Positions 1-64,000 of a DNA stretch of 64,000 nucleotides are shown one piece after another. Under the pieces are notes generated by a model. It was not told the origin of the DNA. It saw only the letters and a list, made by a program, of their open reading frames with translations, and did not search any database. The number at the start of each line of letters is the position of its first letter. The stretch's first letter is position 1. Source of the stretch: Halopiger xanaduensis SH-6. GTDB lineage: Archaea > Halobacteriota > Halobacteria > Halobacteriales > Natrialbaceae. The translations under genes were made by a program, and so were the position numbers. Location of the stretch: positions 3,360,270-3,424,269 of the forward strand of contig NC_015666.1 of assembly GCF_000217715.1 (NCBI RefSeq), read 5' to 3'.

Positions 1-321
1 GGCGTCGGCCTCGAGGGCGGCGTCGCGCGGTTCGACGGCGCGCCGGGAGTGACGCTGATCATGTGGGCGGCGGTGACCGACGGCGAACGAATCGAACGCG
101 GCGGCGGCCCCGCGCTTCGGCTCCCCGACCGCGTCGCGGATCGACTCGAGGCGGGGGAGGAACTCGGCCCGGTAATGGACGACGAACTCGATACGACGGG
201 CATCGCCGAGTCGGAGGGCGCGATCGGCGTCTGTACGGAGGGGTTAACCGATCGGACGACGGCGCTCGGTCAGGCTATCGCCTGCGCGTTCGGTCCCTTC
301 CTGACCTCCCAGTACGAGTAG
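1..321 (+). CDS. Inosine/xanthosine triphosphatase (DUF84/YjjX family), 3' part
   Basis: The gene enters at the left edge already in frame; 106 codons remain before the TAG at 319-321. The visible sequence matches the C-terminal two thirds of the DUF84 (YjjX-like) house-cleaning NTPases, which hydrolyse non-canonical ITP/XTP: a GLEGGVA start, LIMWAAVTDG, GPALRLPDRVA, ELGPVMDD and the late GAIGVCTEGLTDR block are all in the family order. The family is normally about 175-180 residues, so roughly 70 N-terminal residues lie outside the window. The GTG at 49 and the ATG at 61 are inside the conserved region and are not the start. Function is inferred from family; substrate preference within the family cannot be read here. 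Confidence 0.85.
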   Translation, partial: GVGLEGGVARFDGAPGVTLIMWAAVTDGERIERGGGPALRLPDRVADRLEAGEELGPVMDDELDTTGIAESEGAIGVCTEGLTDRTTALGQAIACAFGPFLTSQYE

Positions 322-392
322 CCGGCCGCCGGTAATACGCTCTTTCCCGCCAGAAACGATCACAGGCCCGGATAGTCGTCAAATCGAATGAA

Positions 393-489
393 TTAACCGC
401 TCGTACCAAGCTACCCTTTCCGGTCGAGTATCGGGCTATTACTTCAGGAAGAAATCGCACGACGGCGGCGGGTTAACCGCGCGTACCAA
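393..489. repeat. Direct repeat of 17 bp upstream of the small wHTH gene
   Basis: TTAACCGCTCGTACCAA at 393-409 recurs as TTAACCGCGCGTACCAA at 473-489, one mismatch, starts 80 bp apart. The second copy lies 35-51 bp before the ATG at 524. This could be a duplicated regulator site or a duplicated promoter segment; nothing else identifies it. Confidence 0.6.
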
Positions 490-523
490 ACCCCCTAAGG
501 GCATTCCTCGCATCGAAATCGGT

Positions 524-757
524 ATGAGCAGCGCAATGGCCTCCGACCTCACGAGCAAACAAGAGCGGATTCTCCAGTACCTCCGGGAGAACGCGGCTAC
601 CAAGACCTACTTCAAATCCCGAATCATCGGGAAGGAGCTCGGGATGACCGCGAAGGAGGTGGGGTCGAACATCACCGCCATTCAGGACGGCGACTACGAC
701 GTCGAGATCGAGAAGTGGGGCTACTCCTCGAGTACGACCTGGAAGGTTAGCGTCTAA
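524..757 (+). CDS. Small winged-helix DNA-binding-like protein (DUF7123-type)
   Basis: 77 residues, found as a conserved small protein across haloarchaea; I recall the family as DUF7123 but could not check. Residues 8-50 read as a helix-turn-helix: an N-terminal helix (TSKQERILQYLRE), a linker, then IIGKELGMTAKEVGSNITAI, which has the spacing of a wHTH recognition unit; the tail WGYSSSTTWKV would form the wing. A role as a DNA-binding regulator is inference; targets are unknown. The ATG at 524 is chosen; a second in-frame ATG at 536 is possible. It stands alone, with a directly repeated element upstream and a tandem repeat starting at its stop codon. Confidence 0.8.
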   Translation: MSSAMASDLTSKQERILQYLRENAATKTYFKSRIIGKELGMTAKEVGSNITAIQDGDYDVEIEKWGYSSSTTWKVSV

Positions 758-814
758 CCGCAGGCTCGCTGCGATCCGCTCCCGAACCGCAGGCTCGCTG
801 CGATCCGCTCCCGA
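757..814. repeat. Perfect tandem duplication, 2 x 29 bp
   Basis: The 29 bp at 757-785 are repeated without mismatch at 786-814; the first copy begins at the last base of the stop codon of the preceding gene. Each unit carries GCAGGCTCGCTGCGATCCGC, with a GCAG...CTGC inverted arm able to form a short hairpin. It lies between two co-directional genes, so a duplicated terminator-like hairpin is one reading; simple slippage is another. Confidence 0.9.
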
Positions 815-942
815 ATCGATCCTCCCCGCGTCGCCGGCACTCGCCGTCCGGCGATCGATTTTCTCTGTTTCTTTCATCGCGAGTCACCCGGCCGCGACCA
901 CCGTCTATTTCAGCCGCGCCGGCGATTCACGAGCCACCACGA

Positions 943-1683
943 ATGACGGTGCCGATTTGCTTCGACATGGACGGGGTCATTCTCGAGGGCCCTCGCACCG
1001 CTCCGCAGGTGTACGACGATGCAGCCGACGCCGCACTCGAGGAACTGGGCGCCGAGCCGACGCCGGCCCAGCGACGCGCACTCAGGAGTCAGGACACCGA
1101 AGCGATCCGCGGGCACTGTGTCGAACTCGGTCTCGACCCGGATCGGTTCTGGACGCTGAAGGAGCGGTACGCTTCCGCAGGCACCCACGAGCGGCTCCGG
1201 TCGGGTGCGCGCGGGCTGTACGACGACATCGACGCCGTGCGGACGCTCGCCGACCGAGCGGAGACGCCGGTCGGACTCGTCACCAACAATCGCCACGAAA
1301 CCGCCGCGTTCGTCGCCGACTTCGTCGACGTCCCGTTCGACGTCGTCCGCGGTCGCGATCCTACCATCGACGGATTTCGGCGGCGCAAGCCCGACCCGTA
1401 CTACCTCGAGGACGCGCTCGTACAACTCGACGGGACGACGACTATCGATCGCGTTCGCGCAGGTGGGACCGGCACCGGTACTGGCGACGGAAGGGGAGAA
1501 CCGCGAGGACTCTACGTCGGCGATTCGCCGAAGGACGTCGTCGCCGGGACGAAGATCGGGTTCGAGACGGCCTTCATCCGCCGACCGCACAACCGCGACC
1601 TCGAGTGTCCGGCGGACGCGACGTACGATCTCGAGTCGCTAACCGAACTGCTCGACCTCGAAATCGTCGAGGAACGGGTGTGA
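943..1683 (+). CDS. HAD-superfamily phosphatase (phosphoglycolate phosphatase-like)
   Basis: 246 residues with all four HAD signatures in order: motif I DMDGVI (nucleophile Asp8, general acid Asp10), motif II VTNNR (Thr114), motif III Lys149 in RRKPDP, and motif IV GDSPKD (Asp194, Asp198). A helical cap occupies about residues 20-95, as in subfamily IA phosphoglycolate/beta-phosphoglucomutase-type enzymes. A Gly/Thr-rich stretch at 172-186 looks like a lineage-specific insertion between motifs III and IV. The expected reaction is hydrolysis of a small phosphorylated metabolite in the cytoplasm; the substrate is unknown. The start ATG places motif I eight residues in, which is normal. It converges with the regulator that ends at 1765. 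Confidence 0.85.
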   Translation: MTVPICFDMDGVILEGPRTAPQVYDDAADAALEELGAEPTPAQRRALRSQDTEAIRGHCVELGLDPDRFWTLKERYASAGTHERLRSGARGLYDDIDAVRTLADRAETPVGLVTNNRHETAAFVADFVDVPFDVVRGRDPTIDGFRRRKPDPYYLEDALVQLDGTTTIDRVRAGGTGTGTGDGRGEPRGLYVGDSPKDVVAGTKIGFETAFIRRPHNRDLECPADATYDLESLTELLDLEIVEERV

Positions 1684-1764
1684 TGGCCCTGCGGCTCGGC
1701 GACGACCGCTGAAAACCGAGCGAGAAGAGGGTCACTGCAGGTCGACGGGATCGACCCGTCCGAT

Positions 1765-2388
1765 TCAGCCCTCGTACTCGAGCAACTGATCCGCGTTCCG
1801 CGCAAGTCGCCGCGCCCGGTCGCCGAAGGAGTCGGCGTGGCGCACGACGAGCATCATGACGGTTTCGGGCCGTTCGACCGCGTAGCCGTCGTCTCGCGAC
1901 AGTAATCCTGCCTCCTCGAGTTTGCCGGCGTACTTGCTGACCGTCGGCGCGGAGACCTCGAGCGCGTCGGCCAGATCGCCCGCGGTCGCGTCCGCGTTCA
2001 ACAGGAGTTCGATCAGCATGCCCCGCGGAGTGTCCCGCCGCAGGTAGCCCAGCGTCCGCTTTTCGAACTCGTCGAATCGACCGGCGGGGACGAACCGCTT
2101 GTAGTCGCCGTCGCGGTACCGTTCGATCGCGTCGATCTCCTCGAGGCGGCGCAGGTGGTGCTGGGTCTCGCCGGTGCCGAGTTGGAGGTCGTCCCGGATC
2201 TTCGAGAAGTGAGCCCCGGGTGTCGTGGAGAGGTAGCCGGCGATCGCGTCGCGGGCGTCGCTCTCTCCCGCGTCGGCGGCCGCGGATTCGGAGAAGCCGG
2301 TTCCGGCGATCGGCGTCGCGGCACCGAGGGCGGCAAACCGGCGGAGGGTCGCTCGTTTGTTGTCGTCGACCCCATCGGACGATGTCAT
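1765..2388 (-). CDS. Double winged-helix regulator with a Tat-like N-terminus
   Basis: 207 residues with two ArsR/MarR-like winged helices: residues 45-100 (AIAGYLSTTPGAHFSKI ... ETQHHLRRLEEIDAI ... YKRFVP) and 112-172 (MLIELLLNADATAGDLADAL ... PTVSKYAGKLEEAGLL). Such tandem wHTH proteins are common predicted transcription regulators in haloarchaea. The unusual part is residues 11-40: Lys-Arg...Arg16-Arg17-Phe, then Ala/Gly-rich LGAATPIAGTG and a Ser/Ala stretch, which looks like a twin-arginine signal peptide or a relic of one. A DNA-binding protein should not be exported, so this is either a degenerate N-terminus or a short anchor. Upstream DNA has a candidate box TTTTACG (about 2429-2435) on this strand. 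Targets unknown. Confidence 0.75.
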   Translation of the reverse strand: MTSSDGVDDNKRATLRRFAALGAATPIAGTGFSESAAADAGESDARDAIAGYLSTTPGAHFSKIRDDLQLGTGETQHHLRRLEEIDAIERYRDGDYKRFVPAGRFDEFEKRTLGYLRRDTPRGMLIELLLNADATAGDLADALEVSAPTVSKYAGKLEEAGLLSRDDGYAVERPETVMMLVVRHADSFGDRARRLARNADQLLEYEG

Positions 2389-2485
2389 GTCTCTCTACCG
2401 TCCGAAAGGGTCCGACACGTAAAACAGGTTTCGCTCCGCTTCGTTCACTGAACCGTGAGCGTCCCGAATTCGTGAGTGAATTCGC

Positions 2486-2504
2486 CTCGAGCGACTCGCT
2501 CGAG
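2486..2504. repeat. Inverted repeat, 9-bp arms, possible hairpin
   Basis: CTCGAGCGA-C-TCGCTCGAG is a perfect inverted repeat with a single central base. It lies between the SPFH stop and the start of the upstream regulator, both on the minus strand. There is no adjacent T-run, so it is not a convincing terminator. A second pair, GAATTC at 2466-2471 and 2478-2483, lies beside it. Confidence 0.5.
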
Positions 2505-2627
2505 AGGGGCGACTCGAGCGGTTCGGAGCCGTCGGTAAAATCGGATTACGGGGCGAAACTCGCGTTCAGCGTTGCCGCGTCGGTCGGGGGCGGGCGGCGC
2601 AGCGATCGGCGGAGTCGGCAGCGATCG

Positions 2628-3845
2628 TCAGTTGTCCGCGTCCGTCGCTGCGTCGGTGTCAGTGCCGGCGTCGTCTCCGTCACTCGGCGCATCGACGTCG
2701 ATGTCGGTGCCGCCGTCGGTCTGTCCCTGGAAGTTCTGATCCATCTCCTCGATGACCTCGTCGGGATCCGTGATGTTCGACGGATCTTCGCCTTCCTTGA
2801 TCGCCTGCGCTTCCTGTTCCATCGCTTCGACGTCCATCGAGGCTTCCTGATCGATCTCGCCGATGATCTCCGAGATGTCGTCCAGCCCGATCAGTTCGCG
2901 CGTCTCCTCGTCGAAGTCGAGGGCCTCGAGCTCGGTGCCGTCTTCCTTCACGTCGCTGCCCGAGAGGTGCTTGCCGTAGCGGCCGACCAGCGAGGTGAGT
3001 TCCTGGGGCATGACGAACGTCGTCGACTCGCTCTGGCCGATTCCCTCGAGCGTCTCCATCCCCTTGTCGATGATGGCGCGTTCGCCCATCGATTCGGCGG
3101 AGCGGGCGCGCAGCACGGTCGAGATGGCGTCACCCTGCGCCTCGAGGATCTGGCTCTGCTTCTCACCCTGGGCGCGGATGATCTCGGACTGCTTCTCACC
3201 TTCCGCCTTCTCGACGGCGCTGCGCCGTTCACCCTGCGCCTCGAGAATCATGGCGCGGCGCTTCCGTTCCGCGGACGTCTGTTGCTCCATCGCGCGCTGG
3301 ACGTCCTTCGAGGGGTTGACCTCGCGGACCTCGACGGACTCGACGCGGATCCCCCACTCGTCGGTGGGTTCGTCGAGTTCCTGGCGGATGCGCGCGTTGA
3401 TCTCCTGGCGCTTGTTGAGCGTGTCGTCGAGTTCCATGTCGCCCAGCACGGCACGGAGGGTGGTCTGGGCGAGGTTGGAGACGGCCCGCTTGTAGTCGTC
3501 GACCTGCAGGAACGCCTTCTTGGCGTCCATCACCTTGATGTAGACGACCGCGTCGGCAGTCACGGGGGAGTTGTCTCGGGTGATCGCTTCCTGACGGGGG
3601 ACGTCCAGGGTCTGCGTTCGCATGTCGAACGCGTACGTGTTCGACACGAACGGCGGGACGAAGTTGATCCCCGGATCGAGGAGTTTGCGGTACTCGCCGA
3701 AGACGGTCAGCGCGCGCTTCTCGTACGCGTCGACGATCTCGACTGCACTGAGGAGGGCGGCGATGACGACGACGAGCAGGAGGGCGCCGACGAACAGGAT
3801 GGCGCCTCCGGCGGCGGCCTGGAGTGGTATTAGGTCTACTACCAT
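2628..3845 (-). CDS. SPFH/Band 7 (stomatin-like) membrane protein
   Basis: 405 residues. A single hydrophobic segment at about 13-35 anchors the protein; the Band 7 domain follows (about 38-200: EKRALTVFGEYRKLLDPGIN, then TRDNSPVTADAVVYIKV), then a long charged coiled coil (about 190-255) with repeated EAQGE/AEGEKQ/AQGEKQ units, and an acidic disordered tail. This is the stomatin/HflK-like order. Stomatins form oligomeric membrane microdomains and often work with NfeD proteins and membrane proteases. An NfeD gene lies 318 bp upstream on the same strand, supporting a functional pair. A TATA-like stretch (ACGTTTTTCA, about 3870-3879) sits about 27 nt before the ATG, so this gene can be transcribed on its own, leaderless. 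Confidence 0.9.
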   Translation of the reverse strand: MVVDLIPLQAAAGGAILFVGALLLVVVIAALLSAVEIVDAYEKRALTVFGEYRKLLDPGINFVPPFVSNTYAFDMRTQTLDVPRQEAITRDNSPVTADAVVYIKVMDAKKAFLQVDDYKRAVSNLAQTTLRAVLGDMELDDTLNKRQEINARIRQELDEPTDEWGIRVESVEVREVNPSKDVQRAMEQQTSAERKRRAMILEAQGERRSAVEKAEGEKQSEIIRAQGEKQSQILEAQGDAISTVLRARSAESMGERAIIDKGMETLEGIGQSESTTFVMPQELTSLVGRYGKHLSGSDVKEDGTELEALDFDEETRELIGLDDISEIIGEIDQEASMDVEAMEQEAQAIKEGEDPSNITDPDEVIEEMDQNFQGQTDGGTDIDVDAPSDGDDAGTDTDAATDADN

Positions 3846-4163
3846 GGTTCGGTCTTGTGTCGGTGCCGTGAAAAACGTTCCCTTGAGTTACCGACATGTG
3901 TACGCCGGCCGGTGACTTATTAGAAGAACACCGTACTGCTAGCGTTTAGGCGGTCATGAGCCGGATTCAAGGCGATTCAGCCGTTAGTCGCACTCGAGGA
4001 CGGCAGTGGGGAGGCGGTTCTCCACGTACTCTCAAGACGAGACCGTTGTGTCCGTGGTTTTTGGTCCTGCTGTGACGGCTGGATTTCGCTCGAGAAATAC
4101 GAACGGAGCCGAAAACGTAGCAAATACCGGGGACCCCGTCCTGTCCTTGCGACAAGTCCGGGG
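3846..4163. other. 318-bp intergenic region between nfeD-like and SPFH genes
   Basis: No coding frame with haloarchaeal character is visible. The left end holds the probable SPFH promoter. A further A/T-rich patch lies near 3917-3927 (TTATTAGAAG on the plus strand). The rest shows no repeat, hairpin or RNA gene that I can support. Confidence 0.6.
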
Positions 4164-4793
4164 CTAACTCGATTTTTCGGTTTCCGTCTCCCGCTCCGGT
4201 TCCGCGTCAGTCTCTGCGTTCGACGATTCTTCGAGCGAGTCGCCGGCGGCGCCGGCGGTCGAATCTGCGGTTCCGCCGTCGTTCGCCGCGTCCTCGCGGA
4301 GGGCGCGGTCGATCTCGTCCTCGCCGATCGCACCCAGGGATTCGACCGTGAGCACGTTGCCCCCGCCCGGATCGAGGACGATGATTTCCTCGCCCTCCTC
4401 GATCGTGCCGCTCGAGGTCCGGGCGCTGTAGTAGGGCGCGAAGCCGCCCTGGTCGAGTTTCACTTCGCCATCGCGGGTCGTAATCCGCTCGGTGGCGTAA
4501 CCGGTCGCGCCGGCCAGCGAGTCCGAGTCCGTCGTCTGGGCGGTCCCCTTCCCGCCGTAGAAGTCGAACTCGTGGTAGACGTACGTCGCGGCCAGGCCGA
4601 TCACGAGCGTCAGCGCGGCCAAGATGATCGGACTCAGCGCGACCGGCACGACCGCGCCGATCAGTCCCGCACCGACCAGCGCGACTCCGATGACGATGAG
4701 GTGCGCGCCCGGCGAGAGGGCCTCGAGCAGCATCAACACGAGACCCACCGAAAGGAGCAAGAGCGGCACGTTCCCCAGAAGGGCGTCGAGCAT
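4164..4793 (-). CDS. NfeD-family membrane protein (SPFH partner)
   Basis: 209 residues. The first 75 contain closely spaced hydrophobic helices (VPLLLLSVGLVLMLLEALSP; LIVIGVALVGAGLIGAVVP; ILAALTLVIGLAATYVY), the middle (about 95-155) is the small OB-fold typical of NfeD (GATGYATERITTRDGEVKL ... EEIIVLDPGGGNVLTVES), and the last 45 residues are an acidic, Ser/Thr/Glu-rich tail. There is no serine-protease domain, so this is the short NfeD type. Family knowledge: NfeD proteins pair with stomatin/SPFH proteins in membranes, and the SPFH gene follows downstream. A candidate TATA box (CATTTAATCG, about 4818-4826) is about 27 nt before the ATG, suggesting a leaderless transcript. Confidence 0.88.
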   Translation of the reverse strand: MLDALLGNVPLLLLSVGLVLMLLEALSPGAHLIVIGVALVGAGLIGAVVPVALSPIILAALTLVIGLAATYVYHEFDFYGGKGTAQTTDSDSLAGATGYATERITTRDGEVKLDQGGFAPYYSARTSSGTIEEGEEIIVLDPGGGNVLTVESLGAIGEDEIDRALREDAANDGGTADSTAGAAGDSLEESSNAETDAEPERETETEKSS

Positions 4794-4901
4794 GTTCGGA
4801 CGTTAGGGCTCACCCCGATTAAATGTTTACCGCGATACCGTTTTCAGCAGCTCCGAGCGAGCGGACGGAACGACGTGATCTGTCGGCTGATACTGCCAGG
4901 A

Positions 4902-5498
4902 TCAGCGGAGGCCGTCCTCGAGCAGCGACGCCAATTCGCCGACGACGGCGTCGCGCTCGTCCGTCCGAATCGCGTGGCTCTGCTCGAGCTGGAGGCCGCC
5001 GCGACCGTCCCGCGCGAGCCAGTTGACGAAGTTGTCCGGGCTCACGCCGCCGTACGGCCCGTCGGACGCCGTCTCGACGGGATGCGTGATGGCGTCGTCG
5101 AGTCGGGACTGCACGCGGCGCTTGACGTCGCCGTCGATTCCACCGCCGACGATCACCCGGTCGTCGCCCAGTCCGTGGAGACTGACCACCGTCTCGAATC
5201 CTCGATCGGCGATCCGTCCGAGCAGCGGGTAGTCGTCGGGGGCGAAGGAACTCGAGGGCGGGTGATACAGGTCGAACGCCCGCCGTTCGTCGTCGTACCC
5301 GAGACACGCCCAGCAGGTGGCGTCCTCGAGTCGGCCGGCGAGTTCCACGGCCGCTTCGGCGGTGCCGGGTTCGACTTCCCCGCCGTGGGCGGCACAGATC
5401 AGTACGTCGTCGTTCCCCCCGTCGTCGTACAACAGTTCGGAGTAGTGTCCCGTGTCGGTTCGCTCGAGCGGCTGGGTCGTAAGCGTCCGTCGCGTCAC
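4902..5498 (-). CDS. Poly-gamma-glutamate hydrolase-like protein
   Basis: 198 residues matching the poly-gamma-glutamate hydrolase/'phage-related replication' family (PF05908-type). Features seen: CAAHGGEVEPGT, where His38, Glu41 and Glu44 are the expected zinc-site motif; the second metal/active-site His108 in SLHG; and a C-terminal GLQLEQSHAIR with Glu172. The order and spacing fit a compact zinc carboxypeptidase-like fold. No signal peptide or membrane segment is visible, so a cytoplasmic location is predicted unless export is non-canonical. Some Natrialba make gamma-polyglutamate, which makes the family interesting here, but I see no capsule synthesis genes (cap/pgs) in this window. Substrate is inference. 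Confidence 0.75.
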   Translation of the reverse strand: MTRRTLTTQPLERTDTGHYSELLYDDGGNDDVLICAAHGGEVEPGTAEAAVELAGRLEDATCWACLGYDDERRAFDLYHPPSSSFAPDDYPLLGRIADRGFETVVSLHGLGDDRVIVGGGIDGDVKRRVQSRLDDAITHPVETASDGPYGGVSPDNFVNWLARDGRGGLQLEQSHAIRTDERDAVVGELASLLEDGLR

Positions 5499-5644
5499 GG
5501 CGACCGACTACGACCGTGGTGCGGATAACTGTTGGACACGCTCGTCACCGCCGTCGCTGGTGCGGGGTCGAGAACGGCGAGAGGAAGGTGAGATCGAAAC
5601 GGCGAGCGGCGACGTGAACAGGAACGTGAGCAGCAGCGACCGTC

Positions 5645-6445
5645 TCAGGCCTCGAGCGCGAGGCCGGCTCGGCGCAGCGCCTCGTCGGTCGAGAGATCGT
5701 CGTGGACGACGCCCGAAACGGCCGTCGCGATGGCTTCGGGGTCCTCGTGCTGGAAGATCGAGCGGCCCATCGAGATGCCGGCGCCGCCGGCGTCCATCGT
5801 GCCGCGGACCATTTCGATCGTCTCGCGGTCGCTTCCCTTCGAGCCGCCGGCGATGATGACCGGCAGTCGGGTCGACTCGACGACGTGCTGGAAGCTCTCG
5901 GCGTCGCCGCTGTAGCCCGTCTTGACGACGTCGGCGCCGAGTTCCTCGGCGAGGCGGACGGCGTGACCCAACGCCTCGGGGTCCTCCGGATCGACGCCGG
6001 GACCGCGCGCGTAGGCCATCGCGAGGACCGGCATGCCGAGTCGCTCGGCCTCCGCGGTGACCTCCGACAGCTGCGTGATCTGGTCCGGTTCGTGGTCGGA
6101 GCCGACGTTGATATGGAAGGAGACGGCGTCGGCGCCGGCGCGAACCGCTTCCTCGACGGTGCCGGTCATCCGTTTATCGTTCTCGTCGGGGCCGATCGTC
6201 GTCGACCCGTTGAGGTGGACGATGTAGCCCTTGCCGTTCTTGTTCTCGTGGACGCGCGGGGCGATCCCCTTCTGCGTGAGGACGGCGTCCGCGCCGCCGC
6301 TGGTCACGCCGTCGATCGTCGATTCGATGTCCTTCAGCCCCTGGACGGCCCCCATCGTGATGCCGTGGTCCATCGGGACGATGACGTAGTTCCCGTCTGT
6401 ACCGATTCGCTCGAGTCGTGCGTCGATTCCGGTGGCGGTGGTCAT
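5645..6445 (-). CDS. 2-amino-3,7-dideoxy-D-threo-hept-6-ulosonate (ADTH) synthase
   Basis: 266-residue class I aldolase of the DhnA/ADTH-synthase type, the first enzyme of the archaeal route to 3-dehydroquinate that replaces DAHP synthase. Seen: PMDHG with Asp26, Tyr145 in LAMAYARGPG, Schiff-base Lys175 in DVVKTGYSG, and phosphate-binding AGGSKGS and GISMGRSIF near the C-terminus. The start at 6445 is chosen: it lies 25 bp after the trpA stop, and further upstream in frame the sequence is not acidic and overlaps trpA. It is the last gene of a trpC-trpB-trpA-aldolase run, linking aromatic precursor supply with tryptophan synthesis. The paralogous fructose-bisphosphate aldolase function is the alternative. 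Confidence 0.88.
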   Translation of the reverse strand: MTTATGIDARLERIGTDGNYVIVPMDHGITMGAVQGLKDIESTIDGVTSGGADAVLTQKGIAPRVHENKNGKGYIVHLNGSTTIGPDENDKRMTGTVEEAVRAGADAVSFHINVGSDHEPDQITQLSEVTAEAERLGMPVLAMAYARGPGVDPEDPEALGHAVRLAEELGADVVKTGYSGDAESFQHVVESTRLPVIIAGGSKGSDRETIEMVRGTMDAGGAGISMGRSIFQHEDPEAIATAVSGVVHDDLSTDEALRRAGLALEA

Positions 6446-6470
6446 TTGCGAGTGTGTAGCAAGCTTGCAG

Positions 6471-7348
6471 TTATTGCTGTTCCGGTTCCGGTGCATCTTC
6501 CGCATCGACCGTGATAGAGTCGGCGCCGCGGCGCGCGCCCCGCTTGAGTTCGGCTGCCTTGGCCTCGAGGCGCTCGACGGCCTCGGCGGTGTCGTCGCTG
6601 CTTGCGATGATATCGACTAGGGTGCTGCCGACGATAACGCCGTCGGCGCCGGCCTCGACGATCTCCGCGGCGTGGTCGCCCTCGCTGACGCCGAAGCCGA
6701 CGGCCTTGGGAACGTCGTACTCGGAGAGGCGCGCGAGGCTGTCGTGAGTCGCCGTCGAGACGTTTGCGCGCGCCCCGGTCGTGCCGAGGCGGGCCTGCAC
6801 GTAGGCGAAGCCCGAGACCTGCGACATGATGTCGTCGAGGCGCTGGCCCTCGGTGGTCGGCGCGATGATGAAGACCAGATCGAGCCCGTGGTCGTCGCAG
6901 GCCTCCCGCAGCGGGTCGGCCTCCTCGGCGGGGAGGTCGGGAACGATGATTCCCGAGAGCCCCGCATCGGCCGCGCGCTCGACGAACGGCCGGACATCAG
7001 GCTCGTCGCCATACTGGAGGATCATGTTGTAGTACGTCATCACCAGCAGCGGCGCCTCCGTCTCGAGATCGTCCACGAGTTCGAAGAAGCCCTCCGGCGT
7101 GGTGCCGGCCTCGAGCGCGCGGTTGATCGCGGCCTGGATCGTCTGACCCTCCGCGATCGGCTCCGAGAACGGGAGGCCAAGTTCGATCAGGTCGGAGCCG
7201 CCCCGATCGAGGGCCTCGACGTACTCCTTGGTGTCCTCGAGGGACGGGTCGCCCGCGGTGATGTAGGTGATCAGCGCGGGGTGGTTCTCGCGGATGGCGG
7301 CCTCGACGTCGCTGTCGTACTCGGTCTCGCTCTCGGTTGCTGCGTCAC

Positions 7349-7352
<4 letters not shown>
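6471..7352 (-). CDS. trpA: Tryptophan synthase alpha subunit
   Basis: 293 residues, a complete TIM barrel that cleaves indole-3-glycerol phosphate and channels indole to TrpB. Catalytic Glu57 is in [11 protein letters not shown] (equivalent to E. coli Glu49). The second catalytic acid, Asp60 in E. coli (LADGPT), is Glu68 here (IAEGQT), a conservative but notable change. The phosphate-binding GFGVSEG and [12 protein letters not shown] blocks are present. ATG at 7352 overlaps the trpB stop by 4 bp (ATGA), typical of translational coupling. The N-terminal 20 residues are acidic and poorly conserved. Regulation probably comes from the trpC promoter. Confidence 0.95.
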
Positions 7353-8617
<1,265 letters not shown>

Positions 8618-8623
8618 GTCGTA

Positions 8624-9427
8624 TCAGTCTCCGTTGTCGTCGCTCGTCTCCGCTGTCGCTTCCGCCTCCGTCAGCCGCCGCGTGTTCGCGGCGACGTCGC
8701 TGTCGCCCGCGCCGTGGTCCATGATGGCGCTGCCGACCAGGAGGGCGTCCGCGCCCGTCTCGCGCATCCGGCGCACGTCCGCCGGACTCGAGACGCCGCT
8801 TTCCGCAATGAGAGTCACGTCGTCCGGAGCGTGGGGACTCACGGACTCGAAGGTTTCGAGGTCGACTTCGAGTTGCGCCAGATCCCGGTTGTTGACCCCG
8901 ATGATCTCCGCGCCCGCCTCGAGCGCGGCCTCGAGTTCTTCGCGGTCGTGGACCTCCACGAGTGGCTGGAACCCCCGCTCGCGAGCGGCCGCGACGAGCC
9001 CCTCGAGGTCGTCCACGAAGCGGGCGATCAGCAGCAGGAGGTCTGCTTCGACGACGTCCAGCTGGGCCTCCTCGAGGACGAAGTCCTTCCGGAGGACGGG
9101 GACGTCGACGGCCTCGCGGACGCGGGTCAGCGCCTCGGGCGAGCCGCCGAAGTGGGAGGGTTCGGTCAGCACGGAGATCGCCGACGCGCCACCCTCGACC
9201 ATCGCTTCAGCCAGTTCTACGGGATCGTCGTCGCGCGTCCCGTCGGCCGTCGGACTCGTCGGTTTGACCTCCGCGATCACCGGCACGCGGCCGTCCGCCT
9301 CCGCGCTCGCGATCGCGTCGGGCAGCGACCGCGCGTCCACGTCGACGGCGCTCTCGCCGCCGGGGCGCTCCCGGGCGGCCTCGAGGATCGACGCTACCGC
9401 GGGCGCGAGCTCCGTTTCAGAGTTCAT
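8624..9427 (-). CDS. trpC: Indole-3-glycerol phosphate synthase
   Basis: 267-residue TIM barrel closing the indole ring from CdRP. Catalytic residues can be placed: Glu53 and Lys55 in [10 protein letters not shown], Lys114 in VLRKDFV, Asn in IGVNNRDL, and Ser in IAESGVSS. It is first in the trpC-trpB-trpA-ADTH synthase run; no trpE, trpG, trpD or trpF is in the window. The start codon is the first ATG after a promoter-like element with two TGTACA hexamers (see 9430-9457), so the transcript would be leaderless or have a very short leader. Confidence 0.95.
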
Positions 9428-9429
9428 TG

Positions 9430-9457
9430 TTGTACATCGACGTACTCATATGTACAA
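9430..9457 (-). promoter_or_regulatory. TRP-box-like operator overlapping the trpC promoter
   Basis: Two perfect TGTACA palindromes lie at 9431-9436 and 9451-9456, inside an inverted repeat TTGTACAT/ATGTACAA (9430-9437, 9450-9457). A third, weaker copy CGTACT (9441-9446) lies midway, so GTAC recurs every 10 bp (9432, 9442, 9452), once per helical turn. On the trpC strand the distal copy is embedded in TTTTGTACATAT, which sits where the TATA box should be (about -25 to -30 from the ATG at 9427). TGTACA is the known TRP-box consensus of TrpY in Methanothermobacter. Use of the same site in a haloarchaeon is inference. Confidence 0.65.
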
Positions 9458-9553
9458 AAGGCTTGCGCCATCATCCCGGCGCGGTGCGGTCCGCCGGGGC
9501 CGGAACCGGGCGCGACCGGCGCTTATTCAAGCCGGTAGATCCTACGTCCGCGT

Positions 9554-10024
9554 ATGGAGGACGTCACGGAGGCCGGAATCTACGCGCGGGAATCGTCGTA
9601 TCTCGACCGGTACGTGCAACTCGGCGCCGCCAGCGGACGCGTCCTGAGCGTCGACTTCCCCGGCACGCCCGAGGCCGACGCCGAGGACGAGCACCCCGTC
9701 CTCGACCGCATCTTCGAGTACCTCGAGGGCCTCGAGGAGGTCGACTTCGACGACGTGCAGGTCGCGCTGACGGTGCCGACGGACCAGCGGGCCGTCCTCG
9801 AGCAGGTCCGGGAGATTCCCTACGGCGAGCAGGTCGACGTGAAGGCGCTCGCGCGGATGACGCCGGAACTCGACCCGGACGACGAGGACGATCTGACGCT
9901 CGTCCGGACGGCGCTGGACGCCAACCCGGCGCCGCTTTTGATTCCGGACCACCGCGTCCGCGACGGCCCCAGCGCCGCGCCGCCGGCGGTCGAGCAAAAG
10001 CTCCGGTCGCTCGAGGGCCTGTAA
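9554..10024 (+). CDS. MGMT-domain (alkyltransferase-like) protein lacking the acceptor cysteine
   Basis: 156 residues. Residues 76-156 align with the DNA-binding/catalytic domain of O6-methylguanine-DNA methyltransferase: QVREIPYGEQVDVKALARM matches the helix-turn-helix region, and LDANPAPLLIPDHRV matches the active-site block NPxPxxIPCHRV. The acceptor Cys is Asp132 here (PDHRV), so methyl transfer by the classic mechanism is not possible. In alkyltransferase-like (Atl) proteins the Cys is also replaced and the protein flags lesions for excision repair; Asp is not the usual replacement. The N-terminal 70 residues are acidic and haloarchaeal. TTATTC at about 9522-9531 sits 27 nt before the ATG. 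It is divergent from trpC. Confidence 0.75.
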   Translation: MEDVTEAGIYARESSYLDRYVQLGAASGRVLSVDFPGTPEADAEDEHPVLDRIFEYLEGLEEVDFDDVQVALTVPTDQRAVLEQVREIPYGEQVDVKALARMTPELDPDDEDDLTLVRTALDANPAPLLIPDHRVRDGPSAAPPAVEQKLRSLEGL

Positions 10025-10192
10025 CGGACTGCGTTTTCCTTGTCTTCTACCGCGTTCGTTTTCGTGACGTTCGGGTTTGGGTTCGGGTAACGACTGCTAC
10101 GCTCCCCTTCCATAAACTGCCGGCGACTGACACGTCCACGTTTACGGTGCGATCTCGGGCCCTAGTAGCTACGCCGAACGAGGCCGCAAAGC

Positions 10193-13100
10193 ATGCGCAT
10201 CAGGGACCGACTGTCTATACGGGACGATACCGGTGAGACGCGGCGCCGGCGAACCGACTTCGTAACCGACCGCCTCGAGGCCGGGGCGGAAACCGTCGGC
10301 GATCTCTCGAGGCGCGCTCGAACCGTTGCGAACGAGGGACCAGCGGAGGCGCTCGAGCGCGGCGTGGACGACCTCCGCGATCGCTCTCGCAAGCGACTCG
10401 AGAGCGCGCGCGACAGACTCGTCGACCGCGCCGTGACCGAACTCTGCGAGCGAGCGGTCGGCCGAACGCCCGACGAACTCCGCGAGGAGGCGGCCCGCGG
10501 CCCCGACGGGACCGATCCGTTGGATCGCGCCCTCGAGCGGTTCGTCCGCCGCTACGATCTCGACGAGGCCCGGTTGGACGAGCGGACGCTGGCGGTGATC
10601 CGCGAGCGGCTGGCGGCGGACGTCGGACCGGACGGCGAGATGGACGTAGACGAGTTGCTCGAGCGCCTCGCCGACGTGGACGCCGCGGACGCGGCGACGG
10701 CCGACGACGGCACGGCCGCGGACCCGCTCGAGATCGAGGACGCTCTTGCGGATCTGCGCGAAACGGTCCGGACAGAACTCGACCTCGAGCCGAACCAGTC
10801 GCCCTCGGAGGCCCTTTCGGAGATCGGACAGCGCGACGCCGTGGTCGTCGGCCACGCTCTCGAGCGCCTGCTCACCGAGGAGATTCCGCGACTCGTCGAC
10901 GAGCGGACGCCTGACGATTCGAAGCGCGAGAGCGACGGAAGCGTCCCCTCCGCTGCTGCACCGATGGAGACTGAGCCCGCCGTGCTCGAGGGGGAGAGGA
11001 CCGATCCCACCGCTCGAGCTGGTGCTGGATCCGGACCCCCCGTACGGTCCGTTGCGACCGCGGCGGCCACGATGCTCGCGCTGCTCGCGGACGACGGCGG
11101 GGGCGGTCCGTCCGCCGGTCAATTGCTCTCCCTGTTGGGGCCGATGGCCGCGGGTTCGGGTACCGGTGCTGGTGACGGTGCGGACGCCCCACTCGAGCGC
11201 GTTCTCATCGAACTGGTCTCGAGCCTCCTGCTCGAGGACGGCGGCCTCGATCTCACGGAGGTCCCCGGCCTGCGCTCGCGCTCGAAGGGATCGCTGGCGC
11301 TCGTCGCACTGTTCGTCGCCAACCTCGTCGCGATGTCGATCGGCGCGTGGGTCTCGCGCGAGCGGGCGCCGCCGATCCCCGACGAGATCCGCGGCCCGGA
11401 CGGCGAACCCGTCGTAACCGCCGAGCAGGTCAAGCAGGGCAAGAAGGTGTTTCAGGCGAACGGGCTCATGAACCACGGTTCGATCCTCGGCAACGGCTCG
11501 TACTTCGGAGTCGATCTGACCGCCGACGCGCTCGAGTTGAAGACCGAGTTCATGCGCGAGTACTACGCGCGCCAGCGCGGGGCCGACGCCTTCGACGAGC
11601 TGTCGGCCGACGATCGGGCCGCCGTCGCGGATCGGGTCGAACGCGAACTCGACAACGACGCGCCGGAGGGATCGATCGCGCGGTACTCGGCCGCCGAAGC
11701 GTACGCGCACCGGCGGATTCGAAACGAGTACGTCGACCGCTATCACGCCGGGTCGCCCGAGCGCGGCGTGCCGGCGGGGTTCGTCGAATCGGCCTCGCAG
11801 GCCGCGCGGATCACCGACTTCGCCTGCTGGACTGCGTGGATGGCCCACACCGATCGGCCCGGCTCGGACCACTCCTACACGAACGACTGGCCGCCCGTCC
11901 CGGGCAGCGGCAACCGGCCGACCGGGCAGGTGCTGGTCTGGAGCACGATCAGCGTCGTCCTGCTCGTCGCCGGCGGCGGTGCTGGCGTCTGGGCCTACCA
12001 TAGCTTCGACTTCGCCGAGCCGACGACCGAACTCGTCGACGTGCCCTCGCCCGACGCGGTGTCGGTCACGCCCGCCCAGTACGCCGCGGCGCGGTACGTC
12101 CCCGTCGCCGGCGCGCTGTTTCTCGCGCAGGTGCTCGTCGGGGCCTACCTCGCGCACTACTACGTCGAGCGGACCGGCTTCTACGGCATCGGCGAGGCGC
12201 TCGGGATCGACCTCGTCTCCCTGCTGCCGTTCTCCGTGGGTCGAACCTGGCACATCAACCTCGGCATCCTCTGGATCACGACGCTGTGGCTCGCCGGCGG
12301 TCTCTTCCTGCCGGGGCTGTTCGCCGACGAGGATCCGCCCCGGCAGGCCGAAGGCGCGACCGTCCTGCTGGGCGCGCTCGTCGCCGTCACGGTCGGCGCC
12401 TTCGCGTGCGTCTGGCTCGGCATGCAGGGGAAGTTCGGAACCCCCGAAGACGGTCACCTGTGGTGGCTGCTCGGCTCCGAAGGCCTCGAGTACCTCGAAA
12501 CTGGCCGCATCTGGAAGGTTTCCCTGCTCGCCGCGCTCGGCGGCTGGACCGGCCTCGTCCTTCGGAGCGTCCGCCGACTCGACGAACCGCCGACAGGACT
12601 GGGCCACTTCATGACCTACGCGGGCGGCTCGATCGCCCTGCTGTTCGGCGCGAGCATGCTCTACACGCCCGAGACGAACATCGCCGTGACGGAATTCTGG
12701 CGCTGGTGGGTCGTCCACATGTGGGTCGAGGGCGTCTTCGAGTTCTTCGTCACCGCGATCGTCGCCGTCGCCTTGGTCTCGATGGACCTCCTGGAGCAGG
12801 CCGACGCCGAGCGGGCGATCCTCTTCGAGGTGTTCGCGATCATGGCCGCCGGCATCGTCGGCGTCTCCCACCACTACTGGTGGGTCGGGCTCCCCGACGT
12901 CTGGGTGCCGATCGGGACGACGTTCTCGACGCTCGAGTTCGTCCCCCTAGTCTTCGTCCTCTACCGCAGTTTCGGCGAGTACCGGACGCTGAAGGCGCAG
13001 GGCGAGGCGTTTCCCTACACGCTGCCGCTGCTGTTCATCGTCGGCTCGAGCGTCTGGAACTTCGTCGGCGGCGGGGTGCTCGGCTTCTTCATTAACCTGC

Positions 13101-13537
13101 CGGTGATCAACTACTACGAGCACGGCACCTACCTGACGGTCGCGCACGGCCACACGGCGACGTTCGGCGCGTTCGGCCTGCTGGCGCTCGGCCTCGGCAC
13201 GTACATCCTGCGGGTGGTCACGCCCGAGGCCGCGTGGCAACCGACGTGGTTCCGCGCCGCGTTCTGGCTGACCAATATCGGCCTCGCCGTCATGTCGATC
13301 GCCTCCCTGCTGCCGATCGGCTTCCTCCAACTACAGACGGCCTTCCAGGACGGGTACGCCGCCGCGCGGAGCCTCGAGTTCTACGAGGACGACCGCGTCC
13401 AGACGCTGCTGTGGGCCCGAACGCTGGGCGATACGCCGATGATCCTGGGTGCGTTGGCGTTCACCGCTGGGGCGGTTCGGCACCTCCTGGCCGCGCGTCG
13501 AGAGGTCGACTCGAGTGCGGCCGGGGCGACCGCGTGA
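10193..13537 (+). CDS. Quinol-dependent nitric oxide reductase with ~360-residue N-terminal extension
   Basis: 1114 residues. Residues about 364-1114 form a normal-length qNOR: first membrane helix at 367-387, periplasmic domain with GPDGEPVVT and LMNHGSILGNGSYFG, then some 13 further helices. Heme/FeB ligands are in place: His687 (WHINLG), His842 and Glu846 (HMWVEG), His893-His894 (SHHYWW), His985 and His987 (AHGHTAT). It reduces NO to N2O with quinol electrons in the membrane. Residues 1-363 are an added hydrophilic, Asp/Glu/Arg-rich, mostly helical region of no recognised family, with a Gly/Ala-rich stretch at about 280-330. No stop or frame change separates the two parts, and composition is typical halophilic protein throughout. 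An internal start cannot be excluded. Confidence 0.9.
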   Translation: MRIRDRLSIRDDTGETRRRRTDFVTDRLEAGAETVGDLSRRARTVANEGPAEALERGVDDLRDRSRKRLESARDRLVDRAVTELCERAVGRTPDELREEAARGPDGTDPLDRALERFVRRYDLDEARLDERTLAVIRERLAADVGPDGEMDVDELLERLADVDAADAATADDGTAADPLEIEDALADLRETVRTELDLEPNQSPSEALSEIGQRDAVVVGHALERLLTEEIPRLVDERTPDDSKRESDGSVPSAAAPMETEPAVLEGERTDPTARAGAGSGPPVRSVATAAATMLALLADDGGGGPSAGQLLSLLGPMAAGSGTGAGDGADAPLERVLIELVSSLLLEDGGLDLTEVPGLRSRSKGSLALVALFVANLVAMSIGAWVSRERAPPIPDEIRGPDGEPVVTAEQVKQGKKVFQANGLMNHGSILGNGSYFGVDLTADALELKTEFMREYYARQRGADAFDELSADDRAAVADRVERELDNDAPEGSIARYSAAEAYAHRRIRNEYVDRYHAGSPERGVPAGFVESASQAARITDFACWTAWMAHTDRPGSDHSYTNDWPPVPGSGNRPTGQVLVWSTISVVLLVAGGGAGVWAYHSFDFAEPTTELVDVPSPDAVSVTPAQYAAARYVPVAGALFLAQVLVGAYLAHYYVERTGFYGIGEALGIDLVSLLPFSVGRTWHINLGILWITTLWLAGGLFLPGLFADEDPPRQAEGATVLLGALVAVTVGAFACVWLGMQGKFGTPEDGHLWWLLGSEGLEYLETGRIWKVSLLAALGGWTGLVLRSVRRLDEPPTGLGHFMTYAGGSIALLFGASMLYTPETNIAVTEFWRWWVVHMWVEGVFEFFVTAIVAVALVSMDLLEQADAERAILFEVFAIMAAGIVGVSHHYWWVGLPDVWVPIGTTFSTLEFVPLVFVLYRSFGEYRTLKAQGEAFPYTLPLLFIVGSSVWNFVGGGVLGFFINLPVINYYEHGTYLTVAHGHTATFGAFGLLALGLGTYILRVVTPEAAWQPTWFRAAFWLTNIGLAVMSIASLLPIGFLQLQTAFQDGYAAARSLEFYEDDRVQTLLWARTLGDTPMILGALAFTAGAVRHLLAARREVDSSAAGATA

Positions 13538-13641
13538 CGGCCGCGAGTTGGGTTCCTAGATCCCCGATCGGCAGTGATTCTGCGATCGCGGGTCGGTGAT
13601 GCTTCGGAAAGATTATGTTTTTGTCCTATCACGTCGATCGT

Positions 13642-14295
13642 ATGCCCTCCGCTGCAAGTGCGAACGGTCCGGCAGCCGTCGATGCCGTCGTCCGGCGGTA
13701 CGGACGGATGCAAGGAGTACTGAAGGTGAGCGTCGCGGCCGTCTCGGTCGTCGCCGTCCTGGCCGCGTTCGCCGCGCTCCCGTACCTCGTCGCCCTGTGC
13801 CTGTCGCTCGGCGCGCTCGTCCTCCTCAGCGTGCCGCTTTTCACCACGGCTGGGACGATCCGCCTGCGGACGGAGGCCGACCTCGAGACGGTCCGGCGCG
13901 ACTTCGCGGGCGAGCGGCCGCCGATTCTTCCCTTCCACTGGGGACTCGCCGATGCCGTTCGCTCGACCGATGGCGGCACCGACTACGAAATCCCGTATCT
14001 GTTCGGTCTCCGGTCCGTTACGATAACGGTCGAAACCCGGACCGTCTCGGACGATCCGGACGCCGACCTCGAGATCGAGGTCAGGGAAGCCGACCGTCCG
14101 TGGGGAACGTATTCGGTCGCGCTCGAGGAACGGGACGACGCGACGCACGCGACGGTCGAAGTCGAGTCGGATCGTCGGTTCCCGCTCAACCGGCTGCCAC
14201 AGACGATCGCTACCGCTCGCTACCAGCAGATGGCGTACGAAGCGCAGGGGTACGTCGTCGTCGAATACGACCGCTCGATCGGGCCCTTCTCGTAG
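13642..14295 (+). CDS. Haloarchaeal membrane protein, two N-terminal helices, unknown function
   Basis: 217 residues, no family recognised. Two adjacent hydrophobic helices at about residues 26-70 (VSVAAVSVVAVLAAFAALPY; LVALCLSLGALVLLSVPLF) are followed by a 145-residue soluble domain with alternating beta-type strands (VTITVETRTV, ADLEIEVREA, ATVEVESDRRF) and a Tyr/Gln-rich ending YVVVEYDRSIGPFS. The ATG at 13642 is preferred over one at 13615, because a TATA-like GATTATG (13611-13617) would lie about 27 nt upstream of 13642, as in leaderless genes. It follows the nitric oxide reductase by about 100 bp but shows no link to it. Confidence 0.7.
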   Translation: MPSAASANGPAAVDAVVRRYGRMQGVLKVSVAAVSVVAVLAAFAALPYLVALCLSLGALVLLSVPLFTTAGTIRLRTEADLETVRRDFAGERPPILPFHWGLADAVRSTDGGTDYEIPYLFGLRSVTITVETRTVSDDPDADLEIEVREADRPWGTYSVALEERDDATHATVEVESDRRFPLNRLPQTIATARYQQMAYEAQGYVVVEYDRSIGPFS

Positions 14296-14360
14296 CGATT
14301 GGACAGCGGACCCAAACCGAGTCCGAGCAATAACGTGTCCACGCAATCACTCGAGCCGGC

Positions 14361-15200
14361 TCACATCCGCAGCGCTGCGTCGGGCTCGAGCGCGTCGATC
14401 ACGCGGCAGGCGTTCTTCGAGAACACGCGCCGCAGCATGTCCTCGGAGACGTCCAGCGTCAGGATCTCCATGACTGCCACGTTCGGGTGGCAGGCCGGCG
14501 CACCGCTGCCGAAGAACACGCGGTCCGGGTGTTCGAGGACGGCCCGCTCGAGCAAATCGCGGTAGCGGACGAAGCTCGTCTCGAGGTAGCAGTCGTCGTA
14601 CTCGTCCAGCAGGTCGATCATCTCGTGCATCAGCGACCGGTCGAGCGGGTGGCCGCCGAAGTGGGCGACGACGACCGGGAACGACCGCCCGAGCAGCATC
14701 TCGGCGAGTTCCGCGGGCGGGGCGTCGACGCCGGCCCGGACCAGCAGGGGGAGGCCGACGTCCTCGAGAACGTCGAGCACGTCCTCGTCGGGGTAGTCGT
14801 CGACCGTCGGATCGAAGACGAAGCCGTGGAACCGGTCGTCGTAGGCGTACTTCTCGACGTCGCCGGGCGTCGTGTGGTACTCCTTGCGCCGGCTGACCGC
14901 GTTCCGAAGCCGACCGGTCGGACTCCCCTCCGGTCGTCGCGTCCCGTTGATTCGGGCGAACGCGACGAACGGCCGGTCGACGCTGCGGCGCGCGACGCCG
15001 TTGTTCGGCGCCAGATAGCTCGTCTCCGCCGCCGCGGGTGGAAAGACGATCGATCTGGTGATTCCCGCCTGGTGCATCTCCCGTTCGAGTCGATCGGGCG
15101 TGATCGCGTAGCCGCGCGGGGTCCCATCCCTATCCCCGTCGTCCGGCTCGAGCCGGGCGTAGACGTCGACGACCCGAAACCCGTGTTCCAACTCCAGCAT
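14361..15200 (-). CDS. Amidohydrolase-2-like TIM-barrel protein, metal site incomplete
   Basis: 279 residues resembling the amidohydrolase-2/ACMSD-like fold: RFHGFVFDPTVDDY, DVGLPLLVRAG, FPVVVAHFGGHPLDRSL, DDCYLETSFVR, RVFFGSGAPACHPNVAVMEIL and a C-terminal helix with the typical FSKNACRVIDAL. The usual first-strand His-x-His is absent; the position reads VVDVYARLEP. The strand-6 style His in VVAHFGGHP remains. A classic binuclear or mononuclear hydrolase site is therefore incomplete, and the substrate and even enzymatic activity are uncertain. The start at 15200 is preferred because the 28 residues upstream are not conserved-looking and would run into the divergent thermosome promoter region. 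Confidence 0.7.
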   Translation of the reverse strand: MLELEHGFRVVDVYARLEPDDGDRDGTPRGYAITPDRLEREMHQAGITRSIVFPPAAAETSYLAPNNGVARRSVDRPFVAFARINGTRRPEGSPTGRLRNAVSRRKEYHTTPGDVEKYAYDDRFHGFVFDPTVDDYPDEDVLDVLEDVGLPLLVRAGVDAPPAELAEMLLGRSFPVVVAHFGGHPLDRSLMHEMIDLLDEYDDCYLETSFVRYRDLLERAVLEHPDRVFFGSGAPACHPNVAVMEILTLDVSEDMLRRVFSKNACRVIDALEPDAALRM

Positions 15201-15310
15201 TCCCACCGGGCTCTTCGGAAGCGACCCATATTTTGCTACCGGCTTCGCCGCCGTGCAGTGGTGTGGCGACGGTTCCCACCGCAATCGCCAGACGGAGCGG
15301 TGACGGTAGG

Positions 15311-15325
15311 GAAACTTTTATATAG
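15311..15325 (+). promoter_or_regulatory. Thermosome promoter (BRE + TATA)
   Basis: GAAAC followed by TTTTATATAG gives a near-ideal archaeal BRE/TATA pair ending 35 nt before the thermosome ATG at 15360, which predicts a short leader of roughly 10-15 nt. It is the strongest TATA match in the window, in line with a highly expressed chaperonin. Confidence 0.8.
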
Positions 15326-15359
15326 AAGTGCTGGTGACATAGGTAGTGAGGATTCAACT

Positions 15360-16937
15360 ATGGCACAACAGCGACGCATGGGCGGACAGCCTATGTTTAT
15401 CATGAGCGAGGATAGCCAGCGAACGCAGGGCCGCGACGCCCAGTCGTCCAACATTATGGCCGGCAAGGCGGTCGCCGAGTCGGTCCGGACGACCCTGGGC
15501 CCGCGCGGGATGGACAAGATGCTCGTCGACTCCGGCGGGGACGTCGTCATCACCAACGACGGCGCGACCATCCTCGAGGAGATGGACATCGAGCACCCCG
15601 CGGCCCAGATGATCGTCGAGGTCGCCGAGTCCCAGGAGGAGGAAGTCGGCGACGGTACGACGACCGCAGCCGTGATCGCTGGCAACCTGCTCGGCGAAGC
15701 CGAGGACTTGATCGAGCAGGACGTCCATGCGACCACCATCGTCGAGGGCTACCACGAGGCCGCCGAAATCGCCCTCGAGGCCATCGACGAACAGGTACAG
15801 GAGGCCGACGTCGACGACGAGATTCTCAAGCAGGTCGCCGAGTCCAGCATGACCGGTAAGGGGACCGGCGGCCTGACCGCCCGCTCGCTGGCCGAGACGG
15901 TCGTCGAGGCCGTCCGCCACGTCGACACCGACGCGGGCGTCCAGCGCGATAACATCAACGTCCACACCCAGCTCGGCGCGTCCTCGAACGCGACCGAACT
16001 GATCCCCGGCATCGTCGTCGACGAGGAGCCCGCCCACGACGCCATGCCGACCGAGGTCGAGGACGCCTCGATCGCCGTGCTCGACGTCGAACTCGACGTC
16101 CGCACCGGCGAGGTCGACGCCGAGTACGCCATCGACTCGATCGACCAGCTCAACGCCGCCATCGACGCCGAGGAGAGCGAACTCCAGGGCTACGCCGAGA
16201 CCGTCGTCGACAGCGGCGCCGACGTCGTCTTCACGACCGACGACGTCGCCGACCGCGTGGCCAACGCGCTCGCCAAGGAGGGCGTCCTCGTCTTCGACGA
16301 CCTCGGCGACAGCGACGCCAAGCAGATCGTCTCCGCGACCGGCGCCACCCGCGTCGGCGCCCTCGAGGACCTCGAAGAAGCCGACTTCGGCGAGGCCGAG
16401 CGCATCCGCACCGACTCCTTCGGCGACGACGAACTCGCGTTCGTCGAGGGCGGCGCGGCCGCCGAGTCGGTCACCGTCTTCGTCCGCGGCGGCACCGAGC
16501 ACGTCGTCGACGAGCTCGAGCGCGCGATCGGCGACGCGCTCGACGTCGTCGCGACCGCGCTCGACTCGGGCGAGGTCGTCCCCGGCGCCGGCGCGACCGA
16601 GATCGCCATCGCGGATAAGATCCGCGAGGAGGCCGCCGCCGTTGAGGGCCGCAAGCAGCTCGCCGTCAACGCCTTCGCGGACGCGCTGGACGTCGTCCCG
16701 CGCACGCTGGCCGCCAACACCGGTCAGGACCCGATCGACGCGCTCGTGGACCTCCGCGCCGCCCACGAGTCCGAGGGTCGCGCCGGCCTGATCACCAGCG
16801 GCGAGGACGTCTCGATCGACGATCCGTTCGAACACGGCGTCGTCGACCCCGCCGACGTCAAGCGCGAGGCCGTCGAGAGCGCCACCGAGGCCGCGACGAT
16901 GATCGCTCGCATCGACGACGTCATCGCCGCCGAGTAA
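15360..16937 (+). CDS. Thermosome (group II chaperonin) subunit without GGM tail
   Basis: 525 residues. ATP-driven protein folding in a two-ring cytoplasmic complex. Seen: [28 protein letters not shown], the catalytic GDGTT (97-101), a mid-protein apical domain with [14 protein letters not shown], and [16 protein letters not shown] in the third part. The C-terminus stops at [10 protein letters not shown]; the Gly-Gly-Met-rich tail carried by the main haloarchaeal CCT1/CCT2 subunits is missing, and total length is shorter, resembling the CCT3-type paralogue. Upstream in-frame sequence is not coding in character, so the ATG at 15360 after the TATA box is used. A T-rich terminator-like stretch follows the stop. 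Confidence 0.93.
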
Positions 16938-16951
16938 CGTCGCTGTTACCC

Positions 16952-16970
16952 GTTTTTCGCTCGTTTTCTT
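16952..16970 (+). terminator. T-rich terminator after the thermosome gene
   Basis: CGTTTTTCGCTCGTTTTCTT begins 15 nt after the TAA. Archaeal intrinsic termination relies on T-runs, and two runs (TTTTT, TTTT) are present; there is no strong hairpin. Confidence 0.6.
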
Positions 16971-17051
16971 CGCGGCCGCACCACTCGTCGACAGCTCCGA
17001 ACCTATCAAACGGCCATCAGTGTTAAGTATTGACATGCGATAGCTCCGACT

Positions 17052-17441
17052 ATGTCCGGAACAACTCCGCCGGATCGACCGACGCCGGTCGGCGACACCG
17101 CCGAACGGACGGTCTACTACGACCCCGACCGCGGCACGTACCACACGCGGTGCGACGCCGACGCCTACGAACCGGTGAGCACGGCGCTGTTGCTGACGGT
17201 GTCGTCGGTACTCGGCGTCGAACCGGACGACCTCGAACCCCTCTCGGAGTGCGTCGATCCGGATTCGCTGAACTCGCTGTTCGCCAATTGGCGCGCGGAC
17301 GAACCGCGAGTCGGGGACGGCACGGTGTCGTTTACCTTCTCGCAGTGCGGCGTGACGATCCACGCCGACGGCGAGATCGTGATCGACCCCGATCCCGACG
17401 CCGCACCGGGGCCGGTGTCCGACCGGGAGTCGGAACCGTAG
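17052..17441 (+). CDS. HalOD1 output-domain protein
   Basis: 129 residues. Residues 30-112 have the pattern of the haloarchaeal HalOD1 output domain: TRCDADAYEPVSTALLLTVSSVLGVEPDDLEPLSECVDPDSLNSLF (block positions about 32-78), then VSFTFSQCGVTIHADGEIVI. HalOD1 occurs alone or attached to receiver and PAS domains and is thought to transmit sensory signals; its partner is unknown. The domain here stands alone with short acidic ends. Convergent with the SAM hydrolase gene, 53 bp apart. Confidence 0.82.
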   Translation: MSGTTPPDRPTPVGDTAERTVYYDPDRGTYHTRCDADAYEPVSTALLLTVSSVLGVEPDDLEPLSECVDPDSLNSLFANWRADEPRVGDGTVSFTFSQCGVTIHADGEIVIDPDPDAAPGPVSDRESEP

Positions 17442-17494
17442 CAGACCGGCTATTCCCGCTGATCGCGGTCGGCGTCACTGTCGGACGGCGGCGC

Positions 17495-18364
17495 TTACTC
17501 GAGCCCCTCGAGCACGACTCGATCGCCGGGCTCGAGGCCGAACGCGTCGTCCCCGCGACCCCGATTGACGTCGAGTTCGACGTAGCCGTGGCTACCGACG
17601 GTCGCGAGTCGCTCCCCTTCGGGAACCGCAGCGAACGTGTCGCCGACGGGGATCGACTCGCCGTTCGCGTTAATTCTGTCGCGACCCTCGAGGAATTCGC
17701 CGGGGACGTTCGTGATGACGTTCCCGAAGCCGTCGACGACGAGCACCTCGCCTTCTGCGCGGTCGTCCGCAACCGTCGCGTCGGGCAACTCGAGGTCGAC
17801 GAGATCCTCGGTCGAGGTGGGCGAGAGGTACTCGAGCGCCTCGAGGTTCTCGCGGTCCGTCCCGCGGACGTCGGCCGCCGCGGGCGCGAACACATCCCGG
17901 CCGTGGAAGGTGTTGCTCGCGGGTCCCTCGCCGGCGCCGGTGCCGTCACTCTCGCCCGAACTGCTGCCGATCGCCGACGGCACCGACGGTGCCGGCGTCC
18001 CGGTCGTCGGTTCGATCGGCCCGATTTCGGTGTCGTCGATGACGTAGGCCTCGAGCGGGCCGTCGCCCGCGAGTTCTCTCGCAACCGGTCGCAGGACGCC
18101 GTTGTCGGGGCCGACGAGCGCGTGGTCGCCGGCGCGGAGTACGATTGCGTCGCGGTCGGTACCGACGCCGGGGTCGACGACCACAAGGTGCGTCGCCGGC
18201 GGGTAGTAGGGCAGCACCTCCCGGAGCCAGAAGGCGGCGGCCCGGACGTCCTGTCGGGGGAAGTCGTGGGCGATATCGACCAGTCGCGTGTCGGTCCGCT
18301 GGAGGATTACGCCCTTCATCGCCGCCGGGTACGGGGTTCCGAAGTCCGACGCGATCGTGATCAT
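17495..18364 (-). CDS. S-adenosyl-L-methionine hydrolase (adenosine-forming), DUF62 family
   Basis: 289 residues. The family (SAM hydroxide adenosyltransferase) splits SAM into adenosine and methionine using activated water. Motifs seen: ASDFGT with Asp7, VVVDPGVGT with Asp64, VGPDNGVL (84-91), NTFHGRDVFAPAAA, and the C-terminal domain VVDGFGNVITN with SHGYVELDVNRG. A Ser/Gly/Pro-rich insertion at about 118-150 between the two domains is a local expansion. nadM lies 143 bp downstream on the same strand, so the two may share a transcript. Physiological role in archaea is not settled; control of SAM level is a common suggestion. Confidence 0.88.
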   Translation of the reverse strand: MITIASDFGTPYPAAMKGVILQRTDTRLVDIAHDFPRQDVRAAAFWLREVLPYYPPATHLVVVDPGVGTDRDAIVLRAGDHALVGPDNGVLRPVARELAGDGPLEAYVIDDTEIGPIEPTTGTPAPSVPSAIGSSSGESDGTGAGEGPASNTFHGRDVFAPAAADVRGTDRENLEALEYLSPTSTEDLVDLELPDATVADDRAEGEVLVVDGFGNVITNVPGEFLEGRDRINANGESIPVGDTFAAVPEGERLATVGSHGYVELDVNRGRGDDAFGLEPGDRVVLEGLE

Positions 18365-18507
18365 GTGCGGTCGTACGGCACCGGGACTGAAAGTCGGCGC
18401 GTTTGCTCTCGAGTCGCCGGAACCGACGGGAAAAATGAGGGCGAGAACGGGATTGGACTCGGCCGGCCCGCCGGAGGACCCCTGGGGACGCGAGCGCGGT
18501 CGGAACG

Positions 18508-19026
18508 TCAGTTGCCGTTCGAGTCCGTCTTACTGACCATCTGTATCCGCTCGATCCCGTCGATCTCCTCGACGACGCCGACGACAGCCTCGGGGACGAG
18601 CGACTCCCAGTCCCCGTCGTCGATCATCCGCTGGCGGACCTCGCTGCCCTCGAGCACCTCGCGGTTGAACATCGGCGACTGGCGGATCTCGATGCCGGCC
18701 TCCCGGAACAGCTGGATGACGAGCGGGTTGTTCGAGTAGGCGACGTCGAAGTCGGGGCTCATGCTCTGGACGTGGCTCACCCACACCGAGTTGCGGTCGA
18801 GGTCCTCGATCGGGACGGCGTAGGTCACGAGGTCGTAGTCGACGAGCGACTTCGTGATCATCATGATCCGCTCGCCGGCGGTGAACGGATTCCGGACGGA
18901 GTGGGAGTCGTCGGCGCTTCCGATGCCGAGGACGAGTTCGTCCACCTCGTCGGCGATCTGTTCGACCATGCTCAGGTGGCCGTTGTGGAACGGCTGGAAG
19001 CGTCCGATGTAGAACCCGCGGGTCAT
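18508..19026 (-). CDS. nadM: Nicotinamide-nucleotide adenylyltransferase (archaeal NadM type)
   Basis: 172 residues. Converts NMN and ATP to NAD+. The nucleotidyltransferase signature GRFQPFHNGH is at residues 8-17; VLGIGSADDSHSVRNPFTAGERI and the C-terminal EGSEVRQRMIDDG match archaeal NadM. Start chosen at 19026, because the 27 residues upstream in frame are basic and non-conserved, and a GCTTAAGC element at about 19050-19057 sits in the leaderless TATA position for this ATG. Divergent from lonB across about 240 bp. Confidence 0.92.
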   Translation of the reverse strand: MTRGFYIGRFQPFHNGHLSMVEQIADEVDELVLGIGSADDSHSVRNPFTAGERIMMITKSLVDYDLVTYAVPIEDLDRNSVWVSHVQSMSPDFDVAYSNNPLVIQLFREAGIEIRQSPMFNREVLEGSEVRQRMIDDGDWESLVPEAVVGVVEEIDGIERIQMVSKTDSNGN

Positions 19027-19269
19027 TGCCGAGAACTGCTCCGCCCCGGCGCTTAAGCGTGGCGAGTCGCGGACGGGAACGATTCTCGAACGACCGCCAG
19101 TTGACATTTAGTGGGGCACCCTAATCGTATAAAGTTCGCACCGAAACCGATGTTGCTAAACGCGACCGTGGACGCCTGTACGCTCCGTTTTCCACCACTG
19201 TCACCATCCTCCGCATGGAGAAAGTATATCAGTCGCAATCCCTTCGAAACAGGTACCGAACAGAGTTCT

Positions 19270-21486
19270 ATGAGTAACGATACGAACGTTGACGACCCTC
19301 CCGAAGACGCTCCATCTGCCTCCGAGGAGAGCGAGCAGGACACCCGCTCGCAGGAGCGAGAGCAGGAGCAAACGGAGCGTCAGGGAGCCCGACCGTCGCT
19401 CGAGGAGGATGGTCGGCGTGGTGACGTCGACGACACCGAGACCGCCGACGACCCGGTCGACGGGGTGAACCCGGCGACGGAGGTCGACGAATCCGCACCC
19501 GAGACGGACGACGGCGTCGAGACCGTCAACGACCTCGGCAGCGAGGTCGACGTCGACCCCGGCGTCGAGATCGACGAGGAGAACGCCGAGGACCATCTCC
19601 TCGGCGGTCTCCAGATCGACTCGACAGACGACATCGAAGTGCCGGACCGACTCGTCGATCAGGTCATCGGCCAGGACGAGGCACGAGATATTATCATCAA
19701 GGCGGCCAAGCAGCGCCGCCACGTCATGATGATCGGCTCCCCGGGGACGGGGAAGTCGATGCTGGCGAAGGCGATGAGCCAGCTGCTGCCCCAGGAAGAC
19801 CTGCAGGACGTGCTGGTCTACCACAACCCCGACGACGGGAACGAGCCGAAGGTTCGGACCGTTCCCGCGGGGAAGGGCGAGCAGATCATCGACGCTCACA
19901 AGGAAGAGGCCCGGAAGCGCAACCAGATGCGGTCGATCCTGATGTGGATCATCATCGCGATCGTCATCGGGTACGCGATCCTCGCCGCCAACATTCTGCT
20001 TGGCATCCTCGCGGCGGGTATCATCTGGCTGATCTTCCGCTACACCTCCCGCGGCACGGACGCGATGGTGCCGAACATGATCGTCGACAACGGCGACAAG
20101 CGCACCGCGCCCTTCGAGGACGCGACCGGCGCCCACGCCGGCGCGCTGCTGGGCGACGTCCGCCACGACCCCTTCCAGTCCGGCGGCATGGAGACCCCGA
20201 GCCACGACCGCGTGGAACCGGGCTCCATCCACAAGGCCAACAAGGGCGTGCTGTTCGTCGACGAGATCAACACGCTCGACATCCGGACCCAGCAGAAGCT
20301 GATGACGGCGATCCAGGAGGGCGAGTTCTCGATCACGGGCCAGTCCGAGCGCTCCTCGGGCGCGATGGTCCAGACCGAGCCCGTCCCCTGCGACTTCGTC
20401 ATGATCGCGGCCGGGAACCTCGACGCCATGGAGAACATGCACCCGGCGCTGCGGAACCGTATCAAGGGGTACGGGTACGAGGTCTACATGGAGGATACCA
20501 TCGAGGACACCCCCGAGATGCGGCGCAAGTACGCCCGGTTCGTCGCCCAGGAGGTCGAACGCGACGGCCGCCTGCCCCACTTCACCGACGAGGCCGTCGA
20601 GGAGATCATCCTCGAGGCCAAGCGCCGCTCGGGTCGGAAGAACCACCTCACGCTGCACTTCCGTAGCCTCGGCGGGCTGGTCCGCGTCGCCGGCGACATC
20701 GCCCGCGCCGAGGACCGCGAGTACACTACCCGCGACGACGTGCTGCAGGCCAAGGACCGCTCGCGCTCGATCGAGCAACAGCTCGCCGACGACTACATCG
20801 AGCGCCGCAAGGACTACGAGCTGCAGGTCAACGAAGGCGGCGTCGAAGGCCGCGTCAACGGCCTCGCCGTCATGGGAGAAGACTCCGGGATCATGCTCCC
20901 CGTGATGGCCGAGATCGCGCCCGCGCAGGGCGGCGGGCAGGTGATCGCCACCGGCAAACTGCAGGAGATGGCCGAGGAATCGGTCCAGAACGTCTCCGCG
21001 ATCATCAAGAAGTTCTCCGACGTCGACCTGTCGGAGAAGGACATCCACATCCAGTTCGTCCAGGCCGGCCAGCAGGGCGTCGACGGCGACTCCGCCTCCA
21101 TCACGGTGGCGACGGCCGTCATCTCCGCCCTCGAGGACATCCCGGTCGACCAGTCGGTCGCGATGACCGGCTCGCTCTCGGTCCGGGGCGACGTGCTCCC
21201 GGTCGGCGGGGTGACCCACAAGATCGAGGCGGCCGCGAAAGCCGGCTGCTCGAAGGTCATCATCCCGAAGGCCAACGAGCAGGACGTGATGATCGAAGAC
21301 GAGTACGAGGAGATGATCGAAATCATCCCGTGTGCGAACATCAGCGAAGTGTTAGACGTCGCGCTGATGGGCGAACCGAAGAAGGACTCGCTGGTCGATC
21401 GCCTCAAGTCGATCACCACCAACGCGTTCGAACAGAACCAGGGGACGGTCGGCTCCGCGAGCGGGTCGAACCCGAGTCCGCAGTAA
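19270..21486 (+). CDS. lonB: Membrane-bound ATP-dependent Lon protease (archaeal LonB)
   Basis: 738 residues. Essential membrane AAA+ protease in haloarchaea. Order: acidic N-terminal region (1-115), AAA+ domain with Walker A GSPGTGKS (156-163), an inserted pair of membrane helices at about 224-258 that tether it to the membrane facing the cytoplasm, Walker B VLFVDEIN, sensor region, and the C-terminal peptidase domain with Ser608 (GDSAS) and Lys651 (THKIEAA). The Ser-Lys spacing of 43 equals that of bacterial Lon. Start at 19270 gives the acidic MSNDTNVDD opening; an upstream in-frame ATG at 19150 would add a basic, atypical leader. TATA-like AGTATATC is at 19223-19230. Confidence 0.95.
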   Translation: MSNDTNVDDPPEDAPSASEESEQDTRSQEREQEQTERQGARPSLEEDGRRGDVDDTETADDPVDGVNPATEVDESAPETDDGVETVNDLGSEVDVDPGVEIDEENAEDHLLGGLQIDSTDDIEVPDRLVDQVIGQDEARDIIIKAAKQRRHVMMIGSPGTGKSMLAKAMSQLLPQEDLQDVLVYHNPDDGNEPKVRTVPAGKGEQIIDAHKEEARKRNQMRSILMWIIIAIVIGYAILAANILLGILAAGIIWLIFRYTSRGTDAMVPNMIVDNGDKRTAPFEDATGAHAGALLGDVRHDPFQSGGMETPSHDRVEPGSIHKANKGVLFVDEINTLDIRTQQKLMTAIQEGEFSITGQSERSSGAMVQTEPVPCDFVMIAAGNLDAMENMHPALRNRIKGYGYEVYMEDTIEDTPEMRRKYARFVAQEVERDGRLPHFTDEAVEEIILEAKRRSGRKNHLTLHFRSLGGLVRVAGDIARAEDREYTTRDDVLQAKDRSRSIEQQLADDYIERRKDYELQVNEGGVEGRVNGLAVMGEDSGIMLPVMAEIAPAQGGGQVIATGKLQEMAEESVQNVSAIIKKFSDVDLSEKDIHIQFVQAGQQGVDGDSASITVATAVISALEDIPVDQSVAMTGSLSVRGDVLPVGGVTHKIEAAAKAGCSKVIIPKANEQDVMIEDEYEEMIEIIPCANISEVLDVALMGEPKKDSLVDRLKSITTNAFEQNQGTVGSASGSNPSPQ

Positions 21487-21507
21487 CCCGACGCCATAAC
21501 GATAGCG

Positions 21508-22590
21508 ATGGCTGACTGGGCGGCGTTCACCGGTATCACGGGCGTCGTCCTCGTTTTGCTGCTCGTTTTATCCCACCTGACGCAGTCGACGTTTTCCGAG
21601 TCCGAGGCCGATTCCGATACCGAGCCCGAGAGCGATCGCGACGGTGCCGACGGTTTCGGAGCCGACGCAATCAGTTCCAGCGACGGTCCTGCGGCTGACC
21701 GAGACCCACGCGACACCGGTGACGATACCGGCAGTCTCGACGCCGCGACCGACGCTGACGAGCCCGATCCCGGTCTCTTGCCCGACGCCGACGCGTTCGA
21801 GAGCGATGCCGACGACACCGACGCGGCGTCTCGAGCCGGCGATCCCTCGAGGCCGTCCGACGAACGCCTGAGCGCCGACGAGCGCCCGAACGGCGGCCAG
21901 CAGGCCGGCCTCGAGAACGGCTCGGCGTACGGTCGGAGACACGGCCACAGCCACGGTCCCGGCGACGCGATCGATCCGGGCAACCTCTCGACCGGCATGC
22001 TGCTCGCGAACGTCGCGCTGTCCCAGGGGCTGTTCGCGCTCGTCTTGCTCGGCGCGGTGATCTACACGGGCGTTCCGCCCGACGCGTTGGGGATCGAGTT
22101 CTCCGTCGCGTACCTCCGTCAGGGGCTGCTGCTCGGGACGGGGGCGGGGCTCGTCCTCTACGTCGGGAACGAACTCGGCGCGGCGGCCGCGACCCGGCTC
22201 GGCTTCGACCACGACGAGGAGTTACGTGAGCTGCTGGCGCCCGATTCGCTCGCCGGCTGGGCGGTCCTCCTGTTCGGCGTCCTGCCGATCATCGCCGGCT
22301 TCGAGGAACTGCTCTTTCGCGCGGCGCTGATCGGTGCCGTCTCGACCGGCTTCGGCGTCTCGCCGTGGGTGCTGGCGGTCGTCTCGTCGCTCGCGTTCGC
22401 GGTCGGCCACGGCATGCAGGGCTCGGTCGGCGTCGTCGTCACCGGACTGCTCGGGTTCGTCCTCGCGGCGGTCTTCATCGTCACCGGCAGCTTCCTCGTC
22501 GTCGTCGTCGCCCACTACCTCATCAACGCCCTCGAGTTCGCCGTCCACGAGGGGATCGACCTCGAGTGGACGGGCGGGCTCGAACGCTGA
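21508..22590 (+). CDS. CPBP-family intramembrane glutamic protease with acidic linker
   Basis: 360 residues. One N-terminal membrane helix (about 8-25), then a 120-residue Asp/Ser/Glu-rich linker ending in a His-rich RRHGHSHGPGD, then a six-helix CPBP (CAAX protease/bacteriocin-processing) core from about 155. The EExxxR motif is Glu266-Glu267...Arg271 (FEELLFRA); the second motif is in VGHGMQGS and the third in HYLINALEF. It starts 21 bp after lonB on the same strand, so co-transcription is likely and a role in membrane proteolysis is suggested. The substrate is unknown; prenyl-protein processing is not implied. Confidence 0.85.
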   Translation: MADWAAFTGITGVVLVLLLVLSHLTQSTFSESEADSDTEPESDRDGADGFGADAISSSDGPAADRDPRDTGDDTGSLDAATDADEPDPGLLPDADAFESDADDTDAASRAGDPSRPSDERLSADERPNGGQQAGLENGSAYGRRHGHSHGPGDAIDPGNLSTGMLLANVALSQGLFALVLLGAVIYTGVPPDALGIEFSVAYLRQGLLLGTGAGLVLYVGNELGAAAATRLGFDHDEELRELLAPDSLAGWAVLLFGVLPIIAGFEELLFRAALIGAVSTGFGVSPWVLAVVSSLAFAVGHGMQGSVGVVVTGLLGFVLAAVFIVTGSFLVVVVAHYLINALEFAVHEGIDLEWTGGLER

Positions 22591-22638
22591 GCGAACGTCA
22601 AGGGCTAAGGGGACTGGGGCCGACGGTTTCGAGCAGGA

Positions 22639-22992
22639 ATGGACGGAACCGATCTCGGCGGCGAGTCGGCGACGATCAGTCGCGCGGTCTTTCTCGCGGT
22701 GGCGCTTTACTTCGCGCTGGTAGCCTACGGGACGATCGCGAACGAACCGCTCGCGACGTACGCCGCGGCGTTCGTCTTCGGCGCGATCGCCCTCGGCCTC
22801 GGGGCGATCCTCTATCTCCGGTGGGGACGACGGTCGTCGACGGTACTCGCCGCTGCGGTCTGTCTCGCGGTCGGCGGGGTGCTCCAGTTCGCCTACCTGT
22901 TTTCGCAGTCGGCGGCGCTGGACAGCCTCTCGTCGCTGGTCGTGTTCGCCGGCGTCGGCCTGTACGTGTACGCCGCGTGGACGGCCGAATAG
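22639..22992 (+). CDS. Small four-helix membrane protein, unknown function
   Basis: 117 residues, largely hydrophobic, with four predicted membrane helices (about 14-34, 40-58, 68-86, 94-112) and short polar loops. No family recognised. It ends YVYAAWTAE. It follows the CPBP protease by 48 bp on the same strand and could be the last gene of the lonB run; the opposing glycosyltransferase gene ends 61 bp beyond. Confidence 0.7.
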   Translation: MDGTDLGGESATISRAVFLAVALYFALVAYGTIANEPLATYAAAFVFGAIALGLGAILYLRWGRRSSTVLAAAVCLAVGGVLQFAYLFSQSAALDSLSSLVVFAGVGLYVYAAWTAE

Positions 22993-23053
22993 CCGACGTT
23001 GCAGTCGCGACTCGAGCGTGCCTAGAGAGCGGAATGAGAACGAACCGGCCGAG

Positions 23054-23998
23054 CTACGATGAGTCGCCTTCGCGCCGATCGTACACGCGAACCGCCCGAT
23101 CGTGGCGAACCGAGACGCCGTTCGGATTCCGCCGCGTCGACCGGTCGGTGTAGCGCGCGCGAACGCCGTCCCGGAGCCCGCCGCCGACGTTCGTGACCAC
23201 GTCGATCCCGTTCGAGAGCCAGCCCGTCGGCGTCGCATCGCCGGAGAGGATGCCCCGGACGCTCGTGACGCCGTCTCGGAGCGCACTGCCGGCCGTTCGC
23301 GCGAGCACCGTCGGCCGCAACCCGTAGTTCTTCGCGAGTCGGTAGGCCAGCGATCGGTAGGCCGCTCCCCAGTCGCGTTCGGCGGTTCCCCCGTCGGTGC
23401 CGACGTCCCGACGGACGGCCATCTCCATCGCCCAGTCGACCTCGAACCCCAGCGCCGCGACCCGGTGGGCGCAGTCCCGTGCGCCGCCCGTCTCGAGGTA
23501 CTCGTCGAACCCGTCTAACGCCTCGAGGACGGTGCGGTCGAACGCGACGTTGTCGCCGTCGAAGAGGGTAACGTCGCGGCCGGCGACCGTTCGCGATTCC
23601 CGCGGATCGTCGACGTCGTCGAACCGCGCTTCGCCGGTAACGGGGCCGGTGACGACGTCGACGGTGGGATTCTCGTCGGCATCGGCGTCCCCGAGGTGCC
23701 GTTCGATAGCGCCGTACCACCCCTGTTCGATCGTGTACTCGCCGTCGAGAAACGCGACGACGTCGCCGGTCGCAGCCTCGAGCCCCGCGTTCCGGGAGAC
23801 GTTCTGGTTCCGCTCGGAAATTTCGACGAGGACGTCGATGTCGGTTCGTTCGCGGACGACCCCGGTGGTGCCGTCCGAGGAGGGGCCGTTGACGACGATC
23901 ACCTCCGTCGAGGGCGGCGTTCGCTCGCGGAGCGCGTCGAGACACGAGAGTAACTGCTCTCGGTCGTTCAGCGTCGAGACGACTACCGAGAGCTGCAT
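23054..23998 (-). CDS. Glycosyltransferase family 2 (AglG/AglE-like)
   Basis: 314 residues. The N-terminal GT-A fold is clear: SVVVSTLNDREQLLSCLDAL, VIVVNGPSSDGT, NQNVSRNAGLEAATGDVVAFLDGE, where Asp85-Gly-Glu87 takes the place of the metal-binding DxD, and FDGDNVAFDRTVLEALDGFDE. This resembles haloarchaeal Agl glycosyltransferases acting on dolichol phosphate in S-layer N-glycosylation. No C-terminal membrane helices are visible; a Val/Gly-rich amphipathic segment is at about 255-285. No oligosaccharyltransferase (aglB) is nearby. TATA-like CTATTTTTACG lies 27 nt before the ATG. The acceptor is unknown. Confidence 0.8.
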   Translation of the reverse strand: MQLSVVVSTLNDREQLLSCLDALRERTPPSTEVIVVNGPSSDGTTGVVRERTDIDVLVEISERNQNVSRNAGLEAATGDVVAFLDGEYTIEQGWYGAIERHLGDADADENPTVDVVTGPVTGEARFDDVDDPRESRTVAGRDVTLFDGDNVAFDRTVLEALDGFDEYLETGGARDCAHRVAALGFEVDWAMEMAVRRDVGTDGGTAERDWGAAYRSLAYRLAKNYGLRPTVLARTAGSALRDGVTSVRGILSGDATPTGWLSNGIDVVTNVGGGLRDGVRARYTDRSTRRNPNGVSVRHDRAVRVYDRREGDSS

Positions 23999-24186
23999 AT
24001 ATCACAGTAGACCCGCTCGAGCGTAAAAATAGGATGGGTTCGACGGCGATCCTGAGACACGGTCTCGTCGCCCTCGACGTCGACCCGTCGAATGGCGGTC
24101 TCGAGCGACCGAGCAGCGGCTCGGACGGTTGCCCGAGCAGCACGAATCGGCAGCTGAACCGGACGAACCGACAACCGGCCCGCCCC

Positions 24187-24894
24187 TCAGCGAAGCTTCG
24201 TATTCCAGTACGAGACCGACGCGAAGTGATCCGTAACCGGATGGCCGCCGATCGCCTCGTCGATCGCTCGGATCGGCGACGCGAGCGCGTTCGGGATCGC
24301 CCGGTAGAGGCCGTACGGAGCGAGGAAGTCGTCCTCCACGTCCACTAGCGTCAGGTTCGTCTTCGCGAGCAACTCGCTGACCTCGCTCTTCGAGTAGAGA
24401 CGCGACCCCATCGGCAGCGCCCAGTTGTAGATGCTGCGGGCGCTGAAGCGGTTGAACGTATCGAAGACGATCTGGTCGCGCGAGACCCGGCGCATCTCCC
24501 GGAGGAACGCCTCGGGATCGTCCGCGAGATGGAAAAAGCGCATCGCGATGACCGTATCGAAGTGATCGTCGGGGAACGGCAGCCGTCCGGCGTCGCCGCG
24601 CAGGAACTCGAGGGTTCCCGCGAGGTCTGCGTTCCGGGCTTTCGTCCGCCCCTGCTGTAACATCGCCGCCGAAATGTCGAGTCCGACGACGTCGGCGCCC
24701 TGCTCGGCCAGCATCACCGTAAATCGCCCGGTACCACAGGCGATTTCGAGGATCGATCGATCCTCGACCGGCATGATCGCCTCGAGGACCGCCTGCTTCT
24801 CGCGGCGGTCGATCAGCTGTCCGCCCTTGGAGAAGCGCTTATCGTCGTACTCCTCGGCGACGTCGTCGGCTTGGTACCACTCCTGTCCTTTCAC
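24187..24894 (-). CDS. Class I SAM-dependent methyltransferase
   Basis: 235 residues. Rossmann methyltransferase of the Methyltransf_11/25 type: motif I ILEIACGTGRFT (48-59), acidic residue ending strand 2 in VVGLDIS (Asp73), motif with GDAGRLPFPDDHFD, and motif VIAMRFFHLADDPE. The RQ/RY-type C-terminal part has an ARSIYNWALPMGSRLYS block. A GTG start is used (24892-24894). The upstream TTTTATCC (about 24920-24927) fits a leaderless promoter. Substrate unknown; neighbours do not identify it. Confidence 0.82.
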   Translation of the reverse strand: MKGQEWYQADDVAEEYDDKRFSKGGQLIDRREKQAVLEAIMPVEDRSILEIACGTGRFTVMLAEQGADVVGLDISAAMLQQGRTKARNADLAGTLEFLRGDAGRLPFPDDHFDTVIAMRFFHLADDPEAFLREMRRVSRDQIVFDTFNRFSARSIYNWALPMGSRLYSKSEVSELLAKTNLTLVDVEDDFLAPYGLYRAIPNALASPIRAIDEAIGGHPVTDHFASVSYWNTKLR

Positions 24895-25118
24895 ACTGGG
24901 CGCAACTACAGTAGCCGGAGGATAAAACGATACTGGACTTTATCGAGACAGGTCCGGCATCTGATCCGTCGATCGGCACCTCGGTAGCACGACGCGATCG
25001 TAATACGTGCGGTTCGATGATAGTGCTCACTGATCACATTAATATCCCTTATACAAACTACAGTATTCGTATCCACATATAGGGAAGCTTTACCAGCTAT
25101 CGGGCCGCCGAGTGTGGT
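24895..25118. promoter_or_regulatory. A/T-rich divergent promoter region
   Basis: 224 bp between the divergent methyltransferase and wHTH genes. Candidate boxes: TTTTATCC for the methyltransferase (plus-strand about 24920-24928) and ACATATAGG (25075-25083) for the wHTH gene. A further A/T-rich block with ATTAATATCCCTTATACAAA (25038-25057) is not needed by either and may hold another promoter or a regulator site. Confidence 0.5.
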
Positions 25119-25400
25119 ATGAGCATGAGTACCGCAGAGGACCGCGACGTCGCTGCCGAGGAGACGCTGTCGGAGGAGGAATACCGCGACCGCCTTCGCG
25201 ACCTGCCGCCGAGCGCGAAGCTCGTCGCGAAAGTCCTCGAGACCGATTCACCGCTCTCACAGGGCCAGCTCGCCGAGGAATCGCTGCTTCCCGATCGCAC
25301 CGTCCGCTACGCCCTCAATCGGCTCGAGGACGTCGACCTCGTCGGTTCCCGCTACAGTTTCCGCGACGCCCGCAAGCAAGTGTACTACCTGAAACACTAG
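25119..25400 (+). CDS. Small MarR-like winged-helix regulator
   Basis: 93 residues. Residues 28-90 form a winged helix: PSAKLVAKVLETDSPLSQGQLAEESLL, DRTVRYALNRLEDVDLV as recognition helix, wing YSFRDARKQVYYL. Small stand-alone MarR/ArsR-like proteins of this kind are conserved in haloarchaea. The start may be the first ATG (25119) or the second (25125). Targets unknown; the large A/T-rich region just upstream could contain its own site. Confidence 0.8.
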   Translation: MSMSTAEDRDVAAEETLSEEEYRDRLRDLPPSAKLVAKVLETDSPLSQGQLAEESLLPDRTVRYALNRLEDVDLVGSRYSFRDARKQVYYLKH

Positions 25401-25522
25401 CTTCCCGAACGCGGACGCGGATACAACTGCTCGTGTCTCGAGGGGTGACACGGGGGTCGGGGTCGAAACCGGTTTCGACTCCGATACGCAGTTTCATTTT
25501 CTGCCCGCCGTAACTGCGACGC

Positions 25523-26344
25523 ATGGAGATCCGTCGCTGTTCCGTATCGTTGCCGTCCGGAACGAGTGCGCCGGGCGGCGAGACGAATGCGTACGTCCTC
25601 GGCCGCGATCCGGCAGCGCTCGTCGACCCCGCCGAGAGATCGGACGCACTCGATCGACTGGTCGCCGACGCGAGGATCGAACACGTCGTCGTTACGCACG
25701 CCCATCCGGACCACGTCGGCGCCGTCGCGGCCTACGCCGCCGAGACGAACGCGACCGTCTGGGCCAGAGCGGGCCGGACGGACCGCTTCCGAGCGGCAAC
25801 CGGCGTCGAACCCGATCGCGAGCTACGGGCCGGGACGATCATCGAACTCGAGAGGGAGGAAGACGGAGACGAGCGAGCGGGAAGCGCCGACGAGCGGATT
25901 CGCGTCCTCGACGCGCCCGGTCACGCGCCCGACCACGTCGCCCTCGAGGCCGGCCGCGACGGGCCGATCTGCTGTGGCGACTGCGCCGTCCGCGACGGCA
26001 GCGTCGCCGTGACCGCGCCGGAGGGCGACATGCGCGCGTACCTGACGACCCTTCGTCGACTGCGCGCGATCGATCCGCCGCGACTGTATCCGGGCCACGG
26101 GCCGCCGATCGACGCGCCGCGAGAGACGCTCGAGCGCCTCCTCGACCACCGCCGGCAGCGCGAGCGGCGGATCCTCGAGGCGGTCGCGGGCGGTGCAGGG
26201 ACGCTCGAGCAGATCCTGGACGCCGCGTACGACAAGGACCTGACCGGGGTCCGCGACCTCGCAAAAGCGACGGTCGTCGCGCACCTCGAGAAACTCGCCG
26301 TCGAAGACCGCCTCGAGTGGGACGGCGAGCGAGCGCTCGTCTGA
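25523..26344 (+). CDS. Metallo-beta-lactamase-fold hydrolase with C-terminal winged helix
   Basis: 273 residues. The metal motif THAHPDH gives His59, His61, Asp63 and His64; the further ligands are His134 (APGHAPDH), Asp153 (CGDCAV) and His192 (YPGHGP), so a two-metal site is complete. Residues about 205-265 form a small winged-helix-like domain, as in LACTB2/Rv-type MBL proteins (EAVAGGAGTLEQILDAAY, TVVAHLEKLAVEDRLEW). Likely a cytoplasmic hydrolase of a thioester, nucleic acid or other ester; I cannot choose. A T-rich stretch (CTTTTCTTTC) follows at about 26388-26397. Confidence 0.83.
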   Translation: MEIRRCSVSLPSGTSAPGGETNAYVLGRDPAALVDPAERSDALDRLVADARIEHVVVTHAHPDHVGAVAAYAAETNATVWARAGRTDRFRAATGVEPDRELRAGTIIELEREEDGDERAGSADERIRVLDAPGHAPDHVALEAGRDGPICCGDCAVRDGSVAVTAPEGDMRAYLTTLRRLRAIDPPRLYPGHGPPIDAPRETLERLLDHRRQRERRILEAVAGGAGTLEQILDAAYDKDLTGVRDLAKATVVAHLEKLAVEDRLEWDGERALV

Positions 26345-26417
26345 ACCGGGTACGGCGCTGGACTGAAACCGAGCGGACAGCGACTGACTTTTCTTTCGTC
26401 GGGACCTCGATCGACCC

Positions 26418-27176
26418 GTGCAATCGCTCGAGGCCGAACTCGAAGCGGCGCGGGAGCTGTCGGTCGACGACCTCGCGGACGCGATCGAGTCGATCGGCTT
26501 CGAGTGTACCCGCTGTGGCGCCTGCTGTACGGGCCACGGCGACGACGAACACACGGCCACTGTCTTCCCCGACGAAGTGCGCCGGCTCGAGGACGCGGCC
26601 GTCGACGCCGACTCGCCCGGCGCCGCGGCGACGATCGGCAAAACGGATCTGGTTCCGCCGGCCGACGACCGCGAGTGGCGCGACGTCGCGCGGCCGATGC
26701 CGTACGGCCTCTCGGAAGGCGACGACGGCCTCGAGGGCGAGACCTTCGAGTGGGCACTCCAGACCGACGGCTGCGGCGACTGCGTCTTCTACGCCGAGGA
26801 CGACGACGGCACGGGTGCCTGCGTCGCCCACGAGGACAGGCCGCTGATCTGTCGCACCTACCCCTTCAGCGTCGCCTTGGCCGGGACCAGTCAGCCGATG
26901 GGTGAAGCCGTCGACGAAGAAGGCGTCGTCCGCGCCCACGAGTGCGAGGGACTCGGCCGGGACATCTCCCGCGAAGACGCCGCGGCTCTCGCCCGCACGC
27001 TGAAAGAGCGAGCCGTCCGCGAACTCGAGGAAGCGATCGCGGTTCGAGACGAGTACGAACCCGCCAATCCCGACCCCGGCGAGGTCGTCGTTCACGACTC
27101 GGAAGGCGCGAAGCGGATCGACGGGACGCCGCTCGAGACGGAAGCGGGAGCGGGTTCGGAGACGGACCGTCGCTAA
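26418..27176 (+). CDS. YkgJ-family cysteine-cluster protein
   Basis: 252 residues, GTG start. The YkgJ/Fe-S oxidoreductase-like cysteine cluster is present: CTRCGACC (Cys30, 33, 36, 37), then CGDC (119, 122), Cys135 and RPLICRTYPF with Cys145. Such proteins are predicted to bind zinc or an Fe-S cluster; biochemical role is unknown for most. The N-terminal 25 residues are an acidic helix and the C-terminal 40 are disordered. The GTG is the first start before the conserved block; 73 bp separate it from the MBL gene upstream, possibly the same transcript. Confidence 0.8.
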   Translation: MQSLEAELEAARELSVDDLADAIESIGFECTRCGACCTGHGDDEHTATVFPDEVRRLEDAAVDADSPGAAATIGKTDLVPPADDREWRDVARPMPYGLSEGDDGLEGETFEWALQTDGCGDCVFYAEDDDGTGACVAHEDRPLICRTYPFSVALAGTSQPMGEAVDEEGVVRAHECEGLGRDISREDAAALARTLKERAVRELEEAIAVRDEYEPANPDPGEVVVHDSEGAKRIDGTPLETEAGAGSETDRR

Positions 27177-27275
27177 CCGCTTCGTTTCGCTCGCGCTCGG
27201 CGGCCGGCCTCGAGTCCGACAGCTATCGGAACGGGCTCGTACGGTACGGAAACACGGAGCGGCGACGGAAATCGG

Positions 27276-27677
27276 TTATGCGCCCGCTGACGTCGTCGTA
27301 CGTTCGGAACGCGACGTCTGCAAGATCCCGTACGCGCTGACGAGAGACAGGATCGCGACGAGGATGCCGGCCGCGCCGTTGACCTGCAACACGAGCGGGC
27401 GGCTGACGCCGAAGACGAACGGCGCCGCGGCCGTCCAGATCCCGAGCAGCGCCAACAGGCCGGCGAGGACGATGATCGGCTTGTCCTGGCTGATCCGAAC
27501 CGCGTGAATCGACGCGAGCGCGCTCATCGTCGCTCCGATCAGGAAGTTGTGGATTCCCATCCAGCCGGTGATGGTAAACACGGCCACCGAGACCATGACG
27601 AAGGCGCTGATGCCCGCCGCGAGTCCCGCCGTTCGTTCTGCCAGTACTAACGTGCCGTCGCGGTCGGTTTCGCCCAT
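27276..27677 (-). CDS. Four-helix membrane protein, SPW-repeat-like
   Basis: 133 residues with four membrane helices (about 18-38, 43-60, 68-90, 98-119). The third and fourth helices, LALLGIWTAAAPFVFG and LVLQVNGAAGILVAILS, have the spacing of SPW-repeat proteins, in which a Trp-x2-3-Pro step divides two helices, and the first pair has a weaker copy. Function of that family is unknown. It is divergent from the GGGP-synthase-like gene, with 167 bp between. Confidence 0.6.
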   Translation of the reverse strand: MGETDRDGTLVLAERTAGLAAGISAFVMVSVAVFTITGWMGIHNFLIGATMSALASIHAVRISQDKPIIVLAGLLALLGIWTAAAPFVFGVSRPLVLQVNGAAGILVAILSLVSAYGILQTSRSERTTTSAGA

Positions 27678-27844
27678 AACACTTTCAATATAGGGCGTGC
27701 ATCCGTTTCTGCTTGTCGTTCGATTGACCCGTTTTTCGGTAATTCGATCGATCGCAGCCGGTCGTCGCTACTCCGTTCGCTCGGCAGTATTGTCGTCGCG
27801 CGATCTATCGAAAATCAGTTGACACGTCCCGCCGAAGCGAACGT

Positions 27845-28612
27845 ATGGATATCGAGTGGGATAATACCACCCACGCGACGAAGATTGACCCGGCGAAGCC
27901 GCTCCCCTCGGACCTCGAACCGCTCACGGGGACCGACCTCGTGATCGTCGGCGGCTCCGACGGCGTCACCGCCGAGAACACGCTCGAGACGATCGAGGCG
28001 ATCGACGCGTCGTTCCCCGACCTTCCGATCTTTCAGGAGCCGTACCGATCGGATCACGTTTCGACTGAGACGATCGACGCCGTCGATTACCTCTCGATCG
28101 CCGCCGTCTACAACGGCGACCGCGAGCACTTCGTCGGCAAACACGTCGATCTCTTCGCCGAAGTCGGCCAGAAACCCGACGAACTTCTCGGTTCGAGCGT
28201 CCCGCTAATCGGCGATCTCGTCGCATCGAAGGGTATCGACGCCGTTGCGAATCTGACGGAGAAAGTGATCGGTGAGGGCTACGTCATCCAGCACCTCTCG
28301 TCGGCCGCCGCGAATCGCGCCGGCGTCGAAGCGGCGTACTCCCCTGAGCAGGTCGCCGGCGCGGCGCTCGCGACGGAATCACTCTACGGATTTCCGATCT
28401 TCTACGTCGAATACTCCGGGACGTACGGCGGTCCCGAAGACGTCCAAGCCGCCGCGAGGTACCTCGAGGACACGGCGCTGTTCTACGGCGGGGGGATCGA
28501 CAGCGCGGCGAAGGCCGACGAGATCCTCGCGGCCGGTGCGGATGCGATCGTCGTCGGTGACTGCTTCCACGACGATCCGGAGACGTTCCGCGAGACGATC
28601 CCGAACCGGTAG
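27845..28612 (+). CDS. GGGP-synthase (PcrB) family paralogue
   Basis: 255 residues. TIM barrel of the geranylgeranylglyceryl phosphate synthase family, which makes the first ether bond of archaeal lipids. Seen: TKIDPAKPL, VIVGGSDGVTAENT, FQEPYRS, IFYVEYSGTYGGPEDV, LFYGGGIDS and AIVVGDCFHDDP, in family order. The usual YIVLNPDSSVA block is replaced by YVIQHLSSAAANRAGV, and the central region is longer (ELLGSSVPLIGDLVASKGID). Haloarchaea carry more than one family member, so this may be a second prenylglyceryl-phosphate synthase or an enzyme with a changed acceptor. GAAAATCAG at about 27817-27825 lies 27 nt before the ATG. Confidence 0.8.
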   Translation: MDIEWDNTTHATKIDPAKPLPSDLEPLTGTDLVIVGGSDGVTAENTLETIEAIDASFPDLPIFQEPYRSDHVSTETIDAVDYLSIAAVYNGDREHFVGKHVDLFAEVGQKPDELLGSSVPLIGDLVASKGIDAVANLTEKVIGEGYVIQHLSSAAANRAGVEAAYSPEQVAGAALATESLYGFPIFYVEYSGTYGGPEDVQAAARYLEDTALFYGGGIDSAAKADEILAAGADAIVVGDCFHDDPETFRETIPNR

Positions 28613-28669
28613 CTAACGCTGCGGGCGGAGACGACGGGAGAGCGAGGAGACGGAATGGACGGGAGCGTA

Positions 28670-28777
28670 CGGCGCGCTTTGTGCGCCGTTTCCTCGAGGC
28701 GCCTGTAGGCGCGATCGGACTTTTTCAGCGACGTTTTTTGGTCGGGTTCGAGCGCGCCTGCGGCGCGCGAGGACCCG
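28670..28777. terminator. Cluster of three GC-rich hairpins between convergent genes
   Basis: Three inverted repeats lie between the GGGP-synthase-like gene and the convergent TRAM gene: CGGCGC/GCGCCG (28670-28675, 28683-28688); GCGCC-TGTA-GGCGC (28699-28712), followed by TTTTT at 28720-28725 and TTTTTT at 28734-28739; and GCGCGCC-TGC-GGCGCGC (28752-28768) enclosed by CGGGT/ACCCG (28743-28747, 28773-28777). A bidirectional termination region is the simplest reading. Confidence 0.6.
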
Positions 28778-28793
28778 AGTAAAAAGTTCGTTG

Positions 28794-29201
28794 TTAGAAG
28801 GTCTCCTCGATGATCTCGCCGACGGCGAAATTCGATTTGACCTCGGTGACTTCGATCTTGACGCGCTCGCCGACGTCGGCGCCCGGGACGATGATGACGT
28901 AGCCGCGCTCGACGCGGGCGATCCCGTCGCCCTGTTTGCCGATGTCTTCGATCTCGACGTAGCGCGTTTCGCCCACGTCGACTGGCGGTTGCGGTTCCGA
29001 CGGCGCACTCTGTGGCTGAGCCGACGTCTCGGTGTCGGCCTCGCCCGCCTCGTCGCGCGAGATGAGTGCGACACGGTAGACCTCGCCCGGATCGATGTCG
29101 CCGGTTTCAACTTCCTGACGCGGTACCTCGATGACGTACCGATCCTCCTCTGCTGATACGTCCGTACTGAACAGACACAGGAGTTTTTCAGATATTTCCA
29201 C
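28794..29201 (-). CDS. TRAM-domain protein
   Basis: 135 residues. The last 65 form a TRAM domain: VDVGETRYVEIEDIG, GDGIARVERGYVIIVPGADV, GERVKIEVTEVKSNFAVGEII. TRAM is a beta-barrel RNA-binding fold; short TRAM proteins in archaea act as RNA chaperones or cold-shock-like factors. The N-terminal 70 residues have SEKLLCLFS, an acidic region and a Pro/Ser/Gln linker. A GTG start (29199-29201) is used, with ATTAC-type A/T-rich sequence about 36-45 nt upstream. Stands alone, converging on the GGGP-synthase-like gene. Confidence 0.88.
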   Translation of the reverse strand: MEISEKLLCLFSTDVSAEEDRYVIEVPRQEVETGDIDPGEVYRVALISRDEAGEADTETSAQPQSAPSEPQPPVDVGETRYVEIEDIGKQGDGIARVERGYVIIVPGADVGERVKIEVTEVKSNFAVGEIIEETF

Positions 29202-29342
29202 AGGTAGACCCTCACTTCCGTCTCTGCGTCCCCTCCGTAATAGAACTACCGACCGACGGTCAGAATCACCGAGAAAATCCGGCGCTTCCCGCCCGAACGA
29301 ACGATTCGACTCGAGTAAATCCGGGGACGGGTCCGGGATCGT

Positions 29343-31091
29343 TCAATTCACGGGCTCCTGTTTTCGGCCCTGCGTCGCCGTGGCGAACCGCGAAAGATCG
29401 AGGTCCGTTCCCACGTTCGCGTCCGCATCGGCGTCCGCGACGGACTCGTAGGGCCGGTTGATGACGAGGTCGCCCGCGGTCCGGTCGCCGATGCCCGGGA
29501 TCGCGGTGAGTTCGTCCATCGACGCGTCGTTGAGGTCGAGCGGGTACGGGACGCCGGTCACCGAGCGGTAGCCGTGGTCGACGACGGCCACGTCGATCGT
29601 CCGCCCGAGTTCCCGCTCGCCCGGGATGCCGACCAGCAGCGGGTACGTTCCCAGTTGGCGGCCGAAGGTCCGGCCGTCCTCGTGGTACTCGAGGTGGACG
29701 TTCGGCAACACGGTTCCCGGCGGCGCGACGCGCTGGAGCATCGGGTTGTCGATCTCCTCGCGGACCCGCCGCTTGTAGCGCTTGAACAGCTTCTTGTGCT
29801 CCTTGGCGATCTCGGCGCCGGTATCGCTCATGTCGGTGCCGGCGAAGGCCATCACTTGCCGAATATTTACGCGGCGGAGCATGTAGCCCTCGTCGTAGAC
29901 CCGCTGCAGGAAGTCCATGTTGCGCTCGTAGGTCTCCTCGCGCTCGCCCTTGAGCCCGTGCAGGAGGTTGATGCCGGGCAAGAGTTTGGGGAGCCGGCGC
30001 GGCGCGTCGTCGCCGAAGGTGGGCGCGTCCGCGGGCTCCTCCCCGGGTCGCCAGCCGGCTTCCTCGTTAACGATCTTGACCGCCTCGAAGCACTCCTCGG
30101 CGCTGACGTTGAGATTGTTCTCCTCCTGAACGAGCGGGTCGGCCGACTCGAGGCCGAACGCGGCCGTGTCGCCGGGCGTGTTGTGCTCGGCGATGATCCG
30201 GATCCCCTCGCGGGACTTCTCGGGCCACTCGACGATCGTGATGGGGTTCATGTTGTCGAGGTGGAGCGTCTCGAGATCGGGCGCGACCTCGCGGATGCCG
30301 CTGTAGAGTTGGCGGAGCGCGTCGGGGTTCGGCGCCTCGCCGTCGCCGCCATACGCGAGGATGTCTGCCTGTCGGCCGATCCGGAAGTGCCGAACGCCGT
30401 AGTCCGAGAGCGCGTCGACCTCGCCGACGACCGTCGGCGGGGGCCGGAACGAGGGGTTGCCGTACAGCGGCTCCGTACAGAACGAGCAGCGGTAGGCGCA
30501 CCCGCGGGAGGTCTCGAGTTCGGCGATGAGATAGTCCGGATGGTTGGGGTGTTGTTCGACGATGAAGGCACCCTCCTGGGCCCACCGAGAGACCTCGTCA
30601 ACGTCGCGCATCCGATTGTTGAAGCCCTCGAGGCCGCTCTCGACGAGGTCGTGGACGGCCGCCTCGACGTCGCCCTTGGCGACGAAGTCGAAGTCCAAAT
30701 CCTGGCGTTCGGTTTCGGTGGCACCGGCGTTCTCGTCGCCGACGCCGAACTTGACGGGGCCGCCCATCAGGCTCGTGCCGCTCGCCGTCCAGGCGAGCTT
30801 GCGCACCTCGTCGGGTTCGGCCGGCGTGCCGCCGACGTACTTCCCGGGGACGGTCATCCCGCCCAGGTAGATCAGCAGATCGGCCTCGTCGACGTCGCGC
30901 CAGCGGTCGGGCTCGTCGCGCAGGCCGTCGATCGTGTGGTACGTAATTCGCTCGCGGGGGACGCCCGCGTCGACGAGCGCGCCGGCCGCGTAGCGCGGGT
31001 ACGTCGAGATGTACGGCGGCACCCCGAAGTGCGCGGGTTCGTCGACGTAGCCGTCGACGATCGTCACCGACAGCGTCTCGGGGTCAGTCAT
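29343..31091 (-). CDS. Radical SAM protein with C-terminal helix-hairpin-helix
   Basis: 582 residues. A cobalamin-binding-like N-terminal domain (1-180) precedes the radical SAM core with Cys198-x3-Cys202-x2-Cys205 (RGCAYRCSFC). The core continues through FRIGRQADILAYGG, LHLDNMNP, FGLESADPLVQEENNLNVS and LLPGINLLHGLKGE. Residues about 470-515 look like a TRAM-type barrel (RTIDVAVVDHGYRSVTG) and 520-555 form a helix-hairpin-helix (TAIPGIGDRTAGDLVINRPY), suggesting nucleic acid contact. The family is conserved in haloarchaea and methanogens without assigned reaction. The start at 31091 is used, as upstream in-frame codons are non-acidic. An intergenic 140 bp separates it from the TRAM gene. Confidence 0.85.
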   Translation of the reverse strand: MTDPETLSVTIVDGYVDEPAHFGVPPYISTYPRYAAGALVDAGVPRERITYHTIDGLRDEPDRWRDVDEADLLIYLGGMTVPGKYVGGTPAEPDEVRKLAWTASGTSLMGGPVKFGVGDENAGATETERQDLDFDFVAKGDVEAAVHDLVESGLEGFNNRMRDVDEVSRWAQEGAFIVEQHPNHPDYLIAELETSRGCAYRCSFCTEPLYGNPSFRPPPTVVGEVDALSDYGVRHFRIGRQADILAYGGDGEAPNPDALRQLYSGIREVAPDLETLHLDNMNPITIVEWPEKSREGIRIIAEHNTPGDTAAFGLESADPLVQEENNLNVSAEECFEAVKIVNEEAGWRPGEEPADAPTFGDDAPRRLPKLLPGINLLHGLKGEREETYERNMDFLQRVYDEGYMLRRVNIRQVMAFAGTDMSDTGAEIAKEHKKLFKRYKRRVREEIDNPMLQRVAPPGTVLPNVHLEYHEDGRTFGRQLGTYPLLVGIPGERELGRTIDVAVVDHGYRSVTGVPYPLDLNDASMDELTAIPGIGDRTAGDLVINRPYESVADADADANVGTDLDLSRFATATQGRKQEPVN

Positions 31092-31240
31092 AGGGAGCGA
31101 TAGCGCCTCGAGTAGTAAAACGGTGACTACACGGGCGCGGGGCGACGGGCGGGTGCCGACCCCGGCAACGTCGCCGCGAGGAGCCACACGGCTTCGCCTC
31201 GAGCCGAATGTTGATTAGTTCGGCACGCGGAGTATCGAAC

Positions 31241-31399
31241 ATGCCACCGACGGAAGAGATCGTGTGCACCGACGACGATTGCTTTCTCGACCTGTTCGAG
31301 AACCACTACACGTACGACGTGCCGGACGATTTCGACGTGTCGGAGCTTTCCTGTCCCGTTTGCGGCGGGACGGACTGTCTAGAGGTCGTCGAACTCTGA
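31241..31399 (+). CDS. 52-residue zinc-ribbon-like protein (DUF7559-type)
   Basis: 52 residues, acidic (many Asp/Glu), with Cys9, Cys14 and CPVCGGTDC (Cys38, 41, 46), consistent with a small zinc ribbon. Conserved short proteins of this form occur across haloarchaea; I recall DUF7559 but could not check. The ATG at 31241 is preferred to in-frame starts at 31208, since TTGATTAG (31211-31218) lies about 27 nt upstream of it. Function unknown; small zinc-finger proteins in haloarchaea are implicated in regulation and adaptation. Confidence 0.82.
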   Translation: MPPTEEIVCTDDDCFLDLFENHYTYDVPDDFDVSELSCPVCGGTDCLEVVEL

Positions 31400-31433
31400 G
31401 GGCAGTCGGTCCTCGCGTCAGTCGTTCGTCAGA

Positions 31434-31446
31434 CGTTTATTTTTTC
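31434..31446 (+). terminator. T-rich stretch after the zinc-ribbon gene
   Basis: CGTTTATTTTTTC begins 34 nt after the stop at 31399. It may end the preceding transcript; the same A/T-rich block could instead serve as the hsp20 TATA region. Confidence 0.45.
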
Positions 31447-31553
31447 GCATCACAACCAATAAGAACGTGGCTCACGTACCGTGATATCCGGACATGCCTA
31501 TCGCGTACTGCCACGTTTTCCGCCGCGTTCCCGTTCCCGCTTCCGCTTCGATG

Positions 31554-31582
31554 CCGGCGCGCAGCGCGCGCGCCGGGGGTGA
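31554..31582 (+). promoter_or_regulatory. Hairpin plus Shine-Dalgarno in the hsp20 leader
   Basis: CCGGCGCGC (31554-31562) and GCGCGCCGG (31568-31576) form a perfect 9-bp stem with a five-base loop. Directly after it, GGTGA (31578-31582) matches the anti-Shine-Dalgarno end of archaeal 16S rRNA, 6 nt before the GTG start. A structured leader next to the ribosome-binding site of a small heat-shock gene is suggestive of translational control. Confidence 0.5.
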
Positions 31583-31588
31583 GGGGAA

Positions 31589-32089
31589 GTGACCCTCAAA
31601 GACCTCGGTCGATCGGTCGGTAACGCGCTCTACCGGCAGGTCGGGCGCGCGAACGGTCAGGTACAGCGCCACCGCTCGCTGCCCGTCGACGTCCTCGAGA
31701 ACGACGAGGCGTACCTCGTCGTCTTCGACGCGCCCGGAGCCGAACCCGAGGACGTTCAGGTCCGATACCTGAGTGGCAGCGTCAAAATCCACATCGAACG
31801 GTTCCGCGAGTTCCGCGAGGGGTACGAGATGCGGTTCCCCGGCCGCGGAATGGAACTCGAGGGCGAGGCCGAGCTGCCCGCGGACGCGCTCGTCAACCCC
31901 GACGCGGGGACGGCGACGCTGACCGAGAGCGGAACCGTTCGGATCGAGATTCCGAAAGCCGACTCGACGGGCGACGCGACCGACGAGGCTGACGACAATA
32001 CCATCAGCACCGATCACGCCGACAGTCAATCCGCCGCCGACCGATCCGAAACCGGCACCGAAACCGAAGAGGTCACCGTCGACGACTGA
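31589..32089 (+). CDS. Hsp20/alpha-crystallin small heat-shock protein
   Basis: 166 residues, ATP-independent holdase. The alpha-crystallin domain covers about 33-125: LPVDVLENDEAYLVVFDAPG, EPEDVQVRYLSGSVKIHIER, the loop with MRFPGRGMELEGEAELP, and VNPDAGTATLTESGTVRIEIPK. The last 40 residues are an acidic disordered tail, and a canonical I-x-I anchor is weak (RIEI within the domain end). The GTG at 31589 must be the start, because a TGA lies in frame three codons upstream (31580-31582). A ribosome-binding site GGTGA and a GC hairpin precede it. Confidence 0.9.
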   Translation: MTLKDLGRSVGNALYRQVGRANGQVQRHRSLPVDVLENDEAYLVVFDAPGAEPEDVQVRYLSGSVKIHIERFREFREGYEMRFPGRGMELEGEAELPADALVNPDAGTATLTESGTVRIEIPKADSTGDATDEADDNTISTDHADSQSAADRSETGTETEEVTVDD

Positions 32090-32097
32090 CCGTCCGA

Positions 32098-33360
32098 CTA
32101 CGGCTCGTCCACCCAGTCGATCGTCATCCCCTCGGTAATCCCGAATTCTTCGTCGCCGTCGAACCGCGTCGGATCGAAGGCGTCGATCCCGTCGCCGCCG
32201 AGTATTTCCTCCGCGATGCGCGCGCCGATCGCCGGCGCGCGCATGAAGCCGTGGCCCTGGAACCCCGTCACGACGTAGAGTCCGTCCTCGAGTCGACCCA
32301 CGAGCGGATCGCGATCGGGCGTCGCCGTACAGAGTCCGGCCCACGACCGATCGACGTCGAACTCGCGGTCGGGGAACCGGTGACGGACGCGCTCGAGCAG
32401 GTCCGCGGGGAAGTCGGGATCGGCGTCGCGCTCGTACTCGTCCGGATCGGCTTCGACTTCCTCGGTACCGTCGCCGGCGAGGATGCCGTCGGGGTGGGGC
32501 CGAACGTAGAAGCCGCCGGTGGCGTCGTAGCAGGTCGGCTCCTCGAGTCCGGCCGCACCGGCCCCGCTCCCGCCGCCCTTCCCGTCGACGGTCGCGACCA
32601 ACGCCTGTACCCGGTACGGCTTCATCGCGATCGGGACGCCGGCGTCCGCGAGCACCCGCTTCGTGTGCGCACCGGCCGCCACGAGCACGGCGTCGACCTC
32701 CCGCTCCGTCCCGTCCTCGAGCACGACTCGCGACGGATCGGTCCGCACCTCGACCGGCGTTTCGGGCGCGAGCGTCGCGCCGGCGCCGTCGGCTGCGGCG
32801 GCGAGACAGGCCGTGTACTTGGCGGGATCGGTGTAGCCCGCCGCACCCGCGATGGCGGCGACCTCGACGTCGTCCGTTCGAAGCGCGGGGAACCGCTCCG
32901 CCAGCGCGTCGGCGTCCATCTCGAGGGCGACGACGCCCTCCGCCTGCATCCGTTCGACCTGCTCGCGGATGGCAGTCGCACGCTCGTCGTCGCCCTCGCG
33001 GGCGAGCCAGACGTAGGGACACTCGACGAACGGGAAGGTGTCGTCCCCCGACAGCGCTCGGAAGCGTTCGATCGCGTCGCCCGCGATCTCGGCGTCGAGC
33101 GGATCCGCGAAGGCGTCGTAGCAGATCCCCGCGGCGCGCCCGCTCGAGCCGCCGGCGACCGGACCGCGGTCGTACAGCGTCACGTCCGCGCCCTCGCGGG
33201 CGAGGTCGTAGGCCGCCGTCGCGCCGATGGCGCCTGCGCCGACCACGGCGACCTCGAGGCCCGCGCCCTGCTCGGTGAACGCGTCGGCGCCGACGGCGAG
33301 TTCGGGATCGTCGTCCGCGGCGGGTCCGACGCCCGGTCCGGACGTCTCGTCGCCGCTCAT
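32098..33360 (-). CDS. FAD-dependent amino acid/sarcosine oxidase-like oxidoreductase (DAO family)
   Basis: 420 residues. The N-terminal ADP-binding fold is VAVVGAGAIGATAAYDLA (GxGxxG at 41-46), followed by YDRGPVAGGSSGRAAGI, typical of the DAO family (glycine/sarcosine oxidase, D-amino acid dehydrogenase). The C-terminal second FAD contact is RSWAGLCTATPDRDPLVGRL...VVTGFQGHGFMRAPAIG. A substrate amine or amino acid is expected but not identified. The ATG overlaps the stop of a 24-codon upstream ORF by 4 bp (ATGA). It converges with hsp20, 8 bp apart. No electron-acceptor partner gene is adjacent. Confidence 0.87.
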   Translation of the reverse strand: MSGDETSGPGVGPAADDDPELAVGADAFTEQGAGLEVAVVGAGAIGATAAYDLAREGADVTLYDRGPVAGGSSGRAAGICYDAFADPLDAEIAGDAIERFRALSGDDTFPFVECPYVWLAREGDDERATAIREQVERMQAEGVVALEMDADALAERFPALRTDDVEVAAIAGAAGYTDPAKYTACLAAAADGAGATLAPETPVEVRTDPSRVVLEDGTEREVDAVLVAAGAHTKRVLADAGVPIAMKPYRVQALVATVDGKGGGSGAGAAGLEEPTCYDATGGFYVRPHPDGILAGDGTEEVEADPDEYERDADPDFPADLLERVRHRFPDREFDVDRSWAGLCTATPDRDPLVGRLEDGLYVVTGFQGHGFMRAPAIGARIAEEILGGDGIDAFDPTRFDGDEEFGITEGMTIDWVDEP

Positions 33361-33431
33361 CGGGCATCACCCGGCCGCCGCGGGTCGCCCGCGGTGCCGG
33401 CCGCTGCCGCGTCCTCGTCGACTCCAGTCAT
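33357..33431 (-). CDS. Possible 24-residue leader ORF coupled to the FAD oxidoreductase
   Basis: An ATG at 33431 opens a 24-codon frame, acidic at first and Ala/Gly/Arg-rich after (MTGVDEDAAAAGTAG...), whose TGA overlaps the oxidoreductase ATG as ATGA. The TATA-like GTATAAGT (33462-33469) would start transcription about 10 nt before this ATG, so ribosomes should meet this frame first. It could be a real microprotein, a coupling leader, or an alternative region of the transcript without product. No homology recognised. Confidence 0.45.
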   Translation of the reverse strand: MTGVDEDAAAAGTAGDPRRPGDAR

Positions 33432-33469
33432 AGCTATAGCTACCCCTGTCGGTCGAAGCGACTTATACT
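33431..33469 (-). promoter_or_regulatory. TATA box and 12-nt palindrome at the oxidoreductase promoter
   Basis: On the minus strand GTATAAGT (33462-33469) is followed 19 nt later by the perfect palindrome TAGCTATAGCTA (33431-33442), which covers the expected transcription start and touches the ATG of the leader ORF. The position is suited to a repressor. Confidence 0.55.
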
Positions 33470-33513
33470 CTCTGACGATATCGGTTGAAGCAAACCGCGG
33501 TCGAGCTGAAGCG

Positions 33514-34323
33514 TTACTCGGCGAAGGCCTCGAGTCCCCGCGCCGGGTAGCCGACGATCGTCGTCGCGCCGGCCTCACGCAGCGCCTCGGCTTGCTCGCG
33601 GACGCCGGCTTCGGAGCCGACCAGCGCGTAGTCGGTCGCGGCCTCGAGCAGCACGTCGCGGGCGCGACCGCTCGCGCTCGCGTTGGTCGGCGCGTCGTCG
33701 GGCAATTTTTCAGCGACGGGCCGGCGGCGTGCGACGTACGCGCCGACGGCGTCGAGGATCGCGTCCTCGTCGTCCGCGAGTACGGTCGGCGCGTAGACCG
33801 CGACGTCGCCCGCGAAGCCGGCCGCCCGCAGCGCCCGGAGTTCGCGTTCGGTCGTCCGCGTGAGCAGATCGTACTGGGTTGCGCCCGTCGCCATCGCGAT
33901 CCGCTCGACGTTCTCGGTGCCGACCCAGGCGCCGGGCTCGTCCTCGAGGGCGGCGCCGAGGCGGGGTGCAACGGCCCGTTCGCACTCCTCGTCGGTGAGG
34001 TACGCGGGGTGGCCCGCAACCAGGACGCGGCCGACGGCGTCGGGCAACGCCCGCGACAGCGAGTCGTCGCCCAGCGGGTCGAAGCCGTCGGCCCGAACGG
34101 GCGTGGTCACCAGCACCTCGGCGTCGCCGTCGCTCGCGAGGGTCTCGAGCGTCTCCGGGTCCGGGAGGTACTCGCGGCCCTCGTAGTCGATCGCAACGGT
34201 CTCGGCGGGAATCGACGCGGCGGCGGAGACGTCACATTCGGCCGGTTTGAGTGCGATCGCATCCAGTCCGGCGCGGGCGACGGTACTCTTACTCTCGTCG
34301 GCGCTGGTACCCGGGCTTAGCAT
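33514..34323 (-). CDS. Conserved haloarchaeal protein (DUF7388-type), TIM-barrel-like
   Basis: 269 residues. Conserved-looking haloarchaeal protein; I recall the label DUF7388 but could not check. Sequence has repeated beta-alpha units: LDAIALKP, TVAIDYEG, EVLVTTPVRADGFDP, VLVAGHPAYLTDEE, DVAVYAPTVL, and a C-terminal YALVGSEAGVREQAEALREAGATTIVGYPARGLEAF that resembles the end of F420-dependent luciferase-like enzymes (Mer/F420 reductases). A flavin/F420-related role is therefore a possibility, no more. ATG at 34323. Its stop is 82 bp before the leader ORF of the oxidoreductase, which has its own promoter. Confidence 0.7.
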   Translation of the reverse strand: MLSPGTSADESKSTVARAGLDAIALKPAECDVSAAASIPAETVAIDYEGREYLPDPETLETLASDGDAEVLVTTPVRADGFDPLGDDSLSRALPDAVGRVLVAGHPAYLTDEECERAVAPRLGAALEDEPGAWVGTENVERIAMATGATQYDLLTRTTERELRALRAAGFAGDVAVYAPTVLADDEDAILDAVGAYVARRRPVAEKLPDDAPTNASASGRARDVLLEAATDYALVGSEAGVREQAEALREAGATTIVGYPARGLEAFAE

Positions 34324-34508
34324 TGAGACTCACCTCGCACGACGCGACTGCTCTCGGTATCAGTATCGGCGGTGCGGAACTCGATCCATCGTCTGTGCGA
34401 CCATGGACGTGTGCTGCGCGCGGCGCGCGCAAAAGCCTGACGTTCCGTTCAGACGCTGCCTCGACTCGGCGCTGTGCCGCACCGCGAACGCCGGGCGTTC
34501 GGCGGCCG

Positions 34509-35096
34509 TCACTGCGACCGATCGATCCGTTCGGGCGCCTCGAACTCCGTCGCCAACTCGAGCAGCTGCACCAGAATCCGGCCCGTCGCGCCCCAGACGG
34601 TGTAGCCGTCGACGCGGAAGTAGTGGATGACGATGTCGCCGTAGTAGGGGTGCTCGCGCCGCTCGTACTCGTAGTTGGCCGGATCGAGCAGCCCCGACAG
34701 CGGCAGAAGGACGATTTCGGCGACCTCGCGGCCGTCGCGCTCGTACTCCCGATCCGGCACGCGGGCAACGAACGGCGTGACGGCGTACTCCGTGACCGTT
34801 CGGATGTCGTCGAGTTGGCCGACGACGTCCGCCTCCGCGGGTGTGAGACCGATTTCTTCGTCGGCTTCCCGAAGCGCGGTCTCGAGGATCGAGTCGTCGA
34901 TTGGCTCGGCGCCGCCGCCGGGGAAGCTCATCTGGCCCGGGTGCTCGCCGAGGTCGTCGGCGCGCCTGGTAAACAGCAGGTAGTCCTCTCCGTCGCGGTC
35001 GACGATCGGCGCGAGGACGGCCGCGTCGTAGGGCTGGTCGTCGATGTCTCGGGGCTCGTGGGCCGCGACCGGCTCGAGGTCGAGTCGCCGTTGCAT
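34509..35096 (-). CDS. Nudix hydrolase, CoA pyrophosphatase-like
   Basis: 195 residues. The Nudix box spans about 61-84 and ends ALREADEEIGL (metal-binding Arg76, Glu77, Glu80, Glu81). Just before it, LLFTRRADDLGEHPGQMSFPGG matches the extra UPF0035/NudL signature of coenzyme A diphosphatases, which split CoA to 4'-phosphopantetheine and 3',5'-ADP. Start at 35096 is used: it lies 5 bp after the stop of the upstream gene, and the 21 residues further upstream are basic and overlap that gene. It is the second gene of a two-gene unit. Confidence 0.87.
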   Translation of the reverse strand: MQRRLDLEPVAAHEPRDIDDQPYDAAVLAPIVDRDGEDYLLFTRRADDLGEHPGQMSFPGGGAEPIDDSILETALREADEEIGLTPAEADVVGQLDDIRTVTEYAVTPFVARVPDREYERDGREVAEIVLLPLSGLLDPANYEYERREHPYYGDIVIHYFRVDGYTVWGATGRILVQLLELATEFEAPERIDRSQ

Positions 35097-35101
35097 GCGC
35101 G

Positions 35102-35599
35102 TCACTCGAGCGCGTCCTCCAGTCGCCGGCGTTCCTCGTCGAGCTCCACGGGCGCCCACGCCTCTATGTCGTAACTGACGTCGAGGAGTCGGCGCAAGCG
35201 CTCCTCGCTCACATCGCCACTCGAATCGTCTGGTAAAGCCTCCTCGAGCGCCTCCCGAAACTGTTCGCGGGCCGTCTCGCCGAGGGCCTCTCGATCCAGT
35301 CGCCGCCGATCGACGTCGAGGATGTGCGGGACGTCCTCGGCGTGTTCGGGAACGCTCGGGAAGGCGGTCGGGCCGGCGACGAGCAGCGGTTCGTCGGCGT
35401 CTTCGATTCCGTGTCGCGCGTACCGAACGAGCGCGAACGACGCCAGCGCGTCCTCGATCGCCGCCTCGAGCGCGTCCTCGTCGACGGATTGGCCGTCCGC
35501 GCGGTAGGCGGCCTCCGAGAGCGCCCGCTCGAGTTCCGCTCGGGTCAACCCGCCGAAGAGGTCGACCACGCCAGCCAGTTCGTCGGCCGTCGCGTCCAT
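35102..35599 (-). CDS. Conserved haloarchaeal protein (DUF7109-type)
   Basis: 165 residues, acidic, mostly alpha-helical: ELAGVVDLFGGLTRAELERALSE, DALEAAIEDALASF, then a segment LLVAGPTAFPSVPEHAEDVPHILDVDRRRLD, and a C-terminal REQFREALEEALPDD and RRLLDVSYDIEAWAPVE. Conserved next to the Nudix gene in my recollection of haloarchaeal genomes; the family label DUF7109 is from memory. No catalytic motif seen. The first helix could be a degenerate helix-turn-helix. It precedes the Nudix gene by 5 bp. Confidence 0.7.
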   Translation of the reverse strand: MDATADELAGVVDLFGGLTRAELERALSEAAYRADGQSVDEDALEAAIEDALASFALVRYARHGIEDADEPLLVAGPTAFPSVPEHAEDVPHILDVDRRRLDREALGETAREQFREALEEALPDDSSGDVSEERLRRLLDVSYDIEAWAPVELDEERRRLEDALE

Positions 35600-35625
35600 A
35601 CGCGGCTACACGGGCGGTCCCCGGA

Positions 35626-36894
35626 TTAGTCTTGTGCGCGAGAGCCGAGCCGTCGCTCGGCCTCGGATTCGCGCTCGGTCTCGGTACCGCTCCCGACGTC
35701 GGTACCGCTCTCGGCGTCGACCCACGGCCGCGCCGCGTCGACGACCGCGGCCGGTTCGAACGGCGCTTCCGTCCACCGGGGCAGCCGGCGGTCCGGCCCC
35801 GGCGGCGCGATCGAATCGGCGTAGCGGTCGATCTGCTCGCGCTCGCCGGCCGGATCGTACTCGAGGCCGTTGAACGCGGCGTCGACGCGGTACTGCTCGA
35901 CCAGTTCCTCGCCGGCGGCGCGGTACCGCTCCGGCAGCGTCCCGTAGTCGGGGTCGACGCCGCCCTCCTCGAGGACGCGCAGCAACTCGGCAGCGACCTC
36001 GCGGCTCATCCCCTCGAGGCCGGCGTCGCCGGCGACCGCACGGTGGTCGTGGACGTGCCGGCCGAGGTCGACCTGCGCGGTCCCCTCGAAGCCGGCGTAG
36101 GCGAAGGCGTCGCCGAGCGTGCCCACCTCGAGGCCCCACGCACGCGGCGCGCGGAGTCGCCGGGCCAGCGCGGCGGTCATGGCGAACTCGCCGGCCAGCG
36201 CGTACCGGAACGAGCGAAGATACTCGAGGATCGGCGCGCCGTTCTCGGCCGCGAGCGCACGTAGCAGGGGTTCGTAGAACAGGCGGAAGAGTCGGCCGTA
36301 GAGTCGGTCGTCCTCGATGCGGGCGTAGTAGCCCTTGGCGAACTCGAAATCGGCGTCCATCGTCAGCGGCGCGAGCAGCCGCCGGACGTGGTCGGCCTCG
36401 TAGCTGCGCGCGTCGGCGTCGTGGACGACAACGTACTCGCCCGCCTCCGCAGCGGGGCCCAGTGCGAGCCAGACGTCACGGCCCTTGCCGAACTCGCCCG
36501 CGAGGCCGGCGTCGGCGAGCAGCTCGTCGACGGCGGGCGCGTTGCACCACAGGACGCGGATCGGCAGCGAGAAGGATTCGAGCCACTGCCGGAACGGCTC
36601 GATCCGGTCGGCGTCGGCTCGGACGGGGGCGAAGACGGCGGCGGGAGCGGGCTCGAGCGCCTCGAGTTCCGAGAGGACGCGCTCGGCGGCGGGGTTCTCG
36701 TGCTCGCGGTCGGTCATCGGGACGATGACGGCCGTCTCGGGGAGGGCCGCCTCGAGGGCGTCGTCGAGCGCGCGGCCCGTGGTACCCGTGCCGTCCGCCG
36801 TCGCCGCTTCAGCCCCGGCCTTGGCTCCCGATCCCGGCGCCCCCGCGTCGCCGAACTCGTGGAGCGTCGCGATCCGCTCCTGTACGTACTCCAT
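35626..36894 (-). CDS. Glycosyltransferase, glucosyl-3-phosphoglycerate synthase-like
   Basis: 422 residues. GT-A glycosyltransferase with AVIVPMTDREHENPAAERVL, GEFGKGRDVWLALG and the metal-binding VVHDADARSYE (Asp159-Ala-Asp161). KGRDVW and the downstream ALAGEFAMTAALARRLRAPRAWGLEVGTL match the GpgS/MpgS group (GT81/GT55) that makes glucosyl- or mannosyl-3-phosphoglycerate, precursors of compatible solutes. Which sugar and acceptor are used cannot be told; no matching phosphatase gene is adjacent. The first 40 residues contain a Gly/Ala linker. The start at 36894 is preferred to one 12 codons upstream. Confidence 0.75.
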   Translation of the reverse strand: MEYVQERIATLHEFGDAGAPGSGAKAGAEAATADGTGTTGRALDDALEAALPETAVIVPMTDREHENPAAERVLSELEALEPAPAAVFAPVRADADRIEPFRQWLESFSLPIRVLWCNAPAVDELLADAGLAGEFGKGRDVWLALGPAAEAGEYVVVHDADARSYEADHVRRLLAPLTMDADFEFAKGYYARIEDDRLYGRLFRLFYEPLLRALAAENGAPILEYLRSFRYALAGEFAMTAALARRLRAPRAWGLEVGTLGDAFAYAGFEGTAQVDLGRHVHDHRAVAGDAGLEGMSREVAAELLRVLEEGGVDPDYGTLPERYRAAGEELVEQYRVDAAFNGLEYDPAGEREQIDRYADSIAPPGPDRRLPRWTEAPFEPAAVVDAARPWVDAESGTDVGSGTETERESEAERRLGSRAQD

Positions 36895-37087
36895 CGGTTG
36901 AGTGTACGACCGGACCGGTAAAACGGCCACGACTCCGGCGAATCGAACGCGACGGTTCTCCGTCAGGAAGACGCGCCGGCACTCGAGCGGTCGACTCGTT
37001 GAGCGCCGCAGTATAATAACCTGCTTGATAATACAGCGTTCGATAAAGCCCCGGTCTTTTTCTCCCCTACCTTCCTACAGACGGAAC

Positions 37088-37258
37088 ATGAAATCTGTCC
37101 GGAAGGCACTCCGCGATGGCGAACTCGACAAGGACACCTACGATCGGCTCGTCTGCGGCGAGTGCGAGAAGCCGCTGAAGACCGAGAACGATCCGGATTC
37201 CATCAAAACGGTCCGGATCTGTCCGGACTGCGACTCGGAGTGGAAGGAGATTCGCTAG
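37088..37258 (+). CDS. HVO_0758-type zinc-finger microprotein
   Basis: 56 residues with two CxxC pairs, Cys23/Cys26 (CGEC) and Cys45/Cys48 (CPDC), and a basic N-terminal helix (MKSVRKALRDGELDKDTYDRL). It matches in form and length the haloarchaeal HVO_0758 zinc-finger family, short single-domain proteins named from Haloferax volcanii. They are thought to act in regulation or protein interaction; this is family knowledge, not visible here. The ATG follows the A/T-rich region with GATAATAC and CGATAAAG (37032-37055). A long promoter-proximal region suggests separate control. Confidence 0.85.
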   Translation: MKSVRKALRDGELDKDTYDRLVCGECEKPLKTENDPDSIKTVRICPDCDSEWKEIR

Positions 37259-37461
37259 CGAGGTGTAGCGGTCCGATCAGCGCGACGTCGAGCGCGTTCT
37301 GACGATCGGGAACGCTCGACGACGCGGCGTCGCCGAAGACGAACGCGATCGACAGTCAGCGGAGACGCCCGGTCGTCGCACCGACTGCTGGATCATATGC
37401 GCAGAATGCAGTGCCGGCTGCCGGGTGTAGCCTTTTGTAATCGACCGGTGCAGTAGCCGAC

Positions 37462-38547
37462 GTGAGCTACGACGACGTGCGGACTCGCCTCGAGCACCGC
37501 AGCAGTAGCGACGCCGACGATCCGCGAGCCATCGTCGCTCTTCCAGACGGCAGCGTCGACCACTGGTACGATGTCGTCGGCGAACAGGGCGAGCGCCTCG
37601 AGTCGCCCGCCGCGTTCGCCCGCCAGTTGGAGTCGGGACTCGAGACCGCCTCGCTCGAGCCGCTCGCCGTTCGGCCGGGCGGGCAGGCGGTCAACGCCGC
37701 GGTGCAGGCGCACGCGCTCGGCGAGGACGTGACGCTGGTCGGCCACCTCGATCATCCGGCGCTCGAGGGCCTGCCGTTCGACGCGCGGTCGATGGGCTGC
37801 CCGGCGCACATCCGCGTGCTCTCGTTCGACGGGGACGAACTCCTGCTCGCGGAGCCCGGTCCGGCCGACGAGTGGGGTCTCGAGGACCTGCTCTCGGTCG
37901 TCGACTGGGGGCGACTCGTCGGGGCGGACGCGCTGTGCTGTCCGAACTGGGTGTCGGTCCGCGGGCTCACCGCGGTCTTCGAGCGGCTCGGATCGTCCGC
38001 GATCGATCGCCGGCTCCCGGTCGTCGTCGATCCGGGCGCGCTCGAGACGGTCGAACCGGCGGCGCTCGAGGGATTTTTCGACGCGCTTTCGCGGGCGGAT
38101 TCGTCGGAGTCGGAGTTGGAGGGCGGTTCGGGCGTCGAAATCGTCCTCAGCGTCAATCCAAGGGAGTTCGAAGCCGCGGCGGCCGTGGCACTCGAGGACG
38201 GATCGGAGACGGAATCGTCGGCCGACGAGATTACCACTGATCGCGTCAACTCCCTCCGCTCGGCGCTCGAGGTGTCGGCCGTCGTCTCCCACGGATCGGA
38301 CGCGGCCGTCGGCGCAACGCGCTCGAGCACAGCCGGGGTGTCGATGCTCGAGATCGAGTCGCCGCGGACGTCGACCGGCGCGGGCGACCGGTTCTCCGGC
38401 GGGCTGACCTGCGCGCTCGCCCGCGAGTGGCCGCTGGAAACCGCGCTCGTGCTCGGCAACGCGTGTGCCGCCGCCTTCGTCGCGAGTGCAGAGACGGCGA
38501 CGCCGGAGACGCTCCGATCGTTCATCCGCGAGCACGACGTCGCCTAA
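37462..38547 (+). CDS. PfkB-family sugar kinase (1-phosphofructokinase-like)
   Basis: 361 residues. PfkB carbohydrate kinase with a leading RPGGQAVNAAVQAHALGEDVTLVG block (substrate side) and the C-terminal TSTGAGDRFSGGLTCALA, where Asp309 is the catalytic base in GAGD. The substrate loop is divergent from fructokinase and ribokinase, so a phosphosugar or nucleoside acceptor remains open. A GTG start is used, with TTTTGTAATCG (about 37433-37443) 27 nt upstream, a leaderless arrangement. The 203 bp upstream otherwise hold nothing I can name. Confidence 0.83.
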   Translation: MSYDDVRTRLEHRSSSDADDPRAIVALPDGSVDHWYDVVGEQGERLESPAAFARQLESGLETASLEPLAVRPGGQAVNAAVQAHALGEDVTLVGHLDHPALEGLPFDARSMGCPAHIRVLSFDGDELLLAEPGPADEWGLEDLLSVVDWGRLVGADALCCPNWVSVRGLTAVFERLGSSAIDRRLPVVVDPGALETVEPAALEGFFDALSRADSSESELEGGSGVEIVLSVNPREFEAAAAVALEDGSETESSADEITTDRVNSLRSALEVSAVVSHGSDAAVGATRSSTAGVSMLEIESPRTSTGAGDRFSGGLTCALAREWPLETALVLGNACAAAFVASAETATPETLRSFIREHDVA

Positions 38548-38557
38548 TACCAACGGG

Positions 38558-39760
38558 CTATCGCTCGCCGGCCATCGCCGAAAAGAGCCGCTCCTCGAAC
38601 TCCGCCCTGTCGATTCCGTCGGAGGGACCGATGCCGCGCATGTGCTCGACCGAAACCTGGCCGCCGCCCATCCGCGCGTGGCCGCCGGCGTTGGCCATCG
38701 GAATGTCGCTGACCGCGTGCCGGAGGGTCTCGCCCATGTGGACCCGGTCGTCTCGAGAGCGCCCGGAGAGGTGTAAGGTGCCGTCGTTCTCCCCGTAGAC
38801 GACGACCGCCGTGACTCCCTCGAGGTGCATGAGTTCGTCCGCGGCCTGGGGGATCGCGTCGGTGTTCGATACCGTGCCGACGTCGCAGACCGCGAACGAG
38901 CCCTCGACGCGCTTCTCCGTGATCGCCGTCGCCTTGATCTGGAGCACGTCGTCGCTGACCTGCGGGTTCGCGATCCGGTCGAGGAGGTCCTCGTCGATCC
39001 CGTCGTACAGCGACGCGCAGGCGTCGAACTCGGCCTGCGAGCAGCCGTTGGTCAGGTGGTTCGTGTCGGCCTGCACGCCGTAGAGGAGCCCGGTCGCGAG
39101 TTCCGGCGTGAGGTCGAACGCGCCGCCGTCCTCGTCGGGCGACGTCGCGCCGATATCCTGTAGGTATTCGACGAAAATCGTCGCCGCGGCGCCGTACTCG
39201 GTCCGCACGTCCGTAAACTCCGTTCCGGTCCCGTTGCCGGGATGGTGGTCGACGACGGCGATCGGTTCGACCGTCTGCGCGCCGGTAAAGCCCCGCGGCG
39301 TGTTGTGGTCGACGAGCACGACGGCGTCGGTCGCGAGTTCGGAACTGGACTCGAGGCTCTCGAGGTCCAGATCGAGAACGGTCCGGAACGCGCGGTTCTC
39401 CTGGTGGCGGATCTCGCCGGCGTACTGCAGGGTCGCGTCGGTGCCGACGGCGTCCGCGATCGCCGCGACGGCCATCGCACACGCCATCGCGTCCGGGTCC
39501 GGGTTGGGGTGCATCAGCACCGACACCTCCTCGTACCCCTCGAGAACGCGTCGGAAGCGCGCGCCGGGCGGGCGGCGGAACCACCGGATCAACCACCAGC
39601 CGCCGAGGACAAGCGCGACGAGCGCGAGCACCAGCAGCGAGAGCACCAGCGGCTCGAGCGAGGTCGCCATCTCGATCGCCTCGTCGACGACCGAGACGGT
39701 CGCGATCGGCTCGACGGCAGCACCGGTGCTTCCAGCGCCCGGATCGCCCATACCGGACAC
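38558..39760 (-). CDS. Membrane-anchored DHH/DHHA1 phosphoesterase
   Basis: 400 residues. One membrane helix at about 37-60 is followed by a cytoplasmic DHH domain: MHPNPDPDAMA (His84, Asp88, Asp90), Asp151 in VVLVDHNTP, and the DHH triad Asp171-His172-His173 (VVDHHPG). The C-terminal DHHA1 domain has GRSRDDRVHMGETLRHA and GGHARMGGGQVS. This is the NrnA/GdpP catalytic pair without PAS or GGDEF domains, anchored by one helix. Expected substrates are cyclic di-AMP, pApA or short RNA. The ATG at 39760 or 39751 may be the start. It converges on the PfkB kinase gene, 10 bp apart. Confidence 0.87.
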   Translation of the reverse strand: MSGMGDPGAGSTGAAVEPIATVSVVDEAIEMATSLEPLVLSLLVLALVALVLGGWWLIRWFRRPPGARFRRVLEGYEEVSVLMHPNPDPDAMACAMAVAAIADAVGTDATLQYAGEIRHQENRAFRTVLDLDLESLESSSELATDAVVLVDHNTPRGFTGAQTVEPIAVVDHHPGNGTGTEFTDVRTEYGAAATIFVEYLQDIGATSPDEDGGAFDLTPELATGLLYGVQADTNHLTNGCSQAEFDACASLYDGIDEDLLDRIANPQVSDDVLQIKATAITEKRVEGSFAVCDVGTVSNTDAIPQAADELMHLEGVTAVVVYGENDGTLHLSGRSRDDRVHMGETLRHAVSDIPMANAGGHARMGGGQVSVEHMRGIGPSDGIDRAEFEERLFSAMAGER

Positions 39761-39848
39761 TCAAATTGAACGACTATGAAGGTTCCCCCGATTTGACGCG
39801 TTTGCGGACGGTGCTCGCGTCAGCAGGTTTCGCGGCCGCTCGGTCCCG

Positions 39849-40739
39849 CTAGTCGTCGCAGTAGGCTTCGATCGCGTCGCGGTACCCCTCCCGGTAGGTC
39901 GGATAGGCGAACTCGTAGCCTAAGTCGCGCAGTTTGTCGTTCGAGCAGCGCTTGCTCGTCAGGATCCGCCGTCGCGCCGCCTCGGAGAGGTCGTCGTTCT
40001 CGAGTCGCTCGTCTTTCGTCCGCTTGGGCGGCTCCTCGACGCCGCACTGGTCGGCGAGCCAGTCGGCGAACGCCCACTTGTGTGCGGGTTCGTCGTCGAC
40101 GACCTGAACGACTTCGCCGCGGGCGAGATCCTCCGCGAGCAAGAATCGAACCGCGCCGGCGGCGTCGTCCCGGTGGACCATGTTCAGGTAGCCCTCGGTG
40201 ACCGGCCCCTCGAGGTAGCGCTCGAGACGGTACCGGTCCGGGCCGTAGAGCCCGGCGTAACGGGCGACGGTGCCGTCGAACCCGTACTCGGGCGGGAGTT
40301 TGCGGGCGATCCGCTCGGCTTCCGCGAGTACCTCGGTCTTGGAGGTCGTTGGCTCGATCGGCGTCGTCTCGTCGACCCAGTCGCCGTCGTGGTCGCCGTA
40401 GACGCCCGTCGAGGAGGTGTAGACCAATCGCTCGGGCGGATCTTCGCGCTCGCCGAAGGTCTCGATCGCCGTTCGTAGTCCCTCGACGTAGACCTCTCGG
40501 GCCGCGTCGGCGCCGCGGCCGCCGCTGCTCGCGGCGAAGACGATCGCGTCGACGTCGGGTACCCGTTCGAGTTCGTCGCGGTCAGTGATGTCGGCCCGGA
40601 CGGCCTCGAGACCGGCGTCCTCGATCGCCTCGAGGCCCGCGTCGGACCGGCGAACGCCGACGACGTCGTGGCCCCGGGCCGTCAGCTGACGGCCCAACTC
40701 GAGGCCGATATAGCCACAGCCGAGAATTGCGATTTCCAT
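39849..40739 (-). CDS. NAD-dependent epimerase/dehydratase-like (extended SDR)
   Basis: 296 residues. Rossmann fold with GCGYIG (7-12) at the N-terminus, VVGVRRSDAGLE, and LVYTSSTGVYGDHDGDWVDE, the extended-SDR nucleotide-sugar epimerase pattern. The usual Tyr-x3-Lys is not clear: the region reads TTSKTEVLAEAERI, so it may be an atypical SDR like YeeZ/ActC-type proteins. VARYAGLYGPDR and NMVHRDDAAGAV follow as in the family. The reaction is not assigned. The start at 40739 is used, since 37 residues upstream are basic and cysteine-bearing. Confidence 0.8.
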   Translation of the reverse strand: MEIAILGCGYIGLELGRQLTARGHDVVGVRRSDAGLEAIEDAGLEAVRADITDRDELERVPDVDAIVFAASSGGRGADAAREVYVEGLRTAIETFGEREDPPERLVYTSSTGVYGDHDGDWVDETTPIEPTTSKTEVLAEAERIARKLPPEYGFDGTVARYAGLYGPDRYRLERYLEGPVTEGYLNMVHRDDAAGAVRFLLAEDLARGEVVQVVDDEPAHKWAFADWLADQCGVEEPPKRTKDERLENDDLSEAARRRILTSKRCSNDKLRDLGYEFAYPTYREGYRDAIEAYCDD

Positions 40740-40863
40740 ACTCGAACTCGCGAACGAACGCACATAACGGCACCGCTCGCGGGAATTACGGCCGGCCGTT
40801 CGGTCGCGGTGTCGGATTTCTGGACGAACCGAATCACAATAAGACCGCACTCGAGCGGCGCAC

Positions 40864-41289
40864 TCAGGGCGCGTTATCCGCGATCGCGTACTGGATGTGG
40901 ACGTACTCCCCGAAGGTCATCGGCGCGCGCTGTTCGATCTTCTGCTGGATCTCTTTGGCGTCCATCTCGATCGCCAGTTCGGTCTCGAGCGCGTCGACGT
41001 CCAACACCGCCGTCGACATTCCCAGCAGGAGGTGTTCACAGCCAATGTCGACGATCGTTGCTGCGTCCGGCGCGCGCTCGTCCAGCGCCTGCAACTGGGC
41101 CGCCTCCTCGAGCGAGAGGTCGGGCAAGTCGCCCTCGAGCAGTTGGTCGATCGCCTCGCGGTCGACGTCGGTGTCGTTGGCGGCCGCCTCAGGGCCGTAG
41201 TCCTCGACGGCGGCCGCGAGGTCGTTGCGGTACTCCGCCAGCAGTTCATCGGGCGAGTCGGGAACGGTCCGTCGCTGTTCGTGGAACAT
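40864..41289 (-). CDS. Conserved haloarchaeal protein (DUF5791-type)
   Basis: 141 residues, acidic and mostly helical: MFHEQRRTVPDSPDELLAEY, LAAAVEDYG, REAIDQLLEGDLPDLSLEEAAQLQAL, IVDIGCEHLLLGMSTAVLDVDAL, EIQQKIEQRAPMTFGEYVHIQYAI. The family label DUF5791 is from memory. The middle helix-loop-helix (LLEGDLPDLSLEEAAQLQAL) resembles a DNA-binding anti-terminator or Cro-like unit. The start at 41289 gives the conserved MFHEQRR opening. It lies between an epimerase-like gene and a DUF7344 regulator, all on the minus strand, with 100-130 bp gaps. Confidence 0.68.
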   Translation of the reverse strand: MFHEQRRTVPDSPDELLAEYRNDLAAAVEDYGPEAAANDTDVDREAIDQLLEGDLPDLSLEEAAQLQALDERAPDAATIVDIGCEHLLLGMSTAVLDVDALETELAIEMDAKEIQQKIEQRAPMTFGEYVHIQYAIADNAP

Positions 41290-41417
41290 CTCGTACCCGA
41301 CAGTGACAGCGGACACCCTCAAGTGGGTTGTCATACTGGCATTCGACGACCGGGAGGGCGATGGAACGGAGGAGGAAGTGAAAGGGGACCGGAGACGACA
41401 GCTGGCGGGTTGCGCGA

Positions 41418-41813
41418 TCAATCGGAGAGTCCGTTGGACCACGTGCTGCTCGCGCCGTCGGCCGGTTTTGTGTCGATTTCGATCGTGGAGGTACGGCGGA
41501 CGAAGGATTCGACCGTGTCGAAGTCGGGACCGGGAGCGACCGTTTCCCGATCGGGGTCGTACTCGATGACGTTGTGGTCGGCGAGTCGCGGGAGATGATT
41601 GTGGCGCAACGCAGTGGCGATTTGCCGCCGCCGGTCGTCATCGACCGCGGTCATCGGGGTTTCGCCTTCCCACGCGGCGAGTCGGAGTGCGATCTCGTCG
41701 ACGGGCAGGCGATCAGCGTCCAGCAGGAGATAGAGGAGGTGCCGGCGCCGTCGATCGGACAGGAGGTCGTAGACGCGATCCACCATCGCTGGCTGCATCC
41801 GTTCCGACGTCAT
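41418..41813 (-). CDS. DUF7344-type winged-helix protein
   Basis: 131 residues. The N-terminal AMVDRVYDLLSDRRRRHLLYLL followed by DEIALRLAAWEGE and RQIATALRHNHLPRLADHNVI is the DUF7344 wHTH seen in many haloarchaeal regulators (often called bacterio-opsin-activator-adjacent or halocyanin regulators). The C-terminal 35 residues are acidic and end in a Ser-rich tail. Start at 41813 rather than seven codons upstream, because TTTCTATCAATTTTC (about 41838-41852, this strand) lies in the promoter position for it. Target genes are unknown. Confidence 0.78.
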   Translation of the reverse strand: MTSERMQPAMVDRVYDLLSDRRRRHLLYLLLDADRLPVDEIALRLAAWEGETPMTAVDDDRRRQIATALRHNHLPRLADHNVIEYDPDRETVAPGPDFDTVESFVRRTSTIEIDTKPADGASSTWSNGLSD

Positions 41814-41960
41814 ACTGTATGTACGACACACCACGAAAATTGATAGAAACCTTCCTCCAAACTATTTTGGAAACTCGGTTTCGAAATAACCGATCGTTTC
41901 TGATCCGATCCCGCCGCAGCCGTTGAAACCGTCGATCAGGCTGGCTAGAGGTCGGCCGGG

Positions 41961-43112
41961 CTACGGCGCCTCGTCGCCGAGCGAGACGGCGCCGCCGCGC
42001 TCGCTCGAGCGGTAGATCGCGTCGACGATCCGCTGGACGGTCAGCCCTTCCTCGACCGTGGAGCCGACGCGCCGGCCGTCGGCGATCGCCTCGAAGAACG
42101 CCGCCTGTTCGTCGGCGTGGGTATCGTTCTCCTCGGTTTCGATGCTCGTGTCGAGCATGTGGTCCGGTCCGTCCGCGCTCGCCGAGTAGATCGTTAGCTC
42201 GTTCGTCAGGAGGTCGAACCGCGCGGCGGCCTCGGTGCCGCGGACGACGAACTCGTGGGTCGGCGGACGGTTGGTCGCCCAGGCCACCTCGAGCGAGACG
42301 CTTCGATCCCCGTCACAGCGGATGAACGCGCTCGCGGAGTCGTCGACGTCGAAGGCGCCCGGGCCGTGATCGTCGCCCCACATCTCGAGGTAGGCGTAGT
42401 CGTCGCGGTCGCCGAACTCGGAGCGGGCGACTCCGGAGACGTCCTCGACGGCGGGGTAGTCCAGCAGGTGCATCGCGAGATCGATCGCGTGGACGCCCAG
42501 ATCGATGAGCGCGCCGCCGCCCGAGACTTCGCGCCGGGTGAACCACGAGCCGCGACCGGGGACGCCGCGCCGGCGCACGTAGTTGGCCTCGACGTGTGTC
42601 ACCTCGCCGAACTCGCCGCGATCGATCCGGTTTCGGACGAGGCGGACGGCGTTCAAGAACCGGTTGTTGAAGCCGACCATGCAGACGCCCTCGGAGTCGG
42701 CGGCCGCGTCGGCGATCCGCAGAGCGCTCTCGAGGGAGTGGGCCAGCGGCTTCTCGAGGAGGACGTGCAGGTCGTGCTCGAAGGCGTCGACGGCGTACTC
42801 CTCGTGGAACCGGTTGGGCGTTGTGATGACGACCGCGTCGACGGCGTCGAAGAGGTCGCGGTGGTCGTCGTAGACCGCCACGTCGTAGTGGGTCGCGAAC
42901 CGCTCGCGCGCCTCCGCGTCGACGTCCATCCCGCCGACGAGCGGGACGCTCTGCTCGACGAGCCGCTCGGCGTGGTGGTGGCCGATGTTCCCGAGTCCGA
43001 TGATGCCGGTTCGAACGGACTTCGGGTCGGTCTCGGTCGCCGTCATCGGGGTTTCTGCGCCTCCATCTTCGCCTTCGGGTTCGGTTTCGTCTCCATCTCC
43101 TTCGGCTGCCAT
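41961..43112 (-). CDS. Gfo/Idh/MocA-family sugar dehydrogenase
   Basis: 383 residues. NAD(P)-binding TGIIGLGNIGHHHAE (GxGxxG 39-44), the catalytic EKPLAHS (Glu120-Lys121-Pro122), and GGGALIDLGVHAIDLAMHLL with the catalytic His near Asp-Leu-Gly-Val-His, as in glucose-fructose oxidoreductase/inositol dehydrogenase relatives. It oxidises a sugar or polyol at a ring or C1/C3 carbon; substrate not assigned. The first 30 residues are an acidic extension, and the ATG at 43046 is a plausible alternative start. It is last in the ABC-importer run, supporting a catabolic role for the imported sugar. Confidence 0.87.
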   Translation of the reverse strand: MAAEGDGDETEPEGEDGGAETPMTATETDPKSVRTGIIGLGNIGHHHAERLVEQSVPLVGGMDVDAEARERFATHYDVAVYDDHRDLFDAVDAVVITTPNRFHEEYAVDAFEHDLHVLLEKPLAHSLESALRIADAAADSEGVCMVGFNNRFLNAVRLVRNRIDRGEFGEVTHVEANYVRRRGVPGRGSWFTRREVSGGGALIDLGVHAIDLAMHLLDYPAVEDVSGVARSEFGDRDDYAYLEMWGDDHGPGAFDVDDSASAFIRCDGDRSVSLEVAWATNRPPTHEFVVRGTEAAARFDLLTNELTIYSASADGPDHMLDTSIETEENDTHADEQAAFFEAIADGRRVGSTVEEGLTVQRIVDAIYRSSERGGAVSLGDEAP

Positions 43113-43115
43113 CGT

Positions 43116-43316
43116 TCAGTACAGCTGTTTCTCTCGTTCCGAACGTTCATTGTCGCTCTCTTGCTGTTTTCGTTGTTTTCGTCCGTGCCAGTACGTCCGC
43201 AGACCCGGGATGACCGTGTTCTTCAGATCCAACGCGAACGAGACGATCCCGTAGATCCAGAAGAAAAACAACACGAGCAGGCCGCCGTAGTAGACCAGCG
43301 GAACGAGGCTACTCAC
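43116..43316 (-). CDS. 66-residue membrane protein of the sugar ABC operon
   Basis: 66 residues: a short N-terminus, one strong membrane helix (about 6-32: GGLLVLFFFWIYGIVSFALD), then a basic, Arg/Lys/Gln/Glu-rich cytoplasmic tail. A GTG at 43316 is chosen; it overlaps the ATPase stop (43309-43311) by 8 bp, a coupling arrangement; a GTG at 43325 would add three residues. It is followed 3 bp later by the Gfo/Idh gene. Placement inside a tight transport operon suggests a small accessory subunit, but no family is recognised. Confidence 0.68.
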   Translation of the reverse strand: MSSLVPLVYYGGLLVLFFFWIYGIVSFALDLKNTVIPGLRTYWHGRKQRKQQESDNERSEREKQLY

Positions 43317-44544
43317 GCTGACCACCTGCGCTGCCCGCACTGCTCGTGTTGCCTGTTTCCGGACTCTCCGCACTCGTTGCGGGCCCCGCAGACAGTTCCT
43401 CGAGGCCGTGAACGAGCGCTTCGCCGGTCGCAGTGTCGAACAGGTGTATCTTCGACCGGTCGAGGACGACACTGACGTCGTCGTCCTCGTCGATCGCCGC
43501 GTCCGGATCGACGCTCATCAGCAACTGGTCGCCCCCGCTCGCGCCCCGGTCGCCGGTCATCGTCGCGCCGCCGGCGCCGTCGAGCGAGAGGTAGACGAAG
43601 ATCTCGTCGCCCATCGGCTCGAGGACGTCCGTCGTCGCGTCGATCGGCGTTGAGGCCGACGCGAGCGATTCGGCCGCGTCGGTTCGGGTCCGGTAGATGT
43701 CCTCCGGGCGGACGCCCATCGTCACCGTCTCGCCGACGGAAACGCCCTCGAGCCCGGCGGGATCGAGCGCGACGTCGAAGTGGTCGGTCGTCAATCCGTT
43801 CGCGGTCAGTTCGCCCTCGACGAGGTTCATCGACGGCGAGCCGATGAAGCCGGCCACGAACAGGTTGGCCGGCTCGTTGTAACACGTCAGCGGCGGGGCG
43901 ATCTGCTGGAGTTCGCCGTTGTTGATGACCGCGATCCGGTCGGACATGGTCATCGCCTCGGCCTGGTCGTGAGTGACGTAGATGATCGTCGTATCCAGTT
44001 GCTTGTGGAGCCGCTGGAGCTCCGTGCGCATGTGCACCCGGAGCTTCGCGTCCAGGTTCGCCAGCGGCTCGTCCATCAGGAAGACCGCGGGTTCGCGCAC
44101 GATCGCCCGTGCGATCGCGACCCGCTGTTGCTGCCCGCCCGATAACTCGTCGGGCATCCGATCCAACATCCCCTCGAGCTGGACGATCTCGGCGGCGCGG
44201 TCGACGCGCCGGTCGATCTCCTCCGTGTCGTACTTGCGCAGCCGAAGGCCGAACGAGATGTTGTCGTAGACGTCCATGTGGGGAAACAGCGCGATGTTCT
44301 GGAAGACCATCGCGACGCCCCGATCCTTCGGCGGGAGGTTCGTGACGTCGACGTCGCCGATGTGGATCGATCCCTCGGTCGGTTTCGTGAGGCCGGCGAT
44401 CGTCTCCATCGTCGTTGACTTGCCGCAGCCAGAGGGGCCGACGAAGGTGACGAACTCGCCGTCCTCGATCTCGAGGTTCATGTCGTCGACGGCGACGACG
44501 TCTTCGTAGCGTTTCGTGACGTTATCGAGTGTTACGCGTGCCAT
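43309..44544 (-). CDS. Sugar ABC transporter ATPase (MalK/UgpC type)
   Basis: 411 residues. CUT1-type ATPase that energises uptake. Walker A GPSGCGKST (36-44), Q-loop in MVFQNIALFPHM, signature LSGGQQQR, Walker B VFLMDEPLANLD, and the H-loop YVTHDQAEAM. The C-terminal MalK-like regulatory OB fold follows (GFIGSPSMNLVEGEL, VTMGVRPEDIY), ending in an acidic Ser/Gly-rich tail of about 35 residues. The single ATPase would homodimerise with the two permeases. It starts 8 bp before... after the permease stop at 44552, in one operon with the binding protein and permeases. Confidence 0.93.
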   Translation of the reverse strand: MARVTLDNVTKRYEDVVAVDDMNLEIEDGEFVTFVGPSGCGKSTTMETIAGLTKPTEGSIHIGDVDVTNLPPKDRGVAMVFQNIALFPHMDVYDNISFGLRLRKYDTEEIDRRVDRAAEIVQLEGMLDRMPDELSGGQQQRVAIARAIVREPAVFLMDEPLANLDAKLRVHMRTELQRLHKQLDTTIIYVTHDQAEAMTMSDRIAVINNGELQQIAPPLTCYNEPANLFVAGFIGSPSMNLVEGELTANGLTTDHFDVALDPAGLEGVSVGETVTMGVRPEDIYRTRTDAAESLASASTPIDATTDVLEPMGDEIFVYLSLDGAGGATMTGDRGASGGDQLLMSVDPDAAIDEDDDVSVVLDRSKIHLFDTATGEALVHGLEELSAGPATSAESPETGNTSSAGSAGGQRE

Positions 44545-44551
44545 ATGTTGA

Positions 44552-45586
44552 TCACTCCTTGAGTGCTCCGTCGGTGAGTCCGCTGACGATTTTCTCCTGT
44601 GCGAACACGACGAGGATCAGCATGGGCAACACGCCGACGATGCTGGCGGCCGCCATCAGGTTGAAGTCCGTCGTGTACTGGGTCTGGTAACTCAGGATGC
44701 CCCCGACCAGCGGCGACCACTGGTCGGGCTCGTTCTGCAGCGCCATGATCGAGCTGAAGAAGTACTCGTTGTAGACCGAGATGAAGGTCAACACGGCGGC
44801 GGTCGCGACGCCGGGCGCCGACAGCGGCATGATCACGCGGAACAGCGCGCCCAGCCGCGTGGTTCCTTCGACGCGCGCCGCATCCTCGAGCCCGTCCGGG
44901 ATCTGCGAGTAGAACGTGGTGAGGATGAAGATCGCCAGCGGCAGGAACAGCGCGCTCATGGGCATGATCATCGATCCCGGCGTGTTGACCAGCCGCGGCG
45001 GCGTGAACAGCTCGATCCCCAGGAACGGGACCGTCACCGCGTTCCCGAGGAAGGCGTCGAACAGCGGGATGAGAAACGCCGCGGGCGGGAAGTACGAGAT
45101 CGCCAGCACGGCGAGCATCATCAGCCCGCGACCGGGGAACTCGAGGCGCCCGAAGACGTACCCCGCGAGGCTCGCGAGGACGAGGACGATGATCGTCGTC
45201 GCCGACGCGAGCACGAAGCTGTTGAACACGTAGAGGTGGAACGGGACCTGCCGGAACACCTCGACGAACGCGGTGGGGTTGAGGTCGTGGATCGGGGGCG
45301 TCGGGAACGGCACCTCGCCGACGGCGGGGAGGGAGACGGCCCAGTCGCCCTGTTGGATCAACCCGTTCGGCGTCAGCGCGAGCACCAGCAGCCAGTAGAA
45401 CGGGAACAGCGTCGTGACGAGGAAGAAGATCGTCACGACGTAGAACAGCGCCCGGTACAGCCGGCTGCGCTTCTCCGAGTCCTCGATGACGCCGCGGGTC
45501 CAGCGCTCGAGCGGTCCGCGGTCTTCGTCGTCGGTCGACGGTTGTGCGGGCTCGCGAGCGGGTCCGGATTCTGGTACGTTCGACAT
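44552..45586 (-). CDS. Sugar ABC transporter permease (MalG type)
   Basis: 344 residues, about six membrane helices after an acidic N-terminal 35-residue stretch. The EAA loop that contacts the ATPase is PDGLEDAARVEGTTRLGALFRVIMP (about 240-265). The large periplasmic-side insertion after the first helix holds LNPTAFVEVFRQVPF, typical of MalG-type proteins. It lies 2 bp after the MalF-type permease stop, and 8 bp before the ATPase start. The ATG follows the conserved order binding protein-permease-permease-ATPase. Confidence 0.93.
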   Translation of the reverse strand: MSNVPESGPAREPAQPSTDDEDRGPLERWTRGVIEDSEKRSRLYRALFYVVTIFFLVTTLFPFYWLLVLALTPNGLIQQGDWAVSLPAVGEVPFPTPPIHDLNPTAFVEVFRQVPFHLYVFNSFVLASATTIIVLVLASLAGYVFGRLEFPGRGLMMLAVLAISYFPPAAFLIPLFDAFLGNAVTVPFLGIELFTPPRLVNTPGSMIMPMSALFLPLAIFILTTFYSQIPDGLEDAARVEGTTRLGALFRVIMPLSAPGVATAAVLTFISVYNEYFFSSIMALQNEPDQWSPLVGGILSYQTQYTTDFNLMAAASIVGVLPMLILVVFAQEKIVSGLTDGALKE

Positions 45587-45587
45587 T

Positions 45588-46601
45588 TCAGAATCCCTCC
45601 TTGTACTGCTGGTATATCACGCCCATCACGGCGATACCGATGACGCCGGCCGTCACGAACGCGACCGCGGACGCGAGGCCGCGATTGGTGTTGAACGTCG
45701 AGACGACCATGCACGACAGCGACGGGACGGTCGAGCAGTTCGAGACCGAATCGATGAGGCCGTAGATCCGCATCGCGGCGATGGTTCGAAACAGGACGGC
45801 GATGCCGAGCGTCGGCAGGACGAGCGGGAACGTGATCAGCTTGAACTGCTGCCACCTGCTCGCCCCGGCGACCTTCGCGACGTCGTAGAGGCTCCGGTCG
45901 ATGCTCTGGAGGCCGGCCAGGATGAGCAGCGCCATGAACGCCGACGTCTTCCAGATGTCCGCGACCGAGATGATCAGCAGGGAACTGGCCGGATCGTTCA
46001 GCGTGTTGTTCGCCTGAACGATCCCCCAGTCCGCGAGCGGGTCCGTCAGGAACCCGGCCGTGGGATGGAACATCAGGAAGAACATCATCCCCTGGATGAC
46101 GATCGGGATCGCCCACGGGATGATGATCGCGGTGCGAACCCACCGCCGGCCGCGGAAGTCCTGATCGAGGACCAGCGCCTGACCGAACCCGATCAGCGTC
46201 TCGAAGAAGACGCTCACGACGGTGAAGACGATCGTCACCGCGAGCGCGCTCCGGAGCAGCCCCTCGACGTGGACGAACGGGAACGTTCCGTCGACGCTAA
46301 CGCCGGGCAGGAACGTCGTCGAGCCGGGGAACCGCGAGTTGGCTTCGCCGGTAAGCAGTTCCACGTAGTTCCCGAAGCCGACGAACTCCGCGTCCGTCAA
46401 CACGTTCTGGTACATCGACAGCTCGAACGTCCGCAGGAGCGGATACAGCGCGATCACGCTCAACAGCACGATGATCGGCGACAGCAGCAGGTAGGCGAAC
46501 ACCGTCTCGCCGAGATTCTCGATCCAGCGCGTGATCGCGACGGCCGGCCCCGAACGCCTCGACTCCCGGACGGGACCGGGCGTCTTGTCTTCGGTGCTCA
46601 T
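45588..46601 (-). CDS. Sugar ABC transporter permease (MalF type)
   Basis: 337 residues with six to seven membrane helices. N-terminal ENLGETVFAYLLLSPIIVLL matches the first permease helix; the EAA loop is SLYDVAKVAGASRWQQFKLITFPL. The extracellular insertion NVLTDAEFVGFGNYVELLTG contains the FxGxxNY motif of CUT1 permeases. It starts 7 bp after the binding-protein stop. With the MalG-type partner it would form the translocation pore for an oligosaccharide or sugar. Confidence 0.92.
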   Translation of the reverse strand: MSTEDKTPGPVRESRRSGPAVAITRWIENLGETVFAYLLLSPIIVLLSVIALYPLLRTFELSMYQNVLTDAEFVGFGNYVELLTGEANSRFPGSTTFLPGVSVDGTFPFVHVEGLLRSALAVTIVFTVVSVFFETLIGFGQALVLDQDFRGRRWVRTAIIIPWAIPIVIQGMMFFLMFHPTAGFLTDPLADWGIVQANNTLNDPASSLLIISVADIWKTSAFMALLILAGLQSIDRSLYDVAKVAGASRWQQFKLITFPLVLPTLGIAVLFRTIAAMRIYGLIDSVSNCSTVPSLSCMVVSTFNTNRGLASAVAFVTAGVIGIAVMGVIYQQYKEGF

Positions 46602-46608
46602 CCTTGTG

Positions 46609-48078
46609 TCAGTCCTGTTCTTCGATTTCTTCGATCCCGTCCTGGAGGTCGGCCGCCGCCTGATCGGGCGCCTTGTCCCCGGCGACCGCGAGGTTGACCT
46701 CCTCGGCGATGAGACTCGACTCGTTCGTCCACACTTGCGTCACCGGACGCGGCATCGCGTTCTCGCCGGCGACGCGGAGGGTGTCCATGTAGTTGCCCAT
46801 CGGCTCGGCCTCCTGAACCTCGTCGGCGTCGAACAGCGCCGGCTTCGGCGGGATCCAGCCCCAGAGGTCGAACATGCCGAGGTTGAACTCGTCGGTCATC
46901 GTCGCGCGGATGACCTCGAGGGCTTCTTCCTTGCGTTCGGAGTTGGGGTTGAGCACGACGTGCCAGCCGCCGAGAGCCGCGGTCGTGCCGCCGGTACCGG
47001 GCTGAGCGGCTTCCTCCTCGGGGACGCCGTAGGGGATCGGCATCGCGCCGTAGTCCTCGACCGGAAGCGGGTCGTCGGCGTCGGCGACGTTCAGGTTGAT
47101 GGCGTAGGGCCAGTTGCGCTGCATCGCCGCGTCGCCGTTGAGGATGGCCGTGCGGGCGTCTTCCTCCGTCCACGAGGTGATATCCGACGTGGCGAGCCCC
47201 AGCGGATACTCGTCCTCGAGGGTGTGGTCGTCCGCCTCGTCGGCGACGAAGGTCCGCATCATCCGCAGGCCCTCGACGAACTCCGGTTCGTCGATCGTTA
47301 CCGGTCGATCGCCGACGGGGCCGAACAGGTTGTCGAAGCCGCCGAAGTACGCGCCGCCGAACGAGGACATGACCTCGTTCCACGTACAGCAGGCCGTCCC
47401 CTCGTACTGGTCCCACTGCGTCGCGAGGCCGTACTCGGCGTCGGAAGCCTCGACGATCTCCTGGGTGACCTCGGCCCACTCCGACCAGGTCATCGGTTCG
47501 GTCGCCCACTCCTCGAAGTCGCTCTCGCCGTAGCCGGCCTCTCGCGCGTAGTCCTTCCGGTACTGCATCGTCGGGTAGTCCGGGAACATCGGGACGCCGT
47601 ACAGATCATCGTTCTCCGGATCGCGGGCCGTCGCGGTGAACCGCTCGAAGTACTCGTCCTCGACCGTCGAGAGTTCGCTCTCGTCGAGTTCCTCGCTCAG
47701 GTTCGCGACGTGGCCCCGCTGGATGAAGACGTTCACCCACCCGTTGTCCATCAGGAACAGGTCCGGTTGGGTCTCGCCGGCCTCGAGCAGGTTCGTGTAC
47801 GACTCCCGGCGGGCGCCCGTCTCCTCGTCGCCGGGCTGGAGTTCGATGTCGACGCCGTCGGCGCCGCTCTCCTGCACGAGTTCGACGATTTCGTCGCCGA
47901 CCGACTCCGCGGCGTTCGGGTCGAAGCCCCAGACGACGGCCCCGTCGCTCGAACTCTCGCTACCGTAGATACACCCGGCCAGGCTGACGCTGGCGCCGCC
48001 GGCCCCGGCCGCCTTCACGAACGTCCGCCGCGACACGCTCGCATCGGTTCGATCTCCCTGTGAGTGTCTTTCACTCAT
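46609..48078 (-). CDS. Sugar-binding lipoprotein of ABC importer (Tat, lipobox)
   Basis: 489 residues. Tat signal with Arg17-Arg18 in SVSRRTFVKAAGAGG and a lipobox ending LAGC (Cys36), so a Tat-exported, membrane-anchored lipoprotein. The mature part is a family-1 solute-binding protein: FMDNGWVNVFIQRGHVANL, YGVPMFPDYPTMQYRKDY, TWNEVMSSFGGAYFG, AMQRNWPYAIN, PRPVTQVWTNESSLIAEEVN. The start at 48078 is used: the strongest A/T-rich promoter in this region lies 22-40 nt upstream. It is the first gene of the binding protein-permease-permease-ATPase-small protein-dehydrogenase run. Confidence 0.93.
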   Translation of the reverse strand: MSERHSQGDRTDASVSRRTFVKAAGAGGASVSLAGCIYGSESSSDGAVVWGFDPNAAESVGDEIVELVQESGADGVDIELQPGDEETGARRESYTNLLEAGETQPDLFLMDNGWVNVFIQRGHVANLSEELDESELSTVEDEYFERFTATARDPENDDLYGVPMFPDYPTMQYRKDYAREAGYGESDFEEWATEPMTWSEWAEVTQEIVEASDAEYGLATQWDQYEGTACCTWNEVMSSFGGAYFGGFDNLFGPVGDRPVTIDEPEFVEGLRMMRTFVADEADDHTLEDEYPLGLATSDITSWTEEDARTAILNGDAAMQRNWPYAINLNVADADDPLPVEDYGAMPIPYGVPEEEAAQPGTGGTTAALGGWHVVLNPNSERKEEALEVIRATMTDEFNLGMFDLWGWIPPKPALFDADEVQEAEPMGNYMDTLRVAGENAMPRPVTQVWTNESSLIAEEVNLAVAGDKAPDQAAADLQDGIEEIEEQD

Positions 48079-48099
48079 ATAAAAAACAATGATACTCAT

Positions 48100-48139
48100 C
48101 TATATTTATATTTAATGGACGAGTTACAACAGGTGTTGT
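48100..48139 (-). promoter_or_regulatory. Importer promoter with upstream inverted repeat
   Basis: The plus-strand block TATATTTATATTTAA (48101-48115) supplies a TATA region 25-37 nt before the ATG at 48078. Just upstream lies ACAACA-GG-TGTTGT (48126-48139), a perfect 6-bp inverted repeat with a 2-bp centre, at the position where archaeal activators (for example, TrmB-type or Lrp-type) bind next to the BRE. The TrmB gene is adjacent. Confidence 0.6.
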
Positions 48140-48247
48140 TAACGCGCTAATTCGTCGGATAGATGGAGAAAACAGCCGTTGCAGCGCGCCGGTGCCGGTG
48201 AATATCGATCGAGGTTTGAACCCGTTCTACACCGCAGGCTGCGGCGC

Positions 48248-49339
48248 TCACTCGAGGGCCGTGATCACAATCTCGATCGCCTCGATGTCCTCGAGCATCG
48301 CGCCCCAACCGCCGACCGTCACCTCGCCGTCGTCCGTCTCGATCGTCAGCGAGGCCTTCCCCGACAGCTGTAACAGCGTGATCGACTCCGTCGTTGCGTT
48401 CGCTTTCGAGTCGTCCAGGTCGTCGATGTACGAGACGTCCGTGATCGTCCCCGTTCGCGTTACTTCCCGTCCGGTGTCCGTGTCGTAGCCCCGAACGGTC
48501 GTTCGGATCGTGACGCCGTCAGCGAGGAGCGGTTCGACGTCGCGGAGACACCGCCTGAGGTCGACGTACGTGATCGGCGGCTCCTCGCGCCGGTCGGTGT
48601 AGATCGTCTCGTGAACCTCCCAGAGACAGGAGAGGAAGTACCAGTGGACGACGTACGCGAGGGTGCGGTCGTTGACGATGACGCCGTACTGGTTCGTCGA
48701 GTCGCCGTGCGGGGCGAAACAGGTCCACGATCGATCGATCAGCGCCACGAACGGCGCGGGGAGCGTGCGGTACCGCGCCTCCGCGCACGTCCGAGCGAGC
48801 GCGTCGGTCGACGGTAGCTCCGGCTCGGAATCCAGCTCCGGAAACAGACTTACCTTGACGTTGACGCCGTTCTCCCGCGCGGTCTCGAGCGCGTCCGCGA
48901 GCTCGTCGAACTGTGCGGGCGTCAGCCCGACCTGCACCTGATTGTCGGCCGCGCGGATCAGTTCGTCGGCCCGCGCCAGCACCGTATCGAGGCGCTTGAC
49001 GATGCTCACCCTGTGCTCCTCGAGGTCGGGGCGGCTCCACCGGTCCTCGATCTCTTCGGCCGCGGTCTGGAGGCGGTCGGCGCGGGCCCGGAGGTCCGCG
49101 AGGACGTCCGCCGGATCGTTCGCTCGAGCGTGGAGGCTGTCCTGCTCGTAGGTCTCGACGTAGCCCTTCTCCTCGAGGCCCCGCAGCACGTCGTAGATCC
49201 GCGGATCCGGCACCGAACTGGCCTGCGCGACGTCGGTCGCCGACGCCGAACCGAGTTCGAGCAGCGTTACGAAGGCGTCCGCCTGGTAGGGCGACAGCCC
49301 CGCCTCCTCGAGCGTGGCCGTCAGTTCGCCGCCGTCCAT
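48248..49339 (-). CDS. TrmB-family sugar-responsive transcription regulator
   Basis: 363 residues. The N-terminal winged helix is ATLEEAGLSPYQADAFVTLLELGSASATDVAQAS with recognition helix DPRIYDVLRGLEEKGYVE; a coiled linker (DLRARADRLQTAAEEI) precedes the TrmB C-terminal ligand-binding domain, with phospholipase-D-like first half (NQVQVGLTPAQFDELADAL) and a beta-rich second half (VTIRTTVRGYDTD). TrmB proteins repress or activate sugar-transport genes in archaea and release DNA upon binding sugars. It is 169 bp upstream of... and on the same strand as the ABC importer, so it is the prime candidate regulator. An ATG at 49339 is preferred to the GTG at 49342. Confidence 0.9.
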   Translation of the reverse strand: MDGGELTATLEEAGLSPYQADAFVTLLELGSASATDVAQASSVPDPRIYDVLRGLEEKGYVETYEQDSLHARANDPADVLADLRARADRLQTAAEEIEDRWSRPDLEEHRVSIVKRLDTVLARADELIRAADNQVQVGLTPAQFDELADALETARENGVNVKVSLFPELDSEPELPSTDALARTCAEARYRTLPAPFVALIDRSWTCFAPHGDSTNQYGVIVNDRTLAYVVHWYFLSCLWEVHETIYTDRREEPPITYVDLRRCLRDVEPLLADGVTIRTTVRGYDTDTGREVTRTGTITDVSYIDDLDDSKANATTESITLLQLSGKASLTIETDDGEVTVGGWGAMLEDIEAIEIVITALE

Positions 49340-49482
49340 CACCGCTCACCCCGTTCCCGTCCGCGCGCGCCGCCGCGCTGCGGCCCAGCGATCGCCGCGT
49401 CCTCGTTACTGCTCCAGCAAAACGACCGACTACCGCCGATCGCTCTGCGGGAGGGATTCACACTCATTTCAGGCCGGATAAC

Positions 49483-49493
49483 ACACCGGGTGT
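49483..49493. promoter_or_regulatory. Short palindrome next to a T/A run upstream of trmB-like gene
   Basis: ACACCGGGTGT is palindromic around its central G and is followed by AAAAAA (49494-49499), which reads TTTTTTACACC on the TrmB strand. It lies between the divergent TrmB gene (starts 49339) and the zinc-ribbon gene (starts 49550), about 57 bp before the latter. Its relation to either promoter is uncertain. Confidence 0.35.
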
Positions 49494-49549
49494 AAAAAAG
49501 ACTGTCTCCGGCGCCATACTGAAGGCGTTCGGCTCGAAACCGCGGCGGT

Positions 49550-50431
49550 ATGATCGGTCGCGCGCTCGAGCGCTTCCGCCGGCCGGAGTACACCGGCGCG
49601 AACAGATGCCTGCCGTGTACCGCTCTCAACGTCGGTCTCGTGGCGGCCGTCGCGGTCGCCCTCGCGATCGTCGACCGACCGGTCGTCGCCGCCGGCACCG
49701 TGCTGGTCGGCGCCGCGGCGATCTGGCTCCGCGGTTACGCCGTACCCTACACGCCCGCGATCGGCCCGCGACTCGCCGCACGAATGCCGGGCGATCCGTT
49801 CGGCCACGCCGACGATCCGGCGACCGGACAACGGCCGTCCGGACTCGCGGAGGGGACGGACGGCGAAGCGATCCAGCCGACCGGCGACGAGATCGTTACG
49901 GCGCTGCTCGAGGCCGGCGTCGTCGTCCCGGTTCCGGCGGCGGACGACGCCGACGGCGAGACCGATACCGACTCCGAGACGCCCCCCGAACTCACCCTCG
50001 CGGACTCGTTTCGTGAGGACTGGCGCGCCGAGATGGCCCGGCTCCGTGACCGCGACCTCGAGGAACTCGCCGCCGTCGCCGACGATCTCACCGTCCCCTC
50101 GGTCGCGGCGCGCGCGAGCCACACGGTACGCACCGAGACGATCGTGCTCGAGGGAGACGAGGTAACTGGTGGCGTCGCGTCGCTCACGCGACCGATCGCC
50201 GTCGCCGAACTCGGGGCGGCTCGCGCCCTCGAGTCGCGGATCGACGACCGCGCGATCCGCCTCGCCGCCGGCCGGCCGCTGCGATCGCTGCTGGCCTCGT
50301 GTCCGCGCTGCGGGAGCGAGCTGACGATTACGCAGACGAGTTGCTGCGGCGAGGTGACGCCGATCGGCGAAACGCCGCCGGAGAAGCTGGTCTGTCCCGA
50401 CTGCGACGTCCGGTATTTCACGTACGAGTAG
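49550..50431 (+). CDS. Haloarchaeal membrane protein with C-terminal zinc ribbon
   Basis: 293 residues, not recognised as a named family. N-terminal CLPC (Cys20, Cys23) precedes two membrane helices (about 25-58: LNVGLVAAVAVALAIV; VVAAGTVLVGAAAIWL). A long acidic middle (90-240) ends in a zinc ribbon: CPRCGSEL, TQTSCCGEV, LVCPDCDVRYFTYE. The design suggests a membrane-tethered protein with a cytoplasmic metal-binding end. ATG at 49550; divergent from the TrmB gene. Confidence 0.72.
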   Translation: MIGRALERFRRPEYTGANRCLPCTALNVGLVAAVAVALAIVDRPVVAAGTVLVGAAAIWLRGYAVPYTPAIGPRLAARMPGDPFGHADDPATGQRPSGLAEGTDGEAIQPTGDEIVTALLEAGVVVPVPAADDADGETDTDSETPPELTLADSFREDWRAEMARLRDRDLEELAAVADDLTVPSVAARASHTVRTETIVLEGDEVTGGVASLTRPIAVAELGAARALESRIDDRAIRLAAGRPLRSLLASCPRCGSELTITQTSCCGEVTPIGETPPEKLVCPDCDVRYFTYE

Positions 50432-50569
50432 GGACGGCATCGGCGAACTGTTCGCCCGGATCCATCAGCGCGGCTCGAGCTAGCAGCCGTAATCCGAGAC
50501 GCCGTTCACTTCATGCTGTAGGTAGTAGAAAACAGACATTATTTGTGCGTATAATGTAGAGAGGAGAAC

Positions 50570-51334
50570 ATGGCAGAGACATTCGATATCAGCGCCGCCT
50601 TCAATTACGGACTCAATCGACTCGCGACCCGCGGCGGTGCCGTGCTCGTCGGCATCTACGTTCTCTATCAGATCGTAGCGCAGGTCTCCTTTCAATCGCT
50701 GTTCGTCCAGTTGGCCGCCGATAGCTTCTCGGCCGATCAGCTGGACCAGCTCTACCCGCTTGCGATCGATATACCGATCACGGTCAGCGGCGTGGGAATC
50801 CTCCTGCTGATGCTCGGCGGCCTGGTCCTTTCCGTCGTCGCGACCAGAGCGCTGTATTCTAACATCGACAGGATCCCGACGACCGACCACACCCGACGGC
50901 TCGCGCGAACCGTCGTGGTGGCGTTCGTCGTATTAGTCATCTACTTCCTGATGGTCATGATCGGAACCGTCTTCTTCGTCGTCCCCGGGATCTTTCTCGG
51001 AGTGAGCTTCGTCTTCGCTCAGCCAGCCGTCATTCTCGAGGATGCTGGCGTTCTCGAATCGTTCAAGCGAAGCTGGGGCCTCGCGTCAGGGAATCGACTG
51101 AAACTGTTCGGTCTCGGGGTCCTCGTCACTGTTCTGGGCGGTATCGTCGGCGGTGTAATCGGGTTCGTCGGCGCGTTCGTTCCCCTGTTCGGCGAGTACG
51201 CGATAGCTGGCGTCACGGGAGCCGCGTCGGTCTTCGGACTAGCCGTGCTCGTCGGCGTCTACCAGCAACTCGTGCCTGCTGCCCGCAGCGGTGCCGGTTC
51301 CGACGTCGATCCCGGTGTCGGAACCCGACTATAG
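50570..51334 (+). CDS. Multi-pass membrane protein (DUF7847-type)
   Basis: 254 residues with about six membrane helices (IYVLYQIVAQVSFQSL; TVSGVGILLLMLGGLVLSV; VVVAFVVLVIYFLMVMIG; FVVPGIFLGVSFVFAQPAVI; LFGLGVLVTVLGGIVGGVIG; AIAGVTGAASVFGLAVLVG). The central VPGIFLGVSFVFAQPAVILEDAG followed by SFKRSWGLASGN is the conserved signature of membrane proteins related to YciC/DUF7847. Function unknown. The upstream region has TTATTTG and GTATAATG (50536-50556), A/T-rich promoter elements. It converges with a PfkB kinase gene, 22 bp apart. Confidence 0.75.
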   Translation: MAETFDISAAFNYGLNRLATRGGAVLVGIYVLYQIVAQVSFQSLFVQLAADSFSADQLDQLYPLAIDIPITVSGVGILLLMLGGLVLSVVATRALYSNIDRIPTTDHTRRLARTVVVAFVVLVIYFLMVMIGTVFFVVPGIFLGVSFVFAQPAVILEDAGVLESFKRSWGLASGNRLKLFGLGVLVTVLGGIVGGVIGFVGAFVPLFGEYAIAGVTGAASVFGLAVLVGVYQQLVPAARSGAGSDVDPGVGTRL

Positions 51335-51356
51335 ACCTCACTGAACCGCTCGCTCG

Positions 51357-52334
51357 TCACTTCTGCACCGCCCGGACGTCGTCGCGGTCCGGCAGCGCCG
51401 CCATCGCCCCCGCGGCCGTCGTCGCCGCCGCGCCGACCGCGTTGGCGAACGCGAGCGTCTCCTCGAGGTCCCGTCCCTCGTGCAGTCCGACGACCGTCCC
51501 CGCGACGAAGGCGTCGCCGGCGCCCGTGGTGTCGACCACGTCGGCGTCGTACCCCGGGTGTTCGGCCGCACCCTCGCCCGTGCCCGTTCCCGCCCACGGC
51601 GAGTCTTTCGCCGCGACGGCGATCGCCCCCTCGCCGCCGCGGGTCGCGAAGACCGCGTCCGGCCCGGCAGAAAGCGCCGCTCGAGCGCGGTCCTTCAGGT
51701 CGCTCTCGTCACCGTCGCCCCCGAATCCCAGCGTCTCGAGTTCCTCGCCGGTCGCCTTCAGCACGTCGACGTGCTCGAGGGCGTCCCGGGCGACCGTCCG
51801 GAACGCGTCCGCGTCGGGCCACAGCTCGGGCCGGTAGTTCGGATCGAACGAGGTGGTACAGCCCGCGTCGGCGGCCCGCTCGAGCAGGTCTAGCGTCGCC
51901 TCGCGGGCCCGACCGCTCGCGAGGGTTACGCCGCCGGCGTGGACCCACTCGCGGTCGGCGAGGGTCACGTCGTCGGCCCGGCCGGGCTCGAGGCGGGTGT
52001 CGGCGGTGCCGTCGCGGTAGAAGGAGAAGCTGCGGTCGCCGGTCTCGTCGTGGGTGACAAACGCCAGCGTCGTCTTCGCGTCGGGGTCGCGCTCGACGAA
52101 CCGGTCCGGAAGCCCGTACTCGGTCAGGACCGACTCGAGGTAGCGGCCGAACGGGTCGTCGCCGACGCGGGTCCAGAACAGCGGCGGCCGCTCGAGGCGG
52201 GCGAGCGCAACGGCGACGTTGGCCGGGGCGCCGCCGGCCCGGCGGTCGAACCCCTCGACGCTCGAGATCGGGCCGGGCCGCTCGGGCAGGAAGTCGATCA
52301 GGGTCTCGCCGGCGACGAGCACGTCGTGAGTCAT
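51357..52334 (-). CDS. PfkB-family sugar kinase (fructokinase/KDG kinase-like)
   Basis: 325 residues. The N-terminal VAGETLIDFLPERPG and the RRAGGAPANVAVALARL block are typical of fructokinase/2-keto-3-deoxy-gluconate kinase-type PfkB proteins. The C-terminal VVDTTGAGDAFVAGTVVGLHEG contains the GAGD catalytic site (about 270-273). It phosphorylates a free sugar or sugar acid. Location close to the sugar importer and GH3 glycosidase fits a role in carbohydrate catabolism. Compared with the kinase at 37462 it is the more canonical enzyme. Confidence 0.88.
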   Translation of the reverse strand: MTHDVLVAGETLIDFLPERPGPISSVEGFDRRAGGAPANVAVALARLERPPLFWTRVGDDPFGRYLESVLTEYGLPDRFVERDPDAKTTLAFVTHDETGDRSFSFYRDGTADTRLEPGRADDVTLADREWVHAGGVTLASGRAREATLDLLERAADAGCTTSFDPNYRPELWPDADAFRTVARDALEHVDVLKATGEELETLGFGGDGDESDLKDRARAALSAGPDAVFATRGGEGAIAVAAKDSPWAGTGTGEGAAEHPGYDADVVDTTGAGDAFVAGTVVGLHEGRDLEETLAFANAVGAAATTAAGAMAALPDRDDVRAVQK

Positions 52335-52442
52335 ACGTCGTGATTTTTCGTCGCTCGGATAATGCGTTACGGTGCCGCACGGTGACGCCGGTAGCGGGAA
52401 TTGCCTCGAGCCGTCCGCCGATGCGGAGGGGTCGACCCGCGG

Positions 52443-53876
52443 TCAGAAGACGAGCAGGAGCCCGACTACGACGACCGTCACGTAGACGGTGACGGCGCCG
52501 GCGTAGCGCACGAACTCCCGCCAGTCGAACCCGTACAGCGAGAGGAGGCTCGCGAACAGGAACCCGAGCCAGAGGTTCGACAGGCCCGCGCCGTACATCG
52601 TCGCGACCAGCGACGCGACGAGGTCGGCGTCCGCGGCGGCGACCGCCGGTCCCTGGAGCACCCACAGCGAGCCCGGGTCCGGAACCAGCAGCCCGAGCGC
52701 GAACGCGACGACGTAGGACGCCGCGGCGGGGAATCCGGTGCCCGCGATCGCGTCGCCGATCGTCCCGTACAGTCCCGCCTCGTCGAGCAGCGCCCACACG
52801 CCGGCGTAGAGCAGGAACGGAACCGCCACGAGGAGCGCCCACCGCGTCGCGTCCTCGGTCTTCCGTCTGAACGCCATCGGCGGCCCCTGCACCGCGAGCC
52901 CGAGGATCAGCAACGTAAACGCCAGCCACGGGAGCGTCAGGCGCCCGCCCGTCGCGAAGTGCCACCCGAATGAGACGACGCCGACGACGACCGCGAGTGC
53001 GGTGATGAGCGTCGAGTTCTCGAGTCGATCGCCGACCTCCCAGTCCTCGGGTGGAACCGCGGTCGAGTAGTGGTCGAACGCCGCCGCGATCGAACCCGAC
53101 GCGCCGAGGCGGTCGTTTCGCTCGCTCAGGGTCGTGATCGCATCGGCGTCCGCGCTCGGCGCCAGCACGACGAGGAGCGCGGGAAGCGTGAGCACGAACA
53201 GGACGCTCGAGAGGAGGTTGACCGGATGCAGCAGGAACTCGGACATCGCGATCGAGCCGACATCGTCGACCATGAAATTCGCCAGCCCGCTCTCGTCGGC
53301 CAGCATGAGACCGCCGGGGCTCGAGAGCCCCTGGTTCGTGAGCACGAGCGCGAGCAGGCTCGCCGTGAGCACGGCCGGATAGTGGACGGCGGTTCCGTTC
53401 TCGCGGGCGCGGCGACAGAGCCGCTGGCCGAGGTACACCCCGCCGATCAGGCCCAGCGCCCAGTTGAGCCAGCCCAGCAGCAGGGAGAGGACGCCGGTCG
53501 CGTAGACGACCCCCGCCTGGCTCGTCGGCAGCGGCGCGGCGAGCCGATCGAGGGCGGCGCCGACCCGCGGGGACTCGACGAGGGTGGCGCCCAGCACCCA
53601 GTAGAGAATCAGCAGCATCTGGACGCTGAACAGGTCGAAGAAGCCGGTTCCCAACAACTCGAGCTGGGTCATCGGCTCGAGGAAGGGCACGGTCACGAGC
53701 AGCGCCAGGCCGGCGAGGACGACGGCGTTGGTCAGCGCCTCGGGGAAGTACCGGCCGAGCGCCGGGACGAACGCGTCGCGGTAGCGGGCCGAGCGCGCGT
53801 CGCCCGGGGTTCCATCGGCAGTCGTACTCGAGTTCGGGTTCGAACCCGAACTCGAGGAAGCTGGTTCTCCTGCCAT
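52443..53876 (-). CDS. AtoE-type short-chain fatty acid transporter, paralogue 1
   Basis: 477 residues with about 12 membrane helices. It resembles the AtoE/TIGR00366 short-chain fatty acid transporters in its FFDLFSVQMLLILYWVLGATLVE, LLGWLNWALGLIGGVYLG and VPDPGSLWVLQGPAVAAADAD segments; compared with the upstream paralogue the same positions are more diverged (PDPGSLWVLQGP in place of PSGGGQWVVMGE). The start is set at 53876, giving MAGEPASSSSG; the long frame upstream is basic. A Ser/Asn-rich N-terminus is encoded by a perfect 30-bp palindrome. The start lies 5 bp after the stop of paralogue 2. Confidence 0.78.
   Translation of the reverse strand: MAGEPASSSSGSNPNSSTTADGTPGDARSARYRDAFVPALGRYFPEALTNAVVLAGLALLVTVPFLEPMTQLELLGTGFFDLFSVQMLLILYWVLGATLVESPRVGAALDRLAAPLPTSQAGVVYATGVLSLLLGWLNWALGLIGGVYLGQRLCRRARENGTAVHYPAVLTASLLALVLTNQGLSSPGGLMLADESGLANFMVDDVGSIAMSEFLLHPVNLLSSVLFVLTLPALLVVLAPSADADAITTLSERNDRLGASGSIAAAFDHYSTAVPPEDWEVGDRLENSTLITALAVVVGVVSFGWHFATGGRLTLPWLAFTLLILGLAVQGPPMAFRRKTEDATRWALLVAVPFLLYAGVWALLDEAGLYGTIGDAIAGTGFPAAASYVVAFALGLLVPDPGSLWVLQGPAVAAADADLVASLVATMYGAGLSNLWLGFLFASLLSLYGFDWREFVRYAGAVTVYVTVVVVGLLLVF
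53827..53856. repeat. Perfect 30-bp palindrome in the N-terminal coding part of an AtoE-type gene
   Basis: CTCGAGTTCGGGTTC followed by its exact reverse complement GAACCCGAACTCGAG, without any spacer. It lies within codons 7-17 of the downstream transporter gene and encodes a Ser/Asn/Gly stretch. In mRNA it could fold into a long stem, close to the start codon at 53876. Confidence 0.95.
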
Positions 53877-53881
53877 CGCTA

Positions 53882-55327
53882 TCACCCGAACACCCCGATC
53901 GCGAGCGCGCCGGCACCGAGCACGAGGCCGCTGAAGAGGAACAGGACGACGACGTAGCCCATCATGTCGCGGATCGAGAGCCCGGCGATCCCCAGCACGG
54001 GCAGCGCCCAGAACGGCTGGATCATGTTGGTCCACTGGTCACCCATCGCGAACGCGATGAGCATGTGGTTCATCTGGGTCCCCGAGATTTGCTGGGTCGC
54101 CGAGGCGTAGATTTCGCCCATGACGACCCACTGGCCGCCGCCGGAGGGAACGAAGAAGTTGACGATGCCGCCGGAGACGAACACGAACAGGTACCACGTC
54201 GTATCGGTCGCGTACGCGGCCGCCGTCTCGGCGATCAGTTCGACCAGCCCGGAGAAGACCATGATACCCATGATCCCGCCGTAGAACTGGAACTGGATGA
54301 TGATCTGGCTGGCGCCCTTGATCGCCTCGTAGAAGACGTCGATGTAGCTGCGCAGCGTGCCGTGCGCGAGGAAGCCGAGCCCGAACATCACCGTGATGAA
54401 GACGTTGATGTCGAACACGTCCATGAACGGCTCCGTCGCGAACAGGTAGCCCAGATAGATCCAGATGAGCAGGCCCATCCCGAGACAGACGACCCGGCTG
54501 TCGAGCAGCGCCTCCTTCGGCGCGGATTCGCGAGTACGGTGGGGGAGCTGCGCCGCCGCAGCAGCGTTCGCAGTTTCGCCGCCGTCGGCCGCCAGATCGC
54601 TGACCTCGGCTCCGCGAAGTTGCTCCTTTGGCACCGTCGTCGCGTTCTCCCGTCTGGGCGCCATCAGCGGCATGACGACGACGGTCACGAGCACGACGCC
54701 GGCGACGATCGCGAGGTTGAACGGGTGGAAAATCGTCTCCGAGACCGGGATGACGCCCATGCTCTCCTCGGCGAAGTGGCCCTCCGTCGCCGAGAGCAAC
54801 AGCGAGGCGCCGGACAGTCCCTGGTGCCAGGGCAACAGCCCCGCGTACGCCGCCGCGACCAGCAGCGGGTAGTGGACGTCGATCCCCTTCTCGTCCATCT
54901 CGATCCCGACCTCTCGAGCGAGGATCGCCCCGGCGATCAGGACGACGCCCCAGTGGAAGAGTCCGAGCAACTGGCCGCAGAGCGCGACGACGAAGATCGC
55001 CTGTAGCTGGCCGTCCGGAACTGCGGCGATCCGCCGAAGGACGCGTTTGACCGGCGGCGAGTCCGCGAGCGCCCAGCCGGTCAGCAAGGCGAGCGACGCC
55101 TGCATCGAGAACCCGATGACTTCCCAGAAGCCCTCGCCCCAGTGGATCGCGACGTCGGCCGGCCCCTCCGGCGTGACCAGCACCGCGATGACCATCGTCA
55201 GGAAGGTCAGCAGGAGCGCGAAGATGAACGCGTCCGGAAGGTACCGCTGGACGAGCCGGCTCGAGACGTCCCCGAGCGCCGTAAAGAAGCTCCGGATCGT
55301 GCCGTGGTCCTCCGTCTCGGCACTCAT
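53882..55327 (-). CDS. AtoE-type short-chain fatty acid transporter, paralogue 2
   Basis: 481 residues from the ATG at 55327, the first ATG in frame; a TTG at 55420 would add 31 residues of Gly/Ala/Asp-rich sequence. About 12 membrane helices. Typical AtoE segments: RYLPDAFIFALLLTFLTMV, LPWHQGLSGASLLLSATEGH, FFVPSGGGQWVVMGE and MGDQWTNMIQPFWALPVLG. The family imports short-chain fatty acids such as butyrate or acetoacetate in bacteria; that substrate range is family knowledge. A charged cytoplasmic loop with Pro/Ala/Glu lies at about 235-285. It is upstream of paralogue 1 by 5 bp. Confidence 0.87.
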   Translation of the reverse strand: MSAETEDHGTIRSFFTALGDVSSRLVQRYLPDAFIFALLLTFLTMVIAVLVTPEGPADVAIHWGEGFWEVIGFSMQASLALLTGWALADSPPVKRVLRRIAAVPDGQLQAIFVVALCGQLLGLFHWGVVLIAGAILAREVGIEMDEKGIDVHYPLLVAAAYAGLLPWHQGLSGASLLLSATEGHFAEESMGVIPVSETIFHPFNLAIVAGVVLVTVVVMPLMAPRRENATTVPKEQLRGAEVSDLAADGGETANAAAAAQLPHRTRESAPKEALLDSRVVCLGMGLLIWIYLGYLFATEPFMDVFDINVFITVMFGLGFLAHGTLRSYIDVFYEAIKGASQIIIQFQFYGGIMGIMVFSGLVELIAETAAAYATDTTWYLFVFVSGGIVNFFVPSGGGQWVVMGEIYASATQQISGTQMNHMLIAFAMGDQWTNMIQPFWALPVLGIAGLSIRDMMGYVVVLFLFSGLVLGAGALAIGVFG

Positions 55328-55583
55328 GGCTTCGTCGACAGCCGCGTCCGCGACCGGTTGTCCTGCGATACGGCTCCCAAGCGCGCCCGAACCGTGTCCC
55401 GAAATACCATGATCTGTCAAGAGGCAAAAACCCCATCGCAGTTAAGCTCAGGGCCTGTACGAGGGGATTAAACCAACGCGATTCGGCTGTAAGCCGCGGA
55501 TGTCTTGTAGCGGGAGCGGTCGTCCGATCGGACCGCGCGAGACGCCAGAAACGCGCGAGGCGCTCGAGCCGCGCGGTCGAGCG

Positions 55584-58118
55584 CTACTCGAGGCGCCGGT
55601 ACAGCGCCATGACGTCGTCGATGTCCTCCTCGCCGTCGTTGTTGATGTCGTACCGGCCCGGCATCGGCTCGGGGTCGGTGATGTGGCCCGTCCGCTCGAT
55701 CGAAAGCGTCGCCGTCGCCTCGCCGACGGCAACCTCGTACTCACCGGGTTCGACGACCTTCGCCTGGTGGCCGGGCACGTCGCCGGGGACGACCTCGAGC
55801 GTCGAGAGGTCGAGTTCGATCGTGACCGTTTCGCTGTCGCCGGCGTCGACGTGGACGCGCTCGAAGCCCATCAGGCGGCGGTGGGGCTGGAGGACCGACC
55901 CGTAGGATTCGGTGTTGTAGACCTCGACGATGTGGTCGCCGGCCGCGTCGCCGGTGTTGTGGACGGTGACCTGCGCCGTGACCGTCGGCGTCGACGCGGG
56001 GTCGTCGACGGTCGCCGGCGACAGCGAGAGGTCGGAGTACTCCCAATCGGTGTAGGAGAGCCCGTGGCCGAACTCGAACTGGACCAGCTGGTCCTCGGCG
56101 CCGACGGACTGGCGCGGCGGGTAGTCGTCGTAGAACTGCGGGACGTGGCCGACGTTGCCCTCCCAGGTGAACGACAGCTTGCCGGAGGGGTTGTAGTCGC
56201 CGAACAGCGTGTCGGCGACCGCGACGCCGGTGTCGCTGCCGGGTTGGCCGGCGAACAGCACCGCGTCGAGGTGGTCGAACGTTTCGGCGGTCCCGCGCGG
56301 GCTGCCGGCGAGGATCACGCCGACGAGCGGGACGTCGTCGCCGGTCAACTCGTCGACCAATTCCACGAGTTGCCGCTGGGCCTCGGGGAACCGCATCTTG
56401 TCGCGGTCGCCGAAGCCCTCGTTGTGCGGCCCCTCGCCGAGGACGATCACGACAGCGTCCGAGGCGGGTGCCGCGTTCTGAATCGCCGCCGCCTGCTCGT
56501 CGGTCACGTCGAAGAAACCGTTGTCGAAGTTCTCGAAGATGCTCTCGTAGGGGGCCGCGCGGAACTCGGTCGGAACGTGGGTGAGCCGGTCGCCGAGCCG
56601 GGCGGCCAGCCCGTCCTCGATCGTGTTCTGTCGCGGCCGCGGGCCGTCCTCGGTGAGGTCGCCGTCCTCGATCCCCTGCCAGCCCAGCGTCCAGCCGCCG
56701 TGTTGCATCAGGAACCGGTTCGGCGTCCCGTCCTCGATTCCGGGCCCGGTCAACAGGACGCGTTCGGACCCCTCGAGCGGCAGGGCGTCGTCCTCGTTTT
56801 TCAGCAGGACGAGCGACTCTTTGGCCAACTGCTCGGAAACGCTCTGAGCGCCGCCGACGAACTCGTCGATGCGATCTTCGGGGACGGTCGGCTGCTCGAA
56901 CAGCCCCAGTTCCAGCTTGAGCTCGAGGATTCGCCGCACCGAGACGTCGATCCGCTCCTCGGAGAGTTCGCCGCTCTCGACGAGATCGATCACCGTGTCG
57001 ATGAAGTCCGTCGGCGCGACCTCGCCGCCGCACATGTGCATGTCGACGCCGGCGGCGATCCCCTGCTTGACCGCCTCGCGCCAGCCCTCCTCGGTGTCGG
57101 GCAGGTACTCGTGGTTAGAGATGAGCCGGTAGAAGTCGTCCCAGTCACTCAGTACGACGCCGTCGAACTCGAAGCGCTTGCGCAGCACCTGGATCAGCAA
57201 CCAACTCGAGGCGTGGGCCGGCTTGCCGTTGACCGCGCCGCTGTTGACCATGACCGTCTTGGCCTCCTCGAGGGCGCGCTCGTAGGCCGGGAGCTGTCTG
57301 GTCCGCAGGTCCCGCATCGAGGTGCGGACGTGGGCGCGGTCCTTGCCGGTGTTGGGCGTCCCGTAGCCGGCGAAGTGTTTGACCGTCGCGGCGACGCGGC
57401 CGTTCCGTTCGAAGCCGCGGGCGCGGGCCTTCCCCATCTCGCCCAGCAGCATCGAGTCCTCGCTGTGACCTTCGAAGAAGCGCCCCCAGCGCATGTCACG
57501 CAGCAGGTCGACCGTCGGGCCGAAGATCCAGTGGCCGCCCATGGCCGCGATCTCCGCGCCGGTGTGAGTTGCCGCGGCCTCGACGAGGTCGATGTCGCGG
57601 GTCATCCCCATGTTGAGCCGCTGCGGGAAGCTCGTACAGCCGTCGAGCAGCGTATTTCCGTGAAGCGCGTCGCCGCCCCAGACGAACGGAATTCCCGTGC
57701 CGTTGTTGGTTACGTTGTACTGTTGGAGTCGGTTCAGCCCGGCGACGAACTCCTCGCCGTCGAACGTCGGGCCGGAGGCGCCGCCGTTGAGGATCGAGCC
57801 GACGTGCAGTTCGGTGAACAGTTCGCCGACCGTGGCCGGTTCATCGTGATCGTTGAACGCCGTCTCGGGACCGAACCCCTCGCCGAGATCGTCGATCGCG
57901 ACCTGGGTCATCTGGCCGACCTTCTGCTCGAGCGTCATCTCCTCGAGCAGGCGGTCGATACTGTGTCGGTCACCGCCTGCACCCGCGTCTGCGGCCGCGC
58001 TGTCCGCTCCGAGACCGACCGCCGACGCCGCGGTCGCGGCGCCGGTCGCCTTCATGAACGTCCGCCGCGAGTCGTCTACCTCGTCCGATTCCTCCGCCTG
58101 TGAATTACCGTCCGGCAT
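55584..58118 (-). CDS. Tat-exported GH3 glycosidase with dockerin-like C-terminus
   Basis: 844 residues. Tat signal with Arg18-Arg19 in DDSRRTFMKATGAAT, no lipobox, so secreted. GH3 core: IDRLLEEMTLEQKVGQM, KHFAGYG, nucleophile Asp325 in VVLSDWDDF, then the C-terminal alpha/beta domain with VVIVLGEGPHNEGFGD (candidate acid/base Glu) and a Fn3-like domain (about 700-790: TPTVTAQVTVHNTGDAAG). Beta-glucosidase or xylosidase activity is expected. The last 23 residues (DINNDG at 824-829, then EDIDDVMALYRRL) are one dockerin-type calcium loop-helix. The start at 58118 follows the TTTATTATA box. Confidence 0.9.
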   Translation of the reverse strand: MPDGNSQAEESDEVDDSRRTFMKATGAATAASAVGLGADSAAADAGAGGDRHSIDRLLEEMTLEQKVGQMTQVAIDDLGEGFGPETAFNDHDEPATVGELFTELHVGSILNGGASGPTFDGEEFVAGLNRLQQYNVTNNGTGIPFVWGGDALHGNTLLDGCTSFPQRLNMGMTRDIDLVEAAATHTGAEIAAMGGHWIFGPTVDLLRDMRWGRFFEGHSEDSMLLGEMGKARARGFERNGRVAATVKHFAGYGTPNTGKDRAHVRTSMRDLRTRQLPAYERALEEAKTVMVNSGAVNGKPAHASSWLLIQVLRKRFEFDGVVLSDWDDFYRLISNHEYLPDTEEGWREAVKQGIAAGVDMHMCGGEVAPTDFIDTVIDLVESGELSEERIDVSVRRILELKLELGLFEQPTVPEDRIDEFVGGAQSVSEQLAKESLVLLKNEDDALPLEGSERVLLTGPGIEDGTPNRFLMQHGGWTLGWQGIEDGDLTEDGPRPRQNTIEDGLAARLGDRLTHVPTEFRAAPYESIFENFDNGFFDVTDEQAAAIQNAAPASDAVVIVLGEGPHNEGFGDRDKMRFPEAQRQLVELVDELTGDDVPLVGVILAGSPRGTAETFDHLDAVLFAGQPGSDTGVAVADTLFGDYNPSGKLSFTWEGNVGHVPQFYDDYPPRQSVGAEDQLVQFEFGHGLSYTDWEYSDLSLSPATVDDPASTPTVTAQVTVHNTGDAAGDHIVEVYNTESYGSVLQPHRRLMGFERVHVDAGDSETVTIELDLSTLEVVPGDVPGHQAKVVEPGEYEVAVGEATATLSIERTGHITDPEPMPGRYDINNDGEEDIDDVMALYRRLE

Positions 58119-58143
58119 GCGAGGCGGTAACGGAACTCGGAGT

Positions 58144-58152
58144 ATAATAAAC
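58144..58152 (-). promoter_or_regulatory. TATA box of the GH3 gene
   Basis: On the minus strand TTTATTATA lies 26-34 nt before the ATG at 58118, a fit for a leaderless transcript. Confidence 0.65.
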
Positions 58153-58259
58153 ATTTTCAGCATACAGCCGAATACGGTCGCAGTGACAACCGTACGGGCA
58201 AAATACGGCCCGAATACGTGACGTTTACCCGCCCGGGTAGAGGCCGCTCGAGCGGGCGT

Positions 58260-59303
58260 TTACTCCTCCCAATCGATCGCCTCGGTCCGCTCCGCACGTC
58301 TGAGGATGAAGGGGCCGAGCGAGCCGGTTCGCTTCGAAATGGTCGCGATTCGCAGGACGTAGGCCGCCAGCAGGAAAAAGGGGACGAGCGAGAGCGTCGC
58401 GCTCGTGCTCACGACCCATACCAGATTATCCACGCCGAGCGTCGTTCCCGGCAGCGATTCCTGATCGAGGTACAGCACCGTCGCCGTCGCGGCCACTACA
58501 CCGGGCAGCCCGGCGTACAGGATCGACCGCGTGAGATGCACCAACTCCCACTGGAAGTACAGCGACTTGAAGTGCTCGAGCGCCGGGCCGAACAGCGTCA
58601 GGGCGTCGATCAACTCGTCGAACGCCGCTAGCTCGTCCTCCTCGAGGCTGTCCTCGTGTTCGTGGCGCAACCGCCTGACCGCGTAGATCTTCCAGGAGTA
58701 GTTGTAGTTCAGCCCCGAACGCAGGACGCCGAACTCGCCGAACGTCGAGGTCTCGAGTTGGGACCGAATCTCCTCGGAGTTGCGGCAAACGTTCTCGACC
58801 AGCCGCTCGGTCCGCCGTCGAAGTTGATCGTCGTCGCTATCGGCGACCGCTTCGCGCAGCGTTTCGGCCCGGTCGCTGCTCGTCTGCACGAGCGCCTGCA
58901 GGAACTGCGACGGGTCGGGCGGGCCGACCGAACCGAACAGCTCCTCGACGTTGCGGCGGTACTCCATCGCCTCGTCCATCCACGCCTGCTGGTCGCCCAG
59001 TCGACCGAGCTCCTGGGAGAGCACCAGCTGGTTGATCGAAACGACGAGCGTCACGCCGGTGAGAATCGCGGCGACCAACGCCTGAAACGCCGTGTCGATG
59101 GGCGTTCCGCTCTCCATCGCCGCCCGGAGCGGCATGGCGACCGTGCCGAGGCCGACGAAGGTCGTGAAGGCCGCGGCGGCCAACACGCCCGCGAGCAGCC
59201 ACCGGTCCGCGTCGAGCAAGAACCAGTGTGCAACCGAACTCTCGCCCGTTCGTCCCCTGAGCGTGTCCTGCGACAGCGGGCCGCCCTCGTCCCCCTCGTC
59301 CAT
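58260..59303 (-). CDS. Haloarchaeal membrane protein with central coiled coil, unknown function
   Basis: 347 residues, no family recognised. Two membrane helices near the N-terminus (about 33-58, 72-92), a long charged helical segment (about 95-245: QELGRLGDQQAWMDEAMEYRR, AETLREAVADSDDDQLRRR, HEHEDSLEEDELAAFDELID), then two further helices (about 258-278, 297-325). This hairpin-coil-hairpin layout is seen in bestrophin-like and DUF4239-like membrane proteins, without matching motifs here. Start at 59303, as upstream codons are basic. Stop lies 141 bp from the GH3 start, same strand. Confidence 0.7.
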   Translation of the reverse strand: MDEGDEGGPLSQDTLRGRTGESSVAHWFLLDADRWLLAGVLAAAAFTTFVGLGTVAMPLRAAMESGTPIDTAFQALVAAILTGVTLVVSINQLVLSQELGRLGDQQAWMDEAMEYRRNVEELFGSVGPPDPSQFLQALVQTSSDRAETLREAVADSDDDQLRRRTERLVENVCRNSEEIRSQLETSTFGEFGVLRSGLNYNYSWKIYAVRRLRHEHEDSLEEDELAAFDELIDALTLFGPALEHFKSLYFQWELVHLTRSILYAGLPGVVAATATVLYLDQESLPGTTLGVDNLVWVVSTSATLSLVPFFLLAAYVLRIATISKRTGSLGPFILRRAERTEAIDWEE

Positions 59304-59391
59304 GGGCCCCGTTCGGTCGCCGGACGAAAAGCGGTTCAGCTTGAAGCGTGCCTCCACTCGAGCGCTCGCGAGTCCGGCCGGAGTGTGGGTT

Positions 59392-60018
59392 CTACTCTTC
59401 GCCGTCAAACCCGCCCCGATGGACGATTTCCTCGAGCGGCTTCCGATCGCTCGGTTGCTCGCGTTCCCGCAGGTCCTCGGGCAGCGTCTCCGGTAGCGCG
59501 CGCTCGCCGATCGCGACCATCGCCTGCACCTCGTACGCCTCGGGCACCTCGAGTTCGTCGGCTGCACGCTCGTAATCGAAGCCGGCGATCGGGTGGACAG
59601 CCAGACCGCGGCGCGTCCCCTCGAGCGCGAGGTTCTGCCAGGCGGCGCCGGTGTCGAACGCGTGCGTGGGCGCCGGGTCGTCGTTGTGATCGAACGTCGT
59701 CTTCGAGACGACGACCACGAGGACGGCAGCGTCGGTCGCCCACGCCTGATTCATCTCGTTGAGCAGGCCGACGAAGGTGTCCCACTCCTCGTCCTCGCGG
59801 TCGGCGTACAGAAATCGCCAGTGCTGGTTGTTAAAGGCCGACGGCGCCCAGCGGGCGGCTTCGAACAGCGGAAGATACTCCGCCTCCTCGAGCGGGTCGC
59901 CGGTCATCGCGCGGGGCGACCAGCGGTTGACGAAGAGCGGATCGACGTCGTACGCGGGCTCGCGATGCTCGGCGACTTCCTCCCGAAGCTCGTTTCGTTT
60001 CGAAGCGGTCTCTTGCAT
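59392..60018 (-). CDS. Nitroreductase-family FMN oxidoreductase
   Basis: 208 residues. Typical nitroreductase fold: NRWSPRAMTGDPLEE (FMN-binding RxS), LPLFEAARWAPSAFNNQHWRFLYA, AAWQNLALEGTRRGLAVHPIAGFD and EVQAMVAIGE. The N-terminal RWSPR and APSAFNNQ-W are the FMN contacts. Substrate is unknown; these enzymes reduce nitroaromatics, quinones or flavins. The start at 60018 is used, since GAAAATACACG (about 60045-60055, minus strand) lies in the promoter position and the upstream frame is basic. Confidence 0.88.
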   Translation of the reverse strand: MQETASKRNELREEVAEHREPAYDVDPLFVNRWSPRAMTGDPLEEAEYLPLFEAARWAPSAFNNQHWRFLYADREDEEWDTFVGLLNEMNQAWATDAAVLVVVVSKTTFDHNDDPAPTHAFDTGAAWQNLALEGTRRGLAVHPIAGFDYERAADELEVPEAYEVQAMVAIGERALPETLPEDLREREQPSDRKPLEEIVHRGGFDGEE

Positions 60019-60237
60019 AGGGGTTTGTTTCGACTCGGTACACGTGTATTTTCCCGGACGACGGGGTGACCAGGTAACGGTCGTGTCGCCGAATCGTGTT
60101 CGCACGTTACACGATGACGGCGTGTGGCCTCCCGGAGAGCATCTCGAGTCGGATACTCGGCGGGTCACGGCGAAAGTCGAGCCGGGACGAAAGAAAGAGA
60201 GAACGACAAACCGGGACGCGACCGAACGATCAGGTGA

Positions 60238-61314
60238 TCAGTCGTCGGCCGTCGCGGCCGCGCCGCGTTCGACGTCGATATTTCCTTCGTCCAGATCCCG
60301 CTCGACGTTGCGGGCCGCCTGGACCATGTTCGCCATCTTGCCGTAGGCGACCTCGCGGGGCAGCAGCTTCACGCCGCAGTCCGGCGAGACGACGAGCTGT
60401 TCCGGCGGGACGACCTCGAGGCCCTTCAAAATGTTTTCCTCGATCTGCTCCACGGACTCGACCTCGGCGACGTGGGCGTCGCAGACGCCGAGCGCGAGAT
60501 CCTTCGTGAAGTCGGGGTCCTTGAAGACGTCCAGTTGCTCGTAGTCGCCGTTGGCGAGTTCGAGGTCGAACTCGTCGACGGGGAACTCGAGGATCTCGGG
60601 GTAGATGCGGGAGTAGTCGCCGTAACAGACGTGCAGGCCGATGCGGACCTCCTCGGGGATGTCGGCGACGATCCGCTCGAGGCACTCGCCGACGATGGCG
60701 TGGTCGTCGGGCGTGGTCGCGAGCGCGGGCTCGTCGATCTGGATGTAGCGGGCGCCGGCGTCGACGAGCTTCTCGATCTCCTCGTTGACCAGATCCGCGA
60801 GGTCGTAGGCGAGTTCCTCGTCGTCGTCGTAGGCCTCGTTGAACGACCAGTTCGCGAGCGTGTAGGGGCCGGTGATCGGGACCTTGACGGGCCGGTCGCT
60901 GGCGGCCGCGGTGAACTCGTACTCGTCGACGAGCCAGGAGTCGTCGTACTCGACCTCCGAGACGACCGACGGCTTGTCGAAGTAGTTGTGCCCCCAGACC
61001 TTGACGGGGCCGTTGAACTCGTAGCCCTCGATCCGGTGGGCGAAGAACTCGACCATCTCGTTGCGCCGCATCTCGCCGTCGACGACGACGTCTAGGCCGG
61101 CGCGTTCGTGTTCGTCCGTGATCAGGCGGGCGGCGTCGTCTTTCGCTTCCTGCCAGTCCTCTGCGTCGAACTCGTGGTCCTCGTCTCGGTAGAGCTCCTT
61201 CGCGCGGTTGAGCCACTTGGGCTTGGGGTAGGAGCCGACGACGGTCGTCAGCAGGAAGTGGTCGTTCTCGTGGTCGGCGGGTCGGAACTGATCCTTGTTT
61301 TCGTTCGTGGTCAT
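60238..61314 (-). CDS. Methionine synthase, catalytic MetE-type protein (core-MetE)
   Basis: 358 residues, TIM barrel of the cobalamin-independent methionine synthase C-terminal (catalytic) type. Zinc ligands are present: His228 and Cys230 in LHVCYGD and Cys313 in SPDCGVK; YIQIDEPAL and VVGSYPKPKWL also match. The protein is half the length of bacterial MetE, which has a duplicated barrel, so this is a short archaeal core enzyme; the methyl donor in haloarchaea is not the triglutamate form used by E. coli and is not settled here. The ATG at 61314 overlaps the stop of the partner gene by 4 bp (ATGA). Confidence 0.88.
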   Translation of the reverse strand: MTTNENKDQFRPADHENDHFLLTTVVGSYPKPKWLNRAKELYRDEDHEFDAEDWQEAKDDAARLITDEHERAGLDVVVDGEMRRNEMVEFFAHRIEGYEFNGPVKVWGHNYFDKPSVVSEVEYDDSWLVDEYEFTAAASDRPVKVPITGPYTLANWSFNEAYDDDEELAYDLADLVNEEIEKLVDAGARYIQIDEPALATTPDDHAIVGECLERIVADIPEEVRIGLHVCYGDYSRIYPEILEFPVDEFDLELANGDYEQLDVFKDPDFTKDLALGVCDAHVAEVESVEQIEENILKGLEVVPPEQLVVSPDCGVKLLPREVAYGKMANMVQAARNVERDLDEGNIDVERGAAATADD

Positions 61315-62318
61315 GCTGCTTTCACCTCCGCGAGGGCCGCGGCTTCGGCAAGGATCTCGAGTTTCGCCTCGAACTTGCCGGAGGGCAGATAGAACGTCTC
61401 GGTGTTGGTCGTCAGGTAGACCGTCTCGAACTCGGCGACGGGCAGCTGGTCGTAGACCCACTCGACGCGGTCGCGGATCGCTTCGGGGTCCTCGACGAGC
61501 GTGTTCTGCCCGTCCGCGAGGCCGAGCGAGACGTCGTCGGTCGCGCCGTACTCCTGAATGTTGTAGAGGTTGTCGTCCTGTTCTGCGACGAAGTCGAAGC
61601 CGACCGCGTCGATGTCGGCGTCGAGCAGGTGCGCGTAGACCTTCTCCTCGAGCGCGCCCCAGTAGGGCTGGACGACGACGTCGGCGTCCGTGGCGCCGGC
61701 GACCTGGTCGATCGCTTCGCTGGCGCGCTCGTCGAGCCCGTCCTCGGGCGCCGACTCGACCAGCGAGGGCTCGAGCAGGAAGAGCGTCTCGTGCTCGGGG
61801 AAGGCGTCGACCTCGCCCTCGAGGAAGTCGGCGATCGCGCCGAGGAACTCGGCCTCGTCGCCGTACTGCTCGTCGGTCGCGAGATCGGCCAGCGAGTACG
61901 GGCCGGGGAGGACGGCCTGCAGGTCGTCGTCGGCCTCGAGCAGTTCGGCGGCGGCCTCGAGCTCGTTCGCGACGTCGCCGGAGAAACCGAGGTCGTCCTG
62001 GACGACGGGTTCGCGGTAGAAGTTGTTGTTGTCGTAGTAGCGGACGATTCCGCGGGTCTCGACGGCGTCGTGGACGGCCAGCGGGTGCGCGAGCATGTCG
62101 TCCCAGCGCAGTTGGCCCTCTACGATGCGGTCGAGGTCGGCGTCCTGTTGGACGCCGATCACTTCCTCGCGGGCCTCCTCGTAGGCCGCGGTGATCTCCT
62201 CGCTCTCGTCGCCGCTGATGAGGTCGTGTTTCTGGTGCCCCTTGAGGTCCGAGAGGTCGTCTTTCGCCCAGTCCGGGAGCGGATACAGCCCCGGCGTGGT
62301 CGAAACGTAGTCGGTCAT
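61311..62318 (-). CDS. MetE N-terminal-like partner protein
   Basis: 335 residues, also a MetE-type barrel: VSTTPGLYPLPDWAKDDL, RIVEGQLRWDDMLAHPL, VLPGPYSLADLATDEQYGDE, LFLLEPSLVE. The zinc-ligand positions are not conserved: the region equivalent to HVCYGD reads VVQPYWG and that equivalent to SPDCGVK reads TTNTETFYLP. It therefore cannot by itself hold the catalytic zinc and probably acts as the substrate-binding half with the downstream gene. Start at 62318, with TTAATATT (62347-62354) about 30 nt upstream. First gene of the pair. Confidence 0.83.
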   Translation of the reverse strand: MTDYVSTTPGLYPLPDWAKDDLSDLKGHQKHDLISGDESEEITAAYEEAREEVIGVQQDADLDRIVEGQLRWDDMLAHPLAVHDAVETRGIVRYYDNNNFYREPVVQDDLGFSGDVANELEAAAELLEADDDLQAVLPGPYSLADLATDEQYGDEAEFLGAIADFLEGEVDAFPEHETLFLLEPSLVESAPEDGLDERASEAIDQVAGATDADVVVQPYWGALEEKVYAHLLDADIDAVGFDFVAEQDDNLYNIQEYGATDDVSLGLADGQNTLVEDPEAIRDRVEWVYDQLPVAEFETVYLTTNTETFYLPSGKFEAKLEILAEAAALAEVKAA

Positions 62319-62667
62319 CGTACGACCGGCTAGGCTATACCGGTGCTTAATATTTTCCATCCCGTCTAATACACGACGGTAATTTCGACGGCCTTCGGCG
62401 GCGACGCTCCCGATAGTATCCGTTACTCCGAAAATACCACGGAAAAGAAACAATCGCGGCCGGTCGATCGGCCGGTCAGCCGGGGTTCGCCGTCGCAAAC
62501 TGTGCTACTCGGACGACTCGAGCGATAGCAGAAATACGAAATTCGATTAGACGAGCCCGACGGTTGATAATCAGTTAATATCATGTAGTTGCAGTGGGCG
62601 CATCGCATTCAATCCTCAATGAACTATCAATAAATACTAATAATAATGTTATTGAACGGCGAATTGC
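62319..62667. promoter_or_regulatory. 349-bp divergent region between methionine synthase and GntP genes
   Basis: No coding frame is supported. The left side has AATATTAAG (plus-strand TTAATATT, 62347-62354) as promoter of the methionine synthase pair. An inverted repeat CGGCCG-GTCGAT-CGGCCG lies at about 62456-62473. The right side is strongly A/T-rich (62568-62653: AGTTAATATCATG, CAATAAATACTAATAATAA) and includes AATAA-TG-TTATT at 62643-62654, just before the GntP start; one or more promoters and a site for a regulator are probable. Confidence 0.55.
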
Positions 62668-64000
62668 ATGCTACCAGCTACCATGCCGTTGCAGATCGGC
62701 GGAGCAGGACCGCTCCTCGCGCTGGTCGCGGGGATCGCAACCATCGTCTTCCTCCTGATTTACCTCGACTTACCGCCGTTCATCGCGCTGGTCATCGCCG
62801 GGTTCGTCGTCGGCGCAGTTTCCCCCGACATTCCGTTCGGCGACGTGCCCGGGGAGTTCGCCGGATCGTTCGGGGACGGGATGGCCGGGATCGGTATCCC
62901 GATCCTGATGGCGGCGATCATCGGAAAGGCGATGATCGAAAGCGGCGCGGCGGACCGGATCGTCCGCTTTTTCAACGGCGTCTTCGGGCGGGACAACACC
63001 GAGTACTCGCTGTTCAGCAGCGGATTCGTCATGGCGATCCCGGTGTTTTTCGACAACGTGTTCTACCTGCTCGCGCCGCTGGCGCGAGCGGCGCGCTCGC
63101 GCACGGGGCAGAATTACGCGCTGTTCATCGTCGCCATCGGGGCGGCCGGCGCCGTGACGCACGGGTTCGTCCCGCCGACGCCGGGTCCGCTGCTCGCAGT
63201 CGAAACGTTTGCGGAGGCCGGTGCATCGACGAACCTGGGTCTGACGATCGGAGTCGGACTCCTGACGGGACTTCCGACCGCGCTCGTCGCCGGTCTCGGC
63301 TACGGCTACGTCATCAACCGACGGCTCGAGATCCCGCTGCGCGACGCGATGGGGACGACCGTCGAGGAACTGAACGAGAAGGTCGAGCGACCTACGAGTC
63401 AGCTTCCGGGCCTGCTCGAGGCGATGCTCCCGATCCTGCTGGCCGTCCTGCTGGTGGGTGCGGACACCTTCGTCACGACGTTCATCGGCGAGGATACCGC
63501 CGCCGCTTCGGTTACGAATTTCATCGGCGATCCGAACTTCGCGCTGACCGCGGCGGCGCTCGCTGCGGCGTTCACCTACTTCCGCATGAGCGACATCTCC
63601 GGAGATGTGTTCTCCGACGAACTGACAGAGGCGCTCAAAAGCGGCGGTAACATCGCGGCGATCACCGCCGCCGGCGGCGCGTTCGGGTACATGCTCCAGC
63701 AGGCCGGTGCCGGCGAACTCATCGCGAACAGCCTTCAGGAACTCGGCCTCGGCGTGCTCGCCACCGCGTGGGTGATCGCCGCGGGCGTGCGCCTGGTCCA
63801 GGGGTCTGCGACCGTCGCGATCACCACGACCGCGGGCATCACCGCGCCGATGGCCGGAAGCTTCAGCGCGAATCCCGCCTACCTGGTCATGGCGATCGGT
63901 GCGGGCGCGACCTTCTGCTCGTGGTACAACGACAGCGGCTTCTGGATCGTCAAGGAGATCGGCGGGCTCACCCAGGGCGAGACGCTCAAAACGTGGACCG
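62668..64000 (+). CDS. GntP-family permease, 3' end beyond the window
   Basis: 444 codons are visible and the frame runs off the right edge. About 12 membrane helices; GntP-type segments seen: ALVAGIATIVFLLIYLDLPPF, IGIPILMAAIIGKAMIESGAAD, FFDNVFYLLAPLARA, AAGAVTHGFVPPTPGPL and the C-terminal VRLVQGSATVAITTTAG and FCSWYNDSGFWIV. GntP proteins import gluconate, and relatives import other hydroxy acids or serine. ATG at 62668 suits a leaderless start with AATAATAATG in the TATA position; ATG at 62683 is possible. Family length suggests that about 20-30 residues are missing. Confidence 0.9.
   Translation, partial: MLPATMPLQIGGAGPLLALVAGIATIVFLLIYLDLPPFIALVIAGFVVGAVSPDIPFGDVPGEFAGSFGDGMAGIGIPILMAAIIGKAMIESGAADRIVRFFNGVFGRDNTEYSLFSSGFVMAIPVFFDNVFYLLAPLARAARSRTGQNYALFIVAIGAAGAVTHGFVPPTPGPLLAVETFAEAGASTNLGLTIGVGLLTGLPTALVAGLGYGYVINRRLEIPLRDAMGTTVEELNEKVERPTSQLPGLLEAMLPILLAVLLVGADTFVTTFIGEDTAAASVTNFIGDPNFALTAAALAAAFTYFRMSDISGDVFSDELTEALKSGGNIAAITAAGGAFGYMLQQAGAGELIANSLQELGLGVLATAWVIAAGVRLVQGSATVAITTTAGITAPMAGSFSANPAYLVMAIGAGATFCSWYNDSGFWIVKEIGGLTQGETLKTWT

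Follow-up and report, generated by a model that had tools for sequence, protein, structure and literature searches.

The analysed locus of H. xanaduensis SH-6 lies in a 64,000-nt stretch of DNA (the window) and carries trpC, trpB, trpA and a class I aldolase-type gene on the reverse strand, the last of which is probably the final gene of the trpCBA operon (Table 1). The same gene order, trpCBA-OE1472F, forms an operon in H. salinarum (PMC4162585). Divergent to trpC, a small protein that contains the DNA-binding domain of methylguanine-DNA methyltransferases (PF01035) is encoded at 9554-10024 (+), and a nitric oxide reductase-type protein follows at 10193-13537 (+). The latter has a 1114-aa frame matching PF22085 at residues 396-568 and PF00115 at residues 632-1080, and its first ~390 residues form a charged extension without any Pfam match.

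Table 1. Genes and promoter elements of the trpCBA locus (window coordinates; distances relate to the trpC ATG)
Feature	Position	Strand	Remarks
Class I aldolase-type gene (2-amino-3,7-dideoxy-D-threo-hept-6-ulosonate synthase)	5645..6505	-	PF01791, 178.9 bits
trpA	6471..7352	-	ORF; assigned from sequence and the H. salinarum trpCBA order (PMC4162585)
trpB	7349..8617	-	ORF; assigned from sequence and the H. salinarum trpCBA order (PMC4162585)
trpC (indole-3-glycerol phosphate synthase)	8624..9427	-	ORF; first gene under the array
Possible fourth box, TGAACT	9421..9426	-	+2..+7, in trpC codons 1-3; weak; in the 10-bp register
Proximal TRP box, TGTACA	9431..9436	-	-9..-4
Middle degenerate box, AGTACG (consensus AGTNCR)	9441..9446	-	-19..-14; forward strand CGTACT
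Distal TRP box, TGTACA	9451..9456	-	-29..-24; overlaps the TATA position
Conserved core-promoter stretch CGCAAGCCTTTTGTAC (BRE/TATA-like CTTWTGTA)	9454..9469	-	Upstream of and overlapping the distal box

The array upstream of trpC

Between the trpC ATG (9427) and the divergent gene at 9554, the trpC strand reads GGCGCAAGCCTTTTGTACATATGAGTACGTCGATGTACAACAATG. A scan of the whole window found TGTACA at exactly 9431-9436 and 9451-9456 and nowhere else, which bears out an earlier note on this DNA that had described two perfect hexamers 20 bp apart. About 1.5 copies are expected by chance in 64 kb, so the number of copies is at chance level, but that both fall here at a distance of 20 bp is not chance. 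The mismatch-free pattern TGTACA-N14-TGTACA occurs a single time in the 4.36-Mb genome; with up to 2 mismatches allowed, 23 occurrences were counted, hardly above the 18 of the reversed control. The degenerate third copy proposed in the same note, with GTAC recurring every 10 bp, fits the AGTACG between the two hexamers on the trpC strand, so that boxes start at -29, -19 and -9 relative to the ATG. A possible fourth box lies within the first codons, and its GNAC core is retained in 53/65 trpC genes, a conservation that may partly reflect codon choice.

The trpC transcript appears to be leaderless, and for a transcript starting at the ATG the distal hexamer does overlap the TATA position, as had been suggested. 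The stretch CGCAAGCCTTTTGTAC would act as the core promoter; within it, CGCAAGNCTTATG was conserved across all families sampled in the trpC promoter alignment, with an information content of up to 2.3 bits per position.

Conservation of phased boxes before trpC and trpD

We found a trpC homologue in 288/293 genomes of the order, and a perfect TGTACA-N14-TGTACA in 110/293, compared with 2/293 for the reversed pattern; most of the listed perfect pairs lie directly before trpC and some before trpD. An alignment of 65 trpC promoters, drawn from eight haloarchaeal families, gave the consensus CGCAAGCCTTATGTACANATNAGTNCGTTANTGTACANTAATG. A match of at least 4/6 to TGTACA at the fixed position was present in 88% of these promoters for the distal box, 89% for the proximal box and 71% for the middle box. 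The spacings between boxes peaked at 20 bp, with 63 cases compared with 0.07 in shuffled sequences. The earlier note had made its reading depend on the pair recurring before trpC in relatives; allowing for a small common shift, both outer boxes were present in 64/65 promoters, and in 0/65 when the spacing was altered.

The remaining trp genes of H. xanaduensis lie elsewhere in the genome in the order trpD-trpF-trpE-trpG, unlinked to trpCBA. The trpD promoter of this genome, CTTAAGTTGATGTACTTATTTGGGCATTGTAAGACAACTACGTACATTGGTGTCCACT-ATG, carries boxes at -48, -38, -28 (weak), -18 and -8 with 5, 4, 3, 5 and 5 of 6 matches to TGTACA. Thus, the trpC pair is not the whole operator, as the earlier note had treated it, and a longer array in the same genome had been overlooked. 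In the 68 trpD promoters sampled across seven families, boxes were spaced by 10, 30 and 40 bp in 73, 66 and 33 cases, compared with 0.06-0.1 in shuffles. Of the four main boxes (-48, -38, -18 and -8), three or more were found in 67/68 of them and in 0/68 of the altered-spacing controls. Boxes at 10n spacing upstream of haloarchaeal trp genes, which the note had proposed to look for, are therefore found at both trpC and trpD. In small-genome haloarchaea, a perfect TGTACA-N14-TGTACA was also observed before an apparent trpD (L082, L083, L084 and L041, of families f9 and f11).

We considered whether the block before trpC might be an unusually conserved core promoter, comprising BRE, TATA and start region, with no dedicated repressor. 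A conserved CGCAAG-CTTATG stretch does lie at the BRE/TATA position, where the distal box overlaps it. However, the same hexamer recurs every 10 bp exactly in two promoters that differ in its distance from the ATG (-29/-19/-9 compared with -48/-38/-18/-8), the altered-spacing controls are zero, and core promoters do not repeat TGTACA, which makes this explanation quite improbable. Alternatively, control could be by attenuation, with the block serving as an RNA leader or encoding a short leader peptide (reading frame ATG-RCG-CAA-...-stop, which overlaps the ATG of trpC), and the frame is indeed open in many members of the source genome's own family. Yet within that family a single-base deletion (L031) and a TAG (L037) interrupt the frame, in other families its ATG is absent, it contains no Trp codons, and trpD carries the boxes without any such frame. 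Being broken inside the family and not kept outside it, the leader peptide was rejected, and attenuation of this kind is next to inconceivable.

A scan for phased arrays over the window and about 20 further loci of the same genome returned trpC, trpD and the GC-rich locus L008 and nothing else. L008 was rejected as a further target since its score looks like GC-rich chance, and we claim no target beyond trpC and trpD. Taken together, these results firmly support that the phased boxes are a real and deeply conserved operator of trpCBA(-aldolase) and trpDFEG.

A TrpY-family protein in haloarchaea and its probable link to the box

The earlier note had seen no TrpY gene in the window, which holds; the homologue it suggested looking for is encoded elsewhere in the genome. 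This protein (P0001, G000:C3:496956 on) is a single-copy HTH protein of 167 aa with a putative ACT domain that matches the NCBIfam model TrpY_fam (NF053754) with 241.6 bits over model positions 1-163 of 163, where the cut-off is 180. It was first found with a query modelled on the haloarchaeal HTH-ACT family, and its identity rests on the NF053754 match. In its C-terminal half, PF13840 and PF01842 matched at E values of 2e-4 to 9e-4, which are weak and below the curated cut-offs. Other ACT proteins of the genome, found by a Pfam ACT search, were rejected as the regulator as they had no visible DNA-binding domain; these ORFs resemble threonine dehydratase, SerA, PheA, the acetolactate synthase small subunit and a stand-alone ACT protein. 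A sequence search for a solved TrpY structure found none.

The TrpY family was present in 255/255 near-complete haloarchaeal genomes, in one copy with few exceptions, and in 123/124 near-complete haloarchaeal genomes of a phylum-wide sample. Given that TrpY is universal in haloarchaea, its presence or absence cannot by itself tie it to the boxes. Two f9 genomes among the small-genome haloarchaea had two TrpY-family matches each. In H. xanaduensis, trpY sits downstream of hisB and a divergent gene and not beside trp genes, and haloarchaeal trpY was unlinked to trp genes in all loci examined. No TGTACA boxes were found directly upstream of trpY in these loci, hence no autoregulation was visible.

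In Methanothermobacter, the binding of TrpY to TRP boxes between trpY and trpE has been shown experimentally, as cited in PMC6737238. Where trpY is divergent to trpE in Methanobacteriales, we observed repeated TGTACA, TATACA, AGTACT/AGTACC and TGTATA at 0, 10, 30 and 40, and the commonest pair spacings were 10, 30 and 40 bp. This 0/10/30/40 phasing is the spacing of the haloarchaeal trpD array, of which the trpC array is a 0/10/20 variant. The original work on Methanothermobacter TrpY reportedly gave TGTACA as the TRP-box consensus. One genome with this layout (G436, locus L263) encodes an OMP decarboxylase that shares 99% identity with the M. thermautotrophicus protein in PDB; the layout is thus found in the species used for the experiments or in a very close relative of it. 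The TrpY proteins of H. xanaduensis and L263 share 36% identity over 166 aligned residues, and VDRR in the DNA-binding region is common to both. In a tree of 28 TrpY rows, haloarchaea formed one group and Methanobacteriales another.

We further searched upstream of trpY in other methanogens. In those belonging to the phylum of the source genome, TGTACA lay within ~100 bp upstream of trpY in 5/20 loci, compared with 2.3% expected per locus (P ~7e-5). In one genome of family f24 (G299, locus L167), trpY is divergent from a trpC-D-F-E operon with no TGTACA between them, which counts against the proposed circuit; the operator may have changed there. In Methanobacteriales loci where trpE is not beside trpY (L190, L267-L278), a single TGTACA (TGTCCA in L268) was found ~22 bases upstream of trpY, adjoining a tRNA-like sequence, which suggests that trpY autoregulation may persist without an adjacent trp operon.

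Given the boxes and phasing shared with the Methanobacteriales trpY-trpE region, the TrpY alignment and the TGTACA upstream of methanogen trpY, TrpY is the most likely binder, and the haloarchaeal TrpY is strongly predicted to recognise the boxes. The interpretation first offered for the trpC hexamers, that they are TrpY-type TRP boxes reflecting conserved tryptophan control, thereby gains support from the 64/65 conservation, the TrpY gene and the Methanobacteriales phasing, as far as sequences can tell. In all families sampled, TGTACA-type boxes were found at trpC/trpD promoters, lying over the TATA position or the start site.

Predicted control of the two trp operons

In H. salinarum, the seven trp genes are arranged in precisely these two operons, and all of them are induced when aromatic amino acids are lacking (PMC4162585). 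Both trp operons of Har. hispanica shift in concert, no TrmB site lies near them, and 'additional factors' were invoked (PMC10817205). A TrmB-type site at the trp operons was discarded as a candidate, as that Haloarcula study (PMC10817205) found no TrmB motif or binding there. Evidence to the contrary comes from H. volcanii, whose trpCBA promoter PMC13147458, citing Large 2007, calls 'not tightly regulated'. The published AroAA repression of both operons in Halobacterium lends indirect support to a tryptophan response of both.

We propose that TrpY very likely binds the boxes phased at 10 bp and, when tryptophan is abundant, keeps both trp operons repressed. The trpC operator consists of TGTACA-like half-sites 10 bp apart that begin over the TATA position and reach the start codon. 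With steps of 10 bp, all boxes would face the same side of the helix, an arrangement suited to dimers that bind cooperatively. TrpY with tryptophan in its putative ACT domain would bind both rows cooperatively and block TBP/TFB or RNA polymerase, so that both operons are repressed, and at low tryptophan it would be released from the arrays. Since the trpC array spans the TATA position to the start codon, binding there should exclude TBP or polymerase; at trpD, a TATA-like CTTAAG precedes the array, and bound TrpY would prevent the entry of polymerase. The role of tryptophan as co-repressor is suggested by the ACT-like domain, for which the Pfam matches are weak, and by Methanothermobacter.

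The boxes might instead be the operator of another amino-acid regulator, either the Lrp-type LrpA2/Trh1 or the TrmB paralogue HAH_0923, their likeness to TGTACA being convergent. LrpA2 mRNA rises 14.9-fold without aromatic amino acids, and the protein has been suggested as the regulator in Halobacterium (PMC4162585); expression of HAH_0923 tracks the trp operons in Haloarcula (PMC10817205). Both proposals concern the same target operons, rest on expression and come without a binding site, and the haloarchaeal boxes match neither. Lrp proteins often bind phased arrays. However, the box sequence and the 0/10/30/40 spacing fit the Methanobacteriales trpY-trpE region with trpY adjacent, and a TrpY homologue is always present, which makes LrpA2 or the TrmB paralogue an unlikely alternative to TrpY.

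The nearest known counterpart is the repression of trpEGCFBAD by TrpY through TRP boxes in M. thermautotrophicus (described in PMC6737238). It has in common with haloarchaea the TGTACA-type boxes, the 0/10/30/40 phasing seen at haloarchaeal trpD, the trp target and the position of the boxes over the promoter. Its TrpY is an HTH-ACT protein of the same NCBIfam family as the haloarchaeal protein, with ~36% identity over the full length. In contrast to Methanothermobacter, haloarchaeal trpY is unlinked and its own promoter lacks boxes, the trp genes form two separate operons that each have an array, and the trpC array has 3-4 boxes at strict 10-bp steps. A trpY gene beside and co-regulated with the trp genes is the Methanothermobacter arrangement and does not define the binding site. 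T. kodakarensis (TkTrpY/Tar, TK0271) likewise combines a TrpY homologue with trp genes regulated by aromatic amino acids, but in this species the trp promoter is not bound by TrpY and is instead activated by Tar (PMC6737238), indicating that TrpY homologues can change function. The haloarchaeal homologues form a separate and unexamined branch in that study (PMC6737238). Among bacteria, a functional analogue exists in the TrpR operator, which is tryptophan-responsive and lies over a trp promoter; the protein is unrelated and the operator sequence different.

On a broader view, a TrpY-TRP box circuit common to Methanobacteriales and haloarchaea is probably ancient. In haloarchaea it would have been reshaped so that the repressor acts in trans on two unlinked operons through helically phased oligomer arrays, autoregulation having been lost, and it would then be the missing 'additional factor' in trp co-regulation. 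We found no prior description of haloarchaeal TrpY control, its two-operon scope or the array in the literature searched, which mostly lay outside subscription journals. The type of regulator is known; what appears to be new, judging from the genomes, is the lineage, the unlinked trpY, the split regulon, the architecture of the array and the absence of visible autoregulation. Two transcriptome studies had left haloarchaeal trp control open, with a guess at LrpA2 (PMC4162585) and with 'additional factors' or a TrmB paralogue (PMC10817205). The finding points to one particular gene, to defined sites at the two operons and to a rule for their spacing, all of which can be tested in genetically tractable haloarchaea. 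Few amino-acid repressor circuits have been followed between distant archaeal phyla through their DNA operator, and this would be one of them; the promoter with the trp array is a candidate tryptophan-repressible promoter for haloarchaeal genetics.

A cluster of overlapping TGTACA palindromes (TGTACAAATGTACATTCGGATGTACA...) occurs in a low-complexity stretch of a short contig (L049, G040:C55:10322-10473) and seems to have no relation to trp genes. A near-perfect inverted repeat, TGGACAATG-TTTATAAT-CATTGTTCA, located in an AT-rich intergenic region of H. xanaduensis (L009, G000:C3:837479-837504), looks like the operator of another regulator.
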